The notes beneath the pieces are model-generated. The model saw nothing but the letters and a program-made list of their open reading frames with translations. It ran no database searches and had not been told where the DNA came from. A stretch of 64,000 nucleotides of DNA from Bacteroidota bacterium (GTDB taxonomy: Bacteria; Bacteroidota; Bacteroidia; Chitinophagales; Chitinophagaceae). The position numbers and the translations under genes were made by a program. Every line of letters starts with the position of its first letter. Positions within the stretch are counted from its first letter, which is position 1. This document shows, in pieces, positions 1 to 64,000 of the stretch. The stretch spans positions 124,001 through 188,000 of the forward strand of contig JAGWUV010000001.1 in NCBI GenBank assembly GCA_028875875.1, in the 5' to 3' direction.

Positions 1-6
1 CGGAAT

Positions 7-39
7 AGCGAAAGCAGGTATACACTGCTTGTTTTCGCT
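7..39 (+). terminator. Stem-loop before the first SusE-like gene
   Basis: The arms agcgaaa (7-13) and tttcgct (33-39), with an inner agcag/ctgct pairing, form a hairpin followed by a pyrimidine-rich tract. It may end the transcript of a gene lying before the window, or sit in the leader of the next gene. There is no long uninterrupted T run, so the call is tentative. Confidence 0.35.
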
Positions 40-74
40 TTCTCTTCAATTAATCAAGCAATAAAAAAATTATT

Positions 75-914
75 ATGAAAACAATATTATCGAAACTGTT
101 TTTCATAAGCACCGCAATACTCTTGTTTGCTTCCTGTAAAAAAGATGAAGCAAAGCAGTATTTCGAAGGAGGAACTGCACCGGTGCTTTCTGCTTCTGTA
201 AGCGGAACAATCCCTTTATCGTATGCAACTGCTTCCAATGAAGCCATTAAACTATCATGGACCAATCCTAATTACCAATTTGTAAATGGTGTAAGTTCCC
301 AGGATGTTGCATATCTTATTGAAATAGATACAACCGGAGCTAACTTTACTAACCCGAACAAACAAGTTCTTTCTGTAAGTAAAGATTTAAGTTTATCTAT
401 TACTCAAAGCCAGTTTAATGATTACCTGCTCAATCAGCTTCAGTTAAAACCTTCAATGTCTCACAATATCGAGATGAGAGTTACAGCAAGTATGTCATCT
501 GTAAATGCTACCAAACTGGTTTCAAATGTGATGAAGTTTTCAGTTACACCCTATGCCATTCCTCCAAAAGTGGCCCCACCCACTTCTGGTCAGTTATTCC
601 TTGTGGGTAGTGCAACGGCAGGTGGATGGAATAATCCTGTACCTGTTCCCAGTCAGCAGTTTACCAAAGTAAGTGATACCTATTACACAATTACTGTTGC
701 GTTAACCGGTGGTCAGGAATATTTATTTATACCTGTTAATGGAGATTGGAGTCATAAATATGCGTGCAACAAAACAACGCTTCCTCCATCAGGTGATTCG
801 GGTGGCGATTTTGGATATGATTGGAACGATAACTTCCCGGGCCCAACAAACGGTGGAACCTATAAGATTGATGTAGATTTTCAAAGAGGGAAGTTTACTG
901 TAACCAAACAATAA
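75..914 (+). CDS. SusE-like outer membrane glycan-binding lipoprotein
   Basis: A 279-residue lipoprotein. A hydrophobic signal ends in a lipobox-like FASC, giving Cys20 as the acylation site. An N-terminal SusE/fibronectin-like region (about 35-170) with the usual lipid-anchor-proximal sandwich is followed by one C-terminal starch-binding-like module that begins near LFLVGSATAGGW. SusE/F proteins sit on the cell surface and bind glycans for a SusCD transporter. The next gene has the same architecture plus extra modules, so the two probably arose by duplication. The glycan cannot be told from sequence; susC and susD are not in the window. Confidence 0.85.
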   Translation: MKTILSKLFFISTAILLFASCKKDEAKQYFEGGTAPVLSASVSGTIPLSYATASNEAIKLSWTNPNYQFVNGVSSQDVAYLIEIDTTGANFTNPNKQVLSVSKDLSLSITQSQFNDYLLNQLQLKPSMSHNIEMRVTASMSSVNATKLVSNVMKFSVTPYAIPPKVAPPTSGQLFLVGSATAGGWNNPVPVPSQQFTKVSDTYYTITVALTGGQEYLFIPVNGDWSHKYACNKTTLPPSGDSGGDFGYDWNDNFPGPTNGGTYKIDVDFQRGKFTVTKQ

Positions 915-973
915 CGGGATAGTGAAAGAAAAATTCTTTACTTTCTTATTGCTCATCTAACAAAAAAAGTGCT

Positions 974-2374
974 ATGAAATATTTAATAAAACTTGGCTTC
1001 TTCACATTATTGCTGGCGGGGATATTTGCTGCCTGCGAAAAAAAGGTGGATCCCCTGCCAATTTATGCACCAGGAACGGCTGCTATGCTCACGGCATCTA
1101 CCAACACCATTGCTCCGGCCATGGCTGATTCAAATAAAACGGTATTAACCTTGAACTGGACTAACCCGAATTATTCGGTTGATTCCAACACCGTTAAATA
1201 CATTGTAGAAGTAGATTCTTCCGGCAGAAACTTTGCGAAGGAGGTTACAAAAACTGTAATCGGTTCCCGCACTGCTTCTTACACTGCAAAAGAATTGAAC
1301 AATATTTTATTGGCTTTCGGCTTTGCTTATAACACAGCTTATAATATTGATGTGAGAATTACATCTTCTCAAGGCAATAATAACGAGCAGCTAAAATCTA
1401 ATACGGTAACCATCAAGTTCACAACTTATGTGGTTCCTCCAAAAGTAACACCGCCTTCTTCTAAAACATTATTCTTAGTAGGTAGTGCTACAGCAGGGGG
1501 TTGGGGTAATCCTGTACCTGTACCAGCTCAGCAGTTTAAAATGCTTGATTCTGTTACTTATCAGGGTACTTTCTTCCTGAATGGCGGACAGCAATATTTG
1601 TTGTTACCTGTTAATGGCGATTGGACACATAAATATTCAGTGCAGGATAACACAGTGCAAGGGTTAAGTGCTGGCGGTAGCTTCGGTGCAGACCTTCCAC
1701 AGAATTTCCCTGGTCCTGCTGTTACAGGGTTTTATAAAATAACAGTCGATTTTCAGCATGGTACTTTCGTTGTAGCATCTGCAGGTGCCTATGGCTTGCT
1801 GTATGTACCGGGGGATTACCAAGGCTGGAGTCCAGCAACAGCATCAACGTTAGGTGCTCCAAAGAATGATGGCAATTTTGAAGGGTATGTAAACTTCCCT
1901 TCTGGTGGTACCTATCAGTTTAAGTTTACCACAACACCAGACTGGAGTAATGCATTGGGTGATGCCGGAAATGGTACTTTAAGTACCAGCGGCGGTAACT
2001 TATCGGTTCCGGCTGCAGGTTATTATAAGATTAATGCAAATACAGTAAACAATACATGGTCTGCCACTAAAACTGCTTGGAGCCTTATAGGTAGCTTTGC
2101 GGCGAGTGGATGGAATAATGATGTAGACATGACTTATGATGCAGGATCTAACAGCTGGTCTGCTACTATCACTACTGCTACAGGAGACCAGTTTAAATTC
2201 CGAGCAAACCACGATTGGGGTATTAACCTCGGTGAGTCAGGCGGAACTGGTCAGCTCTCTTACGGCGGAGATAACATCGGCGATCCAAGTAAAAACTTTT
2301 CAGTACCTGCAGGTACACATAAGATTACTTTATTCCTCGGTAATTCCGGTTATTACACTTACATGATTCAATAA
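974..2374 (+). CDS. SusE/SusF-like lipoprotein with three binding modules
   Basis: A 466-residue paralogue of the preceding gene, 59 bases downstream in the same orientation. The signal ends in FAAC (Cys21). After a SusE N-terminal domain there are three successive SusE/F carbohydrate-binding-like modules, starting about residues 165 (LFLVGSATAGGW), 275 (LLYVPGDYQGW) and 375 (SLIGSFAASGW); each carries aromatic residues typical of glycan contact. It would lie at the cell surface next to a SusCD pair. A terminator follows directly, so it ends the operon. Confidence 0.85.
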   Translation: MKYLIKLGFFTLLLAGIFAACEKKVDPLPIYAPGTAAMLTASTNTIAPAMADSNKTVLTLNWTNPNYSVDSNTVKYIVEVDSSGRNFAKEVTKTVIGSRTASYTAKELNNILLAFGFAYNTAYNIDVRITSSQGNNNEQLKSNTVTIKFTTYVVPPKVTPPSSKTLFLVGSATAGGWGNPVPVPAQQFKMLDSVTYQGTFFLNGGQQYLLLPVNGDWTHKYSVQDNTVQGLSAGGSFGADLPQNFPGPAVTGFYKITVDFQHGTFVVASAGAYGLLYVPGDYQGWSPATASTLGAPKNDGNFEGYVNFPSGGTYQFKFTTTPDWSNALGDAGNGTLSTSGGNLSVPAAGYYKINANTVNNTWSATKTAWSLIGSFAASGWNNDVDMTYDAGSNSWSATITTATGDQFKFRANHDWGINLGESGGTGQLSYGGDNIGDPSKNFSVPAGTHKITLFLGNSGYYTYMIQ

Positions 2375-2397
2375 TTGGAGTGGAATTTTGGTTAAAC

Positions 2398-2431
2398 AAA
2401 AACGTCTTCTGAATAAGGAGGCGTTTTTTGT
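2398..2431 (+). terminator. Rho-independent terminator after the Sus genes
   Basis: A 12-bp stem with two G-U pairs (2398-2409 with 2417-2428) encloses gaataag-type loop sequence and runs straight into a T-rich tract. It lies just past the stop of the SusF-like gene and upstream of the true start of the YicC gene. Confidence 0.75.
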
Positions 2432-2492
2432 TTCTAGCTCCTTCCCAACAGATTTAAAACATTGCTTACATTGCATCATTAATATGTACACT

Positions 2493-3368
2493 ATGCTCTA
2501 TTCAATGACAGGCTATGGAAGAAGTGAACAAACCGTGGGAGATAAAGTATTCCTTGTGGAAGTAAGATCGCTTAATGGAAAACAATTCGACCTGCGATTG
2601 CAATTGCCTTCCGTTTTAAAACCATATGAATTTGATGTTCGGAATATCTTGAACGAAGGTCTGGAAAGGGGTAGCGTAGAATGTATTATCAATATCAAAC
2701 AAAACGGTGCTTCCAAACCTGTTACTATTAATACAGACCTGTTGAAAGCCTATTACCAGTCTGTTGTACAGGTGGCCAAAGAGATCAATGCAGAAACAGA
2801 CCATTTACTTTCTGCTGTATTACGTTTGCCCGAAGTAGTGGTAAATACAACAGAAGTGCTGAATGAAGAGGAATGGAGCCAGTTTCAAACAGTGTTAAAA
2901 GCCGCCATTCAAAACCTGAATGAACACAGGAAAGAAGAAGGTAAAGTGATGGAAGCCGATCTGTTGCAACGTGTGGCCAATATTGAAGTGCAACAAAAAG
3001 CCATTGCAGAATTAGAGCCTTTACGCAGACAAAAAATAAGAGATGGGTTAAAGAAAGTGCTGGAAGATAATGTAGGTAAAGAAAATTATGATGCCAACCG
3101 ACTGGAACAAGAGCTGATCTATTACATTGAAAAAATTGACATAAGCGAAGAAAAAGTGCGACTGAAAAATCACTGCGATTATTTCAGAACCATCCTCTCC
3201 GAAAAAGAAAAAAGTAAAGGCAAAAAACTTTCTTTTTTATTGCAGGAGTTTGGAAGGGAGATTAACACCACAGGTTCAAAGGCATACGATTCTGAAATAC
3301 AGAAATGTGTGGTACTTATGAAAGACGAGCTGGAAAAAGCAAAAGAGCAGGTATTGAATGTTTTATAA
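2493..3368 (+). CDS. yicC: YicC family endoribonuclease
   Basis: A 291-residue protein with the invariant family N-terminus SMTGYGR and the acidic, helical C-terminal half (DUF1732 region, with LLQEFGREINT near residue 250). The family includes E. coli YicC, reported as an RNase. The open frame extends upstream to 2388, but that would run through the terminator at 2398-2431. The ATG at 2493 gives the usual start (MLYSMTGYGRS) and the usual length of about 290. An ATG at 2484 is a possible alternative. Confidence 0.9.
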   Translation: MLYSMTGYGRSEQTVGDKVFLVEVRSLNGKQFDLRLQLPSVLKPYEFDVRNILNEGLERGSVECIINIKQNGASKPVTINTDLLKAYYQSVVQVAKEINAETDHLLSAVLRLPEVVVNTTEVLNEEEWSQFQTVLKAAIQNLNEHRKEEGKVMEADLLQRVANIEVQQKAIAELEPLRRQKIRDGLKKVLEDNVGKENYDANRLEQELIYYIEKIDISEEKVRLKNHCDYFRTILSEKEKSKGKKLSFLLQEFGREINTTGSKAYDSEIQKCVVLMKDELEKAKEQVLNVL

Positions 3369-3407
3369 TTGAATTTGTAATCATAGAAGCGTTGAATAAC
3401 GGGTAGC

Positions 3408-3866
3408 ATGAAAAAAATAATTTTCTTTCTGGCAATCACAACAATCATTGTATCCTGTAACACACTGAGCGTATATGAAAGAACAAGCTTTTTTCCATCG
3501 CATGAATGGAAAAGTTCCGATTCGCTTTCTTTCAGCTTCAACATTGCCGATACAACTTCTTATTACAATTTGTATGTTGTGTTACGGCATGAAGATGCCT
3601 ATCGATATAAAAATATTTGGTTCAATATAAAAGTGAATGGCCCGGATTCTACCTTCTCTTTTAAAAGAGAATTTCAGCTGGCCGATAATACCAAGTGGTT
3701 AGGTAATGGCATGGATGATATAATTGAACATCGCATGCCGTTTAATGAAGCACCAGCCAAGCTTAAGAAAGGAGCATATACATTTACCCTGCAACAGATC
3801 ATGCGGGAAGATCCATTGCAGCATGTGCTGAATGCCGGTATCCGCATTGAAAAAGTAAAACCATGA
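3408..3866 (+). CDS. gldH: Gliding motility lipoprotein GldH
   Basis: A 152-residue lipoprotein with signal peptide and lipobox IVSC (Cys17). The body matches GldH: short beta-rich protein with the RHEDAYRYKNIW segment and a C-terminal region like LQQIMREDPL. GldH is needed for Bacteroidota gliding and is linked to type IX secretion. Its stop overlaps the start of the histidine kinase by 4 bases (ATGA), so the two are probably translationally coupled. The window also encodes a type IX cargo protein (59228-60517). Confidence 0.88.
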   Translation: MKKIIFFLAITTIIVSCNTLSVYERTSFFPSHEWKSSDSLSFSFNIADTTSYYNLYVVLRHEDAYRYKNIWFNIKVNGPDSTFSFKREFQLADNTKWLGNGMDDIIEHRMPFNEAPAKLKKGAYTFTLQQIMREDPLQHVLNAGIRIEKVKP

Positions 3867-4840
3867 GTTTTTTCAGGAAACATCAACTGGCTGTTGTTAC
3901 CATCGTGTACTGGGTATTGTTGTTGTACATGATCGCAGCACTGCTATGGTGGTTCATTGCCCTGAATAAACAAAACAATGCAATGATGACCATGCAGTTC
4001 ATTGCACTAAGAAAAGATGATCCTGCTTACCTGCAAAAGTTTGAAATGTTAGAGGAAGCACGCCAAAGAAAAACAGCCCAGTACATTGGAGAAGGGGTAA
4101 CCTTCCTGGCTTTAATCCTGATTGGCGCTGTATTTGTGTACAGGGCCGTTAGAAGGCAATTGCGTGTTTCGCAACAGCAACAGAATTTTATGATGGCCAT
4201 AACCCATGAACTGAAAACGCCTATTGCCATTGCTAAACTAAATCTTGAAACTTTACAGAAAAGAAAATTAGACCAGGAAAAACAGGAAAAACTAATCGGT
4301 AATACTTTGCAGGAAGCTAACCGCTTGAGCCTGCTTTGCAATAACATTCTTATCACGGCGCAGCTGGAAGGTGGGTTATATAAACCTGTAAAGCATGACC
4401 TGGATCTTAGCAACGTAGCAACGGCTTGTGTGAACGAATTTAAAAACCGGTTCCCGCAACGCCCCTTTGTTACAAATATTGAACCCGACCTGCATATTTT
4501 AGGAGAAGAAACATTGGTGCAGATTCTTTTTAATAACCTGGTAGAGAATGCTATTAAATATTCACCGAAAGAGGCTGCCGTAGAGCTTTTTATAAAAAAG
4601 CACCACAATAAAATTGAATGCAGCATTGCAGATGAAGGCATTGGCATTACCGATGAAGAAAAGAAAAAAGTATTTCTAAAGTTTTACCGTACCGGTGATG
4701 AGTTAACGAGGAAAGCGAAAGGTACCGGCCTTGGCTTATATTTATGCAAAAAGATTGCAGATGACCTGAATGCTTCTATCTGGATAACGGATAACCAACC
4801 GAAAGGCACTATTTTTAACATCAGATTTCACTTGGCATGA
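3863..4840 (+). CDS. Two-component sensor histidine kinase
   Basis: A 325-residue kinase. Two membrane helices (about 10-34 and 75-94) bracket a short extracytoplasmic loop of some 40 residues. HisKA follows with phospho-acceptor His115 in THELKTP, then HATPase_c with N box (NLVENAIKYSP), G1 (DEGIGI) and G2 (GTGLGLYL). The short sensor loop suggests it may sense membrane state or a partner protein rather than a bound ligand. It overlaps gldH upstream and the regulator gene downstream by 4 bases each, so the three form one unit. Confidence 0.93.
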   Translation: MSFFRKHQLAVVTIVYWVLLLYMIAALLWWFIALNKQNNAMMTMQFIALRKDDPAYLQKFEMLEEARQRKTAQYIGEGVTFLALILIGAVFVYRAVRRQLRVSQQQQNFMMAITHELKTPIAIAKLNLETLQKRKLDQEKQEKLIGNTLQEANRLSLLCNNILITAQLEGGLYKPVKHDLDLSNVATACVNEFKNRFPQRPFVTNIEPDLHILGEETLVQILFNNLVENAIKYSPKEAAVELFIKKHHNKIECSIADEGIGITDEEKKKVFLKFYRTGDELTRKAKGTGLGLYLCKKIADDLNASIWITDNQPKGTIFNIRFHLA

Positions 4841-5544
4841 GTACAGATCAAAAGGGAACCATATTGTTGGTGGAAGATGAAGAAAATCTCCACGAAACAC
4901 TCAAGCTCAACCTTGAACTGGAAGGCTATGAGGTAAGTTCTGCCTTTGATGGAAATGTGGCTTTAAAAGCGATTGCCAATGAATACTTCGATTTGATCAT
5001 TTTAGATATCATGTTGCCTGAAGTAGATGGGATTAGCGTTGCAGAAAGTGTTCGTGTAAGTAATAATAATGTTCCTATTTTAATGTTAAGTGCAAAAGGC
5101 AGCAGCGCTGACAGGATTTTGGGATTGAAAAAAGGGGCGGATGATTATTTATCCAAACCCTTCAACCTGGAAGAGTTGTTATTGCGTGTAGAAAAGCTGA
5201 TTGAAAAGAATAAAAAACTGCTCGATAAAGAAACCATCGGCAATACCTATAGTTTTGGTGATAATTTTATCGACTTCAACGCACAGGAAGCGGTTAACTG
5301 GAAGAAAGAGAAAATAGAACTGAGTAAAAAAGAAGCGATGCTTTTGAAACTGCTTGTTGAGAACGATGGGCAAGTAGTTACACGTGAAAAAATATTGCAA
5401 ATGGTGTGGGGTTACAATGTGTATCCAACAACAAGAACGATTGATAATTTTATTCTCAACTTCAGGAAGTATTTTGAAAAAAATAGTCGTACCCCGGCAC
5501 ATTTTCATTCTGTAAGAGGTGCAGGTTATAAATTTACACATTAA
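4837..5544 (+). CDS. OmpR-family response regulator
   Basis: A 235-residue regulator. The N-terminal receiver has the acidic pair EDE, phospho-acceptor Asp57 (LIILDIMLP) and the conserved Lys in LSKPF; the C-terminal half is a winged-helix OmpR/PhoB domain ending RGAGYKF. It is presumably phosphorylated by the kinase encoded just upstream. Its stop shares 4 bases with the stop of the convergent BatD-like gene. Confidence 0.93.
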   Translation: MSTDQKGTILLVEDEENLHETLKLNLELEGYEVSSAFDGNVALKAIANEYFDLIILDIMLPEVDGISVAESVRVSNNNVPILMLSAKGSSADRILGLKKGADDYLSKPFNLEELLLRVEKLIEKNKKLLDKETIGNTYSFGDNFIDFNAQEAVNWKKEKIELSKKEAMLLKLLVENDGQVVTREKILQMVWGYNVYPTTRTIDNFILNFRKYFEKNSRTPAHFHSVRGAGYKFTH

Positions 5545-7289
5545 GCCTGCATCAGTAGTTCTTCAATAGCGTCAATCATTTCTTTCCTGTTAGCTGCTGA
5601 AGAAGGTGCATATAAAGCTTCATCACAAGCTTCGAGTAATACTATGCAGCGTTGCTGAACATCTTCGCCAATATTTCCTCTTTCGATCTGCCTAAGTAAT
5701 TCTTTACAGGTATGGTAAAACTCCCTGCTATTTTCCGTTGCTTTCAGTTGCTGAAATAATACCGCTGTGTTGTTAATAAAAGTTGCATGCTGCTGCTTCA
5801 CTTCGATAGAAGTATCAATATCTACTTTTACAGGCTCAACGGGTGTACTGTTCTTTTGAGCAGCCAGTTGTTTTTCTTTTTTGCTGGCATTCATCCACCA
5901 TAAAGAAATTGTTGCTATTGCAGCGATAAGGCCAATTAGCCAAACATATTTTTTATTGCTTACGGCTTCGGATAGTTTGGAAGTATCAAAATGTGTTTTA
6001 AATGCAGGTGCCGCATCAATAGCAATGCTATCGCTATGTATGGTTTTGTATTGATGTGTAATTATATCAAAATAAGTGAAGCTGATGGGAGGGATAGAAA
6101 ACTTACCAGCCTGCTGCAGCACGAAAGGGATTTCAAAAGTAGTATTGCCGCTGGAAGGAAATACCAATTTATTGATATCGCTTCTTTCTGAGGTTTCAAA
6201 ATGGTCTATATGTGATGGCCATTGAATAGGCGGACAACTGATGTCTTGAAAATTACCCTGCCCTTCAATCGTAATGTACAGCGTATTATTCTCTCCAGCA
6301 GTATCTTTTGTTTTGGATACATGCGTTGCTATTGTAAAATTGCCGATCGCTGTTATTTCCTGCAAAGAATCGTTTTTGTAGACAGGCAAAGGTTTCACAT
6401 GAATAACAGCGGGTTTATTACTGAGCGTGATCGTATGTGTTTCAGGAATATTTTTAACGTTGTTCTGGTTCCTGTAAAATGTTATTTCATTTTCAACTGT
6501 TGCCGAGTCTAAAACAATATCCCCTGTTCTTAGCGGTATGAGCTGCACTTTTCGAATCACATAGGTTCTGTAATCCTTACCGTTCTTTTTTTCCAGTTCA
6601 GGAAAAATATTATCTGTGGTCATCTCGTAAACGGTACACCCGTTAAAGGCAGGCTGCTGTATAGGTTTTGAATTGGAGTGTAACCTCGTGTACAACTTAT
6701 ATGTAATCAATACCGGTTCTCCTACAAAACAATGATAGCTACTGGCATTAACATCAACGAAAATATTGTTCTTTATTTTTTCTAAAGCATTTTCTCCGGG
6801 TAGTAAAATGCTGTTGGCATCAGCCTGGTCTTCTTCAAAAAAATCCTGTTGTAAAATACCTCCCGGCAGTTGTAGGTTGGAAGAAGTTTTTCCCTGCACA
6901 TGCTCTACATTTCTTACCAGAATATTTACGGTGCTGCAACCGAGTTGTTTTGCGTTCACCATAATTCCTGCAACAGGAAGGCTTAGATTGCCTGTTGTTA
7001 AAGGTTTCAGCGTATACACAAAGCTTGTTGTGGAAGAGGCTTTTCCGTTGGTGATAACAGACTGTGAAGAGAAGGCTGGTCCTGATATTACTTTCCATTG
7101 CTTAAATACAGGCTCTATAAAATCGTTACTGTTGGCAATGGCATTCACTTCATAAGCTACCTCTATTACATCTTCTTTTCCTATTTCTTTAACAGCAGGT
7201 TTTATTTCAAACCTTACTTGTGCACTTAGCGTAAAGCTTATACAGCAGAGTATCCATGCAAAAAAAATATGTTGGTAAACTTTTTTCAT
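5541..7289 (-). CDS. batD: BatD-like (oxygen tolerance) membrane protein
   Basis: A 582-residue protein. The signal peptide ends near LSAQ, followed by repeated beta-sandwich domains typical of BatD, one membrane helix near 447-466, and a cytoplasmic helical tail. BatD proteins usually accompany MoxR, BatA and BatB in aerotolerance clusters, but none of these is adjacent here, so this is a detached copy. The function is not firmly known. The stop overlaps the convergent response-regulator gene. Confidence 0.75.
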   Translation of the reverse strand: MKKVYQHIFFAWILCCISFTLSAQVRFEIKPAVKEIGKEDVIEVAYEVNAIANSNDFIEPVFKQWKVISGPAFSSQSVITNGKASSTTSFVYTLKPLTTGNLSLPVAGIMVNAKQLGCSTVNILVRNVEHVQGKTSSNLQLPGGILQQDFFEEDQADANSILLPGENALEKIKNNIFVDVNASSYHCFVGEPVLITYKLYTRLHSNSKPIQQPAFNGCTVYEMTTDNIFPELEKKNGKDYRTYVIRKVQLIPLRTGDIVLDSATVENEITFYRNQNNVKNIPETHTITLSNKPAVIHVKPLPVYKNDSLQEITAIGNFTIATHVSKTKDTAGENNTLYITIEGQGNFQDISCPPIQWPSHIDHFETSERSDINKLVFPSSGNTTFEIPFVLQQAGKFSIPPISFTYFDIITHQYKTIHSDSIAIDAAPAFKTHFDTSKLSEAVSNKKYVWLIGLIAAIATISLWWMNASKKEKQLAAQKNSTPVEPVKVDIDTSIEVKQQHATFINNTAVLFQQLKATENSREFYHTCKELLRQIERGNIGEDVQQRCIVLLEACDEALYAPSSAANRKEMIDAIEELLMQA

Positions 7290-7374
7290 CTGTTCATAAC
7301 AAATGTAATTAGCGCCGGCACTGAATTTATGCGGTAACGGTTAAGGATGGGTTAAAACATTCTTTCATTTGCTG

Positions 7375-7382
7375 TATGTTTG
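7375..7382 (+). promoter_or_regulatory. Candidate -7 box for the arginase-fold gene
   Basis: TATGTTTG matches the Bacteroidota -7 element TAnnTTTG and would start transcription about 10 bases before the ATG at 7398. No clear TTTG -33 box stands at the right distance, so support is partial. Confidence 0.4.
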
Positions 7383-7397
7383 TTGCAAATAGCCGTT

Positions 7398-8531
7398 ATG
7401 AGCCTGCAAACGATTATAGATTTTTTAGAGCCTGTTAACCTTGCCGAGATATCAGATGATGAAGGTTTCAGGGATACACAATTAGGCCGCCATGTAGCTG
7501 TGTATGAAGAGGAGTTTCCTGATATTGCACATGCCGATTTGGTATTGGTAGGATGTACCGAAATGCGTGGTGCCGGAATAGGTATTACAACCACAGATGC
7601 GGCCAATGCGGTTCGCAAAGAATTTTATCGGTTATTTCATTGGCACAATGATGTATTACTGGCCGATGTGGGAAATGTAAAAAGGGGCGCCACCTTACAG
7701 GATTCCTATGCAGCCCTGAGAGCCGTAATCTCTGAGTTATTGGATCAGAAAAAAAGAGTAGTGATCATCGGTGGATCACATGATGTAACACTGGCACAAT
7801 ATGGTGCTTATGCTTTTAGGGAAAAGATCGTGGAAGCAGTATGTGTAGATGCTAAGATTGATCTGAATATGGACAGTCATGCACCGGCTGATCATTTTTT
7901 AATGGAGATGCTAACGGGTGAACCTAACTATATTAGGCATTACAATCATATTGGCTTCCAGAGTTATTTTGTGCATCCGCACATGCTGGAAACAATTGAT
8001 AAACTTCGTTTCGATTGTTATCGTGTAGGAAGAGTAAAAGAGAACCTGGAAGAAATGGAGCCTGCTATTCGCAACGCTACTCTTTTTTCATTCGATATCA
8101 GTGCTATTCAACATGCACATGCTCCTGCCAACAGGGCTACGCCTAATGGCTTTAACGGTGAAGAAGCTTGTACACTGATGCAGTATGCAGGAATGAGTGC
8201 CCATGCTTCTACGATTGGTTTATATGGATATGCAACAGAGTATGATGTGCATGGTTTAACAGCCAAACAGCTCTCGCATATGTTGTGGTACCTGATGGAT
8301 GGTGTATACAAGGGAAAGAGAGAAGCAGCTTTTGAAAATAAGGATGCGTTTAACGAGTTTACCATGGCTTTTGCAGAAGTGGAAACGGTATTCCTGCAAA
8401 GTAAGCATACCGGCCGTTGGTGGATGCAATTGCCCGACAGCAGTTTTATTGCCTGCAGTAAAACGGATTATATGGCAGCCGCCAGCAATGATATTCCTGA
8501 AAGATGGATGCGTGCAGTAGAAAGAAGTTAG
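7398..8531 (+). CDS. Arginase/formimidoylglutamase-fold protein with altered metal site
   Basis: A 377-residue ureohydrolase-fold protein, of the type often annotated as formimidoylglutamase in Bacteroidota. The family's metal motifs can be placed: GGSHD (His128), VDAKID (Asp151, Lys153, Asp155) and SFDIS (Asp233, Ser235). In canonical arginases the second and third motifs read DAHxD and SxDxD, so two of six Mn ligands (His to Lys, Asp to Ser) are replaced. It may still hydrolyse a related substrate or may have changed role. The ATG at 7398 is preferred to an in-frame TTG at 7380. No other hut genes are adjacent. Confidence 0.75.
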   Translation: MSLQTIIDFLEPVNLAEISDDEGFRDTQLGRHVAVYEEEFPDIAHADLVLVGCTEMRGAGIGITTTDAANAVRKEFYRLFHWHNDVLLADVGNVKRGATLQDSYAALRAVISELLDQKKRVVIIGGSHDVTLAQYGAYAFREKIVEAVCVDAKIDLNMDSHAPADHFLMEMLTGEPNYIRHYNHIGFQSYFVHPHMLETIDKLRFDCYRVGRVKENLEEMEPAIRNATLFSFDISAIQHAHAPANRATPNGFNGEEACTLMQYAGMSAHASTIGLYGYATEYDVHGLTAKQLSHMLWYLMDGVYKGKREAAFENKDAFNEFTMAFAEVETVFLQSKHTGRWWMQLPDSSFIACSKTDYMAAASNDIPERWMRAVERS

Positions 8532-8559
8532 TAGGTTTCGTTATGAAATACTTGAAAAT

Positions 8560-8594
8560 AATAAAAGCCGTACTTATTGGTACGGGCTTTTATT
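8560..8594. terminator. Bidirectional terminator between convergent genes
   Basis: The arms at 8560-8573 and 8580-8594 pair with one bulged base, with A-rich and T-rich flanks. It sits between the arginase-fold gene (+) and the M13 peptidase (-) and could serve both. Confidence 0.75.
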
Positions 8595-8612
8595 ATTGCT
8601 GTAAATTATTAT

Positions 8613-10634
8613 TTACCAGATATGTGTACGTTGGTCTGCCGGTTTAAACATTTTATCTCCCTCTTTAATGTGGAAGGCTTCGTACCAGGCATCAATATTG
8701 GTTATTGGTGCATTGGCACGGTGAATGCCGGGTGAATGCGGATCGGTTAATATTAATTGTGCTTCTGTTTCAGGCAGGGTGTTGTTGCGCCAAACCTGTG
8801 CCCAGCTTAAGAAAAAGCGTTGTGCCGGTGTAAAGCCATCTATCTTCTTGCCTTTCTTAAATTCTTCAGTCTTAGTAAATGCTTCATAGGCAATGCTTAA
8901 GCCGCCAAGGTCGGCAAGGTTTTCACCCAAAGTGAGCTTCCCTTTTACATGAATGGTATCTTGTACGGTAAGCGCATCATATTGTTTTACCACTTCATTG
9001 GCGCGGGCAACAAATTTATCTGCATCTTCTTTAGTCCACCAGTTTTTCAAATTACCTACCGCATCAAACTGGCGGCCCTGGTCGTCAAAACCATGGGTCA
9101 TTTCATGACCGATCACTGCGGCAATACCACCGTAGTTCACAGCATCATCCGCACCAAAATCGAAGAACGGGAATTGTAAGATACCTGCGGGGAAGGTAAT
9201 ATCATTGTTAGAAGGACTGTATTGTGCATTGATGGTGGGTGGCGTCATTCCCCATTCGCTACGGTCAACAGGCTTACCCATTTTGTTCACATTGTAATTA
9301 TAGAACCATACGCTGCAACTGCGAACATTATTAAAGAAATCATTTCTTGAAATTTCAATGCCGTCATAGGTTCTCCATTTATCAGGATAAGCAATCTTCT
9401 TTGCAAAAGCATTCAGTTTCTCCAGGGCTTTTTCTTTGGTAGCTTCACTCATCCAATCTAACCTTTTAATACGTTCTGCAAAAGTGGTCTGCATATTATT
9501 TACAAGGTTCACCATGTAGGCTTTTGCTTCAGGCTTAAAATATTTCTGAACATACAGTTGGCCTATCAGGTCACCGAGTGTTCTATCGATCAAAGCACTC
9601 ATGCGCTGCCAGCGTGGCGTAGGTTCTTTTTGTCCTGTCTGTACACGGGTAAATTCAAAATCAGCATTTACAAAAGCACTGCTCAAATAAGGTGCTGCAC
9701 TTTTAATGATGTTCCAGCGTAAATAATTTTTCCAGTCGCTCAAAGGAAGTTCAGTTAAAAGGCTGTTCACTTTTTTTAAGAACTCAGGGTTGCCCGCCAG
9801 CACACTATCTGCACCATTAATTTTTGCATCAGCCAATATGGCTGCCCAATTAATAGCAGGAGTAGTAGCAGTAAGATCTGCCACCGCGAACTTATGATAG
9901 GTTTTATTAGGGTCACGCATTTCAATGCGGCTCATCTGTGCATTGGCCAATGTGGTTTCTATTTTCATTACACTGGCAGCACTTGCTTGTGCGGTGGCAG
10001 CATCTTCACCAACCAGCGAGAACATTTTTTCGAGATGACTTTTATATGCAGTGCGGATCTTCTTACTGCGTGGGTCATCTTTTAAATAATAATCTCTATC
10101 AGGTAAACTAGTACCACCCTGGCTGATAGAAGGAATATACACCATTACATTTTTTCTATCAGGGCCAACGAATAAGCCGAACAAAGCGTTGCCCATACCG
10201 TTGGTACGCATGTAAGTGATCTCCTGTAATACTTCGGGAATGGAGCTGATATGATCAATTTTTTCAAGATCAGCTTTGATAGGCTCGTATCCTTTTGCTT
10301 CAATAGCAGCACTATCCATGCCGCTGGCATAAAAGTCACCGATGACCTGTTGTGTACGGTCGTGTGTGCCCGGAGCGGCTGCTTCTTCCAGCAAGGCTTT
10401 CAAACGTTTGGAGCTTTCTTCACGCAATACATCAAAACTGCCCCATCTTGTTTTAGAAGCAGGAATAGGATTATTCTTCAACCAATTACCATTGGCATAG
10501 AGATAAAAATTATCTCCCGGTTTTACCGAAAGATCCATGTTTTTCTTATCGATGTACTTTGTGGTTTGTGCGGCAGCACCGAGGCCGAATAGCAGGGATA
10601 CTGCCCATAATCGTAGGGGATGTTGTACTTTCAT
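8613..10634 (-). CDS. M13 family metallopeptidase (neprilysin/PepO type)
   Basis: A 673-residue secreted zinc endopeptidase. The signal peptide ends near GAAAQ. The peptidase M13 N-terminal helical domain is followed by the catalytic domain with HEMTH (near residue 510) and GENLADLGG (near 568), which provide the Zn ligands and acid. A NAQY-type substrate-binding motif lies before them. An upstream-extended reading to 10796 would overlap the divergent carboxypeptidase gene and lacks a signal; the ATG at 10634 gives MKVQHPLRLW with a clear signal peptide. It probably acts in the periplasm or outside the cell. Confidence 0.93.
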   Translation of the reverse strand: MKVQHPLRLWAVSLLFGLGAAAQTTKYIDKKNMDLSVKPGDNFYLYANGNWLKNNPIPASKTRWGSFDVLREESSKRLKALLEEAAAPGTHDRTQQVIGDFYASGMDSAAIEAKGYEPIKADLEKIDHISSIPEVLQEITYMRTNGMGNALFGLFVGPDRKNVMVYIPSISQGGTSLPDRDYYLKDDPRSKKIRTAYKSHLEKMFSLVGEDAATAQASAASVMKIETTLANAQMSRIEMRDPNKTYHKFAVADLTATTPAINWAAILADAKINGADSVLAGNPEFLKKVNSLLTELPLSDWKNYLRWNIIKSAAPYLSSAFVNADFEFTRVQTGQKEPTPRWQRMSALIDRTLGDLIGQLYVQKYFKPEAKAYMVNLVNNMQTTFAERIKRLDWMSEATKEKALEKLNAFAKKIAYPDKWRTYDGIEISRNDFFNNVRSCSVWFYNYNVNKMGKPVDRSEWGMTPPTINAQYSPSNNDITFPAGILQFPFFDFGADDAVNYGGIAAVIGHEMTHGFDDQGRQFDAVGNLKNWWTKEDADKFVARANEVVKQYDALTVQDTIHVKGKLTLGENLADLGGLSIAYEAFTKTEEFKKGKKIDGFTPAQRFFLSWAQVWRNNTLPETEAQLILTDPHSPGIHRANAPITNIDAWYEAFHIKEGDKMFKPADQRTHIW

Positions 10635-10787
10635 TCGTGTAATAGTTTTGGAGAGCTTTAAAAATAAATAAACCTTGATAATTGAACAGCTATTGTTGAT
10701 GAATGGATAAACAATCTTCTTAAACCTACCGAAATTTGAATAGGTTATCCTACATGGCAAATTTTTCAATAGTATAAAATCATATCG

Positions 10788-12095
10788 ATGAAACATACAG
10801 CTACCTGTTTTGCAATGGCACTTCTTTTTTTTGCGATGGGCATTAGTTCCTGTTCATCTCAAAAACATATTGGAAAATCGGCACAGCGTACTATTATTCG
10901 CAATGAAAAACTGGTTACTGCACATGTGGGTATTGCATTGTACGATGCTGCAGCAAAAAAGTTCATTTACAATTATAATGGCGATAAATATTTTATTCCT
11001 GCCAGTAATAACAAATTGCTTACCTGTTATGCTGCCATGAAGTACTTGGGGGATAGTTTAGTAGGATTGCGGTATGTAGATAAAGGTAATGGTGTGATAG
11101 AAGCCGAACCCGCCGGTGATCCCACTCTATTGCATCCTGCATTTGTTCATCAGCCTGTGATCGCTTTCCTGAAACAACAAAAAAAGATATTGCTTACCGA
11201 TGCCAACTGGAGAGAAAAAGCATGGGGTTATGGTTGGGCATGGGATGATTATAATGATGATTATATGGCGGAAAGAAGTGCCCTGCCTTTGTATGGTAAC
11301 TTGGTACATTTTACAAATAGCAAAACTTTGAAAGCCTTTCCTTCTTATTTTCAGGATAAGATAGAAGGTACTGATTCTTTGAAAAGGTTTCGCATCAGAA
11401 GAGAGTTGAGCAATAATCATTTTATACTACAACCGGCTGCATCAATATTCACAACAACGGATATTCCTTTTTATACAGGTGAGAAAGACCTGGCTATTCA
11501 TTTATTGAAAGAAGCTGTGAATACTGAGGTACAGCAGGTACATTTTGTTATCGACAGATGGCCGGATGTAAAGATCATCCATTCGCAGCCCACCGACTCT
11601 ATGCTGAAGATAATGATGTATGAAAGTGATAATTTTTTTGCAGAACAAAGCCTGTTGATGGTGAGTAATGAGAAGCTTACGATGATGAATGATGCGGCCA
11701 TTATAGATACTTTACTAAAAACAGATTATGCCGATTTACCTCAGAAACCTAAATGGGTGGATGGCAGTGGCTTGAGCCGTTACAACCTTGTTTCTCCGGA
11801 AGATTTTGTAAGTGTGCTGGAGAAGATGCGGAATGATTTTTCATGGAACCGCATCACTTCTATTCTTCCTTCGGGAAATGAAGGAACATTGAAAGGGTAT
11901 TATAAAAATTACGGAGGGCATATTTATGCCAAAACAGGAAGCCTCAGTAACAATATCTCTTTAAGTGGGTATATCATTACAAAGAAAAATCACCCCTATA
12001 CCTTTTCAGTAATGGTCAATAATCACCAGGCCGCCGCTTCCGATGTACGACATGCAGTAGAAGCATTTCTTACAAGTATTATTGATAGATATTAA
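10788..12095 (+). CDS. dacB: D-alanyl-D-alanine carboxypeptidase/endopeptidase (PBP4 type)
   Basis: A 435-residue class C penicillin-binding protein. The signal ends in a lipobox-like ISSC, suggesting a lipoprotein. Active-site motifs are in order: SNNK with Ser73 and Lys76, SDN at 280-282, and KTG at 382-384. PBP4-type enzymes trim or cleave peptide crosslinks in peptidoglycan. The gene is divergent from the M13 peptidase with about 150 bases between starts. Confidence 0.92.
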   Translation: MKHTATCFAMALLFFAMGISSCSSQKHIGKSAQRTIIRNEKLVTAHVGIALYDAAAKKFIYNYNGDKYFIPASNNKLLTCYAAMKYLGDSLVGLRYVDKGNGVIEAEPAGDPTLLHPAFVHQPVIAFLKQQKKILLTDANWREKAWGYGWAWDDYNDDYMAERSALPLYGNLVHFTNSKTLKAFPSYFQDKIEGTDSLKRFRIRRELSNNHFILQPAASIFTTTDIPFYTGEKDLAIHLLKEAVNTEVQQVHFVIDRWPDVKIIHSQPTDSMLKIMMYESDNFFAEQSLLMVSNEKLTMMNDAAIIDTLLKTDYADLPQKPKWVDGSGLSRYNLVSPEDFVSVLEKMRNDFSWNRITSILPSGNEGTLKGYYKNYGGHIYAKTGSLSNNISLSGYIITKKNHPYTFSVMVNNHQAAASDVRHAVEAFLTSIIDRY

Positions 12096-12189
12096 TGCAT
12101 TAAATGATGAGTGATGAATGTAAACTGTCAACTAGAGGAGGGGGAATCTTAGTTTTTCCTTTTCACTTTTGCTTGATGAGAAACTGCAA

Positions 12190-12245
12190 CTATTTCTCTG
12201 TATCTCTGCGGTTAATACGCAATTCGCTTAATCCGTGAATCTTAA
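12190..12245. repeat. Degenerate intergenic repeat, copy A
   Basis: The tract carries ctctgcggttaat followed by attcgcttaatccgtgaat. A related arrangement (ccgcagttaat ... taattcgtgaa) occurs at 12797-12870 on the other side of the DUF4258 gene. This style of intergenic sequence looks like a dispersed Bacteroidota repeat, but only two imperfect copies are in the window. Confidence 0.35.
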
Positions 12246-12652
12246 TGATTATCTCCCGGGCAGTGGCATTCCCATTCGTGGTCAAGATCAATACAAGTGA
12301 CCACGGTAACCTTATCCTCACAAGGAGCGAAGATGATGCGTAAGTGTGTATCTTTTGCATAGCCTTCTACGGCGTATTTCTGGTGACAAGCATCTCCGTT
12401 CAGTTCGCTTTTTCTGTAGTTAATTTGCCCATTCTCCAATATGCTTTTTATTTCACTTTCATCAATATGACGGCAATCCATCCTGCACTTCGCATGTTTT
12501 GAATAATGAATGAAATGAGGATGACGGTTGAGACCATCGGCTGCTGCTTCAGTTGCAGAAGCTGTGCTTGCCAATATAGCCTTATTGCCTTGCGAAGGAT
12601 GATTGCAGGCAATAAATGCTGAAAGAAATATGAAATAAAATAGTTGCTTCAT
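12242..12652 (-). CDS. DUF4258 lipoprotein
   Basis: A 136-residue protein. The start at 12652 gives a signal with lipobox FIAC (Cys16); upstream in-frame codons lack this. A DUF4258 domain (about 45-125) shows the SKHAKCRMDCRHI pattern. The extra cysteines (including CHCPGDNH at the end) suggest disulfides or metal binding. The function of this family is unknown. The gene stands alone between two intergenic repeats. Confidence 0.75.
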   Translation of the reverse strand: MKQLFYFIFLSAFIACNHPSQGNKAILASTASATEAAADGLNRHPHFIHYSKHAKCRMDCRHIDESEIKSILENGQINYRKSELNGDACHQKYAVEGYAKDTHLRIIFAPCEDKVTVVTCIDLDHEWECHCPGDNH

Positions 12653-12796
12653 CTTTATAGTTATTATTACACAGGTTTTACGAATTACAAGAATGATAAA
12701 AAACATAAAGATTACTAAGAAGGGATAAGGGCTACAAGAGTGAGAAAGTAGAATGCAAAGGCATAACTTTTTAACTATGCAACTCAATCAATAATA

Positions 12797-12870
12797 CTTC
12801 TGCATCTCAACGCCTCCGCAGTTAATCCACAATCAGTATAATTCGAATAATTAGCCTAATTCGTGAAAAT
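12797..12870. repeat. Degenerate intergenic repeat, copy B
   Basis: The tract has the same order of words as 12190-12245 (ctccgcagttaat, then taattcgtgaa), with an extra stretch between. It lies between mutL and the DUF4258 gene. Confidence 0.3.
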
Positions 12871-12877
12871 CGTATAT

Positions 12878-14731
12878 CTATTTCCCAAACATCCTGTCTA
12901 AATAATCTTCTTTAAACTCCAGGTAAGTGGGGCTTCCACCTACCGTTACATTGGGTGTATTACATTGGAATAGTTCTTCGAGCAAAACCTGCATTTCTTT
13001 ATGCGTTAAAGATTGCCCTGCTTTGATGGCCTGCTGCCGTGCCATACAACGCACCAGTTTTTCACGTTTGCTAAACTTCACATCACTACTAAAATGTTTT
13101 ACCTGCTCGATCAGTAATTCAATGGAATGTTTTTCATTGCCCTGTAACACATCGGCGGGTGTACCCTGAATCACGAAAGTGTTGTTGCCGAAAGGTTCAA
13201 TGGTATAGCCAATGGCAGCGAGATCGGTGAGCATATCATTCAGTAAAGCCGCATCAGCTGCAGGTAGTTCTACAGTTACGGGGAACAGGCTCTTTTGCGC
13301 AGGCATTTGTTTGCTATGCGCCGCCATGCTGTAACGTTCATATAAAATACGTTCATGTGCCAGTTGCTGGTGCACCAGTACAAAACCATTTTGTACAGAA
13401 GCGATGATATAAGTATTGTGTAATTGAATAAAAGAAGAGTTTTCAAAACGGCTTTCAGTTGGTGCAATAGTTCTTTGCTCATAGCTGAACTGCGTATGTT
13501 GCTCTGAGTTGCTAAGCGTGCTAATATCTTCAGGAAGTTTTGTTTCTGTGAAAAATGCTTTCCAGTGCTTTAATTCACTTTTGCCGGAAGATTCAATCAC
13601 ATGAGCCTGGTGTTTTTGAGTAAAAGTTTTATAAAGGTTGGAAGAAGAAGCAGTTTGTTGTTTTTCTTCTGTAAAAGGTTTATTCACTGCTTCCAGGTTC
13701 TGTATCTCAGCGTTCAGGGTGAAATCGAGTGAAGGCGCTACGCTGAATTGTGCCAGTGCATGTTTTACGGCAGCTTGCACAAATGCATACATGATCTTCT
13801 CATCTTCAAACTTGATCTCCTGTTTGGTAGGATGCACATTGATATCCACCTGCGAAGGGTCTACATCAATAAACAATACATAGCTCGGAAAACTGTCTTT
13901 AGCGATCAGGCTTTCGAAAGCAGAATTGACCGCATGGTTGAGGTAGGCGTTTTTGATAAAACGACTGTTAACGAAGAAGTACTGATCGCCACGTGTTTTC
14001 CTAGCCGTTTCAGGCTTGCCTACAAAACCGTAGATGTTCATATAATCCGTTTCCTCTTTCACAGTTACCATCTTAGCATTGTAACTGCTACCAAGTATTT
14101 GTATGATGCGTTGTTTGTGATTACCCGCTTCGAGATGAAATACCTGCTGGCCGTTACTGGTAAGTGAGAAGAAAATATTGGGAAAAGCCATGGCTACCCT
14201 GATAAACTCATCTACAATATGCCGCATTTCCGCAGCATTGCTTTTTAAAAAATTACGGCGGGCAGGCACATTAAAGAACAGGTTTTTCATGCTGATGCTG
14301 GTACCGGTAGCGGAAGCACAAGGCTCTTGGTTTATTACGGCGCTGTTCTCTATTTCAATATAAGTGCCTAGTTCATCTTCTGGCCTGCGGGTTCTCATTT
14401 CTACCTGGGCAACGGCGGCAATGCTGGCGAGGGCCTCACCGCGAAAGCCCATGGTTTTAATATGAAAGAGGTCTTCAATCGCACGTATTTTACTGGTGGC
14501 GTGGCGTTCAAATGCCATCCGGGCATCGGTTTCGCTCATTCCTTTTCCATTATCTATTACTTGAATAAGGCTTTTACCTGCATCAGCAACGATTAGTTTA
14601 ATTTCGGTAGCACCTGCATCTACGGCATTTTCCAGCAATTCCTTAACGGCACTGCCTGGCCGCTGTATCACTTCACCTGCAGCGATCTGGTTGGCAATAT
14701 TATCGGGCAACAACAATATACTATCTGGCAC
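12878..14731 (-). CDS. mutL: DNA mismatch repair protein MutL
   Basis: A 617-residue MutL. The N-terminal GHKL ATPase has AAGEVIQRP, Glu in KELLENA, DNGKGM and GFRGEAL, and is followed by the transducer domain (ID/NVHPTKQEIKF). A linker of about 340-430 precedes the C-terminal dimerisation domain. The endonuclease motif DQHA-x2-E-x4-E reads HQQL at 454-457 with Glu460 and Glu465 kept. The key Asp and His are therefore absent and nicking activity may be lost. The terminal Cys/His metal motif is also not recognisable (CNTPNVTVGGSPT). Confidence 0.95.
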   Translation of the reverse strand: MPDSILLLPDNIANQIAAGEVIQRPGSAVKELLENAVDAGATEIKLIVADAGKSLIQVIDNGKGMSETDARMAFERHATSKIRAIEDLFHIKTMGFRGEALASIAAVAQVEMRTRRPEDELGTYIEIENSAVINQEPCASATGTSISMKNLFFNVPARRNFLKSNAAEMRHIVDEFIRVAMAFPNIFFSLTSNGQQVFHLEAGNHKQRIIQILGSSYNAKMVTVKEETDYMNIYGFVGKPETARKTRGDQYFFVNSRFIKNAYLNHAVNSAFESLIAKDSFPSYVLFIDVDPSQVDINVHPTKQEIKFEDEKIMYAFVQAAVKHALAQFSVAPSLDFTLNAEIQNLEAVNKPFTEEKQQTASSSNLYKTFTQKHQAHVIESSGKSELKHWKAFFTETKLPEDISTLSNSEQHTQFSYEQRTIAPTESRFENSSFIQLHNTYIIASVQNGFVLVHQQLAHERILYERYSMAAHSKQMPAQKSLFPVTVELPAADAALLNDMLTDLAAIGYTIEPFGNNTFVIQGTPADVLQGNEKHSIELLIEQVKHFSSDVKFSKREKLVRCMARQQAIKAGQSLTHKEMQVLLEELFQCNTPNVTVGGSPTYLEFKEDYLDRMFGK

Positions 14732-14928
14732 AATTACAATTTTATTGAAGCGGTAAAAATAAAACTATTCATTTGGTTATGAAGGCAGAGGGGGATAATT
14801 CGCCTAAAAATTGGGAATTAATAATGTGTGGTGAGAAACAAGGCCTATCATGTACTACATTTTCATTTTACAGGAAGTTTTTCAGGTTGGTTTTTTTTGT
14901 TGAAAATAATTTTGATCATCCTCTCTAT

Positions 14929-14970
14929 GAAAAAAGAGAAAACAATGGCATTATTGTTTTCTCTTTTTTC
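14929..14970. terminator. Long perfect stem-loop terminator
   Basis: An 18-bp perfect inverted repeat (14929-14946 and 14953-14970) with loop ggcatt, whose arms are A-rich then T-rich. It lies just past the aldo/keto reductase stop on the minus strand and upstream of mutL. Confidence 0.85.
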
Positions 14971-14992
14971 AATAGTAATCTTACCGGAAGTA

Positions 14993-15982
14993 TCAAAACC
15001 CGCTTTCCCTTATCAAAACATTGATCTTTTCTATTTCTTCTTTACTCAGTTGTACATGGATGGCTTTGGCATTTTGCACTGCCTGTTCTGCATTGCGGGC
15101 ACCTACAAGAGCAATAGTGATGGCCGGTTGTTCAATTGTCCAGCGGATTACTAGCTGGGATAGTGTGGCCTGTTTACTGTGTGCAATGGGTTTCAGCTTT
15201 TCAAGCAATAGGTTTGCTTTGGTAATACTTTCATCAGTATAAAAGCGGTTACCTTCACGTGTATCGCCTTCATTGAACTGATGGCCTGGTTTTATTTTTC
15301 CGGTGAGCAAACCTCGCTGCAAGGGACTATAAGCAATAACAGATTTTTTATTTTCAAGGCAATAAGGCACAACTTCTTTTTCAATATCGCGTAGTACCAT
15401 ACTATATGGCACCTGGTTGCTGGCCAGCGATATGGTTTTCTTCGCTTCTTTCATTTGGTCAGCTGTATAATTACATACGCCTGCTGCTCTTATTTTTCCT
15501 TGCTGCTGTAGTAATTGCAGGGCCTCCATGGTTTCGCTGATAGGCGTAGAGCCGTCGGGCCAGTGTATTTGGAAGAGGTCTATGTAATCAGTTTTTAAAC
15601 GGCGCAGGCAATCTTCGCATTCTTTGATCACACTTTTTTTTGATGCAAGCTTGTACATATCAAAAGGCCTGCCTTCATTGTCTTTACTGGCGAAGAAGAA
15701 TTCGCCCTGCTGGATATCCCAACGCAAACCAAATTTGGTGAAGAGCTGCACTTTATCACGGGGAATTCCCTGCAAAGCTTCCGCAACAATTTCTTCGCTC
15801 AATCCTTGTCCGTATGCCGGCGCTGTATCTATACTTGTTACGCCTTCATCATACGCTGCCCTGATGGCTTTAACGGCATCATTACGGTCGGCACCACCCC
15901 ACATCCAACCGCCAATAGCCCAGGCCCCGAAAGTAATAGCAGAACATTCTATGTCTGTAGTTCCTAATTTTCTGTATTCCAT
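14993..15982 (-). CDS. Aldo/keto reductase
   Basis: A 329-residue NADPH-dependent TIM-barrel oxidoreductase. The catalytic tetrad is visible: Asp and Tyr in SIDTAPAYGQG, Lys in LFTKFGL, His in IHWPD. Family members of this size reduce sugars, aldehydes or related carbonyls; the substrate cannot be assigned. It is transcribed toward mutL and follows lutC at about 50 bases, so it could be cotranscribed with lut. Confidence 0.92.
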   Translation of the reverse strand: MEYRKLGTTDIECSAITFGAWAIGGWMWGGADRNDAVKAIRAAYDEGVTSIDTAPAYGQGLSEEIVAEALQGIPRDKVQLFTKFGLRWDIQQGEFFFASKDNEGRPFDMYKLASKKSVIKECEDCLRRLKTDYIDLFQIHWPDGSTPISETMEALQLLQQQGKIRAAGVCNYTADQMKEAKKTISLASNQVPYSMVLRDIEKEVVPYCLENKKSVIAYSPLQRGLLTGKIKPGHQFNEGDTREGNRFYTDESITKANLLLEKLKPIAHSKQATLSQLVIRWTIEQPAITIALVGARNAEQAVQNAKAIHVQLSKEEIEKINVLIRESGF

Positions 15983-16035
15983 TTTTTGCGTGATTTATGA
16001 ATCCGCAATTTAAATGAACTTATCCTTACCTGTAC

Positions 16036-16626
16036 TTAATGTACAATGTAAACCCGCAGGCTCAGTGGGCCGTGAGCGCCAATTACCAATGATTGTTCTA
16101 TATCTGCCGTTTTAGATGGGCCGGAAATAAATACGCCATAGCCTTCTTCATTCACTTGAATCTTGCGGTAGGCCTGATGCATATTACTTACAATATCTTT
16201 TGCTTCTATCACTAATACCAAATGCTGACAAATAAAAGGCAATAAGCGGTTGGGCAAGTTTTTATCGTTTAACCAGATGGCACCGTTTTCGGCAATGCCA
16301 ATGGGTCCCTTTATTAATGCATAATCTAATGAAGCCAGCGCAGCGGCAGATTGGTTAATCGTATCAGCACCATCATTCACAATGCCATCCACGCCATCTA
16401 TCACTGTAACAATTTTATATTGTTGTTTCAATTCACTGACGTATTGTATCACCTCATCCCATCCATCTACTTCTTTCACCTCAGTACTCAGGTTTTTCAG
16501 TATAGCTGTGAATTTTACGATAGGATTTTCTTCCGTTACATCCAGCAGTGCCGGGATTTCCTGCAAAGGGATCAACGCAGGTTTATTGTTTTTAACGGCC
16601 TGTAATATTTTATCTCTTGTGCTCAT
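16036..16626 (-). CDS. lutC: LutC, lactate utilization protein (LUD domain)
   Basis: A 196-residue LUD-domain protein, third gene of the lut operon for L-lactate oxidation to pyruvate. The ATG at 16626 (MSTRDKIL) begins 2 bases past the lutB stop; a start at 16653 would overlap lutB and adds an unconserved stretch. Conserved glycine-rich segments around ENGAIWLND and the C-terminal GAHGPLSLRVYIV are present. Confidence 0.9.
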   Translation of the reverse strand: MSTRDKILQAVKNNKPALIPLQEIPALLDVTEENPIVKFTAILKNLSTEVKEVDGWDEVIQYVSELKQQYKIVTVIDGVDGIVNDGADTINQSAAALASLDYALIKGPIGIAENGAIWLNDKNLPNRLLPFICQHLVLVIEAKDIVSNMHQAYRKIQVNEEGYGVFISGPSKTADIEQSLVIGAHGPLSLRVYIVH

Positions 16627-16628
16627 GG

Positions 16629-18002
16629 TTATTGTTTGTTCTGTTGATACCATTCCCTGAAACTCTGTTTAGGAGGTGCAGGCATTTCCCTGTTTTTATA
16701 CCAGGGATTGAGGGACTTATTATTGAAAAGCCAGGGCATCCATCGCATAACTTTTCTTCCCATACCTCCTGCCATACGATAGATGCGTGGATGTGACAGT
16801 ACAAAGGCCATTCCTTTCATCATTATATTTTTCCCTGAACCGCCGTAGCCTTCTTTCATCAGTACCTGCCGCCATTTCCAGAGCTGGTCGTGAATATCAA
16901 TTTTCACCGGGCATACATTAGAACAAGAACCGCATAATGTAGAAGCAAAAGGAAGATCTGCATTCTTACGCATATCGATATTTGGCGCAAGAATAGAACC
17001 AATAGGTCCTGCCACGGCATTGTGATAGCTGTGGCCACCGCTTCTGCGGTATACGGGGCAGGTATTGAAACAGGCCCCACAGCGAATACACTTTAAAGAA
17101 TTACGAAAATCGGCCCGGCCCAATTGCCTGGAGCGGCCGTTATCTACAATTACAATATGCATTTCAGCGCCTTTGCGTGGCTTATGAAAGTGGCTGGAAT
17201 AAGTGGTAATCGGTTGGCCGGTAGCACTACGGGCCAGCAGGCGGAGGAATACGCCCAGGTGCTCTGCCTTAGGAATCATTTTCTCCATTCCCATACAGGC
17301 AATATGTACCCTTGCTGCATGAACACCCATATCGGCATTGCCTTCGTTTGTACAAACTACTATGCCACCTGTTTCCGCGATAGCAAAGTTTACACCTGTT
17401 ATCGCCACATCAGAGGCGATGAATTTATCTCTCAGGTGCAAGCGGGCCGCATGTGTGAGGTAGGATGGATCTATATTATCTTTTTCCGTTCCTAAATGCT
17501 CATGAAAAGTATCGCTTACATCCTGTTTTTTCAGGTGAATCGCCGGTAATACAATATGGCTGGGTAACTCGTGGCGAAACTGCACAATCCTTTCTCCCAG
17601 ATCGGTATCTACCACATCTATGCCTTGCTGTATGAGGTATTCGTTGAGATGGCATTCTTCCGTAAGCATTGATTTGCTCTTCACAATCTTATCAATTCCC
17701 GCTTTTTTTATGATGCTGTGCACTATGGCATTGTGTTCCGCAGCATCGGCTGCCCAATGCACCTGTACACCATTGGCCAGTGCATTCTGTTCAAACTGCG
17801 TAAGGTAATCGTGCAGGTTGGAAAGTGTATGCTCTTTAATGTGCGATGCCGTAGCTCTCAGTCCTTCCCATGCTTCGATAGTATGAGCGGCACGGTCTCT
17901 TTTGGTTCTTACAAACCAAAGAGTATCATCATGCCAGTCTGTACGCGGCTCATTTGCAATAAATTGGGCTGCCTTTTCGGAGTGTGTAGTGGTTCCTTGC
18001 AT
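16629..18002 (-). CDS. lutB: LutB, lactate utilization iron-sulfur protein
   Basis: A 457-residue protein with an N-terminal LUD domain (about 60-300) and a ferredoxin-like part holding two 4Fe-4S motifs, CIRCGACFNTCP near 307 and CGSCSNVCP near 357. LutB passes electrons in the LutABC lactate dehydrogenase. It lies between lutA (5-base gap) and lutC (2-base gap). Confidence 0.94.
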   Translation of the reverse strand: MQGTTTHSEKAAQFIANEPRTDWHDDTLWFVRTKRDRAAHTIEAWEGLRATASHIKEHTLSNLHDYLTQFEQNALANGVQVHWAADAAEHNAIVHSIIKKAGIDKIVKSKSMLTEECHLNEYLIQQGIDVVDTDLGERIVQFRHELPSHIVLPAIHLKKQDVSDTFHEHLGTEKDNIDPSYLTHAARLHLRDKFIASDVAITGVNFAIAETGGIVVCTNEGNADMGVHAARVHIACMGMEKMIPKAEHLGVFLRLLARSATGQPITTYSSHFHKPRKGAEMHIVIVDNGRSRQLGRADFRNSLKCIRCGACFNTCPVYRRSGGHSYHNAVAGPIGSILAPNIDMRKNADLPFASTLCGSCSNVCPVKIDIHDQLWKWRQVLMKEGYGGSGKNIMMKGMAFVLSHPRIYRMAGGMGRKVMRWMPWLFNNKSLNPWYKNREMPAPPKQSFREWYQQNKQ

Positions 18003-18007
18003 GATGA

Positions 18008-18748
18008 TCAGTTAAAATGTGCGTTAAGAATTTCAGCAATGTGAATCACTTTCACTTTACTGTGCTGCCTTTTTAAAATACCTTCCATGTGCATGAGGCA
18101 GCTCATATCAACACCGGTGATATAATCAACATGATTGTCTTCGTGTTCCTGTACCCTGTCTTTTCCCATCTTGGCCGATACGGCTTCTTCAAATACACAG
18201 AAGGTGCCGCCAAAACCACAACACTCATCAACCCTTTGTGGTTTACAAAGTGTAATACCTTTTACCATATTCAATAAGGTTTCAGGTTTGGAGAAGGCGG
18301 GTAACACACGTTCACTCATAGAAGATAAATGCAGGCCGCGCTGGCCATGACAGCTGGAGTGTATGCCTACTTTAAAAGGGAAAGATGCCGTAAGATGGTC
18401 TATCTTCAAAACATCTATTAGGAATTCACTGAGTTCGTATACCTGTTTGCGTATTTTCTCGGCTTCTGCTTCCTTTCCTTCTACATGCAAATGATCTTTT
18501 ATATGCAGTGTGCAGCTCCCTGAAGGACAAACGACATAATCCACACCTGAAAAATTATCAACAAAGTTTTTATTGCACCCTTCACTGATGTGAGAAAAAC
18601 CGGAGTTGGCCATAGGCTGGCCGCAGCATGTTTGTTCTAAAGGGAAAACAACTTCACAACCTAACTTTTCTAAGAGTTGCATGGTGGCAATAGCCACATT
18701 AGGATAGAACTGGTCTACATAACAAGGCACAAACAAACCTACTTTCAT
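18008..18748 (-). CDS. lutA: LutA, (Fe-S)-binding oxidoreductase subunit
   Basis: A 246-residue protein with two cysteine-rich CCG domains (CCGQPM near 42, CCGFGG near 183), as in LutA and glycolate oxidase GlpC/GlcF subunits. It is the first gene of lutABC. A perfect 18-bp palindrome lies 22 bases upstream of its start. Confidence 0.94.
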   Translation of the reverse strand: MKVGLFVPCYVDQFYPNVAIATMQLLEKLGCEVVFPLEQTCCGQPMANSGFSHISEGCNKNFVDNFSGVDYVVCPSGSCTLHIKDHLHVEGKEAEAEKIRKQVYELSEFLIDVLKIDHLTASFPFKVGIHSSCHGQRGLHLSSMSERVLPAFSKPETLLNMVKGITLCKPQRVDECCGFGGTFCVFEEAVSAKMGKDRVQEHEDNHVDYITGVDMSCLMHMEGILKRQHSKVKVIHIAEILNAHFN

Positions 18749-19077
18749 TATATCACAAACTTTAGAATTAAAAATCGATCGATTTTTTAACTCTTATAGC
18801 CTAGCATAGGCCGCTAAGATAGCGCAAGAATTAAAAAAACTGTCATTTAGTATCCTGTACGGGCAGAACGGTGCAGCCATTTTTAATTTTCAAAAGATAA
18901 AGCTATACGCTTCCCGGGTTCCAATTTTCAATTTATTTGAGCATTTTCAATACTATCTTAACCGTGCAAACAAAAATCAACCGTGTTTTCAGCAATTCTT
19001 AAAAAAAGATATATGTAAACAGATTTACATTTACGCAACTGATGTTGTATATTAGATAATCATACAACCCCTTAGCA
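18749..19077. other. Intergenic region between divergent lutA and the Hpt gene
   Basis: There is no open frame here. It holds the palindrome 18770-18787 and, near the Hpt gene, a short inverted repeat tgtaaa-caga-tttaca (about 19014-19029). A near-match -7 element for lutA (taaagtttg on the minus strand, 18756-18764) is one base longer than the consensus. Confidence 0.5.
18770..18787. promoter_or_regulatory. Perfect palindrome upstream of lutA, candidate operator
   Basis: Nine-base arms of aaaaatcga and its complement meet without a spacer. It lies 22 bases before the lutA start, in the position of the spacer upstream of a near-match -7 element. It could bind a lactate- or stress-responsive repressor; no regulator gene is adjacent. 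Confidence 0.5.
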
Positions 19078-19446
19078 ATGGAGTATATTTTAAGAGGAGA
19101 AGATATTGTGGTGAATATGAGTTTTTTAGAGGAGTTGGCAGGAGATGATCCTGCCACAATTAGGATTCTAATTGAAACATTTATTGCTACTGTTCCCGCT
19201 TCGGTACAGCAGCTGAAAGAAGCTTTTGAACAGCATGACTGGAATACCTTACGCCAAAAAGCCCATTCTCTCAAATCATCCTTATCTGTTATCAAGGTAG
19301 ATAATTTACAGGAGCATTGTAACGTTATAGAAACAACAGCCTCTGCAGATAATACAGAGAAAATACATTTATTGATAACAGAAATAAATGAAAAGGCAAA
19401 GAAAGGTACAGGCCTCTTGCTGCAGCTGTTGCAACAACTGGAATAA
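19078..19446 (+). CDS. Hpt domain phosphotransfer protein
   Basis: A 122-residue four-helix Hpt protein with phosphorylatable His63 in KAHSLKSS. It carries no kinase domain, so it would receive phosphate from a separate or hybrid kinase. It is followed 55 bases later by a single-domain receiver and then the polysaccharide synthase genes, which suggests a phosphorelay that controls that machinery. Confidence 0.9.
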   Translation: MEYILRGEDIVVNMSFLEELAGDDPATIRILIETFIATVPASVQQLKEAFEQHDWNTLRQKAHSLKSSLSVIKVDNLQEHCNVIETTASADNTEKIHLLITEINEKAKKGTGLLLQLLQQLE

Positions 19447-19501
19447 ATAGAGTGGAATAATTTATTTTCGTAAGGTCCTTTGAAGAACTTAAATCAATAC
19501 T

Positions 19502-19867
19502 ATGTTTAAAATTCTAATTGCAGAAGACGAACCTCTGATGTTAAAAACCCTTGAATTAAAACTGCAAAAAGAAGGGTACCAGGTAATTGCCTGTAATGAT
19601 GGAAGGGAAGCTTTGCAAAAGATCGAATCCGAGCAGCCGCAATTAGTTATTACCGATATTATGATCCCCTATGTTTCAGGGTTGGAAATTGTGCGCCATG
19701 TAAAAGCCATGAACACTTCTTTACCAGTGATCGTACTTTCTGCTATGGGGCAGGAGAAGACTGTTGAAGAGGCGTTTGAACTAGGGGCCGATGATTATAT
19801 TACCAAGCCTTTTAACCTGAATGAGCTGGCCATTCGTGTAAAGCGATTAACCAGGAATATCAGGTAA
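19502..19867 (+). CDS. Single-domain response regulator (CheY-like)
   Basis: A 121-residue receiver only: EDE acidic pair at 8-10, Asp52 in VITDIMIP, SA switch and Lys in ITKPFN. With no output domain it must act by protein contact, by phosphate transfer with the upstream Hpt protein, or on the HEAT-repeat or synthase proteins encoded next. Confidence 0.93.
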   Translation: MFKILIAEDEPLMLKTLELKLQKEGYQVIACNDGREALQKIESEQPQLVITDIMIPYVSGLEIVRHVKAMNTSLPVIVLSAMGQEKTVEEAFELGADDYITKPFNLNELAIRVKRLTRNIR

Positions 19868-19990
19868 AACTCTATTGTTGTTTCATAAATCCAATAACGT
19901 TTGATTATTCCCCCATGTTCTACTCGGCAGTGCCTGTTACCGGTTTTGGCCAGGGCAGGAAACGGGTTCACCCGGTTTACCTCCCATATT

Positions 19991-21061
19991 ATGCAAACGG
20001 AATACCTCTGGGTGGCCATCATTATTTTGTTTATTGTCTTTCTCTTAACCGTGATGTTTATTTTCATACATCTCAAGATGTTGAAGTACCGCTTCTTGTA
20101 TAAAAAAAGTATTCGGAATAAGCTGGAGGTTTGGATCACCCAGTCTATACTGGATGATATTAGTGATGAAGGTGCGGCTTTTGAGATCCCCGAGAAATTC
20201 CGCCGTATTCTTCAAAATAAAGTAGCTCGCCAGTTTGTAATTGATGAACTGGTGAGCAGTAAAAAAAACCTTACCGGAACAGCAGGTAACAATATTGTAA
20301 AGTTGTACGAGGAACTTGACCTGAAAAAAGATTCACTTGAGAAAATGAGCAGTACCCAATGGTACATCAAGGCAAAAGGTATTCAGGAACTGTACCTAAT
20401 GGATCAGAACGATATGCTTAAGCGTATTTATAAAAACATCAATAGCCGAAATGAATACATACGCATGGAAGCCCAAACCGGTATTATCCACATGAGCGGA
20501 TTCGATGGCCTTCGTTTTTTAGATGTAGTGGCTTATCCTTTAACCGAATGGCAGCAACTGAAATTACTTGACCAGCTGAAGCTGAACGATGTAAAGGAAA
20601 ATTTTTCCCAATCCATCATACGCTGGCTTACTTCTCATAATGATACAGTTATCATTTTTGCTTTAAAGCTGGCGGCCGAATACCAGCAATTTTCTGTTCA
20701 CAACGATGCTGCAAGAGCATTGCATCACACCAACGGCAACGTACGTTACCAGGCTATTAAAACATTGAAAAGATTGGCTAATGAAACAACAGCCTCTTTA
20801 CTGGCCAATCATTTTCCTAAAGAGAACCAGCGCAACCGCCTGCTTATCTTAGAAGTGCTTACAGATATAGGTAGTGTGGAGCAAACCAATTTTCTGGAAA
20901 ACCTTTTAAATGTAAAAGATATTACCATTCAGCTAAAAGCAGCCACGGCACTGGCCAAAGCAATTCCTGGCGGTAATGAGTTATTATATCAAAAAGCAAT
21001 TGCACAACCGGATTTATTAAGTGCAGTGTACCTGCATGTAAAAGCAGCTTTAAAACTATGA
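19991..21061 (+). CDS. Membrane-anchored HEAT-repeat protein
   Basis: A 356-residue protein with one N-terminal membrane helix (about 5-28) and a cytoplasmic helical-repeat domain. HEAT-like units are visible from about 120 onward (for example NVRYQAIKTLKRLA near 250 and LKAATALAKAI near 320). The ATG at 19991 places the membrane helix at the N-terminus; an upstream frame to 19901 adds an implausible stretch. Its stop overlaps the synthase start by 4 bases (ATGA). It is probably a scaffold or regulatory partner of the synthase, a role inferred from linkage only. Confidence 0.75.
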   Translation: MQTEYLWVAIIILFIVFLLTVMFIFIHLKMLKYRFLYKKSIRNKLEVWITQSILDDISDEGAAFEIPEKFRRILQNKVARQFVIDELVSSKKNLTGTAGNNIVKLYEELDLKKDSLEKMSSTQWYIKAKGIQELYLMDQNDMLKRIYKNINSRNEYIRMEAQTGIIHMSGFDGLRFLDVVAYPLTEWQQLKLLDQLKLNDVKENFSQSIIRWLTSHNDTVIIFALKLAAEYQQFSVHNDAARALHHTNGNVRYQAIKTLKRLANETTASLLANHFPKENQRNRLLILEVLTDIGSVEQTNFLENLLNVKDITIQLKAATALAKAIPGGNELLYQKAIAQPDLLSAVYLHVKAALKL

Positions 21062-24000
21062 CCTGGAGTACTATACCGGAAATATTTTTTGAAGTGATCA
21101 CTGCCCTGGTATTTATTTACTCGGCACTGCTGGTTATTGTGTATGTGCTTATTGCTTTGTATTCTATTGGAGGAACAAAAAATTATTTAAGGAAAAATAG
21201 TTTTACCGATTACCGTTTGCTCGCTGCTTCTCCTCACATTCCTTCTGTAAGTGTATTGGCTCCTGCGTATAACGAAGGAAAAACAATTGTAGAAAACGTT
21301 CGCTCTTTATTATCTATCTATTACAGCAATCTTGAAGTAATTATAATTAATGATGGCAGTAAAGATGATAGCCTTGTACAGCTGATAGAAGCTTACCAGT
21401 TGGAAAAAGTAGACTTCCTGGTGAATTACCAAATTCACACAAAGGAAGTAAGGGGCATTTATAGAAGTAAAAATCCTGTTTACAATAAGCTGGTAGTAGT
21501 TGATAAAGTAAATGGTGGTAAGGCAGATGCGTTGAACGTAGGCATTAACATTGCATCGAACGATTATCTTGTTTGTATTGATGTGGATTGTGTGCTGGAG
21601 CAGGATGCGCTTTTAAAAATGATGAAGCCTTTTATGGAACAAACAGATGAGAGGGTAATTGCCTCAGGCGGTGTAGTACGTATTGCTAACTCATGCATTA
21701 TTGAAGATGGGAGACTGGTAAAAGTAAAACTACCCGACGATTATTTACCCCGTGTACAAACGCTGGAATACATCAGGGCTTTTATTTTAGGCAGAATGGC
21801 CTGGAGCCGGTTAAATGGCTTGATGCTTATTTCCGGAGCATTTGGTGCTTTTGATAAAGATATTGTACTGAAATGCGGCGGCTATAACCATAACACGGTA
21901 GGAGAAGATATGGAACTGGTAGTACGGATGCGGCGTTATATGGAAGAAAGGAAAGAAAAATATCGTGTTACGTATATTCCCGATCCGTTATGCTGGACAG
22001 AAGCACCGGCTACATATACTATTTTAGGAAGGCAGCGTAACCGATGGACAAGAGGTACTTACGAAACCCTTATGCTGCATAAAAAAATGTTTTTTAATCC
22101 TAAGTATGGCATAATGGGGTTGTTGAGTTACCCTTACTGGTTCTTTTATGAGCTGAGTGCCCCACTGATTGAGTTTCTTGGATTTGTCGCTTTCTTTTTC
22201 TTTGCTATAGCAGGATTGATCGACTGGAGCTTTTTCTTTCTATACCTGCTAATGATCATCTTTTTTGGATACGCTTATTCTGCTTTTGCTATATTGATGG
22301 AAGTTACTTCTTACAATATGTATCGGCGAAGAACAGATATTCTGCGTTTGATCTTAACAGCTATATCCGAACCTTTTTATTTTCATTCTTTTGTTGTGTG
22401 GAGCGCTATCAAAGGATTTATTGACCTGCTGAAAAAAAATAAAGGATGGGGAGAAATGACAAGGCAGGGCTTCGCCAAAAAAACTACTCCACAAGTACAG
22501 CCTGTATTAGTGACCGCAACAACCGCAACAACAGTTGTAGCTTCTGCAGATTTGCCCGAGCGGGAAAATAAACAACCTGCAGTATTAACAGTCTTCTTAT
22601 TGCTATTAAGGGTTGGTAGAAAATATACGGGTTTTGCAGTGGTGTTAGCCATGTTATTGCTATTATGCAGGTTTGTAGAATGGGGCCTTGATTTGTATAC
22701 TTACGGTACACCATTATTTGCAGCAAAAACTTTAATGATAAGCGTTTTACAAGACGCGTCTTTTATTGTAAAGGCAACAGTAGCTTTATTTATTCCTTTT
22801 TTGGTACTCTATTTTATTCATAAGAAAACAGCAGTTGTTTTTCTTTCAGTTCTAAGTATACTTCTATGTCTTACACAGTTATCGCTTTCTGAGTATTTTA
22901 TTAAAACCCTTGTTCCTTTGGGTGCTGACTTGTGGAGTTATTCATGGAATGATATCCGGCAAACGGTTGGTGCGTCAGGTGGTATAAATATTACTGTAAC
23001 GCTTCTCTTACTGCTTTTTGTTTTATTAAGTGTAGCAGCCCTTGCTGTCATTCCTAAAAAAATAAAACCCGGCAATGCTACGGCACTGTTGGTTGCACTT
23101 GTGTATACAGGCTTATTAATGAGTGGCTTTACATCTAAAGCAGAGGAATGGAAGCCCGGCCCTGAAAACAGCAATAACCTGGCAATTAATAAAACCAATT
23201 TCTTTATCGCTAAATCTTTGGAATACTTTTTCCCGATGGAGCCTGATGTTGATATTTATGCAGCCAATTATTTACTTAGCCCTACCGATAAAAGCATTGT
23301 AAAATTTAGGTATACGGATGAAAAGCAATATCCTTTTTTGCACGTAACCGATAGTAGCGCTGATGTATTCACTCCTTTTTTTGATACGGCTGCTGTGCAT
23401 CCAAACATTGTGATCATTGCTGTTGAAGGGCTGGGAAGAGCTTTTTGTGGCGATGGGGCTTACCTGGGTAGTTTTACGCCCTTCATTGATTCGTTAGCCG
23501 GGAAGAGCTTGTACTGGGAAAATTTCTTAAGTGAAGGTGGAAGAACATTCGCTTTACTTCCTTCACTTACAGCATCCTTACCGTTTGCATCAAATGGTTT
23601 TTTGGAAATGAAGGGCCATATGCCTGATCATCTTTCTTTATTTTCTATTCTTAAAAACAATCATTACCAAACCGGATTTTATTATGGTGGCGACAGTCGT
23701 TTTGATAATATGGATTACTTTTTGCAACGCAATGGTGTTGAGCATATTGTTGATGAAGCTGCTTTTGCTGGAGGGTATACAAAAATGCCTGCCGTAAATG
23801 GTTTTACATGGGGCTATGATGATAAAGAATTGTTCAGAAAATATTTTGAAACACTGACGGCTGCAAAAGAACCGTATTGTAATTTCTTGCTTACAGTAGC
23901 ATCGCATAATCCTTTCTTAATTAATAATGAAGATGTTTATCTTCAAAAATTTGAAGCAAGGATGAATGCCTTGGGTTTTTCAGATAAAGTGAAGCAGCAA

Positions 24001-24594
24001 TATCGTAACTACAAATACCAGTATGCCAGTATTTTGTTTGCAGATGATGCAGTACGGCAATTGATAGAACAATACAGGCAACGACCCGATTTTGATCATA
24101 CTGTATTTCTTATTACAGGTGATCACCGGATGCCTGAAATACCAATGAACAGTAAGATCGACCGCTATCATGTTCCATTGATCGTTTACTCACCTTTACT
24201 AAAAAGAAGAAGCACATTTTCTTCTGTTTCCACACATTTCGATATTACACCCACATTGCTGCAATGGCTGCACAGACAGTACGCCTTGCAGATACCCGAT
24301 ACGGTGAGCTGGTTGGGAAGCGGGATTGACAGCAGCCGATCGTTCAGAAATATTCATGCGTACCCGCTGATGCAAACAAAGACCGATATTAATGATTTTA
24401 TTATGGGAGATTATATGCTGAATGGAAGTGACTTGTATAAGATTAATACCAGGCTTGAATTAGAACCCGTTAGTAACAATGCACTGGAAGAACAACTAAA
24501 GGCGGGGTTCGACCGGTTTAAAATTAGGAATACAGTCATCATCAATGGCGGCAGGCTCTTGCCTGATAGTATTTTTAAACGCTTTGCACCTTAG
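21058..24594 (+). CDS. Fusion of a GT2 polysaccharide synthase and an LtaS-type phosphatase-superfamily domain
   Basis: A 1178-residue membrane protein. The N-terminal half is a processive family-2 glycosyltransferase: membrane helices near 10-35, Asp99 (INDGS), DVD at 175-177, ED at 283-284, QRNRW at 326-330, then helices at about 360-460. After a linker (470-508) several more helices (508-700) lead to a periplasmic alkaline-phosphatase-superfamily domain like LtaS or BcsG. Its likely metal and nucleophile residues are Glu790, Thr830, His950 and Asp1022-His1023. The synthase would extrude a polymer and the second domain could add phosphoglycerol or phosphoethanolamine, which is inference. 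The polymer is unknown. The gene is coupled to the HEAT protein and converges on the next gene with a 5-base gap. Confidence 0.85.
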   Translation: MTWSTIPEIFFEVITALVFIYSALLVIVYVLIALYSIGGTKNYLRKNSFTDYRLLAASPHIPSVSVLAPAYNEGKTIVENVRSLLSIYYSNLEVIIINDGSKDDSLVQLIEAYQLEKVDFLVNYQIHTKEVRGIYRSKNPVYNKLVVVDKVNGGKADALNVGINIASNDYLVCIDVDCVLEQDALLKMMKPFMEQTDERVIASGGVVRIANSCIIEDGRLVKVKLPDDYLPRVQTLEYIRAFILGRMAWSRLNGLMLISGAFGAFDKDIVLKCGGYNHNTVGEDMELVVRMRRYMEERKEKYRVTYIPDPLCWTEAPATYTILGRQRNRWTRGTYETLMLHKKMFFNPKYGIMGLLSYPYWFFYELSAPLIEFLGFVAFFFFAIAGLIDWSFFFLYLLMIIFFGYAYSAFAILMEVTSYNMYRRRTDILRLILTAISEPFYFHSFVVWSAIKGFIDLLKKNKGWGEMTRQGFAKKTTPQVQPVLVTATTATTVVASADLPERENKQPAVLTVFLLLLRVGRKYTGFAVVLAMLLLLCRFVEWGLDLYTYGTPLFAAKTLMISVLQDASFIVKATVALFIPFLVLYFIHKKTAVVFLSVLSILLCLTQLSLSEYFIKTLVPLGADLWSYSWNDIRQTVGASGGINITVTLLLLLFVLLSVAALAVIPKKIKPGNATALLVALVYTGLLMSGFTSKAEEWKPGPENSNNLAINKTNFFIAKSLEYFFPMEPDVDIYAANYLLSPTDKSIVKFRYTDEKQYPFLHVTDSSADVFTPFFDTAAVHPNIVIIAVEGLGRAFCGDGAYLGSFTPFIDSLAGKSLYWENFLSEGGRTFALLPSLTASLPFASNGFLEMKGHMPDHLSLFSILKNNHYQTGFYYGGDSRFDNMDYFLQRNGVEHIVDEAAFAGGYTKMPAVNGFTWGYDDKELFRKYFETLTAAKEPYCNFLLTVASHNPFLINNEDVYLQKFEARMNALGFSDKVKQQYRNYKYQYASILFADDAVRQLIEQYRQRPDFDHTVFLITGDHRMPEIPMNSKIDRYHVPLIVYSPLLKRRSTFSSVSTHFDITPTLLQWLHRQYALQIPDTVSWLGSGIDSSRSFRNIHAYPLMQTKTDINDFIMGDYMLNGSDLYKINTRLELEPVSNNALEEQLKAGFDRFKIRNTVIINGGRLLPDSIFKRFAP

Positions 24595-24599
24595 CAAAA

Positions 24600-25778
24600 T
24601 CAATTATTGTTGTAATAATCATTCAATATTCTTGTAAGAAGTGGCCTGTAAGCTTTCCAAAAAAAACTTTCCCGTTCTTCGGGATCTGCGGTATTATACA
24701 TGATGAAGTCGATGTAAGGTATTCCTTTAAAATGAGAACTAACAAGGTTTACAGGGCTATCACTAAAGTCTGCGGAGAAGTAAAAAAACCGATAATCGTT
24801 GTTCCTATGTACCGTTATGGCAGGGAATAGAGAGGGAATACCGGCTTGTTGTAATAGCTGTTTACCTTTTGCATTGGCATCTATGGAAAAGGAAGCAATC
24901 GTATGATTGAAACTACTGTCGATCTTAATTACATCAAACCAGAATGAATATTTTATAGAAGCAGGTAATCCATAATGCTGTTGCTCTTCAATGCCAGCTT
25001 TTATTCTTGGTAATTCATCATTCAACTCTTTATCTTTTTCAAGAACAACAACATTATCTCCATCTTTTATAAATACAATACCGCTTTTGGTAAAAGGCCA
25101 TCTGTTATGATGCTGTTCTTTGTAACTCTTAATAAGCCAGCGTGGAATATCTTTATTTTCTGTAGTATCGAGAGAGGTGAAATAGCGTCCGATCCAACCG
25201 GTCCACTGCATACCAAAACTGTGTTCAAACTGGGTACGAATCATTGAAGAAGTAGGTGCACCCAGGCAGTTAAACTCTGTAATGATCAGTTTATGTTTTG
25301 CCTTCATTTGTTGTAAAAAATAAAGATCTTCTTCACTCATGCCACCATACAATATGCCTTCCTGTGGTAATGCGGAAGTAGTAGTGTACCAGTCTTTTTT
25401 ATAAATCCCATATGCATCTGCCAAATAAATGGCCTGTGCATCATCACTTAATTGTTCAAGCTGGCTTTTGTTAAAACGTTCCAGTCCTCTCACAATATAT
25501 TTTCCATTAACAGAAGGAAAGAATCCAAAATAATCTCTCTGTGGTTGATACAATTCAGTTTTGTTCTTTGTAAACTTCTCATAATTCAGTACCCAGTTGA
25601 GTGATCTGTGTGCCTGAATTTTTTGTGTAAGCACTGTCTTATCAATAATGGCAATAGTTAATTTTTTTGTGGGTGAAGAAAGCCATGCAAGCCACATCCA
25701 TACAGGAGAGCCGAGTACCAGTAACAATAGGATAACCTTAAGAAACTTCCTGTATTTTTTTAAAAACGGTGCAGCCAT
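24600..25778 (-). CDS. Membrane-anchored protein of unknown function in the polysaccharide locus
   Basis: A 392-residue protein with one N-terminal helix (about 13-32) and a large extracytoplasmic domain. I do not recognise the family. Notable segments are IYLADAYGIY near 120, GGMSEED near 145, ITEFNCLGAPTSS near 170 and GWIGRYF near 195; the alternation suggests an alpha/beta fold. The last 19 bases of the frame's upstream neighbour (the TPR/barrel gene) overlap its start. From position it may modify, cleave or guide the polymer in the periplasm, much as PgaB does in PNAG systems, but no deacetylase motif is seen. Confidence 0.6.
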   Translation of the reverse strand: MAAPFLKKYRKFLKVILLLLVLGSPVWMWLAWLSSPTKKLTIAIIDKTVLTQKIQAHRSLNWVLNYEKFTKNKTELYQPQRDYFGFFPSVNGKYIVRGLERFNKSQLEQLSDDAQAIYLADAYGIYKKDWYTTTSALPQEGILYGGMSEEDLYFLQQMKAKHKLIITEFNCLGAPTSSMIRTQFEHSFGMQWTGWIGRYFTSLDTTENKDIPRWLIKSYKEQHHNRWPFTKSGIVFIKDGDNVVVLEKDKELNDELPRIKAGIEEQQHYGLPASIKYSFWFDVIKIDSSFNHTIASFSIDANAKGKQLLQQAGIPSLFPAITVHRNNDYRFFYFSADFSDSPVNLVSSHFKGIPYIDFIMYNTADPEERESFFWKAYRPLLTRILNDYYNNN

Positions 25779-27019
25779 GCTAAGCCTATTTGGTATTGAT
25801 TGCCTTTTGTATCGGGAAGGTATTCCTGGTTAAGCCAGTTGGCATCTGCCGATAATACATTCATTTTAGAAACTTTTTTCCTGAATGTTATGCCGGCTTT
25901 GTAGGTTTTAAGTTTGGCCGTGAAAATTTGTATGGCATTGTAACGGTCATCAGGAGAAATACCATAACCTGCTGAAAATGCCACTACATCATCTGCAGAG
26001 CCATAATAATAATTAGCAATAACGTTGTAGGATGCCGAAGGCGTATTTACATAGGTTGATGGTGTAACATAAGTACGGGCACCGAACAACCAGCTTTTAT
26101 AATATTTTCCAACATAGGCTGTGTACACCCAGGTAGGTGTTCCGCTGAATAAAAGATAACGAACCCCCAGTTCGCCTTCATAGCTTTTAGGAAGATTGGC
26201 ATAAAGAGAAAATCCGCCCCGCCACTGTGGAAAAACACCATTATTATTATCGCAGTAAGCAACATTTACATAACTGTAAAAAGTTTTTGAGATATGCGGA
26301 TAGGCTTCCGCTTCATACTGTACTGCATTTTGTGCAAAACGATTGGCATAGTTAATGCGGCCTGTAACAACACCTATGGGAGTAGTTCTGCCATAATCCA
26401 CACTAACCAGATGCCAGGGATCCGAGAATTGTTTATCGAAATACACAAAATCATAACTCACATCTATTTTATTTTTTGATGCCGATTCCCTGATCGAATT
26501 GGCTAAAGCCCTTGCCGCAGTATTATTTCGATTAATAGAAATAAGTTTCTGAATGGTGGCTTCAGCATTTTCGTATTGTTGTAATGCATTTAGAACCTTG
26601 GCTTTTCTCAATAACAATTCTTCTGAGGAAGGATGATATTGTAAACCTTTATTACAAATAGCCAATGCGTTATCATAATGATTATTCCAATATTCCACAT
26701 CGGCATAAGCAACGGAGGCATCTTCATATTCCGGTTGAATATGTAAAGCGCTGTCAAAACAATAACGTGCACTATCGTAATGGTTTGTCCATGAGTAAAT
26801 CCTTCCTAAAAATATCCAAAGATCAGCGTAACCGGGGCTTTTGGTAATGGCCTTGTTCAGGTATTGCTTGGCAGTGTTATAATCTTTTTGCGTAAAAGCT
26901 GCGGTGCGTGCCATTTGAAAAAGGCCGTCGGCTGAAGTAGAATCCTGGGCAATGGATGCAGTGCTGAAAATAAAATAGCAACCAATGATAAGCAGGAGTT
27001 TTTGTACGCATTTCTGCAT
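25760..27019 (-). CDS. YaiO-like TPR and outer membrane beta-barrel protein
   Basis: A 419-residue protein with signal peptide (cleavage near SIAQ), TPR repeats over about 28-170, and a C-terminal beta-barrel of about 230 residues that ends in Phe, as outer membrane proteins do. The layout resembles a small PgaA/BcsC: periplasmic TPRs joined to a barrel for polymer export. Together with the GT2-LtaS fusion and the adjacent periplasmic protein it forms a plausible synthesis-to-export set. Confidence 0.8.
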   Translation of the reverse strand: MQKCVQKLLLIIGCYFIFSTASIAQDSTSADGLFQMARTAAFTQKDYNTAKQYLNKAITKSPGYADLWIFLGRIYSWTNHYDSARYCFDSALHIQPEYEDASVAYADVEYWNNHYDNALAICNKGLQYHPSSEELLLRKAKVLNALQQYENAEATIQKLISINRNNTAARALANSIRESASKNKIDVSYDFVYFDKQFSDPWHLVSVDYGRTTPIGVVTGRINYANRFAQNAVQYEAEAYPHISKTFYSYVNVAYCDNNNGVFPQWRGGFSLYANLPKSYEGELGVRYLLFSGTPTWVYTAYVGKYYKSWLFGARTYVTPSTYVNTPSASYNVIANYYYGSADDVVAFSAGYGISPDDRYNAIQIFTAKLKTYKAGITFRKKVSKMNVLSADANWLNQEYLPDTKGNQYQIGLAWLHRF

Positions 27020-27162
27020 AGGACATGTTTACTTTTAATAGTTCTTAAAGGTAAAGCATTATGAAAAATATAAGTAGAAAGATTTATGCTTTTGAGGAAG
27101 TTATTATTTCTACTCAATGGCAGTTGCGGTAATCAGTTTATATTCGCAACAAAGGATGAATT

Positions 27163-27777
27163 ATGCAGCCAATAAAAAATATCATATTCGATTTAGGTGG
27201 CGTTTTTATAGATATTCATTACCAGAAAACAGAAGATGCATTTATTGATTTAGGTGTTACAGATTTTCATACACTGTTCACGCAACATCATGCTTCTGAT
27301 ATTTTTGAATTGCTTGAAACAGGGAAATTATCCCCCGAAGCGTTTTATGATGCTTTTCGTGCAACTACGCAATTATCACTTTCCAATGAACAAATCAAAA
27401 CAGCATGGAATGCGATGCTGGGAAATTTTGGAATGGAAAAAATAGAGTGGCTAAGATTTATCAGGAGCAAATACAATATCTTCCTTTTCTCCAATACCAA
27501 TCAAATACATTACGATGGATTTATGGAGATCTACCGCGAGCAAACAGGAAGAGAAGATTTTAATGATCACTTCATCAAAGCATATTATTCGCAGCATATT
27601 GGTGTTAGAAAACCCTATCCTGAATCATTTCAATACATACTGAAAGAACAAGGTTTAAATGTTTCGGAAACACTGTTTATCGATGATACGCTGAAAAATA
27701 TAGAAGGTGCAAAAGCAGTTGGGCTGCAAACCATTCACTTAAATGCCCCGGTTTCGGTGATAGAATTAGGCTTGTGA
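27163..27777 (+). CDS. HAD family hydrolase
   Basis: A 204-residue HAD-superfamily IA phosphatase. Motif I is IIFDLGGVFID; motif II Ser is in FLFSNTN; motif III Lys is in RKPYPESF; and motif IV is FIDDTLKN. The substrate is unknown. It is a stand-alone gene. Confidence 0.9.
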   Translation: MQPIKNIIFDLGGVFIDIHYQKTEDAFIDLGVTDFHTLFTQHHASDIFELLETGKLSPEAFYDAFRATTQLSLSNEQIKTAWNAMLGNFGMEKIEWLRFIRSKYNIFLFSNTNQIHYDGFMEIYREQTGREDFNDHFIKAYYSQHIGVRKPYPESFQYILKEQGLNVSETLFIDDTLKNIEGAKAVGLQTIHLNAPVSVIELGL

Positions 27778-27781
27778 GTAT

Positions 27782-28024
27782 TTATTTTACATCTTCAAAA
27801 TCAATATAATCATCAGAGCGAGTGGCCTCTTTTTTTGGCTGCTGCTGTTGTTGCATAGTTTGCCTGAATGCTTGTTGTTCGGCATATTGCCTTTTTTGTG
27901 TTTCCTGCATTTCTTTAAGCGTATCCTTCATTTGTGCAGTAGCTTTTCCCACAGGAACCACCAGTTCAAACACAAACTTATAAATGAGATAAAATAAAAA
28001 TCCCCAGATAATTAACTTCATCAT
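27782..28024 (-). CDS. DUF4834-like small membrane protein
   Basis: An 80-residue protein with one N-terminal hydrophobic helix (about 4-27), a Gln-rich coiled middle and the ending DDYIDFEDVK, as in the Bacteroidota DUF4834 family. The function is unknown. It converges on the HAD gene with a 4-base gap. Confidence 0.65.
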   Translation of the reverse strand: MMKLIIWGFLFYLIYKFVFELVVPVGKATAQMKDTLKEMQETQKRQYAEQQAFRQTMQQQQQPKKEATRSDDYIDFEDVK

Positions 28025-28087
28025 AAGGCTGTAAAGGTACAGCCATAGTGCTAAATCTTATTTCTTTTTGGCAATCGCTTAACCAAA

Positions 28088-28120
28088 TTTGGAATGTAAC
28101 TAAACATTCCACTACATTTG
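28088..28120 (+). promoter_or_regulatory. rimP-nusA-infB promoter
   Basis: TTTG at 28088-28091 and TACATTTG at 28113-28120 match the Bacteroidota -33 and -7 elements with 21 bases between. Transcription would start near 28125, about 50 bases before the rimP ATG. Confidence 0.65.
28091..28110. promoter_or_regulatory. Inverted repeat between the two promoter boxes
   Basis: Arms ggaatgt (28091-28097) and acattcc (28104-28110) are perfect complements around a 6-base spacer. The repeat fills almost the whole space between the -33 and -7 elements, where a bound repressor would block RNA polymerase. Confidence 0.5.
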
Positions 28121-28140
28121 CAACGGAAAAAGAAACAAAG

Positions 28141-28165
28141 GAAGGGAACGGCAATCGTTCCCTTC
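28141..28165 (+). promoter_or_regulatory. 10-bp hairpin in the rimP leader
   Basis: Arms gaagggaacg and cgttcccttc are perfectly complementary around the loop gcaat, some 13 bases before the rimP ATG. No T run follows, so it is more likely a translational or processing element than a terminator. Confidence 0.5.
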
Positions 28166-28177
28166 TGCTTTATAGAT

Positions 28178-28651
28178 ATGTCAGCAACAGACCCACAGAT
28201 ACAACAAATACAAAAACTGGTAGACAAACTGCTCCTCGAAGAGCCGGAATATTTTTGTGTGAATGTTAAAATAAAGCCCACCAATAATGTAAAGGTTTTT
28301 ATGGATGGCGACAATGGTCTGGCTATTGAAAAATGCGTGCAATTCAATCGTAAACTATATAAGATGATTGAAGAAGAAGGTATGTATCCTGAAGGAGAGT
28401 TTAGCCTGGAAGTATCTTCCCCGGGAGTAGATGAACCTTTGAAATTGCCAAGACAGTACACCAAAAATATTGGCCGAACTGTAGAAGTGGTCTTTATTGA
28501 TGGTAGCAAAAAAGAAGGTAAACTGTTGCAGGTGGCCGAAGCCGACATTATTATAGAACACACGGAGGGCAAAGGAAAGAAAGCAGTAACACAACAATTG
28601 GTGATTCCATTTAGTAACATAAAATCAACTACCGTTCAAATTAAATTTTAG
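28178..28651 (+). CDS. rimP: Ribosome maturation factor RimP
   Basis: A 157-residue 30S assembly factor. The conserved core EFSLEVSSPGVDEPL near residue 75 is present, followed by the Sm-like C-terminal domain. The ATG at 28178 gives the normal length; an upstream in-frame start at 28118 lies inside the -7 box of the promoter and would run through the leader hairpin. It is first in the usual rimP-nusA-infB operon. Confidence 0.93.
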   Translation: MSATDPQIQQIQKLVDKLLLEEPEYFCVNVKIKPTNNVKVFMDGDNGLAIEKCVQFNRKLYKMIEEEGMYPEGEFSLEVSSPGVDEPLKLPRQYTKNIGRTVEVVFIDGSKKEGKLLQVAEADIIIEHTEGKGKKAVTQQLVIPFSNIKSTTVQIKF

Positions 28652-28714
28652 AACAAGCACTACGCCGTACGATGTTGTAAACTCGTACTTCGTACTTCGA
28701 AAACCGTAAAGAGT

Positions 28715-29965
28715 ATGGCAAGTATTAACTTAATCGACGCTTTCCAGGAATTTAAAGACGCAGAAAACATTGATCGTCCCACGATGATGAAAGTGGTGGA
28801 AGATGTTTTCAAAACTTTACTGCGTAAAAAATATGGCAGCGATGAAAATTTTGACGTGATCGTAAACGCCGAAAAGGGAGACCTTGAGATCATCCGCCGC
28901 CGTATGATTGTAGAAGATGGAGAAGTGAATGATCCTTTGGCTGAGATTGCCTACAGCGAAGCCGTAAAAATTGAGCCCGACTTTGAAGTAGGTGAAGAGT
29001 TATACGAGGAAGTAAATATTTACGACTTTGGCCGCCGTGCTATCTTAGCAGCCAAACAAACACTGGCTAGCCGTATCAGCGATCTGAAAAAGAATGTGCT
29101 GGTTAAAAAATATGGCGACAGGATCGGGGAGATCATCTCTGCCGAAGTATACCAGGTGTGGAAGAAAGAAGTGTTATTGCTGGATGAAGAAGGGAATGAA
29201 CTGATACTTCCTAAATCTGAACAAATTCCGCAGGATTATTTCAAAAAAGGCGAGAACGTACGTGCCGTTGTGGCCCGTGTGGATATGAAGAATAATACAC
29301 CTGTGATCATTCTTTCCAGAACAAGTCCGTTGTTCCTCGCTAAATTGCTCGAAATTGAGGTGCCGGAAATATTTGATGGATTGATTGCAATTAAAAAGAT
29401 TGTTCGTGAACCGGGAGAAAGAGCGAAAGTGGCTGTTGAATCTTACGACGATCGTATCGATCCGGTTGGTGCCTGCGTAGGTATGAAAGGTAGCCGTATT
29501 CACGGTATCGTTCGTGAGTTGAAGAATGAAAACATAGATGTGATCAACTTCACAACCAATATTCAACTCTTGATCCAGCGTTCATTAACACCTGCAAAGA
29601 TCAGTTACATGAACATTGACCAGGAGAAAAAGCAGGCTGATGTGTATCTGAAGGCCGATCAGGTTTCCCTGGCCATTGGCCGTCGCGGGGTAAATATTAA
29701 ATTAGCCTGCGAATTAACAGGTTTTGAAATCGATGTGTTCCGTGAAGATGAAGAACAAACCGATGAATTTGATATCGATCTGGATGAATTCAGTGATGAA
29801 ATTGAAACATGGGTAATTGAAGAATTTAAGCGTGTGGGTTGCGATACGGCCAGAAGCGTATTGAACCTTACACCGGAAGAACTGGAAAGAAGAACAGACC
29901 TGGAAAAAGAAACCATTACAGAAGTAAGAAGGGTATTGCAGGAAGAATTCGACAGGGAAGATTAA
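28715..29965 (+). CDS. nusA: Transcription elongation/termination factor NusA
   Basis: A 416-residue protein. The N-terminal RNA-polymerase-binding domain is followed by an S1 domain (about 130-200) and two KH domains (GACVGMKGSRIHGIV near 250; LAIGRRGVNIKLA near 325). A C-terminal helical region with an LNLTPEELERRTDLE motif completes it. It sits between rimP and infB as in most bacteria. Confidence 0.96.
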   Translation: MASINLIDAFQEFKDAENIDRPTMMKVVEDVFKTLLRKKYGSDENFDVIVNAEKGDLEIIRRRMIVEDGEVNDPLAEIAYSEAVKIEPDFEVGEELYEEVNIYDFGRRAILAAKQTLASRISDLKKNVLVKKYGDRIGEIISAEVYQVWKKEVLLLDEEGNELILPKSEQIPQDYFKKGENVRAVVARVDMKNNTPVIILSRTSPLFLAKLLEIEVPEIFDGLIAIKKIVREPGERAKVAVESYDDRIDPVGACVGMKGSRIHGIVRELKNENIDVINFTTNIQLLIQRSLTPAKISYMNIDQEKKQADVYLKADQVSLAIGRRGVNIKLACELTGFEIDVFREDEEQTDEFDIDLDEFSDEIETWVIEEFKRVGCDTARSVLNLTPEELERRTDLEKETITEVRRVLQEEFDRED

Positions 29966-30016
29966 TACAGGCAGGCATAAATACAGTGTGGGTTGAGAAG
30001 TGAATAAAAAGTACAA

Positions 30017-30031
30017 GAGTGCGACGCAACG
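30017..30031 (+). repeat. Dispersed 15-mer, copy 1
   Basis: The word gagtgcgacgcaacg occurs here between nusA and infB and again at 38654-38668 between two genes of the pirin operon. Both are in intergenic spacers inside plus-strand operons. Confidence 0.5.
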
Positions 30032-30082
30032 GAAGCATCATTAACAGCCAAAAGTTGGTCTCACCAATAGATAAAAATTTAG

Positions 30083-30108
30083 AAGAAGCAGCGGGCAACC
30101 TGCTTCTT
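30083..30108 (+). promoter_or_regulatory. Hairpin before infB
   Basis: Arms aagaagcag and ctgcttctt (9 bp, perfect) enclose an 8-base loop, 18 bases before the infB ATG. There is no T run after it. It may affect processing or translation of infB. Confidence 0.45.
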
Positions 30109-30126
30109 GGGATTAAAAAAAACTGA

Positions 30127-33100
30127 ATGTCAGAAATTAAATTACCGAGATTATTAGCAGCGGCTAAAGAGTTTAATGTTGGCCAGGATACCATCATTGA
30201 ATTCCTTGGCAAAAAAGGCTTTAACCGAGATGAGCTGAAACCCACCGCAAAGCTTTCGGAGGAAATGTATTTTGCTTTGCAGGCAGAATTCCAGTCGGAT
30301 AAGGCCGCCAAAACAAAAGCAGACCAGGTTGAAATACCGAAAGGAGGCAGTGGGGAAGCAAAAAGAAGAAAAGAGGAAGAGGAAGTAACATTCAGAAAAG
30401 AGGAAAAGAAACCTATATTTAAAGAAGAGCTCAAGACTGAAGAAGTAAAAGAGCCCGTTCTGCCGCCGGTTGTGGCAGAAGAAGCGCCAGCCCCTGTTAT
30501 ACCTGTTGTAGAAATTCCGGAAACGCCAGCCCCTGTTGCAGAACATACAGATTCAGGCGTTATCAAAATTGAAGCTCCGGAAATTGAAGGCCCCAAAATT
30601 GTTACCAAGATAGATTTGAGTGCCATTGATTCTTCTACCAGGCCGAAAAAGATAGTAAAGAAAAAAGAGGATGAAATGCCTCAGCAACAGGAAGAAGAGA
30701 TACCTGCAACTGTTGAAGTGAAAGAGGAAAGAACCGAAGTACCACCACCAGTAGCGCCTGTTGTTGTTGAAGTAAAAGAAGAAAAAGCAGTAACTTCTGC
30801 TCCGACACCGGAAGTGAAGAAAGAAGAAACCCCTGTGACAGAAGTCCCTGCCGCATCTGCTTCAGCAGAAGAAGCAGCCCCGGTGATTGAAAATATTGAA
30901 GTTGAAAAATTAACCGGACCTAAAATTTTAGGCAAGATTGCATTGCCGGTGGATAGTGATACAAGGCCTAAACCCTCTCAACGGGATGAGAGTCGTAAAA
31001 GAAAACGTATCCCCATTCAAAAGCCAGGCCAGGCACCTCAGCACGGACAACACGGACAACATGGACAAGGCCAGCAACAAGGTGGCGGCCAGTTTAACCG
31101 TGATGGAAGACCGGGTCAGCCGCAACGTGGTGGTCAGGGTGGCGGTCAGTTTAACCGTGATGGAAGACCGGGTCAGCCGCAACGTGGTGGTCAGGGTGGC
31201 GGTCAGTTTAACCGTGATGGAAGACCGGGTCAGCCGCAACGTGGTAAAGGAGGAAGACACGAGCCTATTAAACGTGAGGAAAAAGAAATTGACGCAAAAG
31301 AAATACAGGATAAAATTAGGGAAACACAGGCCAAACTGGCCGGTGCTACCGGAAGAGGTAAGAGCCTGAAAGCCAAACACCGCCGGGAAAAGCGCCAGGA
31401 AATGGCAGAGGCAATGGGAGATGCAGCAGAAGATAATAAACTGCAGGTTACCGAGTTTGTTACAGTAAGTGAGTTGGCCAACCTGATGGATGTAAGCTTT
31501 GCTGAAGTAATCAGCAAATGTATGAGCCTGGGCATTATGGTGTCAATTAATCAGCGTTTAGATGCCGAGGTAATTGAATTGGTTGCCAGCGAATTTGGAT
31601 ATGAGGTAGAATTCATAGGTGTTGATGATGTTGAAGAAGTGGAAGAGGAGGATGAAGCTGATGATGAAGGAAATTTAAAGGGCCGTCCACCGATTGTAAC
31701 CATTATGGGGCACGTTGACCACGGTAAAACTTCATTGCTGGATTATATCCGTAACGCTAATGTGGTAGCAGGTGAAGCAGGTGGTATTACCCAGCACATT
31801 GGTGCTTATGAGGTAACGTTGCCAAGCGGTAAACATATTACTTTCTTAGATACTCCTGGTCACGAAGCATTTACTGCAATGCGTGCCCGCGGTGCTAAAG
31901 TAACGGACATTGCTGTGATCGTGGTGGCCGCAGATGATGCGGTGATGCCTCAAACCAAAGAGGCAATTAGCCACGCACAGGCTGCCGGTGTACCAATGAT
32001 CTTTGCCATCAATAAAATTGATAAAGATGGTGCTAACCCTACAAAAATCTATGAGCAATTATCTCAAATGAACTTGTTGGTAGAAGAATGGGGTGGTAAA
32101 TACCAGAGCCAGGAATTATCTGCCAAGAAAGGATTGAATGTTGATCTTTTACTTGAGAAAATATTGTTGGAAGCAGAGTTGTTAGACGTGAAAGCCAATC
32201 CGGATAAGGAAGCCACAGGAACTATCATCGAAGCTTCATTGGACAAGGGCCGCGGTTATGTTGCTACTATACTGGTGCAAAATGGAACATTAAGACAGGG
32301 AGACCTGATTGTTTCCGGACAGCATTTCGGTCGTATCAAAGCCATGTTCAATGAGCGTAACCAGCGTGTTCAGGAAGCACCACCATCAACACCGGTTGTA
32401 ATATTAGGTTTGAACGGAGCTCCGCAAGCAGGTGAGAAGTTCAAAGTATATGTAGATGAAAGCGAAGCAAAAGAAGTAGCTACCAAACGTGCACAAATCC
32501 TTCGTGAACAAGGGTTACGTGCCAAGAAGCATATTACGTTGGATGAGATCGGCCGTCGTTTGGCATTGGGTAACTTTAAAGAACTGAACATTATTATCAA
32601 AGGTGATGTGGACGGTTCGGTAGAGGCTTTAAGCGATTCATTACAAAAGTTATCTACAGAAGAAATTGTTGTTAGGGTAGTTCATAAAGGTGTTGGACAG
32701 ATCTCTGAAAGTGATGTGTTATTGGCAACGGCTTCCGATGCTATCCTGATAGGCTTTAATGTTCGCCCTTCAGTACAGGCAAGCCGCCTCGCAGTTACGG
32801 AAGGAGTGGAAATAAAGATGTATTCTATCATCTACAACGCCATCGAAGAAGTGAAGAGTGCGATGGAAGGTATGTTAGAGCCTAAAGTAGAAGAGAAAGA
32901 AGTAGCAACCATTGAAGTGCGTGAAGTGTACAAATTTGATAAAGCTACTGTTGCAGGATGTTATGTTCAGGAAGGAAAAGTGAAGAGAGATGCCAAGATC
33001 CGTATCTTCCGAGATGGTATCCTTCTGTATCCAAGACAGGAAGGTGCATTTGCAGAATTAGGTAGTTTGAAACGCTATAAAGACGATGTGAAAGAAGTGG

Positions 33101-33204
33101 CTTCTAACATGGAATGTGGTTTAACACTGAAGAACTTCGGCGATATTAACGTAGGCGATACGATTGTAGCCTATGAGCAGGAAGAGATAAAACGTACTTT
33201 ATAA
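30127..33204 (+). CDS. infB: Translation initiation factor IF-2
   Basis: A 1025-residue IF-2. The IF2_N domain at 1-60 is followed by a long acidic, Pro/Glu-rich linker and a basic Gly/Gln/Arg tract with three 19-residue tandem repeats (about 319-373). The G domain has GHVDHGKTS (P-loop) near 529, DTPGHE near 575 and NKID near 629; domains II-IV follow. It brings initiator tRNA to the 30S subunit. The N-terminal extension makes it long for the family. Confidence 0.96.
31081..31247 (+). repeat. Three in-frame 57-bp tandem repeats in infB
   Basis: Units start at 31081, 31138 and 31195, nearly identical in DNA, each encoding [17 protein letters not shown] plus a GQ linker. The low divergence points to recent expansion or ongoing slippage. 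The length of 57 is a multiple of three, so copy-number change keeps the frame. Confidence 0.9.
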
Positions 33205-33222
33205 ATTCATAAAGCATAAGTT

Positions 33223-33280
33223 CAAGGCCCCACATGACGTGCATTTTACGCTGCATGTACACTGTGGGGCCTTGGTTTTA
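33223..33280 (+). terminator. Terminator after infB
   Basis: A 12-bp perfect G+C-rich stem (33223-33234 with 33263-33274) plus an inner acgtgca/tgcatgt extension is followed by gttttaagtttt. It closes the rimP-nusA-infB operon. Confidence 0.85.
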
Positions 33281-33328
33281 AGTTTTGTTAAAAGGGTTTT
33301 TTTACAATATTGGCAAGTAATGAAAGGT

Positions 33329-33336
33329 TAATTTTG
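33329..33336 (+). promoter_or_regulatory. Candidate -7 box for the SurA-like gene
   Basis: TAATTTTG fits TAnnTTTG and lies 16 bases before the ATG at 33353. A TTG at 33310 is closer than the usual spacing, so the -33 box is uncertain. Confidence 0.4.
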
Positions 33337-33352
33337 AAATCATTTAACTACT

Positions 33353-34723
33353 ATGAAAAAAGTATTGTTCACCTTGTTCTTATCCGGGAGTTGCCTGTTT
33401 TCCTTTGCGCAGGTTAAGAAAGTGATTGCAGATAAGATCGTAGGACAAGTAGGTGATAAAATAATTCTTCGTTCAGATATAATGAATGCCATTGCTGATT
33501 ATAAACGCCAGGGACAGGAAGCTAACCTTCCTCCTAACCCTGAGTGTTCTTTTTTGGAAGGGCAATTGATTCAGAAGGCATTGGTATTGCAGGCTGAAAA
33601 AGATTCTATACAGGTGGGTGATGATGAACTCGATGCAAAATTGGATAACCAGATTCGCGGCTTCATCAGGGAATATGGTTCTAAAGAAATACTGGAAGAG
33701 ATCGCAGGTAAAACTGTGTACCAGATAAAAGAAGACTTCAGGCAGATCTTTAAAGAAAGAGAAATGGCCGATAAAATGAGGTCTAAAATTTTAGAGAATG
33801 TAAAGGTATCGCCCATTGAAGTAAAGCAGTTTTACGATAAGATCCCGAAAGACAGTTTACCCTTCTACGAAAGTGAAATAGAGGTAAGCCAGATAATAAT
33901 TCAGCCCAAAGCCAATAAAGATGTAGATGAATATGTGGCCAAACAATTATACGATTATAAAAGGCAGGTAGAAGCTGGGGTAAGAAAATTTGATCAGTTG
34001 GCTAAACTTTATTCCGATGACAGAGGTACGGAAAGCCAGGGTGGAACTTTAAATATCAACAGGGGCGATAAAGGTTCTATAGATCCAACCTTCCTTTCTG
34101 CTGCTTTTAAACTGAAAGAGGGCCAGATATCTCCTGTTATTAAATCAAAATTCGGTTATCACATAATTCAAATGGTAAGCCGCTCTGGTGATGATGCAGT
34201 AGTGAGGCACATCCTCAAAATTCCACCGGTAACAGATGCTGAAGTTGATATTGCTGTACAAAAACTAGATTCTATCAGAGCCAAGATCGTTGATAAAACA
34301 ATGAGTTTCGGTGAGGCAGTAAATAAGTACAGCGACGATGAGAATAGTAAATTTAATGGTGGTGCTATACAGGCCAGAGATGGATCTACCTATATTACTA
34401 TTGATCAGCTCCCTGATAAAGACTTGGTTGTGGCGATAAAAGACCTTAAACCAGGTGATATTTCAAAGCCGCAGGTATATACTGATGATAGAAATAGGAA
34501 AGCTGTTCGTCTTGTTTACTTAAAAACAAGAACTAATCCCCATCGTGAAAACATGAAAGAGGATTATAACAAAATTGCTCAAAGGGCACTGGAACAAAAG
34601 AAACAGGAAAAACTGGAAGAATGGTTCAAAGATCATCTTCCTGCTTATTACATTTCCATCGATAAAGATTATGCAGGTTGTAAATCTTTAGACGATTGGT
34701 GGAAGTACGCTTCGAAGAACTAA
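33353..34723 (+). CDS. SurA-like periplasmic peptidylprolyl isomerase
   Basis: A 456-residue chaperone/isomerase. The signal peptide ends near SFAQ; the SurA N-terminal helical domain (about 22-160) is followed by two parvulin rotamase domains (about 175-275 and 280-375). Conserved parvulin segments FGYHIIQM and GGAIQARDG are visible. It probably helps fold outer membrane proteins, which suits the many barrel and lipoprotein genes here. Confidence 0.9.
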   Translation: MKKVLFTLFLSGSCLFSFAQVKKVIADKIVGQVGDKIILRSDIMNAIADYKRQGQEANLPPNPECSFLEGQLIQKALVLQAEKDSIQVGDDELDAKLDNQIRGFIREYGSKEILEEIAGKTVYQIKEDFRQIFKEREMADKMRSKILENVKVSPIEVKQFYDKIPKDSLPFYESEIEVSQIIIQPKANKDVDEYVAKQLYDYKRQVEAGVRKFDQLAKLYSDDRGTESQGGTLNINRGDKGSIDPTFLSAAFKLKEGQISPVIKSKFGYHIIQMVSRSGDDAVVRHILKIPPVTDAEVDIAVQKLDSIRAKIVDKTMSFGEAVNKYSDDENSKFNGGAIQARDGSTYITIDQLPDKDLVVAIKDLKPGDISKPQVYTDDRNRKAVRLVYLKTRTNPHRENMKEDYNKIAQRALEQKKQEKLEEWFKDHLPAYYISIDKDYAGCKSLDDWWKYASKN

Positions 34724-34745
34724 TAAATGACTAAATACAACTTAT

Positions 34746-34775
34746 TAAAAAGCCGCTTTTAAGCGGTTTTTTTTG
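34746..34775 (+). terminator. Terminator after the SurA-like gene
   Basis: A short ccgct/agcgg stem with loop ttta, extended by A-T pairs, is followed by an eight-T run. Confidence 0.8.
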
Positions 34776-34790
34776 TTAAAAGAAATTAAC

Positions 34791-34821
34791 TTGGAAAATT
34801 AGATGTATGTACATACATTTG
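34791..34821 (+). promoter_or_regulatory. marR promoter overlapping its operator
   Basis: TTG at 34791-34793 and TACATTTG at 34814-34821 are spaced by 20 bases. The -7 box overlaps the palindrome 34803-34818. The GTG start of marR at 34826 is about where transcription would begin, so the transcript may be leaderless. Confidence 0.6.
34803..34818. promoter_or_regulatory. MarR-type palindrome, site 1
   Basis: ATGTATGTACATACAT is a perfect 16-bp palindrome over the marR -7 box. It shares the TGTA/TACA core with the palindrome after marR. Confidence 0.65.
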
Positions 34822-34825
34822 TGTT

Positions 34826-35284
34826 GTGAAATTAGAACAAGCTATACAAAGTACTAAATTTAAAAGCGAAGTGCATAAAGCGGGGTTGAATATTTTGTAT
34901 ACGGCCTGGTGGTTAAAAACTTTGGGCAGTCGTGAATTAAAAGAGTTCGGATTAACACATGAGCAATACAATGTGCTGAGGATCTTGAAAGGAAAATTTC
35001 CTGAACAGATGTGTGTGAGAGATATCGCTTCCCGGATGATTGAAAAAAATTCAAACGTGCCAAGGATCATCGATAGGCTGGAATTAAAAAAGCTGGTAAA
35101 GCGTACACAAAGTGAAATTGATGGCAGGCAAACGGTAATTACACTTACTCAGGCAGGAGTAAATATTTTGGAAGCCAGCAACCAAGTAATTGATGAGATG
35201 ATGGCTAAAACATTAAGCCTTAGCAATACCGAAGCAGCTACCTTGAATAGCTTGCTTGAAAAAGTAAGATCGAAAGAGGTGTAA
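34826..35284 (+). CDS. MarR family transcriptional regulator
   Basis: A 152-residue winged-helix regulator beginning with GTG (MKLEQAIQ). The HTH spans about 55-105 (CVRDIASRMIEKNSNVPRII), and the wing carries the Asp-Gly-Arg turn (SEIDGRQTVI). No in-frame ATG lies upstream. Palindromes flank it on both sides, so it probably represses itself and the pirin operon and is released by an oxidant, quinone or phenolic compound. The ligand is inference. Confidence 0.9.
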   Translation: MKLEQAIQSTKFKSEVHKAGLNILYTAWWLKTLGSRELKEFGLTHEQYNVLRILKGKFPEQMCVRDIASRMIEKNSNVPRIIDRLELKKLVKRTQSEIDGRQTVITLTQAGVNILEASNQVIDEMMAKTLSLSNTEAATLNSLLEKVRSKEV

Positions 35285-35296
35285 AATTTTTTATCC

Positions 35297-35320
35297 ATTT
35301 ACGTGTATATACACGTAAAT
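35297..35320. promoter_or_regulatory. MarR-type palindrome, site 2
   Basis: A perfect 24-bp palindrome, arms atttacgtgtat and complement, lies 24 bases before the first pirin gene. The central GTGTATATACAC resembles site 1 (TGTATGTACATACA). Confidence 0.65.
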
Positions 35321-35343
35321 GAAAAATAAAAAGGAGATCAGTT

Positions 35344-36066
35344 ATGAAAACTGTATTACATAAAGCCAATACCAGGGGTCATGCAAATCATGGTTGGCTA
35401 AATAGCTGGCATACATTCAGCTTTGCCGGATATTATAACCCTGAAAGAGTTCATTTTGGTGCTTTACGTGTATTGAATGATGATACCGTGAAAGGTGGCA
35501 TGGGCTTTAGCAAACATCCTCACGATAACATGGAAATCGTTTCCATTCCTTTATCAGGCGATCTGCATCATAAAGACACGACTGGAAGAGATAAAATTAT
35601 TCGTCAGCATGATGTACAAATTATGAGTGCCGGTTCCGGCATTGCACATAGTGAAACAAATGCTAATCATGATAAAGAAGTAAAATTCCTGCAGATCTGG
35701 GTATTTCCTAAAAAACTAAATATTGAGCCTCGTTACGATCAGAAATCTTATTTGCCGGAAGACAGACTAAACCAATTGCTCACCGTTGTAGCACCGGATG
35801 ATGCTAATGCACTTTGGATCAACCAGGATGCATGGTTTACGCTCGGTAATTTTGAAAAAGGATTCAGCTCTGCTTATACTGTCAAAAGAAACACAAACGG
35901 TGTTTATGTGTTTGTGATCAAAGGAGATGTTACGATAAATGATATTGCATTGAATGAGCGTGATGGTTTAGGTGTTGTTGAAACTGAAACATTGAACATT
36001 AAAGCAGACAGTGATGCGGAAATATTATTAATAGATGTTCCTATGGAAATAGAACAGGAGGCTTAA
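35344..36066 (+). CDS. Pirin family protein 1
   Basis: A 240-residue bicupin. The metal-binding cupin has HPHDNMEI and GIAHSE (two His, then His and Glu), as in the quercetinase YhhW/YhaK pirins. It is the first of three pirins controlled with marR. Pirins can oxidise flavonols or act as redox sensors; which applies cannot be read here. Confidence 0.9.
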   Translation: MKTVLHKANTRGHANHGWLNSWHTFSFAGYYNPERVHFGALRVLNDDTVKGGMGFSKHPHDNMEIVSIPLSGDLHHKDTTGRDKIIRQHDVQIMSAGSGIAHSETNANHDKEVKFLQIWVFPKKLNIEPRYDQKSYLPEDRLNQLLTVVAPDDANALWINQDAWFTLGNFEKGFSSAYTVKRNTNGVYVFVIKGDVTINDIALNERDGLGVVETETLNIKADSDAEILLIDVPMEIEQEA

Positions 36067-36067
36067 A

Positions 36068-36937
36068 ATGAACAACAGAACCATACAACATATATTGTTT
36101 GCACAACCATTTAATATGGGTGGATTTCCTATCAGGCAACCTATCCCATCAGCAAATGTTGAACAGGTAGATCCCTTCTTGTTATTGCATCATGCCAATA
36201 TCAAGGCACCGGAACACGTTGATCCCAAACATGCAGGCGTTGGCCCGCATCCCCACAGGGGATTTGCACCGGTAACCTTTATCTTCAAAGGAGGTGTACA
36301 TCATAGGGATAGCAGAGGCAATAGTAACGTAGTGTACAAAGGAGGCATTCAATGGATGAATGCAGGCATGGGTGTGATCCACAGTGAAAGGCCACCACAG
36401 GATATTCATGAAGTGGGGGGTGTACAGGAACTGATTCAATTATGGGTGAATACACCCGCCAAACATAAAATGGACATTCCTTCCTATCATCCGTTTACTG
36501 AAGAAGAAATTCCGGTACTCGCATCAAAAGATGGATTGGTAACCATCCATATTTCAGCCGGACAGCTCGAAGGTGTTCAAGGGCCTGTTCCTGCACAGTC
36601 TGACGTAAATACGTTTACTGTTGAAATGAAAAAAGGTGGATCCTATTTCTTCAATATCCCTTCTTCACACAATACTTTCTTCTATTTATTGGATGGGAAA
36701 GTACAGGTAAACGATACAACAGAAGTCGAAGGAAAATACGCTGTGGTAATGAACAACGACGGTGAAGGATTTACGTTAACCGCTACCGAAGATACCCGTT
36801 TACTCATTGGTAGCGGAGAACCATTGAACGAGCCGGTGGCTTCTCATGGTCCTTTTGTAATGAACAACGAAACAGAACTAATGGAAGCATTCCGGGATTA
36901 CCAAATGGGTAAAATGGGCGTTTTGATAGAAGAATAA
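36068..36937 (+). CDS. Pirin family protein 2
   Basis: A 289-residue pirin of the longer subtype. Metal ligands are in GPHPHRGF and VIHSERP. It starts one base after the pirin 1 stop. The longer C-terminal cupin sets it apart from its neighbours. Confidence 0.9.
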   Translation: MNNRTIQHILFAQPFNMGGFPIRQPIPSANVEQVDPFLLLHHANIKAPEHVDPKHAGVGPHPHRGFAPVTFIFKGGVHHRDSRGNSNVVYKGGIQWMNAGMGVIHSERPPQDIHEVGGVQELIQLWVNTPAKHKMDIPSYHPFTEEEIPVLASKDGLVTIHISAGQLEGVQGPVPAQSDVNTFTVEMKKGGSYFFNIPSSHNTFFYLLDGKVQVNDTTEVEGKYAVVMNNDGEGFTLTATEDTRLLIGSGEPLNEPVASHGPFVMNNETELMEAFRDYQMGKMGVLIEE

Positions 36938-36987
36938 AAGCCAATCATTTTTTAAAAACATATACTTAATACTTAAAAATCAAAAAC

Positions 36988-37515
36988 ATGGCAACTTTTA
37001 AAATTGATGCAGCACACAGTGAAATTACTTTTAAAGTAAAACATCTGATGATTACCAACGTAACCGGAAACTTCAACACATTCGATGCTACTATGGAAAC
37101 AGTAGCCGATGATTTTGCCGGTGCTAAAATTTCTTTTGAAGCAGATGTGAACAGCATCAGCACCAACAATGAACAAAGAGATGGTCACTTAAAAAGTGAT
37201 GATTTCTTTGCAGCTGATAAATTCCCTAAACTTTCGTTCGTTTCTACTTCTTTCCAGAAATTAAGCGATAGCGAATTTAAACTCGTAGGTGATTTAACTA
37301 TCCGTGATGTTACGAAGTCTGTAGAGTTGGCTGTTGAGTACGGTGGTACAATGGTGGATCCCTGGGGACAAACCAAAGCTGGTTTCGAAATCGGCGGTAA
37401 AATCAACCGTAAAGAGTTTGGTTTACAATGGAGTGCTACAACAGAAGCGGGTGGCATTGTGGTAAGTGATGAAGTAAAATTACATTTAGCGGTGCAAATG
37501 GTTAAACAAGCTTAA
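36988..37515 (+). CDS. YceI family protein
   Basis: A 175-residue lipocalin-like YceI protein with the FKVKHLMI and DPWGQTKAGFE family segments. Members bind isoprenoid or amphiphilic compounds and are induced by stress. There is no signal peptide, so it is probably cytoplasmic, unlike E. coli YceI. Confidence 0.9.
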   Translation: MATFKIDAAHSEITFKVKHLMITNVTGNFNTFDATMETVADDFAGAKISFEADVNSISTNNEQRDGHLKSDDFFAADKFPKLSFVSTSFQKLSDSEFKLVGDLTIRDVTKSVELAVEYGGTMVDPWGQTKAGFEIGGKINRKEFGLQWSATTEAGGIVVSDEVKLHLAVQMVKQA

Positions 37516-37530
37516 CATAAAATTGTTACT

Positions 37531-37911
37531 ATGACAACGGCCAGCATTGCACAAGCACATTACCGGGTAGCCTTACAAAGCAGAAACCATGCTTTTTATG
37601 CCGATGAACCTGAAGTGCAGGGCGGAACAGATACGGCTCCGGCCCCCGATGAACTGCTTGAAGCAGCGCTGGCTAGTTGCACGGCCATTACGCTGAGAAT
37701 GTATGCCGATAGAAAACAGTGGCCCGTTACCTCCATCAATGTAACGGTACAGTTGAACCGGGCAGATGGCAAAACCTTTTTCTTAAGAGATATTCGTTGT
37801 GAAGGAAAGATTACCGAAGAGCAGCGCCAACGTTTATTACAAATTGCCAAAGCCTGCCCGGTTTCTAAAACTTTATCCGGTCCTATTGAAATTAACAGTA
37901 CCCTTCAATAA
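37531..37911 (+). CDS. OsmC family peroxiredoxin-like protein
   Basis: A 126-residue OsmC/Ohr-fold protein with the two reactive cysteines in LASCTAITLRMY (near 50) and KACPVSKTL (near 110). It is likely a thiol peroxidase acting on organic hydroperoxides. It is the fourth structural gene of the marR-controlled unit. Confidence 0.9.
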   Translation: MTTASIAQAHYRVALQSRNHAFYADEPEVQGGTDTAPAPDELLEAALASCTAITLRMYADRKQWPVTSINVTVQLNRADGKTFFLRDIRCEGKITEEQRQRLLQIAKACPVSKTLSGPIEINSTLQ

Positions 37912-37917
37912 AATACA

Positions 37918-38628
37918 ATGCCTCATATTATACATAAGTCGGATAACAGGGGATTGAAAGATATTGGCTGGCTGCAAAGTCGCTTTTCTTTTAGTTTTTC
38001 ATCCTATCAAAACCCGGTGAACAATGGCTTTGGCCTTTTAATTGCACTGAATGATGACCTGGTGAAAAAAGGTGGCGGTTTTGGATTGCATCCTCATACC
38101 AATATGGAAATTATTAGCGTGATGCTGCAAGGCAAAATGAACCACAAGGATACAATGGGTTACACTGAAGTGGTGGAGAAAGATTGGGTACAATTGATGA
38201 GTGCAGGAACAGGATTGAGGCATGAAGAACACAATGTTGGAGATGAGGATGTTCGTTTTTTGCAAATTTGGATTGAACCCAAGCTGCAAAACATAACGCC
38301 CCGTTACCAGAAAAGGTTTTTTCCGAAAGAGAAACGAAAGAACCGCTTACAAACCATTGTAAGTAATGAGGAAGGAGTACAACATTGCTGGATTAACCAG
38401 AACGCCAAATTAAGCTTAGGCTGGTTTGAAAAAGACCAATCTCTTTCCTATTCAGTAAACCCCGTGAATAAATGTGTATATATTTTTGTACTCGAAGGGC
38501 AACTGAAAATAGAGGATAGTACGATCTATAGAAGAGATGCGATGGGCTTGTGGGAGAAAGACAATATTACCATCACCGCCCAAGAAGAAGCTGAATTTAT
38601 TGTGATTGAAGTCCCGATCAATCATTGA
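37918..38628 (+). CDS. Pirin family protein 3
   Basis: A 236-residue YhhW-type bicupin with HPHTNMEI and GLRHEE in the metal site. It is close in plan to pirin 1 but clearly diverged, so the two are not a recent duplicate. It starts 6 bases after the OsmC gene. Confidence 0.9.
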   Translation: MPHIIHKSDNRGLKDIGWLQSRFSFSFSSYQNPVNNGFGLLIALNDDLVKKGGGFGLHPHTNMEIISVMLQGKMNHKDTMGYTEVVEKDWVQLMSAGTGLRHEEHNVGDEDVRFLQIWIEPKLQNITPRYQKRFFPKEKRKNRLQTIVSNEEGVQHCWINQNAKLSLGWFEKDQSLSYSVNPVNKCVYIFVLEGQLKIEDSTIYRRDAMGLWEKDNITITAQEEAEFIVIEVPINH

Positions 38629-38653
38629 TGCCCATAGCTCCGAACGATGAATG

Positions 38654-38668
38654 GAGTGCGACGCAACG
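38654..38668 (+). repeat. Dispersed 15-mer, copy 2
   Basis: The same word as at 30017-30031, in the spacer before the FMN reductase gene. Confidence 0.5.
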
Positions 38669-38720
38669 AACGCTGCCATGAAAAACGAAAAGCTTGATTA
38701 ATAAATTAAAATATCGGAAA

Positions 38721-39284
38721 ATGAATATTGAGATCATTTCGGGCAGCCCGAGAAAAGATAGTGTGACCAACAGGGTGGCGCTTTTTTTACAGAAAGAATT
38801 GCGTGAAAAGGCTCAGCATAATGTAAATATCATTGATGTGAGAGACTGGAACCTGGGTTTACTGCAACATGTTTTTACTTCGGTTGAAAATACACCGGAA
38901 GAATTTAAACCGCTGGCGGAAAGAATGTTTGCTGCAGATGCATTTATACTGGTAACACCGGAATACAACGGCAGTTATTCGCCTGCTTTACAAAATTTGA
39001 TGGACCATTTCCCCAAGCAACAACATAAAGCGTTTGGATTGGCTCCTGCATCGGTAGGTGCAATGGGCGGCATGCGTGCCAGTCAGCAATTGTTATTACT
39101 GGTACCTGCTTTGTTCGGAATTGCGTCTCCGCATATGCTGATCACGCCTTTTGTGGATAAGAAGTTTGATGAAGAAGGCAACTTGGTGGATCAATCGTTT
39201 AAAAAGAATGTAGACAGCTTTATTAGTGAGTTTCTCTGGTTGGCAGAATCGCTGCACCCGGAGATAGAACCGGCTTATAATTAA
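38721..39284 (+). CDS. NAD(P)H-dependent FMN reductase
   Basis: A 187-residue flavodoxin-like reductase. The FMN-binding loop SGSPRKDS lies at the N-terminus and PEYNGSYSPALQN near 80. The ATG at 38721 puts the first beta strand at the start, as in the family; an upstream start at 38694 adds 9 unconserved residues. It probably reduces quinones or azo compounds, which suits the stress operon. Confidence 0.9.
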   Translation: MNIEIISGSPRKDSVTNRVALFLQKELREKAQHNVNIIDVRDWNLGLLQHVFTSVENTPEEFKPLAERMFAADAFILVTPEYNGSYSPALQNLMDHFPKQQHKAFGLAPASVGAMGGMRASQQLLLLVPALFGIASPHMLITPFVDKKFDEEGNLVDQSFKKNVDSFISEFLWLAESLHPEIEPAYN

Positions 39285-39295
39285 ATTGTGATTAC

Positions 39296-39330
39296 GTGGC
39301 GGAGTTGTAACTTCGCCACTTCTTTTTTTA
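39296..39330 (+). terminator. Terminator of the pirin operon
   Basis: A 10-bp stem (39296-39305 with 39310-39319, one G-U pair), loop tgta and a T-rich tail, seven bases before the purF ATG. Confidence 0.8.
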
Positions 39331-39337
39331 AATCATC

Positions 39338-41185
39338 ATGAGCGACGAAATTAAACACGAATGTGGCCTTGCCTACATTCGACTCAGAAAGCCATTTTCC
39401 TATTTTTTACAACGGTACGGTTCTGTGATGTACGGTTTAAACAAACTGTACCTGCTCATGGAAAAGCAACACAACCGCGGGCAGGATGGCGCAGGTATCG
39501 CCTCTGTGAAACTGAATGTAGAGCCCGGTTATCCTTTCTTGCACCGCATCCGCAGCAATGCCCAGCAACCGATTGCAGATATATTTTTTAAAGTGGGGCA
39601 GGAAGTAGCTGAATTAGAAAAATACCAGAAAGAAATTAAACAACATCCCGGCCTTATGAAAGGCCACCTGCCTTTTTTGGGCGAATTGTTGTTGGGCCAT
39701 CTTCGATATGGCACACAGGGAAAGAATAATGTAGAGTTTTGTCATCCCTTTATTAAAAGAGCTACCCAACCGGGAAGAAACCTCGCTTTGGCGGGTAACT
39801 TTAACCTGGTGAACACGGAAGAATTATATGATTTGCTGAATATTGATCCCGGTGAGTTTCAAAAGCAAAGCGACCTTGCGGCGATGATGGAAGTGATGCA
39901 TCATTTCCTGGTAAAAGAAGATGAAAAGAATCCATATAATGCAAGCGTATCCTCTGTACTGAAGCAGGCTACTCCATTATTCGATGGTGGTTATACGATT
40001 GGAGGATTAATTGGCAATGGCCACAGTTTTGTAATGCGTGATGCACATGGTATTCGTCCGGCTTACTATTACATCAACGAAGATTTTATAGTGGCGGCCA
40101 GCGAGCGTGCTGCGATCAGAACCTCTTTCAATGTTGGCGAGAACGAGGTAATGGAATTGATGCCAGGCAATGCACTGATTATTGATAACAAAGGCGACTA
40201 TAGTATAGAACAAATTCTTGAACCTAAAGAAAGAAGGGCTTGTTCTTTTGAACGCATTTATTTTTCACGGGGTAGCGATGAAAAGATCTATCGTGAAAGG
40301 ATTGCCTTAGGTTATCATTTGAGTAAGCGTGTATTGGAGAACATTAATTACGATCTTAAGAATACAATCTTCTCATACATACCTAACACCGCCGAGGTTG
40401 CCTTCTTTGGCTTGGTAAAAGGCATGGAAGATTATTTGAACCAAATTAAGGTACAACGTATTTTAAGTTGGGGCAATGATATTACGGAAGAGAAGCTGCA
40501 ACAAATGATCACCCGTAAGATCAGGCAGGAAAAGATCGCCATTAAAGATGTGAAGCTTCGTACGTTCATCACCGAAGATGCTAACCGTAATGAAATGGTG
40601 CAACACGTATATGATATTACGTATGGCACTGTTAGAAAAGGAGAAGATACCCTGGTGGTGATCGATGATAGTATTGTAAGAGGAACTACTTTAAAGGAAA
40701 GTATTGTAAGGATGCTGGCGAGATTAGGCCCGAAGAAAATTATTGTAGTTTCTTCTGCGCCGCAGATCCGCTACCCGGATTGTTATGGTATTGATATGAG
40801 TAAGTTGGGCGATTTCATTGCTTTCCGTGCGGCCATAGCATTGCTGAAGGAAAGAGGAATGGAAGATACGCTGAATGATATACATAATAAATGCAAAGAA
40901 CTGCAACGCAACAATCAATTGCATACGGAGAACCTTGTTCGGTTGGTGTACAAGCCGTTTACAACGGAAGAGATCTCAGACAAGATCGCTCAACTGATCA
41001 CCCCGGCCGAAATTGATATTCCCGTGGAAGTAATCTATCAGAATATTTCAGATCTGCACGAATCTTGTCCCACTAATACCGGCGACTGGTACTTTACGGG
41101 CAATTATCCAACTCCCGGAGGTAACAGGGTTTGTAACAAGGCGTTCTTAAACTTTATGGAAGGAAAGAATGTGAGAGGATATTAG
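39338..41185 (+). CDS. purF: Amidophosphoribosyltransferase
   Basis: A 615-residue enzyme for the first step of purine synthesis. The class II glutamine amidotransferase has catalytic Cys9 after a short propeptide (HECGLAY), as in B. subtilis PurF. The phosphoribosyltransferase domain has the PRPP loop VVIDDSIVRGTTLK near 445. It is longer than typical PurF (about 470-500), which fits the long Bacteroidota form. Confidence 0.88.
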   Translation: MSDEIKHECGLAYIRLRKPFSYFLQRYGSVMYGLNKLYLLMEKQHNRGQDGAGIASVKLNVEPGYPFLHRIRSNAQQPIADIFFKVGQEVAELEKYQKEIKQHPGLMKGHLPFLGELLLGHLRYGTQGKNNVEFCHPFIKRATQPGRNLALAGNFNLVNTEELYDLLNIDPGEFQKQSDLAAMMEVMHHFLVKEDEKNPYNASVSSVLKQATPLFDGGYTIGGLIGNGHSFVMRDAHGIRPAYYYINEDFIVAASERAAIRTSFNVGENEVMELMPGNALIIDNKGDYSIEQILEPKERRACSFERIYFSRGSDEKIYRERIALGYHLSKRVLENINYDLKNTIFSYIPNTAEVAFFGLVKGMEDYLNQIKVQRILSWGNDITEEKLQQMITRKIRQEKIAIKDVKLRTFITEDANRNEMVQHVYDITYGTVRKGEDTLVVIDDSIVRGTTLKESIVRMLARLGPKKIIVVSSAPQIRYPDCYGIDMSKLGDFIAFRAAIALLKERGMEDTLNDIHNKCKELQRNNQLHTENLVRLVYKPFTTEEISDKIAQLITPAEIDIPVEVIYQNISDLHESCPTNTGDWYFTGNYPTPGGNRVCNKAFLNFMEGKNVRGY

Positions 41186-41213
41186 TTTGAAGCTTATATA
41201 CAAGTAACCATAT

Positions 41214-41247
41214 AAATTGCAGTGAATTTGTCACTGCAATTTTTTTT
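41214..41247 (+). terminator. Terminator after purF
   Basis: A 10-bp perfect stem (attgcagtga/tcactgcaat) with loop atttg and seven Ts. It ends three bases before the sixA ATG. Confidence 0.85.
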
Positions 41248-41250
41248 AGC

Positions 41251-41745
41251 ATGAAACAATTACTCATTATCAGGCATGCCAAAAGCAGTTGGGACCTTTC
41301 AACGCTATCAGATTTTGAGAGGCCGTTGAATGATCGTGGCCATAAGGATGCACCGGCAATGGCAGAACGATTATGGAAGAAAAAGATTGAGATAGATGCT
41401 TTTGTTTCCAGCACCGCGAAACGAGCTTTTACTACTGCAGAATATTTTGCTAAAGCTTACGATGTAAAAACAAAGAGCATCATTAAGGTAGATGAATTGT
41501 ATCATGCAGCCCCTTCCGTTTTTTACCATGTGATTACTAAACTGGATGATGCGTTAAAAACCGTTGCCATCTTCTCACATAATCCCGGTATCACCTCATT
41601 TGTAAATGAACTTACCGATACAAGAATTGATAATATGCCTACCTGCGGCATCTTTGCGGTGAAAGTAAAAGCCAAAAGCTGGAAAGAGTTTCCCTTTGCA
41701 ACGAAAGAATTCTGGTTTTTCGATTATCCTAAACTTCACGTTTAA
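41251..41745 (+). CDS. sixA: SixA-like phosphohistidine phosphatase
   Basis: A 164-residue histidine phosphatase with the catalytic RHAKSSW motif at residues 8-14 and the second His in FSHNPGI near 110. SixA-type enzymes dephosphorylate phospho-His on phosphorelay proteins, so an Hpt protein such as that at 19078 is a possible substrate (inference). The start is almost inside the purF terminator. Confidence 0.85.
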   Translation: MKQLLIIRHAKSSWDLSTLSDFERPLNDRGHKDAPAMAERLWKKKIEIDAFVSSTAKRAFTTAEYFAKAYDVKTKSIIKVDELYHAAPSVFYHVITKLDDALKTVAIFSHNPGITSFVNELTDTRIDNMPTCGIFAVKVKAKSWKEFPFATKEFWFFDYPKLHV

Positions 41746-42634
41746 CTTCTTTCTTCCAGTTCACCAAATATACGCCGGTGAATATCAGCAACGCAGCCAG
41801 TAACTTATATACTGATAAATGTTCATGCATAAAAATGGTAGCTATGATGGCTGCAAATACAGGCTGGGTATAAATATAACTGCCTGTTGCAGAGGCTCCG
41901 ATTACAGCAAGGCCATACGTGTTGAAAAGATAAGCTACGAAAGTAGCGCCTACACAAACCAATGTTAATGCCATCCAGTGTTGCAGGGCAAAGGCGTTCC
42001 AGTCTGCATGTATAAACTGGCTCCATCCAAAAGGCAGCATGAATACAACACCAATGGTAAATATCCACCTGATCACATGCAACGGGCTGTATGTATTCAT
42101 TAATGGCCTTACCAGTACCATGTAAAAAGCATAGGAGATAGCGTTGATCAAAACGAGAATATCACCCAGCAAAATATCTGTTCCCTGGTGGGTAGTATCT
42201 TTTAGAAGTATTAGTAAGGATGCACCGCCAATACCGGAGATCAGCCCGGTGATTTTTACTATGGATAGTCTTTCTTTCAATAACCATGCGGCAATAAAAG
42301 TGATGAAAATAGGCGTTCCTAAAGCCAGTAAAGATGCATGAATAGAAGAAGTGAGCGATAAGCCTTTTATAAAAAGCAACTGGTTAATGGTAACACCGGT
42401 TAAGGCACAGGTAATAAACCTTGGGATATGTTTTTTTTGAATACCCGGTGCACAAACAGATGGCTTAAGCAGGTACAGCAGCCAGAATAAAATGAGTGCC
42501 GTAAAAACCCTTGCAATATTTAACCCGAAAGGAAGAATATGAGAAGGGGTGATAAATTTTACGGCTGCATAGTTTACGCCAAACAATAGATTGGTAATAA
42601 GAACTGCTAAATGTGCTTTAGTGGTTGATTTCAT
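41729..42634 (-). CDS. EamA family (DMT) transporter
   Basis: A 301-residue membrane protein with about 10 helices in two EamA repeats, as in the drug/metabolite transporter superfamily. The substrate is unknown. It converges on sixA with a 17-base overlap of coding ends. Confidence 0.9.
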   Translation of the reverse strand: MKSTTKAHLAVLITNLLFGVNYAAVKFITPSHILPFGLNIARVFTALILFWLLYLLKPSVCAPGIQKKHIPRFITCALTGVTINQLLFIKGLSLTSSIHASLLALGTPIFITFIAAWLLKERLSIVKITGLISGIGGASLLILLKDTTHQGTDILLGDILVLINAISYAFYMVLVRPLMNTYSPLHVIRWIFTIGVVFMLPFGWSQFIHADWNAFALQHWMALTLVCVGATFVAYLFNTYGLAVIGASATGSYIYTQPVFAAIIATIFMHEHLSVYKLLAALLIFTGVYLVNWKKEVKREV

Positions 42635-42649
42635 AACTATGCCGCAAAG

Positions 42650-43765
42650 TTAACTGCTATGAAATGCAGAAGCAGCATCCTTTAACAGGGAAACGATAGA
42701 ATCACCTGAAAATACAGCTGGTACAATGGTTTGGTAAGAAAAATTTTTGGCGGCAACAACCACTTCATCCCAGCTAAACCGCTCTTGAGAAACGGAATAA
42801 CACAACTGCTTATCCATAAGTTCTTTGGCTAAAAACTCCTGTTCGGTTTGCCTGGGTGTGGGAATGAAGATTGCTTTTTTTTGTAAAGCAATTACTTCCA
42901 TTACTGTGGTGTAGCCACTTCTGCTGATAATGAATTCACTTTGCTGAAGTATTTTTTGTAATGATTCTCCCGGTAAATGGGAGATGATGCGAACACTTTC
43001 ATTTAAAGCTTCTGCCGGTGACAAAGAAGGCTTGCCTTGTATCAATACAACTGAATAACGGGTGTCTTTTATTTGAGAAAGTAGTTTTTGCTCAAGTAAA
43101 GTTCTTTGAGGTTCCGGTCCTGAAAGAAGAATGCAAAAATCGTAGGTAAATTCCTTAGTTGTAGCAGTGGGTAAACTGAAACGTGAAAGTAAACCAATGT
43201 AAGAAACCGTGATGGCAGGTTTTTGTAGTGGATGTGAAAGATCTCCACCTATGGGCATTTGTGCCGGTGGCGCATCCGGAACCCAGCAAACATTGAAACG
43301 GTTGATATGATGATAATTGATTTTTTGCATCAGTGCCTCCAACCAGGTGAATGGTGCTTTGATCCTTAGCTGGTGTGTAATAAAAACAGATATAATTTTT
43401 TTATTCCATAAACCATACCTGTTATCACTGATAATATAATCTATTTTTCTTTCATGCATTAGACGGTTCAACCAGCGGTGTTCTGCACGGATGGCTTTAA
43501 AAATCTTGGGCAGTTGCCACAAAATTTTAAACGGAAGCCATTTTTTTGAAGTAGCATATTGAATATTATAACCATCAATGTGGATAATTTCAATCGCAGG
43601 GAACTCTTTTTGCAAAAGCTTTTGCTGTGCTCCCGAAGCAGCTATCAATACATTAAAACCATTATTAATCAATGATTTAGTGATTGGGATGCAACGCGTT
43701 GCATGGCCCAAACCCCAGTCCAGTGGGGCTATCAGCACAGTTTCAATGTTAAATTTTACCGACAA
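42650..43765 (-). CDS. Glycosyltransferase (MurG-like fold)
   Basis: A 371-residue GT-B glycosyltransferase. The N-terminal PLDWGLGHATRC loop and a C-terminal nucleotide-sugar site near SRSGYTTVMEV (about 290) are typical of GT28-like UDP-sugar transferases. The acceptor is unknown. It follows the EamA gene upstream on the same strand with 15 bases between. Confidence 0.85.
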   Translation of the reverse strand: MSVKFNIETVLIAPLDWGLGHATRCIPITKSLINNGFNVLIAASGAQQKLLQKEFPAIEIIHIDGYNIQYATSKKWLPFKILWQLPKIFKAIRAEHRWLNRLMHERKIDYIISDNRYGLWNKKIISVFITHQLRIKAPFTWLEALMQKINYHHINRFNVCWVPDAPPAQMPIGGDLSHPLQKPAITVSYIGLLSRFSLPTATTKEFTYDFCILLSGPEPQRTLLEQKLLSQIKDTRYSVVLIQGKPSLSPAEALNESVRIISHLPGESLQKILQQSEFIISRSGYTTVMEVIALQKKAIFIPTPRQTEQEFLAKELMDKQLCYSVSQERFSWDEVVVAAKNFSYQTIVPAVFSGDSIVSLLKDAASAFHSS

Positions 43766-43826
43766 TTTCGTGATTCGATGTTATATAAGTAAACTAAACA
43801 CTAATTTAGAGAACAGTTTGTACAGC

Positions 43827-43952
43827 ATGCAAAACAAATTAATTATTGCATTGTTATTTATATCATTAGCATTGGCTTTAGGTTCTTGTGGCGTTATTGG
43901 TAAATCGAATTATAAAAAACATTGCATGTGTCCCGTGCGAAAACCCGTATAA
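43827..43952 (+). CDS. Very small lipoprotein
   Basis: 41 residues from the ATG at 43827. A Lys-containing start, a 15-residue hydrophobic stretch and lipobox LGSC (Cys21) are followed by a short tail with HCMCP. It resembles other tiny Bacteroidota lipoproteins. The frame runs further upstream but that part overlaps the divergent glycosyltransferase. Confidence 0.6.
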   Translation: MQNKLIIALLFISLALALGSCGVIGKSNYKKHCMCPVRKPV

Positions 43953-43977
43953 TTAGTATACCCCCAAATGCTAGCAT

Positions 43978-44232
43978 ATGAAACACGGAAGCAGAGACCT
44001 TTTGGTTCTCACCAGAGACAAAGAGGGAGAGTGGAGCGACCAAGATTTGGAAAATGAAATCGAGGCCTTGCACCAGCTCTTGTTTGAAGTTGAAAATATT
44101 GATCAGTTCTGTATCGCTAATGAAGTTATTGATGTAAACAGATACAAGATACTGCAGGACAAAAAAGCCATAAGAAAAGTAATTTTCTCACAGCGCACCA
44201 AGCCATTTATTTTCATCTGTAACAAGAACTAA
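43978..44232 (+). CDS. Conserved-looking hypothetical protein
   Basis: 84 residues with an acidic N-terminal half (EWSDQDLENEIEALHQLL) and a basic C-terminal half. I do not recognise the family. It follows the tiny lipoprotein by 25 bases and is closed by a terminator. Confidence 0.55.
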   Translation: MKHGSRDLLVLTRDKEGEWSDQDLENEIEALHQLLFEVENIDQFCIANEVIDVNRYKILQDKKAIRKVIFSQRTKPFIFICNKN

Positions 44233-44253
44233 GAACCGATAAACTCCCCCGGG

Positions 44254-44295
44254 AAGCCATTACGAACATCCAGTTTTGTGATGGCTTTTTCATTT
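44254..44295. terminator. Terminator between convergent genes
   Basis: Arms aagccat (44254-44260) and atggctt (44281-44287) with a T-rich tail. It overlaps the stop of the aminotransferase on the other strand. Confidence 0.6.
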
Positions 44296-45552
44296 TACTT
44301 GCTGCAACGCCTTTTGAAGTTTAGCTATCATTTCATCTACTTCTTCAATCTTGCAAGTGCCTACACTAAGCCTGTACCAGGGACTATTTTTATCGGCACC
44401 GAAAGCATGGAAGGGAACGATCGCCAGCTTGGCCTCACTCAGAATATAGTCTGTAACATCTGCCTGTGTAGCCAGTAATTTTCCATATGCAGTTTTACCT
44501 GTAAGATCAATCTTTACTGTTAGATAAATAGCTGCCTGCGGCGCAATGGCATCAACGGAGAACCCTTTCTCTTTCAGGCTGATAAATCCGTTATAAATTG
44601 CATGAAGCCTTTGTTCCAGCGCTGTTTTAAACTGGTTAAAATAGGCTGTGATATTTTCGTTTTGCAAAAGATAATGCGCCACCGCTTTTTGCTCAGCCAT
44701 AGGTGCCCAGGCGCCAACATGACTTAATATGGCTTTCATCTTTGCAATAACAGTAATGGGGCCTAGTGCCCATCCTACACGAACACCTGTGGCAGCAAAT
44801 GCCTTGGAAATACCATCAATGAAAATGGTGTATTGTTTCATTTCAGGGCGAAGTGAAACGGGATTATAATGTTCGGTAGTACCGTACGTTAAGGTCCAGT
44901 ACATTTGATCGAACATCACATATAACTTCTTTTCATTCGCAGCCCTGTTATTGTTTTCTTCTATTACCAGGTCGCAGATTTTTTCAAGTGATTCTTTTGA
45001 AAGTGTTGTACCTGTTGGGTTTTGTGGTGTGCACAAACACAACAGGCTTGCACCTTTAATGTGGCTGGCAATATCCTCGGGTGTGGGCATAAAATCATTT
45101 TCCCTGCTGCACTGGATTACACAATGTACGGCATCGGTCATGTGCACATAATGATTATTATTCCATGAAGGAACGCCGTATATCACTTTATCGCCCTTAT
45201 CAACAATGGCTTTGAATAGTGTGTAAATCAGGGGCCTGCCACCGGAAGCGATCTGGATTTCATTCACGGCATAATCTAATCCTTCCCTTTCTTTTATAAA
45301 CCTGCTAACAGATTGACGGAGATCAAGATTTCCATCCGCAGGCGGGTAGCTGGTAAAATGTTTTCGGTAGCTTTCTACAACAAGATCTTCAAGTTCCTGG
45401 GGTATAGGAAATATCTGCGGGTCAAAATCTCCGATAGTATAGTTGTAAATTTTTTCTCCGTTACGGATACGGTCGTTAATCGCATTTCCAAGTTTTACTA
45501 TTTCACTTCCAATCAATGTCTCTGCCAGGTGGCTTAATTTGATATCGCTCAT
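44290..45552 (-). CDS. Class I/II PLP-dependent aminotransferase
   Basis: A 420-residue fold-type I aminotransferase. The Schiff-base Lys is in GISKAFAATGVRVGW near 245, and the PLP-binding CTPQNPTGT segment lies near 175. The ATG at 45552 is preferred to 45576, since MSDIKLSHLAE matches the family start. The substrate is probably an aromatic or acidic amino acid (family range). Confidence 0.9.
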   Translation of the reverse strand: MSDIKLSHLAETLIGSEIVKLGNAINDRIRNGEKIYNYTIGDFDPQIFPIPQELEDLVVESYRKHFTSYPPADGNLDLRQSVSRFIKEREGLDYAVNEIQIASGGRPLIYTLFKAIVDKGDKVIYGVPSWNNNHYVHMTDAVHCVIQCSRENDFMPTPEDIASHIKGASLLCLCTPQNPTGTTLSKESLEKICDLVIEENNNRAANEKKLYVMFDQMYWTLTYGTTEHYNPVSLRPEMKQYTIFIDGISKAFAATGVRVGWALGPITVIAKMKAILSHVGAWAPMAEQKAVAHYLLQNENITAYFNQFKTALEQRLHAIYNGFISLKEKGFSVDAIAPQAAIYLTVKIDLTGKTAYGKLLATQADVTDYILSEAKLAIVPFHAFGADKNSPWYRLSVGTCKIEEVDEMIAKLQKALQQVK

Positions 45553-45633
45553 AAAATAACTTACGTTTGTTAGCAAAAATACATGATTGAACTTTCTGTT
45601 TCCGAAAATTTCTCTATCAAATTATGCTGTACA

Positions 45634-45663
45634 AAGTAAAACAGCAGCCCTGTTGAGCTGCTG
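45634..45663 (-). terminator. Terminator after msrB
   Basis: Perfect 7-bp arms cagcagc and gctgctg around cctgttga. Read on the minus strand they are followed by a T-rich tail. Confidence 0.65.
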
Positions 45664-45686
45664 CCGGTAAATATGCTATTGATTTC

Positions 45687-46271
45687 TTAACCATTTTTCT
45701 TTTCCTCGTATTTTTTCTCTGCTTCTTTTGCTTTTTGAAAATCGAGTACTACACCATTGATACAATAACGCAGGCCCGTTGGTGGCGGCCCATCTTCAAA
45801 AACATGTCCCAAATGGGCTTTACATCTTCCGCACATTACTTCGGTCCTGTCCATTCCGTAAGAATGATCGGGAGCATAAATAATACTTCCTTTGCTGATG
45901 GGTTCATAAAAACTGGGCCAACCGCAACCGCTTTCAAATTTTGTATCACTTTTAAACAGGGGATTACCGCAGGCAGCACAGTAATACGTTCCCACTTCTT
46001 TAGAATTTTCAAATTTGCTGGTCCAGGGCCGCTCCGTTCCTTTCTCCCGGGCAATATAATATACTTCCGGGCTAAGTATTTTTTTCCATTCCTCTTCTTT
46101 CAACACCACTTTCGAGGTATCGGTGTTGGAATACACGGGGTTATCTTTTTTATCTGTATGCATAGTTTCTTTTTGTTGAACTGTAACAGTTAATGGGGAT
46201 GTTTGTTTCGGCTGGCTATAGCAACTCATCATAAATGTAGTGGCTATAGCTGTAATGCTGATCCATTTCAT
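45687..46271 (-). CDS. msrB: Peptide-methionine (R)-S-oxide reductase, lipoprotein form
   Basis: A 194-residue MsrB. The signal and lipobox MMSC (Cys17) place it in the envelope. The MsrB domain has the Zn cysteine pairs CAACG and CGRCK, CGWPSF, and the catalytic Cys in RYCINGV. It repairs oxidised Met in exported proteins. Confidence 0.94.
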   Translation of the reverse strand: MKWISITAIATTFMMSCYSQPKQTSPLTVTVQQKETMHTDKKDNPVYSNTDTSKVVLKEEEWKKILSPEVYYIAREKGTERPWTSKFENSKEVGTYYCAACGNPLFKSDTKFESGCGWPSFYEPISKGSIIYAPDHSYGMDRTEVMCGRCKAHLGHVFEDGPPPTGLRYCINGVVLDFQKAKEAEKKYEEKKNG

Positions 46272-46419
46272 GGAATTCGTTTTGTTTTATGAAATTACGT
46301 TTAAACAGGTGCTAAGGTTTGCAAACCACCTAAGTTTAAACGTTCTACACAATGCAACCTTACAATTGATTTATTTAGCAAGCAGGCTGTTTTAGTTAAA
46401 GATTTCTAAAAGCATACCT

Positions 46420-46427
46420 TATATTTG
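46420..46427 (+). promoter_or_regulatory. Candidate -7 box for adk
   Basis: TATATTTG matches TAnnTTTG, 25 bases before the adk ATG. The -33 region only has ttag, so support is partial. Confidence 0.4.
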
Positions 46428-46452
46428 TTCCTCATTCAAGGATATACAGTAC

Positions 46453-47031
46453 ATGTTCAACATTATTTTGTTCGGCCCCCCCGGAAGTGGAAAAGGAACT
46501 CAAAGTGAGAAACTGATCGCTAAGTACCAGTTGAAACACCTCAGCACCGGCGATATTTTGCGTAGTGAAATTGCCGCCAAAACACCTTTAGGACTGGAAG
46601 CAAAGTCTATTATGGATAAAGGGCAACTGGTGCCTGATGAAGTGGTGATCGGAATGATCAGCTCCGCATTGGATGCCAACCCGCAGGCAAAAGGATTCTT
46701 ATTCGATGGCTTTCCCCGAACTGAAGCACAAAGCGAGGCTTTGGATGCCTTGCTGAAACTGAAGCATAGCGCAATAAACGTAGTGCTGGCACTGGAAGTA
46801 ACAGAAGAAGAACTGGTAAAACGCTTATTGAACAGGGGGTTAACCAGTGGCCGCAGTGATGATACCAATGAAGATGTGATCCGTGCAAGAATTGCCGAAT
46901 ACAATAAAAAAACTACGGTTGTAGCTGATTATTACAAACGTTTTAATAAAGTGGTTTCCGTAAAAGGCATTGGCTCTGTAGATGAAATTTTCAATAGCCT
47001 TTGTAAGGAAATTGATAAAAGAATAGCTTAG
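46453..47031 (+). CDS. adk: Adenylate kinase
   Basis: A 192-residue short-form Adk: P-loop GPPGSGKGTQ at 7-16, FDGFPRT near 84, and a short LID region (RGLTSGRSDD). Converts ATP and AMP to two ADP. Confidence 0.96.
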   Translation: MFNIILFGPPGSGKGTQSEKLIAKYQLKHLSTGDILRSEIAAKTPLGLEAKSIMDKGQLVPDEVVIGMISSALDANPQAKGFLFDGFPRTEAQSEALDALLKLKHSAINVVLALEVTEEELVKRLLNRGLTSGRSDDTNEDVIRARIAEYNKKTTVVADYYKRFNKVVSVKGIGSVDEIFNSLCKEIDKRIA

Positions 47032-47060
47032 TTTTACCGGATACTACCATAACCAACTGC

Positions 47061-47099
47061 AATCCCGCCTGAGTATTTTCTTTTGGCGGGATTTTTTAT
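47061..47099 (+). terminator. Terminator after adk
   Basis: A 9-bp G+C-rich stem, aatcccgcc with ggcgggatt, followed by a T run. Confidence 0.85.
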
Positions 47100-47167
47100 T
47101 CCCGCTATTCTGTATTTTCATACTGCTAACAAACGTTAGCTTTTGAATGAACAGCTCAATCTTGTCT

Positions 47168-49216
47168 ATGCAAATTCTTGAAAATTATGTCCTCGGCAGT
47201 TGGGTGCCTGGTGAAGGAGAAGGACAGGTTTTATATAACGCCGTCACCAGCGAACCTGTTGCCAGCACTTCAACAAAAGGAATTGATTTTGCAGCCATGC
47301 TGCACTATGGAAGAAGCAAAGGTGGACCAGCCTTGCGGAAAATGACCTTTCATGAAAGAGGGCTGATGCTGAAAGCCCTGGCTTTGCATCTGCGGGAACA
47401 ACTGAAAAAATTTTACCGGATCAGTTATATGACAGGGGCCACGAAAGCCGATAGCTGGGTGGATATTGAAGGTGGCATTGGTAACCTTTTTTCCTATGCT
47501 TCTTTACGCCGTAAATTCCCCGATACACCCTTTTGCCTCGATGGCGAACAGCATATGCTGGGTAAACAAGGTACGTTTATGGGCCATCACCTGTTGGTTC
47601 CCAAAGAAGGTATAGCTATTCATATCAATGCTTTTAATTTCCCGGTATGGGGCATGCTGGAAAAAATTGCCGTGAACCTATTGGCAGGTGTACCTTGCAT
47701 CGTAAAACCGGCTACCGTTACTTCGTATCTTACCGAAGCGGTGGCAAGGGAAATCATTGCTTCAGGTATTCTGCCCGAAGGGGCATTCCAGCTTATCTGC
47801 GGCAGTGCAGGCAATTTGCTCGATCATGCTGCTTCGCAGGATGTGATCACTTTTACAGGCTCCGCTTCTACGGGCTTGCTATTGAAGAAAAATGAACACC
47901 TTTTAAGGGAAAATGTTCCTTTTACTATGGAAGCCGATTCGCTGAATTGTATCGTGCTGGCTGATGACATAGAACCTTCTATGCCCGAATGGGATATTTT
48001 TATCAAGGAAGTACGAAAAGAGATGACGCTGAAATGCGGGCAACGCTGTACAGGTGTACGAAGAATTTTTGTTCCTGCCGCGAAACTGGAAGCGGTTCGT
48101 ACCTCAATAAGCAAAGCGTTATCACAAACGGTGATTGGTGATCCATTGAATGAAAAAGTGAGAATGGGTTCACTGGCCGGGCAAACACAAAAACAGGAAG
48201 TAAAAGCACAGGTGCAAAAACTATTGGCTTCTTCCCAGGTTATCTATGGATCACTGGATAGCGTAGAGCTGGTAGGTGCCGATCCTCATAAAGGGGCCTT
48301 CATGAGCCCGCTTCTGTTATTGAATGAACATCCTTTTCATTCCCCCGAAGTGCATGAAGTGGAAGCCTTCGGACCGGTATCTACCTTAATGCCTTATAAT
48401 AGTTTTGAAGAAGCGATCGCTCTTGCTGCCATGGGTAAGGGCTCGCTGGTATCTACCATAGTAACCAATAATGCCCAAAGGGCACAACAATATGTACTGG
48501 GTGCAGGTGCATGGCATGGTCGTATCCTTATTTTGAATGAACAATGTGCCAAAGAAAATACGGGTCACGGTTCCCCGCTGCCACTACTGGTGCATGGCGG
48601 GCCAGGCCGTGCTGGTGGTGGCGAAGAAATGGGTGGTGTAAGAGGCGTACATCATTATATGCAGAGAGTGGCCTTGCAGGGCTCTCCTGATATGATCACT
48701 GCCGTGAGTAAAGTGTACCAGCAAGGGGCTCAAGGTATTGCTTCGGTTGTACATCCCTTCCGTAAATATTTTGAAGAATTACAAACAGGCGACCAGCTCA
48801 TCACGCCCAAAAAACTAATTACCGCAGAAGATATCAACTATTTTGCAGACCTGAGCGGGGATCATTTCTATGCTCACCTTGCGGCTACCGATTTTACGGG
48901 AACCATGTTTACACACCAGGTGGCACATGGTTACCTGATCATGAGTATTGCTGCCGGCTTATTTGTAGACAGCTATGAAAAAAATCCTGTACTGCTGAAT
49001 TATGGTATTGATGAACTGCGCTTCACCAAACCTGTTTACCCCGGTACGGAAGTGTATGTTCGGTTTACCTGTAAGGAAAAAATAAGGCAGGAAAAGAAAG
49101 AAGCAACAGATATACCCAGGGGTATTGTAAAATGGATGGTGGAGATATTGGATGATACAAATGAACTGGTGGGTATTGCTACTATCTTAACCATGGTGCA
49201 ACGTAAAGAAGCATAA
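47168..49216 (+). CDS. paaZ: Bifunctional oxepin-CoA hydrolase/aldehyde dehydrogenase PaaZ
   Basis: A 682-residue protein: N-terminal aldehyde dehydrogenase (about 1-520; catalytic Cys in KCGQRCTGV, Glu in TMEADSLN) and C-terminal MaoC-type hydratase (about 545-680; DLSGDHFYAH with the Asp/His pair). PaaZ opens the oxepin ring in aerobic phenylacetate breakdown. The start at 47168 gives a length almost equal to E. coli PaaZ; 47147 is an alternative. No other paa gene is adjacent. Confidence 0.92.
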   Translation: MQILENYVLGSWVPGEGEGQVLYNAVTSEPVASTSTKGIDFAAMLHYGRSKGGPALRKMTFHERGLMLKALALHLREQLKKFYRISYMTGATKADSWVDIEGGIGNLFSYASLRRKFPDTPFCLDGEQHMLGKQGTFMGHHLLVPKEGIAIHINAFNFPVWGMLEKIAVNLLAGVPCIVKPATVTSYLTEAVAREIIASGILPEGAFQLICGSAGNLLDHAASQDVITFTGSASTGLLLKKNEHLLRENVPFTMEADSLNCIVLADDIEPSMPEWDIFIKEVRKEMTLKCGQRCTGVRRIFVPAAKLEAVRTSISKALSQTVIGDPLNEKVRMGSLAGQTQKQEVKAQVQKLLASSQVIYGSLDSVELVGADPHKGAFMSPLLLLNEHPFHSPEVHEVEAFGPVSTLMPYNSFEEAIALAAMGKGSLVSTIVTNNAQRAQQYVLGAGAWHGRILILNEQCAKENTGHGSPLPLLVHGGPGRAGGGEEMGGVRGVHHYMQRVALQGSPDMITAVSKVYQQGAQGIASVVHPFRKYFEELQTGDQLITPKKLITAEDINYFADLSGDHFYAHLAATDFTGTMFTHQVAHGYLIMSIAAGLFVDSYEKNPVLLNYGIDELRFTKPVYPGTEVYVRFTCKEKIRQEKKEATDIPRGIVKWMVEILDDTNELVGIATILTMVQRKEA

Positions 49217-49251
49217 CATAGAACTAATTATATAAAAGGATGCAATACACA

Positions 49252-49284
49252 AAAAATATCCCGGAAAAGTTCCGGGATATTTTT
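49252..49284. terminator. Bidirectional terminator
   Basis: A 15-bp perfect stem (49252-49266 with 49270-49284) with loop aag and A/T flanks on both sides, between paaZ and the convergent SDR gene. Confidence 0.9.
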
Positions 49285-49308
49285 ATTACTACATTTTATT
49301 GGCTGGAA

Positions 49309-50070
49309 TTAAACATTCAAACCGCCGCTCACTTCAATTCTTTGCCCATTGATCCATTTGGCTTCTTCTGTGCAAAGGAAAGCTACCACACCACCGATAT
49401 CATCCGCATTGCCTACACGGTTAAAGGGCGACATGGCCGCCAATCGTTCTTTAAATTGAGGGTTATTACGAATTGCTGCATTATTAAAATCTGTTTCTAC
49501 CGGGCCGGGAGCAACTACATTGGCACCAATACCTTTATGCCCTAATTCTTTAGCAAGGTATTTAGTGAAGGTTTCCACTGCTCCTTTCATGGAAGCGTAC
49601 ACGGAATAACCGGGATTGCAATAACGTGTGGTACCGGAAGAAATATTAATAATACGGCCACCACTGTTCAATAAGGGAACACAGTATTGTGTAAGGAAGT
49701 ACACCGACTTGAAATGAACATCTAAAAACTCATCGAACAAAGCTTCGGTTACTTGTTCAAAAGGAACAGTAGCACCCATACCGGCATTGTTCACCAGGAA
49801 ATCAAAATGATCCGTTTGCCAGTTATTGGCCAGCGTGGCTTTCAGATGCTGCACAAAAGAGGGCAGGGTAGAAAAGGTGGCCATATCCAAATGTATGGCA
49901 GCCGCTTTCCTTCCTGTTTGTTCTATCTCCTGAACTACTTCTTTGGCCATTTCTGCATTGCTTTTGTAGGTGATGATCACATCTATGCCTTTACGGGCAA
50001 TGCTCAGTGCCATATCTTTTCCTAATCCACGGCTGCCGCCGGTTACCAGTGCAATTTTTGATACGCTCAT
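49309..50070 (-). CDS. SDR family oxidoreductase
   Basis: A 253-residue short-chain dehydrogenase: TGGSRGLG nucleotide loop, NNAGMGA, and catalytic YASMK with upstream Ser. The start at 50070 (MSVSKIALVTGG) fits the fold; a longer frame to 50148 adds nothing conserved. The substrate is unknown. Confidence 0.93.
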   Translation of the reverse strand: MSVSKIALVTGGSRGLGKDMALSIARKGIDVIITYKSNAEMAKEVVQEIEQTGRKAAAIHLDMATFSTLPSFVQHLKATLANNWQTDHFDFLVNNAGMGATVPFEQVTEALFDEFLDVHFKSVYFLTQYCVPLLNSGGRIINISSGTTRYCNPGYSVYASMKGAVETFTKYLAKELGHKGIGANVVAPGPVETDFNNAAIRNNPQFKERLAAMSPFNRVGNADDIGGVVAFLCTEEAKWINGQRIEVSGGLNV

Positions 50071-50180
50071 ATCTAATCGTTTTTGTGTAATGAATACTAA
50101 CAACAAAGCTACTGTGCTGTTCGGTTGCTGTATTGTTTTTGGGCACATTATCTTTTACTAACCAAAAGCAAACATGAACA

Positions 50181-50636
50181 TCAACCACAATTCAATTTCT
50201 TTTCAAAGCAAACACTGTTTGCTACGCCTTTATATTGCCCGTAATTCTCAATAATGGAATATCCATTTTTTTGATAAAGGCGGATAGCTTCGGGCTGCCG
50301 TTTCCCTGTTTCCAGTACACATCGGGTATAGTGTAATTCTTCAGCCCATTTTTCCAGCTCCTGTAAAATAATGGAGGCTAGGCCTTTGCCCCTGTATTCT
50401 GGTAATGTGAACATGCGTTTTACTTCCATGGTATTCTCCGCAAACGCTTTAATCGCTCCACAGGCAATGGGTAGCCCGTTTTCATACGCTACAATGGCCT
50501 GTTTAATAGTGTCAATTTTATTAAACTGTGCGTAAAAGGAATGCTCGCTGCCATCACGCCTGGCTAGCTCTGCATCTAATAGCCGCACCAACTGCAAAAA
50601 ATCTGTATTGCTGGAATCAGTTCTTACAATTTGCAT
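50181..50636 (-). CDS. GNAT family N-acetyltransferase
   Basis: A 151-residue GNAT protein with the acetyl-CoA loop EYRGKGLAS near 80 and the C-terminal NGYSIIENYG strand. The acceptor is unknown. Confidence 0.9.
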   Translation of the reverse strand: MQIVRTDSSNTDFLQLVRLLDAELARRDGSEHSFYAQFNKIDTIKQAIVAYENGLPIACGAIKAFAENTMEVKRMFTLPEYRGKGLASIILQELEKWAEELHYTRCVLETGKRQPEAIRLYQKNGYSIIENYGQYKGVANSVCFEKKLNCG

Positions 50637-50674
50637 GGATAATCATTTTATCAAAAAAATCTCTACATCAACTT

Positions 50675-51250
50675 TTATTTTTTCAGTAGCGCAGCTACTT
50701 GTTGTTTTAATACGGGAAGTACTTCTGTTTCAAACCAGGGATTTTTCTTTATCCATATTTTATTTCTCGGTGAGGGGTGCACCAGCGGCAGAAACTTGGG
50801 TAAGAAATCAGTATAGTTTTTTACGTTCTCTGTAACCGAGGCATAGCTTCTGTCTTGTAAATAATACAGTTGTGCATACTGGCCAATCAGGATAGTCAGT
50901 TGTGCTTGCTTCATGAAGTGTAGCAGTGGTGCATGCCAAGCAGGTGCACATTCGGGCCTTGGCGGAAGATCTCCTGATTTCCCTTTACCTGGATAGCAAA
51001 AACCCATCGGCATAATACCGAATAAAGAAGTATTATAAAACTGTTCCCTGCTAACGCCCATCCATGTACGCAGATTGTCGCCACTCTGGTCATTCCAAGG
51101 GATGCCGCTATCGTGTGCTTTTTGACCGGGAGCCTGGCCAATAATGATGATCTTTGAATGATTACGCACCGACAATATAGGCTTGGGCTGGTAAGGCAAA
51201 AAGGCTTCGCAGATGCGGCATGCTTTTATTTCGGTGAGTAATTTTTTCAT
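50675..51250 (-). CDS. Uracil-DNA glycosylase family protein
   Basis: A 191-residue UDG-fold protein with GQAPGQKAHDSGIPW (water-activating loop) near 38 and HPSPRN near 158. The family hydrolyses deaminated bases in DNA. Only one CxxC pair (CRIC) near the N-terminus is seen, so a 4Fe-4S cluster of the family 4 type is not supported. Confidence 0.85.
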   Translation of the reverse strand: MKKLLTEIKACRICEAFLPYQPKPILSVRNHSKIIIIGQAPGQKAHDSGIPWNDQSGDNLRTWMGVSREQFYNTSLFGIMPMGFCYPGKGKSGDLPPRPECAPAWHAPLLHFMKQAQLTILIGQYAQLYYLQDRSYASVTENVKNYTDFLPKFLPLVHPSPRNKIWIKKNPWFETEVLPVLKQQVAALLKK

Positions 51251-51334
51251 GCTAATAATTTGTAACTGCTTTCAACAGTTACCTATCAAAAAGTAGTTGA
51301 TTGGTTGCTGTTCATCTGATTTTAAAGCGGCCTG

Positions 51335-53695
51335 TTATTTTCCAATCCAGGTATCAAATAGTTTTAAGATGCGTTTGTACTCATCGGTCCAGCTGCTGGG
51401 TTCTACAAATCCATGATCTTCCATCGGGTAGATAGCTATATCCCAGTTATCTTTTCCCAGTTCAATGAGCCTTTGTGTAAGTCGCACATCATCCTGGAAA
51501 TGTACATTCACATCTATCATACCATGGCAGATCAATAAATGGTTTTTCAATCCATTGGCAAAATTAATGGGAGAGGAACGGGCATAAGCAATGCTGTCTG
51601 TAAAAGGTTCGTTTAAAATGTTGGATGTATAACCATGATTGTAATGTGCCCAATCTGTTACAGGGCGTAGAGCTGCTCCTGCTTTGAAAACATCCGGCTG
51701 CGTGAACAGCGCCATCAAGGTCATAAAGCCGCCATAGCTACCACCATACATGCCGATGCGGCTACTATCTATACCCAATTCTTTTACCAGGTAATGAGCA
51801 GCATCCACTTCATCATCCAAATCTTTGCCACCCATATAACGGTAGATGCCTGTACGCCAGTTACGGCCATACCCTGCACTACCCCTGTAATCAATGTCCA
51901 GCACCGTGTATCCTTTATCCGCTAATAAGTTATTAAACATATATTCCCGTGGATAGTAGTTACTCCACCAGTAATGCACATTTTGTAAATACCCTGCACC
52001 ATGTACAAAAATGACAGCTGCATTGTTTTTTGTTCCTGCTTTCGGCTCATACAACCTGGCATAGATGGGCTGCCCGTCTCTCGCAGTAATGGTGAATATT
52101 TTTGTTACTCTCCAGGGGTAAGCCGCAAAATCCTCACTCATGCCTTTATGTGTAACCTGTACAGGTTTTTTATTAGGTGCATTTTCCTGTATATACAATT
52201 CCCATGGTTTATTGATATAGGAGTAACGATAGGCAATATATTTTTCATCCGGTGATAAGCTGATCTCATAGCCGCCGATGAAACCGGTGATCTTCTCTTT
52301 ACTGCTGCCGTCTGTTTTGATGCGGTACCAATTTTGCTGCCCGGGATGGGCCTCATTGGTGAGCAGGTAAAAATACTGTTTCGACTTGCCCAACACTACA
52401 TCCTGTACTTCATAATTCCCTTTTGTGAGTGCGATGGTTTTTTGTGTAAGGGTGTTATAAGTGTACAGGTGTGAATAGCCCGTTACTTCACTTTGAAAGT
52501 AAAAGGTTTGGTTATCGATCCATCCTGCATTGGCCTCATACTTACCGATGCCCGGCCCGCCGATCCATGCTTCATCACGCTGACGGTTAACAGGAGAAAG
52601 TTTCCCATCATCAGTATTCACCAATAATAGCCACCTGTCTTTATTGTCTTGTGAATATACATCAGCAATGAGGGCACTGCTTTCTTCATTCCAGTAGGTA
52701 TGGGTTACTACAACAGCTCTTGCAGCAGGTTTCTTTGTAGCAGCTGCGGGATACTCTTTTACATAATCAGGGAGATCGGTACTGCCGGGAATAGAATCGA
52801 AACTGATCTTCATTACTGTATCTTTCTTCCTGTTGTAAACATACCATTCATATTTACCCTGCGGGCTTCCTACTTTGGTACGGCCGGCTATTTCTTTCGT
52901 AAAACCGCTCTCCGTTATGTATTCAGGTACTATTGTGTTTTTTGCATTCACCGGCGCTGTGTACAGACGGTAGGTGATTACCTGCCCGTCGGGACTCACC
53001 TGCAACAGTTGTACCTGTTTATCGCCAACGGGTATAGTGCGGAGGGTATCTTTATCTTTTAATGATTGCAGGAAGGCTTCAACCATCTCTTTCTTTTGCT
53101 TGCGCTGGCGAAGAATAGCAGATGTAGCGAGTTGTTGTTTTTGCAGGAACTGTTCCTGCCGGTTTATTTGGCTTGTGGCTTTACTTGTGATCTCAGGTGA
53201 TTTGCTAAAATTGGTGAGTTGTTGCGTGAGCCCCGTTGCAATTTGCCATGCATAGAGGTTCTGGTTCTTGTTATAAACGATCCATTCATCATTCACAATG
53301 AATTTAGGATTGCTTTCGTTTTCTTCTGTTTGCGTAATGCGAATAGTTCGGTTGTTCAGTGTGTTTAGCAGGTAAAGATCTCCTTTGTAGCTATAGGTGA
53401 TCTGTGTATGTTGTGTATTGTAAGCACCATTCTTAATCGCCGTAAGCAGTTGTGCCTCATTGTAAGCCATGGCTACGGGCACTTTGCTGTTAAGAGTATA
53501 TACATAAAATGAATCGGCTACTTTCTTATCGGGGTTCCATTGAAAGAAAACCGATTTACTGTCCCAGCTCCAATTAATGTTATTGGGTGAACTTCCTATC
53601 CATTTCTGGTCGCTCATGATCTTTTCTACTGTTAAGGTTTGTGCATGTACAACAACTTGTGAAATGCATAGGAGTAGCATTGCGATTTTTCTCAT
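51335..53695 (-). CDS. S9 family prolyl oligopeptidase-type peptidase
   Basis: A 786-residue DPP IV-like serine peptidase. The signal peptide ends near VVHAQ; an eight-bladed beta-propeller region is followed by the alpha/beta hydrolase domain with Ser in GGSYGGFM (near 650), Asp in DVNVHFQDD and His in EDHGF. It would cut dipeptides after Pro or Ala in the periplasm. Confidence 0.93.
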   Translation of the reverse strand: MRKIAMLLLCISQVVVHAQTLTVEKIMSDQKWIGSSPNNINWSWDSKSVFFQWNPDKKVADSFYVYTLNSKVPVAMAYNEAQLLTAIKNGAYNTQHTQITYSYKGDLYLLNTLNNRTIRITQTEENESNPKFIVNDEWIVYNKNQNLYAWQIATGLTQQLTNFSKSPEITSKATSQINRQEQFLQKQQLATSAILRQRKQKKEMVEAFLQSLKDKDTLRTIPVGDKQVQLLQVSPDGQVITYRLYTAPVNAKNTIVPEYITESGFTKEIAGRTKVGSPQGKYEWYVYNRKKDTVMKISFDSIPGSTDLPDYVKEYPAAATKKPAARAVVVTHTYWNEESSALIADVYSQDNKDRWLLLVNTDDGKLSPVNRQRDEAWIGGPGIGKYEANAGWIDNQTFYFQSEVTGYSHLYTYNTLTQKTIALTKGNYEVQDVVLGKSKQYFYLLTNEAHPGQQNWYRIKTDGSSKEKITGFIGGYEISLSPDEKYIAYRYSYINKPWELYIQENAPNKKPVQVTHKGMSEDFAAYPWRVTKIFTITARDGQPIYARLYEPKAGTKNNAAVIFVHGAGYLQNVHYWWSNYYPREYMFNNLLADKGYTVLDIDYRGSAGYGRNWRTGIYRYMGGKDLDDEVDAAHYLVKELGIDSSRIGMYGGSYGGFMTLMALFTQPDVFKAGAALRPVTDWAHYNHGYTSNILNEPFTDSIAYARSSPINFANGLKNHLLICHGMIDVNVHFQDDVRLTQRLIELGKDNWDIAIYPMEDHGFVEPSSWTDEYKRILKLFDTWIGK

Positions 53696-53793
53696 AATAG
53701 GTAATAGTTTAGAAAGTATAAATCTAAATCAGTTCATGGAAGGTTTATAAATATTTTAGATAACCGGGTCAACGGCTACATGTTATACAGGCA

Positions 53794-53823
53794 TTTGCTT
53801 CATGCATTAAACACTTACATTTG
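53794..53823 (+). promoter_or_regulatory. Promoter of mnmH
   Basis: TTTG at 53794-53797 and TACATTTG at 53816-53823 with 18 bases between. Initiation would fall at or next to the ATG at 53830, suggesting a leaderless or nearly leaderless mRNA. Confidence 0.55.
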
Positions 53824-53829
53824 TTCATT

Positions 53830-54894
53830 ATGGCTGCAACGAGACTTTTCGTAGAAGAATTTTTACAATTAGCAATACAATACCCTGTACTGGATGTACG
53901 AAGCCCGGGAGAATACAGCCATGCTCATATACCCGGTGCTCACACATTTCCTTTGTTTACGGATGAGGAGAGAAAAGTGGTGGGTACTGCCTATAAACAG
54001 GAGAGCAGGCAAAAGGCCATTAAGATCGGGTTGAACTATTTCGGGCCGAAGATGGTAAGGATGACGGAGGAAGCAGAACGTATTGCAAAAGCCTATCAAA
54101 AGAATACTGCAGATGGAAAGCCTGTTGTACTGGTACATTGCTGGCGGGGGGGTATGAGAAGTGCAGGCGTGGCCTGGCTCCTGGATCTCTATGGTTTTAA
54201 AGTGTATACACTGGCAGGCGGTTATAAGATGTACCGTAACTGGGTGTTACAACAGTTTGAAAAAAAATACCCGATCCACATTTTAGGTGGTTATACAGGA
54301 AGTGGTAAAACCTATGTGCTGGATGCATTGCGGCAGCATAAAACAAAAGTGATCGACCTGGAAGAACTGGCTTCACACAAAGGATCGGCTTTTGGAAACA
54401 TTGGTATGCCTGCACAACCTTCGCAGGAAATGTTTGAAAATAAACTGGCCGGCCAGTTATGGCAGCTCAGTAAAGCCAAGGCTAATGATACGATATGGAT
54501 GGAGGATGAAAGCCAGCGGATTGGAGATGTAAATATCCCTGCTGTTTTATTTAAACAGATGAGAACAAAACCTGTTTTCTTTTTAGATATACCTTTTGAA
54601 GAAAGGCTGAAGCATATTGTGGCGGAATATGGCCCATTGCCTAAAGAAAAACTGGTGAATGCCATTATCCGTATCAAGAAAAGACTGGGCGGACTGGATA
54701 CAAAGAATGCCGTTAATTTTCTTATTGAAGAAGATATTGAAGCCTGCTTTTCTATTCTTCTGAAATATTACGACAAACAATACCTGAAAGGTTTGCACAA
54801 CAGGGAGGATTATGAAAACATTGTGCATACAATTGCCTGTCCATTGGTAGCTGCCGCACAAAATGCAGCGGCCGTACTGAAAAATAAAAGATGA
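53830..54894 (+). CDS. mnmH: tRNA 2-selenouridine synthase
   Basis: A 354-residue enzyme (SelU/YbbB). The rhodanese domain holds catalytic Cys104 in VHCWRGGMRS, and a P-loop domain begins GGYTGSGKTYV near 155. It converts 2-thiouridine at the wobble base of tRNAs for Lys, Glu and Gln to 2-selenouridine through a geranylated intermediate. selD is not in the window. Confidence 0.92.
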   Translation: MAATRLFVEEFLQLAIQYPVLDVRSPGEYSHAHIPGAHTFPLFTDEERKVVGTAYKQESRQKAIKIGLNYFGPKMVRMTEEAERIAKAYQKNTADGKPVVLVHCWRGGMRSAGVAWLLDLYGFKVYTLAGGYKMYRNWVLQQFEKKYPIHILGGYTGSGKTYVLDALRQHKTKVIDLEELASHKGSAFGNIGMPAQPSQEMFENKLAGQLWQLSKAKANDTIWMEDESQRIGDVNIPAVLFKQMRTKPVFFLDIPFEERLKHIVAEYGPLPKEKLVNAIIRIKKRLGGLDTKNAVNFLIEEDIEACFSILLKYYDKQYLKGLHNREDYENIVHTIACPLVAAAQNAAAVLKNKR

Positions 54895-55124
54895 TCCTGA
54901 CGATGTTTTATACAATCGTATCCATTCAGCGAGTACAGGGTTCCTATGTAGATTCAAAAATTTTATTATACCAATAATTCTCTCAGGCCGGAAGGCCGTC
55001 ACATTGAAAATGCGGTCTGCACCGAATCCGCTGATGCCTGTTTTTCAATATGGTTATCAGCTTAATCAATAACAAATAGTTATTTATTGATGTTATATTG
55101 ATCAAAGGTATCTATGATAACTTT

Positions 55125-56375
55125 TTAGTGCATCGCATCCATCATAGCCAGCAGGCTCATCCATCCCATTACTGCTACCACAATCCATCCTGCGAGCTGC
55201 ATCCATAACGGATGATCATAGCCTTTCATTAATCCTTTTTTTGTGGCTGCTATCAAAACAAAGGAAAGAGCAACAGGCAATATAAATCCATTAATGGTTC
55301 CTGCGGCAACCAATAGCTGCCTGGGCTTCCCAATAAAAATAAAGATGCAGGTAGAAAGAATGATGAAAACAGAAATACAGGTTCTTTCATACCGGGCAAA
55401 CAAAGGATGAAATGTTTTGAAGAAAGAAACCGAAGTGTACGCAGCCCCTACAACAGAAGAGATGGCAGCACTCCACAACACAATACCAAAGATGTGGTAG
55501 CCCACTTCTCCGGCAGCAAACCGAAACACACTGGCAGCCGGATTATCGTGGTCAAGTATCGCTCCATGAGTCAATGTTCCCACTACGGCCAGGAACAAAA
55601 CAAACCGCATGATCGTAGAAATAACAATGCCGTTAACAGCACTTTTATTTACCTGCCGTAAGTTGTGTTGTCCTTTAATACCGGCATCCAGTAAGCGGTG
55701 TGCTCCCGAAAAAGTAATATAGCCACCAACGGTTCCACCTACAATGGTAATGATGGAGGCTGCTGAAATTTTTTCGGGAATAAATGTATGATGAACAGCT
55801 TGTAAAAAAGGCGGATGTGAACTGAATGCGATGAATAGGGTGAGCAATATTTTAAAAGTGCCTAAAAACTTTGTAAATCCATCTAGCATTTTACCTATTT
55901 CCTTCATCCAAAATAAAAGCAGTGCTGCAATACAACTGATGATAGCGCCCTGCTGAAAACTCAAACCAGTCAAAACGTTTAATCCTAAACCACAACCGGC
56001 AATATTGCCGATGTTGAATGCAAATCCTCCTATTACTACTAACACGGTTAATAAATAACCCAGGCCCGGGAAGAGTTGATTGGAAAGATCTTGTGCCCTT
56101 AATTCACTTACCGAAAGAATGCGCCAGGTATTTAACTGTGCACCGATATCGAGTAATACCGATACCAGGATCACAAATCCGAAGTTGGTCAAAAGTTGTT
56201 GGGTGAATACAGTGGTTTGGGTAAGAAAGCCAGGGCCTATGGAAGAATTGGCCATTAAAAAAGCAGCGCCTACACCGGCACCTCCCCATTGCCAAAATTT
56301 TTTGATCGATGGTTGTTTAGATGGTCCTTGTTTCAATCGAATGCTGTTGTAGGGTTTGGTGAATCTTTTTGGCAA
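55125..56375 (-). CDS. NRAMP-related transporter of the 5-oxoprolinase operon
   Basis: A 416-residue protein with about 11 membrane helices of the NRAMP fold, similar to YcsG beside B. subtilis ycsF. The canonical DPGN of helix 1 reads NSSIGPG and the MPH of helix 6 is absent, so metal transport is doubtful; it may bring in 5-oxoproline or a related compound (inference). Its start overlaps pxpA by 59 bases. Confidence 0.82.
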   Translation of the reverse strand: MPKRFTKPYNSIRLKQGPSKQPSIKKFWQWGGAGVGAAFLMANSSIGPGFLTQTTVFTQQLLTNFGFVILVSVLLDIGAQLNTWRILSVSELRAQDLSNQLFPGLGYLLTVLVVIGGFAFNIGNIAGCGLGLNVLTGLSFQQGAIISCIAALLLFWMKEIGKMLDGFTKFLGTFKILLTLFIAFSSHPPFLQAVHHTFIPEKISAASIITIVGGTVGGYITFSGAHRLLDAGIKGQHNLRQVNKSAVNGIVISTIMRFVLFLAVVGTLTHGAILDHDNPAASVFRFAAGEVGYHIFGIVLWSAAISSVVGAAYTSVSFFKTFHPLFARYERTCISVFIILSTCIFIFIGKPRQLLVAAGTINGFILPVALSFVLIAATKKGLMKGYDHPLWMQLAGWIVVAVMGWMSLLAMMDAMH

Positions 56376-57057
56376 AAGCTACGGCATGTACGCCATCGCC
56401 ATGAATACAAACTGTATCTGCTTTGATGGGAACGGCTTTGCCGGAAACACTGGTTACCGTTTGAGTGCTGATCATTTGTAGCACCTGTGCCAGTGCTTTT
56501 GATTCTTCTTCAATCAGGGCATTGGGCAGTTGGCGGGAAGTTAGGCTCCCGTTATCCTGGTAAGTTCTGTCGGCAAACACTTCACTGGCTGTTCGCAACC
56601 CGGCTTTCTCCGCTTCGCTAACCAGGTGGCTCCCGCTTAAACCGTAGAGAACGCAGGTGGGATGTACGTGTTGAATGGCATTTGCAATCACTGCACTCAT
56701 GGCCGGATCTCTTGCTGCCATATTATATAAAGCACCATGGGGCTTAACATGGTGCAGTGTGGCATTAAATGTTTTGCATATATCAAGCAGGAGATACAAC
56801 TGTTCCGCCACCAGGTGGAAGAGTTGTTCTTCCGATAGCCTTATTTCCGTTCTCCCGAAATTATTCATATCGGCAAAGCCCGGATGTGCGCCAATGGCTA
56901 CCTTATGTTGCAGAGCCAGTGCTACTGTTCTTTTCATTACATCTTCGTTGCCTGCATGATAGCCGCAGGCAATATTGGTACTGCTGATATACGGCATAAT
57001 ATCCGCATCGGTGGCAAACCCTTCTCCCATATCGCAGTTCAGGTCAATGTATGCCAT
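56317..57057 (-). CDS. pxpA: 5-oxoprolinase subunit PxpA (LamB/YcsF)
   Basis: A 246-residue LamB/YcsF protein beginning MAYIDLNCDMGEG at 57057; a longer frame to 57219 would sit inside pxpC. Conserved NIACGYHAG and HPGFADMNNFGR segments are present. PxpA works with PxpBC to open 5-oxoproline to glutamate using ATP. Confidence 0.94.
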   Translation of the reverse strand: MAYIDLNCDMGEGFATDADIMPYISSTNIACGYHAGNEDVMKRTVALALQHKVAIGAHPGFADMNNFGRTEIRLSEEQLFHLVAEQLYLLLDICKTFNATLHHVKPHGALYNMAARDPAMSAVIANAIQHVHPTCVLYGLSGSHLVSEAEKAGLRTASEVFADRTYQDNGSLTSRQLPNALIEEESKALAQVLQMISTQTVTSVSGKAVPIKADTVCIHGDGVHAVAFAKKIHQTLQQHSIETRTI

Positions 57058-58042
57058 AAGTGGTGAAATATTCTTGTAACCGTAAGATACAGGCATTTTG
57101 CAGTTGCTGCAAATGCTGTTCTTGTTCAACATAAGCATCTTCTGCTTCCTGTTGGGTAACCCATTTGAAAGTGATGGAATCGTTGGCGGTAAGCTGTGCC
57201 AGCGTAGGAATATCGGCACTAATTACATGGGCTATTCTTGGGTAGCCACCTGTTGTTTGATGATCGGCCATTAGAATGATAAGCTGCCCGTCTGCCAAAA
57301 TTTGTATCGTGCCTTTGGTAATACCCGTTGATAACATGGGTTGTGCAGGAACCGCTATTGCGGGGCCTTTCATCCGGTAGCCCATGCGGTCGCTTTTGGA
57401 AGTGATTTGAAATGAGCTTGCTGTGAATAACTGGATGGCTTCTTCAGTGAGTAACGACAACTCTTTACCCTGTATGACCTTTATTACTTTATCATTTGTA
57501 TAGAAATCCCTCGTTTCAATTTTCCAGTTGGCTTGTTCGGCATCAGTATCTTTCAAAACTGAAGAGAAGCAATGATGTTCCTGTAAAGAAAGTTCATCGT
57601 TCTTCTGTAAATACCTTCCTTTATAACCGCCGGCGCCGGCTTTGAGATGAGTACTGTAACTGTTCAGCCAGTGTTCCAGGGTAAAGCCTCCTTTAACAGC
57701 AAGATAGGCCCTGGCCCCTTTTATGGGTTTGGTGAACTGAAGCACACAGTTTTTTTGAATGATGACCGGCGTATGTGTTGCAATGGGTATATCGTTGATC
57801 ATCGCACCAAAATCGGCACCTGCAATAGCCAGGCAGGCTTGTTGTTTGAAGAGGAATACCGAAGCGGGGAAATGTAATTCTATCACTGCTGCCGTGGGAT
57901 CGTTGCCTACCAGTATATTGGCCAGTTGTATTGCAATAGTATCCATGGCCCCGGTTGGATTGATGCCCGTATGCTGGTAGCCGAAGCGGCCGGTATCCTG
58001 TATGCTGTCGGCAATGCCTTGTTTTACGATGAGTATACTCAC
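57044..58042 (-). CDS. pxpC: 5-oxoprolinase subunit PxpC
   Basis: A 332-residue protein of the biotin-dependent carboxyltransferase-like (KipA/AHS2) family, with DTGRFGYQHTGINPTGAMD near the N-terminus. It overlaps pxpB by 4 bases and pxpA by 14. Forms the ATP-dependent 5-oxoprolinase with PxpA and PxpB. Confidence 0.94.
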   Translation of the reverse strand: MSILIVKQGIADSIQDTGRFGYQHTGINPTGAMDTIAIQLANILVGNDPTAAVIELHFPASVFLFKQQACLAIAGADFGAMINDIPIATHTPVIIQKNCVLQFTKPIKGARAYLAVKGGFTLEHWLNSYSTHLKAGAGGYKGRYLQKNDELSLQEHHCFSSVLKDTDAEQANWKIETRDFYTNDKVIKVIQGKELSLLTEEAIQLFTASSFQITSKSDRMGYRMKGPAIAVPAQPMLSTGITKGTIQILADGQLIILMADHQTTGGYPRIAHVISADIPTLAQLTANDSITFKWVTQQEAEDAYVEQEQHLQQLQNACILRLQEYFTTYGIH

Positions 58043-58752
58043 TTTTTCTTTTTCAGGTGATAAAATGTTTCAATGCTGATAGGTGTAAACCGTACCAAAT
58101 TGCCGGCCTGCAATAAAACAGGATTTGTTTTTTCCGCATCAAATAACTGCACAGGCGTTTGGCCGATAATATTCCAGCCACCGGGCGATTCCAGGGGGTA
58201 AATACCTGTTTGCCTGTCGGCAATGCCTACACTTCCTGCCGCTACTTTTGTCCGGGGTTCTGTTTTTCTCGGCATGGCAATTTTTTCATCTACCATTCCC
58301 ATATAAGGAAAACCGGGTAAGAACCCCGTCATAAATACACGGTACGTTGTACTGCTGTGTATGCGGATGATCTCTTCAACGGGTATTTGTTTTATTTCAG
58401 CCATTTCATGCAGGTCGACCCCCAAAGAAATATCATAACAAACAGGGATGTTGATGAGTGCTGTTTTCTCTTCCTGCACCTGTATATCGTGTGAAAGGAT
58501 TTTCTCGAGTTCCTTCCTGATGAATTGTTCCGCAGAAGGATATTTTTCCCTGATCCTTAGTATATCATAGCAAACGGTAACACTGCTGTAGGCAGGAATA
58601 ATATCCCGTACGCCTAAGATCTTTCTTTGCTGTACTGTATGAAAAACAGCAATGACAATCTGGTTGGTTTCCACGGAAATGGTATTGCCAAAGCTAATGG
58701 TGATGGCATTGTCGCCAACAGTATACAATTCATATCCGGATGGAAGGAGCAT
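58039..58752 (-). CDS. pxpB: 5-oxoprolinase subunit PxpB
   Basis: A 237-residue KipI/AHS1 protein with GFLPGFPYMG and the C-terminal PGGWNIIGQTP segments. It is the first gene of the pxpBCA-transporter operon. Confidence 0.94.
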   Translation of the reverse strand: MLLPSGYELYTVGDNAITISFGNTISVETNQIVIAVFHTVQQRKILGVRDIIPAYSSVTVCYDILRIREKYPSAEQFIRKELEKILSHDIQVQEEKTALINIPVCYDISLGVDLHEMAEIKQIPVEEIIRIHSSTTYRVFMTGFLPGFPYMGMVDEKIAMPRKTEPRTKVAAGSVGIADRQTGIYPLESPGGWNIIGQTPVQLFDAEKTNPVLLQAGNLVRFTPISIETFYHLKKKK

Positions 58753-59227
58753 AGTGTTACAAGGTACGAAAAATAAAGAAGGCGGAGAGGGAGGGTAACA
58801 GTTGTTATTCCATTGGTTTTGAAATACTTATGCTAACGTAGGTGCGTTTGTTAAATATGATAACCCATTACTGCCTTTTTTATTAAAAGTTTCTTGCACA
58901 TAGGGGGCTGTATAATCCCGGATCGGAATAGAAGGCATTCAAGATCAGTATACACCCACTACATAACCATATCAAAACACTTGTGATGTGGTTTAATGTG
59001 CGGTTGATGTGGATTTGATGTGGGTTTGATCCGATAATGCCTTGAGCATAAATAAGTTGGAATTGCTGTACTCCTGAAGTAAAAATAGATGGTTGTATTG
59101 ATAATCAATTGATTAGGCGAATTGTGACGGATGTGATACTCTTGTGTTGTTACTTTAACTCAAATATTTTTAAAGTAATGCAGATACAGTAGAAAAGCCT
59201 GTGAAAGATTTGATAGCAGATAGTGCT
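58753..59227. other. Intergenic region with phased repeats
   Basis: This 475-base stretch contains no convincing gene. It has ATGTG cores every 10-11 bases (58986-59022), a 12-bp palindrome aatcaattgatt near 59103, and a 7-bp inverted repeat (actttaa/ttaaagt) near 59153-59177 that may end the GH5-like gene. Confidence 0.5.
58986..59033. repeat. Helically phased ATGTG repeats
   Basis: ATGTG occurs at 58986, 58996, 59007 and 59018, inside degenerate ttgATGTGg units, with a fifth partial unit (gatccg) at 59028. The 10-11 base step equals one DNA turn. Confidence 0.6.
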
Positions 59228-60517
59228 TTACTGTTTCACTATTTTTTGCGTGTACCTGCTACCGTCTGCGGCACGTAAAATGATGATCCAAACACCGGGG
59301 GGTAGGGTAGACAGGTTGATGACATTTTTATTGCCGGTAATGGTTCCGGTATACACCCTTCTGCCCACCGCATCGATCACTTCGGCAGACTGGTAATTGT
59401 TGCAATTGCCCTGGTCTATGGTAAGCAGGGAGCGTACGGGATTGGGATAGAAATAAATTTGCGGGATGACCTGGTAACTGCCTTTCGGCGTATCACAGGG
59501 CGTGTATGGGTATTTCTGCAAAACCTGCATTTGCATTTTATCGGCACCCGTACTATCGGGCTCAACGGATAAAGCATAGTTTTTCCACCAGGGGCCCGCA
59601 GCCCAGTAGGTTGCATTTACACAGTTGGCACTGAGGTATTGTAAAAAATTATCCATCAGGCTCAGCCATCGGGAATCTGTATCGGGAATACCATAGGAAC
59701 CGATCATGCCACGTTTATTGTTCTTTTTCAGCCATTCTACAAAAGGTTTGGCCCTTCGTACCCCAGCCTCCACATCTGCACCAATGGAATCGAAAGAATA
59801 TTGCGGGTAATTCCCTACCCCATCTTTATCAAAAAAGATATGGGCTTCGTAAATCAGTTTATTGGAAGGGTCGTATATCTTTCGAAGTATATCATTGCAT
59901 TGTTCCCAGCATTCGGTGAGTGAATATTTTTCGCCTTCTACAATAATATTTTTGCTTTTATCAATATCCCTGATGGCGTACAACACTTCCTGTGCGGCCA
60001 GTATCCAAACATAATAGCCCAGGTCTAAAGGCTGGTTCATAATGTCGTAACCGTAAATATTGGTCTTGTTTTTAAAGTAAGTAGCCAGCTTTACCCAAAC
60101 GTCTACAAAGCTGGATTGCGGAACAAGGGTGGTGCCTATCTTGTAATTACTGTCGTTCATCCGGTAGGCCCCATAGTTATGCATGTCTAAAATTACCTGC
60201 ATATTTTTTGCGGCACAGGTATCCAGGAAACTGCCGATCCTAAGTAATTCGGTGGTATCGAGGGGGCCGTTGAGTTGATGTTGCACCCTTTCCCAGCGAA
60301 AAGGAAGGCGTATCAATCCCAATCCCTTTGAAGCAAAATAATTTACCTCTGCTCCGGTAGGATAAGTGTAATCTGTTTGGTAAACACCAGGCATATTGGT
60401 TTGCCCGAATTCGGCCCCGGCGAGGTTTACACCATAAGGAAGTGTATCCCTGAGCGTTGCAGCAGTAGCTGAAAAAAACAAAAAAAGTATAGAAAATAAA
60501 ATAAATGCTTGCTTCAT
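59228..60517 (-). CDS. Secreted GH5-like protein lacking both catalytic glutamates, with T9SS sorting domain
   Basis: 429 residues. The signal peptide ends near SATAA, followed by a GH5 cellulase fold (about 25-350) and a type IX C-terminal sorting domain (YFYPNP to KIVKQ). Substrate-site motifs are kept: RLPFRWERVQ, LDMHNYG, YEAH, YWAAGPWW. The acid/base motif NEP reads NQP (Gln162, codon cag) and the nucleophile motif GEYG reads GSYG (Ser274, codon tcc). Both glutamates are gone, so normal hydrolysis is not expected; glycan binding is a plausible role. The frame is intact, so this is not simple decay. Confidence 0.88.
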   Translation of the reverse strand: MKQAFILFSILFLFFSATAATLRDTLPYGVNLAGAEFGQTNMPGVYQTDYTYPTGAEVNYFASKGLGLIRLPFRWERVQHQLNGPLDTTELLRIGSFLDTCAAKNMQVILDMHNYGAYRMNDSNYKIGTTLVPQSSFVDVWVKLATYFKNKTNIYGYDIMNQPLDLGYYVWILAAQEVLYAIRDIDKSKNIIVEGEKYSLTECWEQCNDILRKIYDPSNKLIYEAHIFFDKDGVGNYPQYSFDSIGADVEAGVRRAKPFVEWLKKNNKRGMIGSYGIPDTDSRWLSLMDNFLQYLSANCVNATYWAAGPWWKNYALSVEPDSTGADKMQMQVLQKYPYTPCDTPKGSYQVIPQIYFYPNPVRSLLTIDQGNCNNYQSAEVIDAVGRRVYTGTITGNKNVINLSTLPPGVWIIILRAADGSRYTQKIVKQ

Positions 60518-60632
60518 AATCATACGATACACAAACTTATGGATTAGCTGTTTGCGGAATATTTTTATTACACAAACATTTATAAAAAAGCGAACATGTG
60601 TATGTTATATCTTTGAAGAAATAATTAATCTT

Positions 60633-60705
60633 GTCTTCGTAGCTCAGTTGGTAGAGCAATTGACTCTTAATCAATGGGTCCAGAGTTCGAGTCTCTGCGG
60701 GGACA
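60633..60705 (+). tRNA. tRNA-Lys (anticodon CTT)
   Basis: A full 73-base cloverleaf: acceptor GTCTTCG/CGGGGAC, D arm GCTC/GAGC, anticodon stem ATTGA/TCAAT with loop CTCTTAA (CTT at 60666-60668), T arm CAGAG/CTCTG with TTCGAGT loop. CCA is not encoded. Confidence 0.95.
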
Positions 60706-60720
60706 CAATGAAAAAAACAA

Positions 60721-60760
60721 GCACTTACTTATAAAGTGGCAAGTGATTTTTTATTTTCTT
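60721..60760 (+). terminator. Weak terminator after tRNA-Lys
   Basis: Short cactt/aagtg pairing followed by a long T-rich tract. Confidence 0.4.
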
Positions 60761-60961
60761 GCAAGGTTTTATGCAAAATGATCTATCCTTCTATTATTTT
60801 AAATCTAATTAGGTACTTCAAGTAAGTGATAAATATGAATCAGCTTACTGGCTGATTGCATAGAGAATTTTTGACTGGCAGGTGTTAAAGAGTCTTTCCT
60901 TTATTTGAAATACTTGAATGTATCAAGAGATGAGGTGTTATAAATCAGTAAAAAGATTATT

Positions 60962-60983
60962 TAAGTATTTGCTTAAATACTTA
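60962..60983. promoter_or_regulatory. ArsR-type operator
   Basis: Arms taagtattt and aaatactta, perfect 9-bp complements around gctt. It overlaps the -33 box of the arsR promoter, as expected of an ArsR/SmtB repressor site. Confidence 0.7.
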
Positions 60984-60998
60984 TTTTGTTTATTTTTG
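60968..60998 (+). promoter_or_regulatory. arsR promoter
   Basis: TTTG at 60968-60971, 19 bases, TATTTTTG at 60991-60998. Start of transcription near 61003, about 10 bases before the ATG. Confidence 0.7.
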
Positions 60999-61012
60999 GT
61001 AAAACAGAAAAT

Positions 61013-61384
61013 ATGAGCGCCTGCATCCGTTTATATGCCGATCCTGTTCAGATTAAAGCATGTAGAAAAAAAGTGGAGAATACAGCCAATGCTTTTTCTC
61101 AAACGTCATCCGTTCTTTCCTTAGCAGGGAATGATATACGACTTAAAATATTGTATTTGCTGGAAGAAGAAAAAGAGCTTTGCCCATGCGATTTGAGCGA
61201 TATATTGAATATGAGTATCCCTGCCATCTCTCAACACTTGCGAAAAATGAAAGACGGTGGGATTATCAAAGCCCGTAAAGAGGGGCAAACAATATTTTAT
61301 TCTCTCAAAGCCGAGCATTTGAAAATGCTTCGCTCATTATTCAAATACATTAATGAATTAAATCTAAAATTAGAATTGGTATGA
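61013..61384 (+). CDS. ArsR/SmtB family metal-responsive repressor
   Basis: A 123-residue winged helix protein with the ELCPCDL metal site on the recognition helix (compare ELCVCDL of ArsR) and HTH MSIPAISQHLRKM. The start at 61013 fits the promoter. It overlaps merTP by 4 bases. The inducer is probably Hg(II), As(III) or a similar thiophilic ion. Confidence 0.9.
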   Translation: MSACIRLYADPVQIKACRKKVENTANAFSQTSSVLSLAGNDIRLKILYLLEEEKELCPCDLSDILNMSIPAISQHLRKMKDGGIIKARKEGQTIFYSLKAEHLKMLRSLFKYINELNLKLELV

Positions 61385-62001
61385 ATAATAAATCAAGCAA
61401 TAACACTTTAGTAGCAGGTTTGATTGCTGGATTTGCAGCATCGCTTTGCTGTATTACACCTGTGTTGGCTCTATTAGGGGGCGTCAGCGGTCTTGCCTCT
61501 TCTTTTTCATGGATTATGCCTTACCGTCTATACTTGATTGGTTTAACGGTTGCCATCTTTGCATTTGCGTGGTATCAGAAACTTAAACCCAAAAAACAAG
61601 TTGCTTGTGATTGCGAAACAGAGAACAAAAAATCATTCTGGCAATCAAAAACATTTTTAGCTATTGTTACTGCGTTTGCTGCGGTATTGGTTGCATTTCC
61701 TTATTATGCAAAAATGTTTTACGGCAAAACACAAGAAATGAAAGTGATTGTGGTTGACAAAAAGAATATTCAAACTGTTCAGCTCAACATTAGTGGTATG
61801 GATTGCGAAGCCTGCACAACGGGCATCAACAATAAACTTTTAAAAACAAATGGCGTAATTGAAGCTAATACATCTTATAATAATGAAAATGCTGTTGTGA
61901 GATTTGACAATTCAAAAACATCGGTTGACAGTCTTACTAACATTGTAAATAATACCGGCTACAAAGTAATTTCATCAATAACTATCAGTAAGTATAAGTA
62001 A
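61381..62001 (+). CDS. merTP: Mercuric transport protein MerTP (MerT-MerP fusion)
   Basis: 206 residues. MerT-like membrane part with the Cys pair SLCCITPVLAL near 20 and about three helices, then a C-terminal MerP-like HMA domain with GMDCEACTTGI near 140. It moves Hg(II) from the periplasm inward in mercury operons. No merA is seen in the window. Confidence 0.88.
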   Translation: MNNKSSNNTLVAGLIAGFAASLCCITPVLALLGGVSGLASSFSWIMPYRLYLIGLTVAIFAFAWYQKLKPKKQVACDCETENKKSFWQSKTFLAIVTAFAAVLVAFPYYAKMFYGKTQEMKVIVVDKKNIQTVQLNISGMDCEACTTGINNKLLKTNGVIEANTSYNNENAVVRFDNSKTSVDSLTNIVNNTGYKVISSITISKYK

Positions 62002-62217
62002 ATGAACAAAGAAATGATACTTCAATCAACTATAACTTGTCCCAACTGCGGCCATCAAAAAGAAGAAACTATGTCAACAGATGCCTGTCAGTTTTTTTAT
62101 AAATGTGAAAACTGTGAAATCATTTTAAAACCAAAAGAAGGAGATTGTTGTGTGTTTTGTAGTTACGGCTCAGTAAAGTGCCCTCCAATTCAGCAGCAAA
62201 AAAGTTATTGCTCCTGA
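62002..62217 (+). CDS. GDCC-motif cysteine-rich small protein
   Basis: 71 residues with 11 cysteines: CPNC, CENC, GDCCVFCSYG and KCPP. This type occurs with merT genes in Bacteroidota. The function is unknown but metal binding is likely. It starts directly after the merTP stop. Confidence 0.8.
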   Translation: MNKEMILQSTITCPNCGHQKEETMSTDACQFFYKCENCEIILKPKEGDCCVFCSYGSVKCPPIQQQKSYCS

Positions 62218-62237
62218 AGCTTTAGTCATAAATAAAG

Positions 62238-63074
62238 ATGAATATTATTATGTTGTTTGAAGGACCTAATAATGAATATTTACAGCTCCAAGTGATTAGC
62301 AACAATTGTCATATCAGCTATGATAAGTCCTTATCGTTTCCACTTATATTCATTTGGACAAAAGACGAATGCTCTGAATTATTTTATGAGGGTGTTACTA
62401 AAGAATTTCCTATTAATACAATTTTTTGTTTCACTGCATTTCACAGGTTAACGCTCAATAATTTAACCAAGGCAAGAGTCATTAAATTTAATCGTGAATT
62501 TTACTGTGTACTGGATCATGATAAAGACGTAAGCTGTAAAGGAATTTTATTTTATGGAGCCAATCAGCTGCCATATTTTAAAATCCCTGAAGTGGAACTG
62601 GAAAAGTTTGAATTATTATGGTCGATGTTTGAAATAGAAATGGAAACAAAGGATAAAATGCAATTAGAAATGCTTCAAACAATGCTCAAACGGTTTATAA
62701 TCCTTTGTACACGTATTTATAAAGCACAATATCATTTCGATAGATTACAAACGAATGAAGCAGACTTAATTAGGGATTTTAATTTTTTAGTAGAGCAGTA
62801 TTTTAAAACGAAACATACAGTAAAAGAGTACGCTGATTTATTATATAAATCGCCTAAAACAATAAATAATCTTTTTGCTAAATTATCAAGTGAAACGCCT
62901 CTTGAGATAATCCACAATAGAAAGCTTTTAGAGGCACGCCGTTTGATCAGGTACACAAATAAAAATATTAAAGAAATTGCTTACGAACTTGGATTTGAAG
63001 ACATGCAAGCATTTAGTCGTTTCTTTAAAAAGCTAGAGAAGATAAGTCCATCTGAGTTTAGAAAGCTACAATAG
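62238..63074 (+). CDS. AraC family transcriptional regulator
   Basis: 278 residues. An N-terminal cupin-like sensing region is followed by two C-terminal HTHs (YADLLYKSPKTINNLFAK and IKEIAYELGFEDMQAFSRFF), the AraC signature. It precedes an AhpD-like gene by about 90 bases and may control it. The DNA is clearly more A+T-rich than the rest of the window. Confidence 0.88.
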   Translation: MNIIMLFEGPNNEYLQLQVISNNCHISYDKSLSFPLIFIWTKDECSELFYEGVTKEFPINTIFCFTAFHRLTLNNLTKARVIKFNREFYCVLDHDKDVSCKGILFYGANQLPYFKIPEVELEKFELLWSMFEIEMETKDKMQLEMLQTMLKRFIILCTRIYKAQYHFDRLQTNEADLIRDFNFLVEQYFKTKHTVKEYADLLYKSPKTINNLFAKLSSETPLEIIHNRKLLEARRLIRYTNKNIKEIAYELGFEDMQAFSRFFKKLEKISPSEFRKLQ

Positions 63075-63163
63075 GGAAATTTTGCTAACTCTTAGGGAGT
63101 TATTGCCTAATTCAAGGAGAGCTTAAGGCTGCAACTTTGCTTCGATAATTAAAATTTAAAAAA

Positions 63164-63697
63164 ATGAAAAAGTTCGCAGTTCCCACCCGAGGAGAAGTAT
63201 CGGAATCCAATCAAGTCATTTTTGATAATCTTAAAAAAGGATTAGGCTTTGTACCGAATTTGTATGCCTACTATGCTAAAAATGAAACAGCATTGAATGA
63301 TTATCTTACGTTGCAAAACAGAAAGACTACTTTAAAGGCAAAGGAGAGAGAAATAATTAATTTAGTTACTAGCCAAATTAATGAATGTCGCTATTGTCAA
63401 AGTGCACATACAATGGTAGGTAAGATGAATGGTTTTTCTGATGAACAAATTATTGAAATTCGGAAAGGATCTGCTTCTTTTGATCTTAAACTCGATGCCT
63501 TGGCTAAATTTACTGTATCGGTAGTACAAAATAGAGGGAAGGTTTCAACTGAAATAACAAATAGTCTTTTTGCAGTGGGCTTTACTGAGGCTAATATTAT
63601 AGATATCATTATAGCGATTGGCGATAAGACCATTAGCAATTATATCCATAATATTGCAGATTTTCCGATAGATTTTCCTTTAGCAACAGAAATATAG
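63164..63697 (+). CDS. AhpD-like carboxymuconolactone decarboxylase family protein
   Basis: 177 residues with the CxxC-x3-H site (CRYCQSAHTM) near 84 that marks AhpD-type alkylhydroperoxidases. It probably uses the two cysteines in peroxide or thiol chemistry rather than decarboxylation. Confidence 0.88.
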   Translation: MKKFAVPTRGEVSESNQVIFDNLKKGLGFVPNLYAYYAKNETALNDYLTLQNRKTTLKAKEREIINLVTSQINECRYCQSAHTMVGKMNGFSDEQIIEIRKGSASFDLKLDALAKFTVSVVQNRGKVSTEITNSLFAVGFTEANIIDIIIAIGDKTISNYIHNIADFPIDFPLATEI

Positions 63698-63827
63698 TTT
63701 GATTTTCTGTGTACGTTAATTCCTTCGGTTAAGATGTTATTGAGGTTTAAAAGAAATTTAATTCTTCTCAAAATATTTTCAAAACTCAATAGGGAAAAGA
63801 TAGCATAATAAAATATTCATTATTTAC

Positions 63828-63881
63828 TTAGCATCAGCACTTTACTAACACCGAATATTGTGGTTTGAAGTGTTGATGCTA
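63828..63881. terminator. Large stem-loop, possible bidirectional terminator
   Basis: A 14-bp stem, 63828-63841 with 63868-63881, one G-U pair, 26-base loop. It lies between the AhpD-like gene and a possible convergent gene. Confidence 0.55.
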
Positions 63882-63900
63882 TTAGCTTTTACTGAACAAC

Positions 63901-64000
63901 TTACCTTACATGAAAAGCTTTTAATTTTTTTTCTTTTATACTATTAGCTGCAAATAGGTGTTTGCCTTCTTTAAAGCTTAGATAGGCATAGCCTTTACTG
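63901..64000 (-). CDS. Possible C-terminal end of a minus-strand gene
   Basis: Read on the minus strand from the window edge there are 32 sense codons (SKGYAYLSFKEGKHLF ...) before TAA at 63901-63903. It is too short to identify and an open stretch of this size can occur by chance. The stem-loop just after its stop adds weak support. Confidence 0.3.
   Translation of the reverse strand, partial: SKGYAYLSFKEGKHLFAANSIKEKKLKAFHVR

Follow-up and report, generated by a model that had tools for sequence, protein, structure and literature searches.

The window, i.e. the whole 64,000-nucleotide stretch of DNA analyzed here, sits within the 3.5 Mb genome of a member of the Chitinophagaceae (Bacteroidota) and contains a cluster of six genes in two units. 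The unit on the forward strand encodes an orphan Hpt phosphotransfer protein of 122 residues (19078..19446; Pfam Hpt, 1.7e-12) with His63 in the motif AHSLKSS, a single-domain CheY-like receiver of 121 residues (19502..19867; Response_reg, 5.4e-31) with Asp52 as phospho-acceptor, a HEAT-repeat protein with one N-terminal transmembrane (TM) segment (HEAT_2, 4.3e-8), and an 1178-residue fusion protein (21058-24594). Approximately the first 500 residues of the latter form a GT2 synthase (21058..22557; Glyco_tranf_2_3, 2e-20) and the rest an LtaS-like transferase of the alkaline phosphatase superfamily (22558..24594; Sulfatase, 3.2e-32). The second unit, on the reverse strand, converges on the stop codon of the fusion gene, and encodes F (25760..27019), which combines a signal sequence, TPRs and a YaiO barrel (YaiO, 5.4e-62; TIGR04390, 1.3e-48), and E (24600..25778), a membrane-anchored, predicted periplasmic protein with a TM segment at residues 15-33; the F and E genes overlap by 19 nt. 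The listed HEAT ORF (19901-21061) begins with a TTG, but as its homologues are mostly 340-390 residues long and start just before the TM segment, translation more likely begins at the alternative ATG at 19991, giving a gene at 19991..21061. Comparison with the ORF list and with Pfam and NCBIfam profiles recovered all six reading frames with the domains assigned to them in the preliminary description, and the 4-nt overlap reported there lies at 21058-21061, where the HEAT gene terminates and GT2 begins. A scan for the Bacteroidota promoter motif gave 4 matches against 3.4 expected, none of them at the six genes.

The GT2 half displays the D,D,D,Q(Q/R)xRW signature of processive membrane GT2s, with D99, D175, D284, Q326, R327, R329 and W330 present in all 141 homologues and D177 in all but one, along with flanking TM segments recognized by hydropathy only; its processivity is accordingly a prediction. 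Its best named model is PgaC/IcaA (2.2e-40), but the score of 138.8 bits against the curated cut-off of 422.3 (TIGR03937) rejects its identification as a PNAG synthase. Likewise, it is no BcsA-type cellulose synthase, for it scores 25.1 against 699.1 bits with TIGR03030, and neither the GT2 protein nor the genome contains a PilZ domain. The LtaS-like half has the Thr nucleophile and E/D/H metal ligands typical of head-group transferases of the alkaline phosphatase superfamily: T330 is found in 79 of 81 sequences, the other two having Ser, and E290, D522 and H523 in all 81. Its closest structures in the PDB are Vibrio VP1736 and then LtaS, and it weakly matches the OpgB-type model NF003000 (1.3e-11); lipoteichoic acid synthase itself is rejected by the equivalog model (54.8 vs 970 bits). 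Moreover, W354 and R356 of S. aureus LtaS, the Trp and Arg that hold the glycerophosphate, are replaced by an invariant Asp383 and mostly by Met385, so that the glycerophosphate pocket of LtaS is not preserved and the head group need not be glycerophosphate. Hydropathy and charge suggest a periplasmic location for this domain. Of the tips of the GT2 tree, 43 have the two halves fused and 41 have them as separate proteins, with at least 8 changes of state, a pattern that fits proteins acting next to each other.

Searches of Pfam, NCBIfam and the PDB with the sequence of E recovered nothing significant, and only its predicted fold was informative. The model (mean pLDDT 84.8) has a GATase1/ThuA-like domain after a single TM helix, for which VIA-align found as neighbors the corresponding domain of GH42 (Z 14.5), STM3548 (14.2), a GATase1-like protein (13.9), and residues 146-363 of Agd3 (Z 13.4, rmsd 3.8, 205 aligned residues). 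Given that the top matches are near ties, and that numerous further GATase1-like folds reach the score of Agd3, the comparison establishes the fold of E and not its function. Residues 141-364 of Agd3 are the founding member of CBM87, a GATase1-like fold without the Cys-His-Glu triad, which has exposed conserved aromatic residues and binds a GalNAc polymer (PMC7229062). The model of E agrees with this module in its fold, in lacking the triad and in its conserved aromatic residues, but differs in showing no detectable sequence similarity to it and in having no accompanying deacetylase domain. The positions conserved in at least 90% of E homologues include no Cys and 36 aromatics, which makes glycan binding the best guess for the role of E, whose domain is probably periplasmic judging from hydropathy and charge.

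F scores far above the YaiO cut-offs (209 vs 23.9 bits with PF19413 and 166 vs 32 with TIGR04390), and it is this profile that links it to E. coli YaiO, the pairwise similarity of the two being not significant. Published open-access papers that name yaiO are mostly PCR-detection work. The model of F (pLDDT 91.2) comprises TPRs at residues 30-180 and a 14-strand barrel; as a whole it is closest in fold to BcsC (E 3.3e-9), PelB being among the other matches, whereas the barrel taken by itself is most similar to FadL/TodX, OmpG and the cyclodextrin channel CymA (Z 19-20). The barrels of PgaA and BcsC have 16 strands; hence, F shares the TPRs of this porin class but, according to its model, not the strand number, and with the PgaA model it obtains 28 vs 367 bits. 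One relative (L045) has an ORF for a single LtaS-TPR-YaiO polypeptide, which is not a firm case of fusion, since in the related L048 the LtaS and TPR-YaiO genes abut and a sequencing error or lost stop in a metagenome-assembled genome could account for it. These assignments agree with the earlier proposal of a set spanning inner membrane, periplasm and outer membrane: a membrane GT2 with an intact catalytic signature, a predicted periplasmic phosphotransferase and glycan-binding-like protein, and a TPR-barrel protein modeled as most similar in its entirety to BcsC.

To collect relatives we used the GT2 half as the query, obtaining loci from named species (including Sediminibacterium, Niabella, Terrimonas, Pedobacter, Mucilaginibacter, Sphingobacterium, Chryseobacterium, Myroides, Wenyingzhuangia, Pontibacter, Rufibacter, Chitinophaga and others) and 54 further stretches across the phylum. 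The gene maps reveal a core of receiver, HEAT protein and GT2, often accompanied by YaiO, LtaS and E. Among about 150 homologous GT2 loci, 139 have the HEAT gene directly upstream in the same orientation, the number of loci being slightly inflated because the loci chosen by GT2 similarity (L067-L146) repeat some of the others (e.g. L037=L067, L039=L143, L040=L073). These 139 pairs mostly overlap by 1-8 nt, and over all loci the overlap is 4 nt in 64, 7 nt in 17, 1 nt in 13 and 8 nt in 7. A dedicated single-domain receiver precedes the HEAT gene in at least 94 loci with a median gap of 10 nt, this and similar counts being lower bounds wherever short genes escaped our simple ORF detection; some clusters instead carry the receiver on the YaiO side. 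Within the named set, the HEAT gene is immediately 5' of GT2 in all 65 loci with complete flanks, 59 of which have YaiO nearby, 55 a dedicated receiver, 51 LtaS (fused in 32) and 25 E. E is accompanied by LtaS in 39/42 loci, and core loci without a nearby YaiO, LtaS or E also occur. Across 395 Bacteroidota genomes the GT2 family is present in 94 and the YaiO barrel in 93, with both in 92 and only 3 discordant (Fisher p = 7e-87, a statistic that ignores shared ancestry). Some members of genus g85 (G202, G228) lack both, and such paired absence within a genus argues against ancestry as the sole cause. A YaiO gene outside the cluster can be found elsewhere in the genome, as in G240 with GT2 on contig 85 and YaiO on contig 36. 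The association of the six genes is thus strongly non-random and far beyond chance, and the preliminary description, which staked its proposal in part on these genes occurring together in related genomes, is borne out on this point by both the conserved neighborhood and the GT2/YaiO co-occurrence.

The regulatory genes bear the hallmarks of a phosphorelay, namely Hpt and Response_reg domains with their phospho-sites (His, Asp and Lys) intact. Without any output domain, the receiver has near-invariant D9, D52 and K102 in 108 homologues, and the phospho-accepting His of the Hpt proteins is conserved in 13/13. A large receiver-bearing or hybrid kinase protein is encoded near GT2 in 62 loci and an orphan Hpt in 12, but never both, as if the two replaced each other; both of the large receiver-bearing proteins examined with Pfam are hybrid kinases with an Hpt domain of their own. 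Neither a kinase nor an Hpt was detected near GT2 in about half of the loci. In two relatives (L045, L048) an H-NOX gene adjoins the kinase-receiver gene, implying that the inputs of the phosphorelay vary. The HEAT homologues have one N-terminal TM segment (residues 38-56 of the long ORF in the window), and in the window protein the positive charge that follows it predicts that the repeats are cytosolic, beside the active site of GT2. In two other relatives (L043, L062) the HEAT repeats are preceded by a hydrophobic segment at the N-terminus, then LysM domains and another TM segment, suggesting that some of these proteins also touch a GlcNAc-containing glycan in the periplasm. Judging from synteny, the receiver may contact the HEAT protein.

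Taken together, we propose, with a probability of about 65%, that the cluster specifies a synthase-dependent exopolysaccharide system in which phospho-modification is covalently coupled to synthesis and a phosphorelay exerts post-translational control through the receiver and the HEAT protein. The membrane GT2 would polymerize a nucleotide sugar in the cytosol and extrude the chain. As the chain enters the periplasm, the fused LtaS-like domain would add to it the head group of a phospholipid, either phosphoglycerol or phosphoethanolamine; E, as a membrane-anchored CBM87-like protein, may hold or guide the chain, and the TPR/YaiO barrel would export it. The sugar is possibly a hexosamine, in view of the best named model of GT2 (PgaC/IcaA), of the LysM domains in some HEAT proteins and of a second glmS that lies inside the cluster in one relative (L049), whose genome has another glmS elsewhere. 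On the control side, a hybrid kinase encoded elsewhere would pass phosphate to the orphan Hpt and thence to the single-domain receiver, which may bind the membrane-tethered HEAT protein via the cytosolic repeats and thereby open or close the synthase. The earlier reading of the locus as one for polysaccharide synthesis, modification and export is supported, with the polymer, its decoration, its export and the receiver-HEAT-GT2 contacts all being predictions. Points counting against the proposal are the 14-strand barrel and its own best matches (FadL/TodX, OmpG and CymA), the core loci without nearby partners, the canonical GGDEF gene of the source genome and the restriction of the clustered glmS to one relative.

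We also weighed an alternative in which GT2 makes a periplasmic or membrane-retained glycan that is decorated by the LtaS-like domain, the YaiO barrel having another role; one model for this would be the osmoregulated periplasmic glucans, which OpgH synthesizes and OpgB decorates, and another a lipid-linked polymer resembling teichoic acid. The weak match of the LtaS-like half to the OpgB-type model, its matches to LtaS structures and the existence of receiver-HEAT-GT2 loci without a nearby barrel are in keeping with it, but GT2 and YaiO are nearly inseparable at the genome level even when not adjacent, F matches BcsC over its whole length and no OpgG-like domain is found among the cluster proteins, and we hold it to be improbable. 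We are equally doubtful that the receiver and Hpt control transcription or some other process and simply happen to have genes next to that of the synthase, with the HEAT protein as a structural assembly factor. Single-domain receivers can act at a distance, and both the many loci in which no nearby kinase or Hpt was detected and the clusters with the receiver on the YaiO side would suit such an uncoupled role; it is countered by the retention of the receiver with HEAT-GT2 across the phylum at a median gap of 10 nt, by its lack of an output domain and by its near-invariant phospho-sites.

The well-studied synthase-dependent exopolysaccharides, i.e. cellulose, PNAG, alginate and Pel, are switched by c-di-GMP, and the same could be envisaged here on account of a GGDEF or GGDEF-EAL gene beside the cluster in some deep-branching relatives (L202, L232-L234, L219), in one genus of which the receiver is even fused to GGDEF. 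However, the fused copy inspected (L234) is degenerate (RWESDMF), of the 21 carrier genomes tested none has PilZ and 19 lack GGDEF, with control genomes positive, and the single, canonical GGDEF gene of the source genome lies beside genes for a CBASS cyclase and patatin effector within a type I restriction locus. Control by c-di-GMP is therefore very unlikely. The suggestion made at the outset that Hpt, receiver and HEAT protein act in its stead gains support from this near absence of c-di-GMP machinery, from the mutual replacement of orphan Hpt and hybrid kinase and, at the level of gene order, from the conserved synteny.

The overall architecture is of the synthase-dependent exopolysaccharide kind, and none of the named systems tested fits it. 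The type II cellulose system of E. coli (BcsA/BcsG/BcsB/BcsC) likewise has a membrane GT2, a TPR and outer-membrane barrel protein, a periplasmic carbohydrate-binding protein (here E, as predicted) and a polymer-decorating periplasmic transferase of the alkaline phosphatase superfamily coupled to the synthase, BcsG being recruited to BcsA through protein contacts (PMC11470070). In our cluster, in contrast, the synthase-transferase link is covalent, GT2 is far under the CelA cut-off (25 vs 699 bits) and lacks PilZ, E is GATase1-like, the barrel is a 14-strand YaiO version, and receiver and HEAT protein would replace c-di-GMP. PNAG systems (PgaABCD/IcaADBC) share the best named GT2 match and a TPR and barrel exporter, but that match falls short (138.8 vs 422 bits) and the cluster proteins include neither a PgaB deacetylase/GH nor PgaD. 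The E. coli yaiS-yaiP-yaiX-yaiO locus combines the GT2 YaiP (25% identity over 228 residues, E 1e-12) and a YaiO-family barrel with putative deacetylase and acyltransferase genes; unlike our cluster it has no receiver, HEAT, LtaS or TPR, and in K-12 yaiX is split by IS2. The osmoregulated periplasmic glucans share a GT2 synthase and a phosphoglycerol-transferase-type enzyme, but that system, with OpgG and no exporter, is rejected by the lack of an OpgG-like match in the cluster and the presence of an outer-membrane barrel. We found no description of the receiver-HEAT-GT2-YaiO set in the open-access literature, one lead (PMC10434189) proving unrelated; as coverage extended to open-access papers only, this is not proof of novelty. 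The control module looks to be a new element.

More broadly, we would give even odds to the view that the receiver and membrane-tethered HEAT protein constitute a phylum-wide, c-di-GMP-independent post-translational switch for a Bacteroidota family of GT2 synthases, with interchangeable periplasmic partners (LtaS-like, CBM87-like E, CotH kinase and DUF4838) feeding a single YaiO exporter. The conserved receiver-HEAT-synthase core is found in about a quarter of the sampled Bacteroidota species (94/395), including those of Pedobacter, Sphingobacterium, Chryseobacterium, Chitinophaga and Pontibacter. If our reading is true, it would provide a function for the YaiO family in Bacteroidota, account for the fusion of GT2 with LtaS as a coupling of synthase and transferase made covalent, and show how bacteria that mostly lack GGDEF and lack PilZ control a matrix polymer.

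Among homologous loci from Bacteroidota relatives, DUF4838-related and CotH-kinase proteins occur as alternative partners of the cluster: a DUF4838-related protein of about 740 aa recurs beside the YaiO barrel in L182, L185, L186, L193, L179, L195, L200 and L050, and CotH-kinase proteins are present in L043 and L062. What may be a paralogous synthase/transferase pair is encoded on contig C5 of the window's own genome (stretch L056, 6512-12486), where the gene for a second LtaS-like protein of this genome (810 aa) is divergent to that of a GH18-polysaccharide deacetylase-GT2 fusion (1143 aa). Within the window, the cluster lies just downstream of a minus-strand trio (16036-18748) of apparent lactate-utilisation genes (LutABC-like), with a CCG domain in the LutA-like gene, the one gene of the trio covered by the domain scan. 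The translation initiation factor IF2 gene (30127-33204) contains in-frame tandem repeats of a 19-residue sequence at 31000-31350.

The sole GGDEF protein of the own genome is a membrane protein with the motif RGDEF, encoded on contig C54 together with a CBASS-like pair of patatin effector and DncV-like cyclase (stretch L235, 2615-11452), and preceded there by a type I restriction specificity gene. In three relatives, HEAT-GT2-YaiO lies directly 3' of a receiver-GGDEF-receiver fusion (L232:6167-7954, L233:6395-8035 and L234:6633-8195); the Pfam check covered the L234 fusion, whose GGDEF motif is degenerate. Further relatives carry H-NOX (haem-NO-binding) genes close to the cluster's kinase or receiver genes (L045:2973-3530, L048:11925-12611 and L049:17108-17647), and this proximity suggests that nitric oxide is an input to the cluster in some relatives.

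Follow-up and report, generated by a model that had tools for sequence, protein, structure and literature searches.

Phospho-decorated exopolysaccharides, such as phosphoethanolamine (pEtN) cellulose, shape biofilms. OpgB is a membrane-bound transferase for glucans that uses phosphatidylglycerol (PG), and GacH is an LtaS-like transferase which is a separate protein and acts on a lipid-linked polymer. According to excerpts of the published accounts, the surface polysaccharide of group A Streptococcus carries glycerol phosphate on GlcNAc (PMC12282279), and in E. coli BcsA uses its N-terminal domain to recruit three copies of BcsG beside the nascent chain (PMC11379886, PMC11470070). BcsG is described in the same excerpts as having five transmembrane (TM) helices, the third and fourth of which (TM3 and TM4) are separated by interface helices (PMC11379886).

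The window analysed here, a 64,000-nucleotide stretch of a 3.5-Mb draft genome (97.5% complete) from the Chitinophagaceae, contains a single open reading frame (ORF) at 21058-24594 of the + strand that encodes 1178 residues, with an ATG start and zero internal stops. A Pfam scan of the product returned GT2 at residues 62-333 (PF13641, E = 2e-20; PF00535 also matched) and Sulfatase at residues 782-1071 (PF00884, E = 3.2e-32), and called no PilZ domain. The protein consists of a processive GT2 synthase followed by a complete LtaS-like protein, with five predicted membrane segments and a phosphatase-superfamily ectodomain. The uninterrupted ORF and the two Pfam domains bear out an earlier, sequence-only reading in which both activities had been assigned to one polypeptide. 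The GT half combines the GT2 fold with the D, DxD, (E)D and Q(x2)RW motifs of processive enzymes, and the second half combines the PF00884 domain with the catalytic Thr and the Glu/Asp/His metal ligands of LtaS/OpgB-type transferases. All of the key residues named in that reading are present, and 19 aligned fused proteins share them without exception (D99, D175/D177, E283/D284 and Q326/R327/R329/W330 in the GT2 halves; E790, T830, H950 and D1022/H1023 in the phosphatase-superfamily halves). This is a real and recurrent domain fusion, and as judged from these residues its active sites are intact. No description of a GT2/LtaS-like fusion was found in the open-access literature searched (subscription papers and preprints were outside the search). 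The features of the locus are collected in the table.

Table. Features of the fused gene and its neighbours, in window coordinates.
Feature	Coordinates	Strand	Basis and remarks
Hpt phosphotransfer protein	19078..19446	+	PF01627; separate or within a hybrid kinase in some relatives
Single-domain response-regulator receiver	19502..19867	+	PF00072
HEAT-repeat protein with N-terminal membrane segment	19988..21061	+	PF13646; 4-base overlap with start of fused gene
GT2 half (residues 1-475)	21058..22482	+	Pfam PF13641/PF00535, NCBIfam PgaC_IcaA, invariant residues, hydropathy
K/R-rich linker (residues 476-525), variable in length and sequence	22483..22632	+	Ends of stand-alone relatives
Membrane region of the LtaS-like half (residues 526-692) with five predicted segments	22633..23133	+	Hydropathy, alignment
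Phosphatase-superfamily ectodomain (residues 782-1071)	23401..24270	+	PF00884; PDB matches VP1736, LtaP, LtaS; conservation in 48 halves
U392, orphan membrane-anchored protein (392 aa)	24600..25778	-	Without Pfam or PDB family
TPR and YaiO-type outer-membrane beta-barrel protein	25760..27019	-	PF19413, 209 bits; TIGR04390, 166 bits (cut-off 32)

The kinship of the two halves was assessed with NCBIfam models and with profiles searched against E. coli K-12 enzymes. The best model for the GT half was PgaC_IcaA (140.9 bits, under the cut-off of 422.3), while that for the LtaS-like half was LtaS (56.6 bits, cut-off 970), with two phosphoglycerol transferase I models also matching below cut-off (44.3 bits, cut-off 574, and 40.6 bits). 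Because these equivalog cut-offs were missed, neither half is counted as PgaC, LtaS or OpgB proper. A profile of 58 GT halves scored 105.6 bits against PgaC and 23.7 against BcsA. A profile of 48 LtaS-like halves scored 48.6 bits against OpgB, the nearest of the E. coli enzymes compared, and 5.6 against LapC/YejM; with the same profile and with filters off, the full-sequence scores of BcsG, EptA and EptB were below zero. By these scores the GT half is PgaC-like but is not PgaC, and it lies so far under the cut-off that the sugar of the polymer is a guess. The second half is likewise placed on the OpgB/LtaS (phosphoglycerol transferase) branch, apart from BcsG/EptA. As to the earlier "LtaS/BcsG-type" label, homology to BcsG is rejected on its below-zero score. 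The cellulose frame of that reading likewise finds no support from homology, the GT half being nearer PgaC than BcsA, and the comparison with BcsG is one of analogy only.

The best solved relatives of the LtaS-like half are VP1736 (103.3 bits), LtaP and LtaS (3lxq, 4uop, 2w5q, 2w8d), with which it has its catalytic positions in common. Of the 48 LtaS-like halves, 47 have residues in these columns, and among them E790 is retained by 45, T830 by 44 (with two Ser and one Asn), H950 by 45, D1022 by 45 and H1023 by 47. The pocket is different. The FWNR stretch of LtaS, whose residues bind glycerol phosphate, aligns to FDNM in the fused protein, such that the glycerol-phosphate pocket positions of LtaS are not kept; VP1736, a Gram-negative protein deposited as uncharacterized, also reads FDNM. 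Separately, two split LtaS-like halves (L097:6733-9114 and L098:6719-9100) lack several catalytic residues and may be inactive, perhaps having turned into non-enzymatic subunits.

Structure prediction for the full protein from a 4-row alignment gave a model too poor for use (mean pLDDT 39.8), and topology was estimated from hydropathy and charge. An N-terminal membrane segment (16-34) precedes the GT2 domain, predicted to be cytosolic, which is followed by clear segments at 370-388 and 392-410 and an ambiguous one at 431-449. A K/R-rich stretch (450-525) then leads into the LtaS-like segments at 526-544, 569-587, 592-610, 647-665 and 674-692, with a marginal extra candidate at 546-564; weaker hydropathy windows, within both catalytic domains and also at 350-368 and 479-497, were excluded from the crossing count. 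Provided that 431-449 does not span the whole membrane, both the GT domain and the linker would lie inside and the phosphatase domain outside; if it does, the predicted orientation flips unless 546-564 crosses too. A conserved stretch (approximately 611-646) lies between LtaS-like segments 3 and 4, and this predicted layout matches the five-TM layout of BcsG, with its stretch between TM3 and TM4, as given in the excerpts cited above. Most stand-alone GT2s stop, with a short tail, shortly past a WGEMTRQGF motif, and stand-alone LtaS-like proteins begin with a short tail ahead of their first membrane segment. The fusion linker accordingly looks like a join of both tails, from proteins that relatives encode separately.

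We surveyed 294 genomes of the window's family and 395 genomes of the phylum, and read 57 related loci. Among the matches listed for the 294 family genomes, the whole or near-whole chain was found in 15 beyond the window's own, two of which (G160 and G033) have an in-frame stop between the halves, while a third (G016) ends at residue 739. Further fusions came from the phylum sample, where they fall in family-level groups f3, f4 and f5, outside the window's own, and the records matching the fused-protein query include Bacteroidetes and Chitinophagaceae MAGs. Both halves occupy one ORF at 23 of the 57 loci (full length at 22, with L048 reaching a contig end) and separate ORFs at 24, while the LtaS-like half is absent from 10; counting the window as well, 24 are fused. 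Besides the window there are 22 full-length fused orthologues, spread over four family-level groups of the phylum. They bear directly on the suggestion that two neighbouring genes were merged by a sequencing or assembly error, which the sequence-only reading had allowed for around 22440-22640. Two genes do stand at this place in many relatives, but these 22 other uninterrupted ORFs come from different genomes and assemblies, including the single-contig G295, G496, G590 and G384, and they exclude a joining error, the probability of which we consider negligible.

Many relatives encode the two halves as neighbouring genes. Several of these split pairs overlap by 4-47 bases (by computed start positions), and in two loci of the window's family (L056 and L060) the pair is in frame, 9 or 12 bases apart. 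The fused label changes at least 8 times on a tree of 58 GT halves, with 5 changes forced by well-supported branches, and at least 5 times on a tree of 48 LtaS-like halves, with 2 so forced; both trees came from fast searches that drew long-branch warnings, and the changes could as well reflect horizontal transfer or fission as fusion. By these comparisons the fusion is real, recurrent and optional, with halves joined, split or lost several times among relatives. The truncated gene of G016 (L061:10374-12689) keeps the GT half and the LtaS-like membrane part and has lost the ectodomain, its U392 gene being on another contig. Three fused proteins of group f5 (L089:7903-11715, L090:7477-11259 and L099:6609-10409) are extended at the C-terminus by a TPR-like stretch that matches YaiO in its TPR part, although Pfam called no TPR in that stretch of L099 at E 0.001; they hold synthase, decorator and perhaps an export adaptor in one chain.

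The fused gene lies in a conserved module, namely Hpt, receiver, HEAT protein, fused synthase, U392 and YaiO TPR/beta-barrel. Similar ORFs were found at related loci for the HEAT protein (54/57), YaiO (52/57) and the receiver (52/57, a count inflated because receivers are common and hybrid kinases were counted too), with some absences falling at contig ends. A plasmid of Emticicia oligotrophica has the annotated order response regulator, hypothetical protein, GT2, hypothetical protein, YaiO and LTA synthase family protein. The YaiO protein, by its domains, is likely to be the export channel. It places a TPR beta-barrel porin beside a PgaC-like synthase, as PgaA does in the PgaABCD system for poly-N-acetylglucosamine of E. 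coli. In contrast to that system, no PgaB-like deacetylase/hydrolase and no PgaD was recognised among the ten proteins scanned (16629-28620), and the window locus has a phospho-transferase half instead. The receiver, Hpt and membrane HEAT proteins (19078-21061) are tied to the synthase across the phylum and may offer a way of controlling exopolysaccharide synthesis without c-di-GMP.

A hydrophobic segment lies at the N-terminus of U392, and 35 columns are invariant across 22 relatives. A PDB search with the profile of these relatives gave one match, which was not credible (E = 0.18), and a Pfam search of them gave nothing credible (best E = 0.0045, in 1 of the 22); structure prediction from a 3-row alignment yielded a model too poor for use (mean pLDDT 36.6). 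The protein is present in 23 of the 294 family genomes, and all of its carriers but one (22/23, the exception being G215) also have the LtaS-like half. Among the matches listed, 29 genomes have the LtaS-like half (16 fused, in frame or truncated, including the window; 10 split; 3 fragments, in G192, G077 and G251), and 22 of them carry U392; of the 14 with the GT2 type (at least 55% identity) and no LtaS-like half, 1 carries it. Both counts were made by hand and disregard a more distant LtaS-like paralogue (about 800 aa, 31-36% identity). Fisher's test gives p = 4e-26 over the 294 genomes and p = 3e-5 over the 43 carriers among the matches listed, both uncorrected for kinship. Co-occurrence is weaker at the level of the 57 loci (half and U392, 23; half only, 24; U392 only, 1; neither, 9), a gap due in part to fragmented assemblies, with U392 on another contig in G237, G277, G016 and G033. 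No U392 lies near the fused gene in L049, L057-L059 and L089-L096. Since U392 tracks the LtaS-like half, we regard it as a candidate dedicated partner of that half and a candidate new accessory family.

We favour, with a probability of roughly 0.6, a reading in which the fused protein combines two enzymes in the inner membrane and belongs to a synthase-dependent exopolysaccharide system, its decoration activity coupled to polymerisation. Going by its family, the PgaC-like GT2 half would use a nucleotide sugar on the cytosolic side to build a glycan, which it would extrude, while family and intact residues together suggest that the LtaS/OpgB-like half, on the outer face of the same membrane, would load Thr830 with the phosphorylated head group of a membrane phospholipid and hand it to the nascent polymer. 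The gene neighbourhood suggests that the decorated chain would then exit via the YaiO TPR/beta-barrel, with U392 partnering the decoration half; control of the synthase probably falls to the receiver, HEAT and Hpt set. The fusion itself would hold the decorator at the synthase exit, the E. coli analogue being the recruitment of BcsG to BcsA. Coupling of this kind had been put forward in the sequence-only reading, and it is made plausible by the intact halves and by their repeated fusion or adjacency in one module. A different function can be envisaged for the phosphatase-like half, which might modify another envelope glycan or lipid, or hydrolyse a phosphodiester, and be joined to the synthase only for co-expression. 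The superfamily includes hydrolases, weak sulfatase matches were obtained, and among the matches listed the GT2 stands alone in 14 of the 43 family genomes with either half, which argues that it works without the LtaS-like half. We nevertheless consider this alternative improbable, because exactly these two halves are repeatedly fused or adjacent inside one export module. That they are found so across the phylum, with some pairs overlapping or in frame, counts in favour of the two-enzyme machine. Against the favoured reading stand the low score of the GT half against PgaC, the possible crossing at 431-449 that would flip the topology, the fused loci without U392 and, for its donor, kinship with phosphoglycerol rather than pEtN transferases.

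The earlier reading had left the donor group open, and this caution is upheld, since homology points to glycerol phosphate and the lack of any PgsA over cut-off to phosphoethanolamine. The same machine might use PG and attach glycerol phosphate, as in OpgB and LtaS, an alternative that we take seriously while placing it below even odds. The best NCBIfam matches are to LtaS and phosphoglycerol transferase I (all under cut-off), and OpgB is the sole clear E. coli relative of the LtaS-like half. Moreover, Lgt, which uses PG in E. coli, is present in the window genome, so that PG could be made by an unrecognised route. Set against this are the FDNM pocket and the fact that PgsA stayed below cut-off in the window genome and in 24/24 others of the fused set (which includes G160 and G033, with their in-frame stops, and the truncated fusion of G016). 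The window genome's single CDP-alcohol phosphatidyltransferase is PssA-like (105.7 bits to PssA, cut-off 107; 43.5 to PgsA, cut-off 109.1), and the best such enzyme in each of the 24 is 31-76% identical to it over most of the length. Five of six further CDP-alcohol phosphatidyltransferases fetched from the fused set were scanned, two being PIP-synthase-like and three without assignment, and five more fell outside this one-by-one classification. In a control, the PgsA cut-off was exceeded in only 6 of 14 known genomes, which makes a PgsA miss informative rather than proof. PS decarboxylase is present in the window genome. In the open-access literature searched on PG in the phylum, no statement decided the donor. 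The combination of Lgt with no PgsA over cut-off could itself mean that PG comes from an unrecognised enzyme or that lipoprotein maturation uses another lipid.

Homology alone would favour glycerol phosphate; with no PgsA over cut-off in the 25 genomes, phosphoethanolamine from PE seems slightly more likely as the donor group than glycerol phosphate from PG. Our favoured two-enzyme reading can be extended on this basis to a PgaC-like synthase joined to an OpgB/LtaS-branch enzyme that switched to phosphoethanolamine because PG is not made by the known route, with U392 as a dedicated accessory of a new family and with receiver/HEAT rather than c-di-GMP control. We offer this extended form tentatively, as rather unlikely to hold in every part.

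On the available excerpts, the BcsA-BcsG system likewise has a processive GT2 and a membrane-bound phosphatase-superfamily transferase at the nascent polymer, together with a TPR/beta-barrel exporter (PMC11379886). There, however, two proteins meet at 1:3 through the BcsA N-terminal domain, whereas here polymerase and decorator form one chain, with their ratio fixed at 1:1. Neither half is closest to BcsA or BcsG, and by analogy the protein appears to work like that pair, by covalent linkage, as a member of neither family. Unlike the fused half, OpgB is not joined to a synthase. GacH is likened to it by description, not sequence, through the glycerol phosphate decoration of a surface polysaccharide as given in the Streptococcus excerpt. 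Beyond what the sequence-only reading held, the fusion emerges as recurrent and optional, its neighbours as a conserved module, and U392 as tracking the LtaS-like half. Two candidates come out of the locus, a new accessory family and a control route independent of c-di-GMP, and with them a donor puzzle, in that an enzyme of the LtaS branch occurs where no PG synthase is recognised. Close relatives carry fused, split and decorator-free versions, which makes the value of tethering directly testable.

The window genome also encodes a second LtaS-like protein (L151:5012-7444, - strand; 810 aa, 35% identical). Its divergent neighbour (L151:7555-10986, + strand) encodes 1143 aa and combines GH18, polysaccharide deacetylase and GT2 domains, so that here again an LtaS-like enzyme is paired with a processive GT2. 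Genes for a GT2 and an 800-aa LtaS-like protein lie close together in other families too, for example in G437, G646 and G630.

Follow-up and report, generated by a model that had tools for sequence, protein, structure and literature searches.

A GH5_5-like protein of Chitinophagaceae with a type IX sorting tail and three replaced catalytic residues

Family-based annotation would call the product of the gene at 59228..60517 of the window a cellulase, where the window is the whole 64,000-nucleotide stretch of Bacteroidota DNA that was analysed. The protein belongs to a clade found in Chitinophagaceae genomes and is probably secreted, and the locus raises the question of whether it cleaves glucan at all or has been retained for another purpose. 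An earlier note on this DNA had proposed a type IX-secreted GH5 homologue that lost both catalytic glutamates and was selected for a non-hydrolytic role.

Gene, fold and export signals

The interval given in the earlier note stands, and the gene is here assigned to the minus strand, where an ATG at 60517 and a stop at 59228 delimit a product of 429 amino acids. Translation, Pfam and phmmer together describe a pseudo-endoglucanase gene composed of a GH5_5-like domain and a type IX secretion system (T9SS) tail. Inspection of the N-terminus reveals a likely Sec signal peptide, MKQAFILFSILFLFFSATAA, at residues 1-20 (60458..60517, minus strand), in which a hydrophobic core precedes small residues. 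The GH5 (beta/alpha)8 domain spans residues 24-341 (59495..60448, minus strand), with the Cellulase/GH5 family PF00150 matching residues 31-308 (E 1.4e-33). A T9SS type A sorting domain occupies residues 357-427 (59237..59449, minus strand), where the Por_Secre_tail match (PF18962, residues 357-427, E 6e-9) and TIGR04183 both exceed their cut-offs. T9SS cargo was recognised by a C-terminal sorting domain together with SprA in the genome, and the host genome does encode this translocon (SprA_N E 8.9e-159). The GH5 homology, signal-like N-terminus and sorting tail described earlier are thus borne out by Pfam, TIGR04183 and inspection.

Homology places the protein in GH5_5, given PF00150 and best PDB sequence and fold matches that include GH5_5 enzymes, whose subfamily labels were taken from PMC8900817 and PMC3526467. 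In phmmer comparisons, the protein matches P. stutzeri Cel5A (4lx4) at E 8e-76 and RBcel1 at E about 1e-72. Its AlphaFold model (pLDDT 77, pTM 0.73; matched to 4lx4 at Z 41.9 over 314 residues and 2.2 A) aligns so well with the former that the barrel appears complete. The fold is common to the GH5_5 endoglucanases P. stutzeri Cel5A (4lx4/6r2j), RBcel1 (4ee9) and T. aurantiacus Cel5A (1gzj), with Z of 37-42 and 31-42% identity in structural alignments, and the Arg, His, Asn, His and Trp positions match. Unlike these enzymes, the window protein has Gln, Ser and Phe in place of the acid/base, nucleophile and supporting Tyr, and it carries a T9SS tail.

Replaced and retained residues of the active site

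Residue roles in RBcel1 (acid/base E135, nucleophile E245 and Y201) were taken from PMC8900817. Alignment to GH5_5 crystal-structure sequences places Gln162 (CAG, 60032..60034, minus strand, as are all codons given here) of an NQP motif at the acid/base position, equivalent to E135 in the NEP motif of strand beta-4. Ser274 (TCC, 59696..59698) of a GSYG motif takes the place of the beta-7 nucleophile E245. Both substitutions had been read correctly from the letters of the gene. A third was missed: Phe228 (TTT, 59834..59836) lies where the conserved nucleophile-supporting Tyr, Y201 of RBcel1, is expected. The earlier count of two separate losses must accordingly be raised to three catalytic residues. 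Each replacement is present in 7/7 members of the clade described below, and the Phe228 position is Tyr in 60/60 comparison rows.

The remainder of the -1 subsite is that of an active GH5 hydrolase, with Arg70 (60308..60310), His113 (60179..60181), Asn161, the N of NEP (60035..60037), His226 (59840..59842) and Trp305 (59603..59605) all kept in the alignment. Of the Arg, His, Tyr and Trp residues previously listed as remaining, only the Tyr is lost. The possibility that the true catalytic glutamates lie elsewhere in the protein, raised beforehand as the outcome that would overturn the reading, is ruled out by sequence and fold alignments that fix both positions, and these alignments place no clade-specific acidic residue at any active-site column. 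Beyond the -1 subsite, W171 of the RBcel1 +1/+2 subsite aligns to Tyr198 in the window protein and to Arg in clade members G224 and G173; because W171 is not retained, the ligand, or the affinity for cello-oligosaccharides, may be altered relative to RBcel1. Helix 5 opens with a clade-specific, invariant CWxxC motif made up of Cys203 and Cys207, the former aligning to the +2 subsite residue Arg176 of RBcel1.

A clade with its paralogues and neighbours

A contig scan recovered three loci in Bacteroidota metagenome-assembled genomes (MAGs) with the same NQP/SS motifs and a sorting tail, each adjoining a GH5 paralogue with both Glu (L001, L002 and L003, counted once together with G224, G075 and G271). 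After a search of 394 family genomes, the clade comprises seven members: the window protein, G173, G224, G075, G271, G150 and G060. Proteins with Gln and Ser at these sites, which the earlier note had suggested looking for, are present in seven genomes of four genera, the window's own included, with identity of about 55% across genera. No further member with Q/F/S was found among 396 genomes of the order or 395 of the phylum; this confinement to four genera rules out a phylum-wide trend. At eight diagnostic positions all seven read RHNQHFSW, whereas nearly all other rows have E/Y/E. A maximum-likelihood tree, built after columns 162, 228 and 274 were removed from the alignment, joins the seven in one clade (support 100/97). 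All seven carry the T9SS sorting tail, which is found on no other Chitinophagaceae row, and six of the seven have a full-length open frame.

Inspection of conservation across the family indicates where the clade has changed. Of 74 columns conserved at 90% or more in the 60 other family rows, only 162, 228, 274 and 234 are lost, and the first three are catalytic (hypergeometric P about 6e-5, a descriptive value in which related columns and sequences are treated as independent). This pattern looks like a targeted loss of chemistry with no general erosion. Codons for Gln162 (CAG/CAA) and Ser274 (TCC/TCG/TCT) vary synonymously across the clade; the amino acids are therefore kept while their codons drift. 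Sequencing error or chance is ruled out by the presence of Q/F/S with differing codons in seven separately assembled genomes. Pairwise dN/dS (NG86) for G224/G075 is 0.067 for the clade gene; its tandem partner gives 0.112 and a third paralogue 0.064. The G150/G060 pair gives 0.157 for the clade gene. Clade-wide conservation and low dN/dS support selection to retain the protein, which upholds that part of the earlier proposal; nothing specific points to the adhesion or decoy roles that it had also named.

Paralogues within Chitinophagaceae present the mirror image. In this family, 51 rows have E/Y/E without R/H/N, eight have R/H/N without E/Y/E, one has both and four have neither, counts that are descriptive since related sequences are treated as independent. 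The eight R/H/N-only rows are the seven clade members and G095. Most paralogues, such as that at L079:9116-10213, keep E/Y/E and have lost the Arg, often the His and often the Asn of the -1 subsite; judged by these residues, they are not ordinary cellulases either. One example, a GH5_5 paralogue lacking the tail, reads QQSEHYEW, and the substrate of such paralogues may be unusual. Within this family, genus g109 shows another loss that is independent of the first (L103:974-2203, L104:863-2113, L119 and L121): the nucleophile Glu is Gln (GQFG), W305 is Ser and the acid/base Glu is kept. In Pseudomonas (L006, L007, L008 and L009), tandem GH5 modules occur in which the second has DIMGKP for NEP and LDNGG for HNYG and keeps the nucleophile Glu; here a module that is probably non-catalytic follows one that looks active.

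The genomic setting also links the members. In the window, pxpB-pxpC-pxpA (5-oxoprolinase) and an Nramp-like gene lie downstream of the pseudo-GH5 gene (55125..58752, minus strand). The subunit gene pxpB is next on the same strand in the window, G150/G060 and G173; the two genes are separated by about 36 nt in G173, by 58 nt in G150 and by 475 nt in the window. In the window and G150/G060, pxpC, pxpA and the Nramp-like gene also follow. These common downstream genes, which serve as a synteny marker, support orthology. No carbohydrate-utilisation genes stand next to the window gene. In five genomes (three of genus g75, G173 and G095), an E/Y/E paralogue stands immediately upstream of the clade gene; this partner is not an intact canonical cellulase, as E/Y/E is kept but Arg is changed to Asn and Asn to Ser. 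Other features of the window include a tRNA-Lys upstream of the pseudo-GH5 gene (60633-60706), short repeated GATGTGG-like units between it and pxpB (58983-59030), and an ArsR-type regulator with, after it, a fusion of a MerT-like protein and a heavy-metal-associated domain (60986-62001).

Two copies are damaged. The G271 copy (L078:8522-9757) lacks 29 residues in frame after NQP. The G095 copy (L077:1-904), from the same genus as G173, is frameshifted at a contig end, keeps NEP and has SSFG and HCFF. Its grouping with the clade has support of 100/99, but its position outside the seven members is weakly supported (85/36). With NEP kept and the nucleophile and Tyr lost, it is a possible intermediate; if the placement holds, nucleophile and Tyr would have been lost before the acid/base. 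Either damaged copy could be a MAG assembly error. Given the deletion and the frameshift, some lineages may be able to do without the gene, and the damage weakens a strict reading in which it is needed everywhere.

A probable glucan-binding role and its alternatives

Our favoured explanation, which we consider probable, is that the protein is a T9SS-exported pseudo-endoglucanase, descended from a GH5_5 cellulase and retained to bind glucan rather than cleave it. Loss of hydrolysis in the clade is very likely, judging from the residues present: retaining hydrolysis is very unlikely because Q, F and S replace E, Y and E, and the engineered E135Q change alone leaves RBcel1 severely impaired (PMC8900817). 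That same variant was crystallised with cellotriose bound, and the RBcel1 Y201F change stabilises the glycosyl-enzyme intermediate (PMC8900817). Engineered Ta_Cel5A E133Q/Y200F (7r28) and RBcel1 E135Q and Y201F reproduce in the laboratory two of the three replacements found here in nature; unlike the window clade, these variants are designed and keep the nucleophile. Because the -1 subsite residues are kept, glucan binding is the most economical role. In the sequence of events that we envisage, a GH5_5 cellulase in Chitinophagaceae would have given rise to the pseudo-endoglucanase, which would be passed from Sec to the type IX system for export, with the sorting tail expected to give release or cell-surface anchoring. 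The barrel cleft would still accommodate a chain of beta-1,4-glucan via R70, H113, N161, H226 and W305; with nucleophile, supporting Tyr and acid/base absent, the chain would remain uncut. That is to say, the protein may act as a glucan binder in capture, attachment or sensing, with its beta-glucan binding, surface location and purpose all inferred. Points against this reading are the two damaged copies, the exchange at the W171 position and the absence of carbohydrate-utilisation genes beside the window gene.

Non-catalytic GH5 proteins are already established, namely GH5_30, a Xanthomonas GH5_1 subgroup, GH5_8-like lipoproteins and Rsi24C (Aspeborg 2012, PMC3526467). The first three are, like the window protein, natural GH5 proteins without complete catalytic machinery, but they belong to other subfamilies and architectures (expansin/CBM63 fusions, lipoproteins). 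The window clade is set apart from them by their descriptions, and among solved structures it lies nearest to GH5_5 enzymes. The biosensor Rsi24C-GH5 of C. thermocellum offers a precedent in being a natural GH5 domain without the acid/base, which binds crystalline cellulose outside the cell (PMC3526467); it is an anti-sigma fusion, whereas the window protein stands alone with a T9SS tail. No GH5_5 clade is listed among the non-catalytic groups of PMC3526467, and open-licence papers on GH5 pseudoenzymes and on GH5_5 in Chitinophagaceae yielded no prior description of a GH5_5-derived, type IX-exported clade.

A dead barrel might instead serve in protein-protein contacts as a scaffold, inhibitor-binding decoy or receptor, in the manner of klotho or xylanase-inhibitor proteins. 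Pseudoglycosidases with such roles are known (PMC7828330; PMC3526467), and the clade-specific cysteine pair and the tandem with an E/E-retaining paralogue in five genomes would fit. We regard this role as unlikely: none of the R, H, N, H and W residues that contact sugar would be needed for it, yet all are kept, and the tandem partner, which lacks a sorting tail, probably resides in the periplasm, so that the two are not expected to meet. The two damaged copies invite the view that the gene is a functionless, decaying relic of a secreted cellulase. This is improbable in light of dN/dS of 0.07-0.16, an open frame that is full-length in 6/7 members, persistence in four genera with copies about 55% identical and losses concentrated at catalytic columns.

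It is more doubtful still that the protein remains an enzyme, working by an unconventional mechanism or with an activated glycosyl donor. Precedents are GH1 myrosinase, which has Gln at its acid/base site, and engineered glycosynthases that have had their nucleophile changed to Ser. Aspeborg et al. also allow for "alternate mechanisms" in such proteins (PMC3526467). Against this stand the joint absence of acid/base, nucleophile and supporting Tyr, the lack of a clade-specific acidic residue at any active-site column and the severe effect of E135Q by itself on RBcel1 (PMC8900817).

The favoured glucan-binding explanation admits a speculative extension, to which we give little weight, in which GH5_5 has split in Chitinophagaceae between an exported dead lineage that keeps R/H/N and probably periplasmic lineages that keep E/Y/E without R/H/N. 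The exported pseudoenzyme would then serve as a dedicated receptor for beta-glucan at the cell surface, and might supply or signal to the altered periplasmic paralogues. More broadly, a conserved clade, three catalytic replacements, a possible intermediate and oppositely diverged paralogues together provide a natural test of enzyme-to-binder evolution. If binding is confirmed, the protein would be a T9SS-exported glucan receptor built from a hydrolase barrel.
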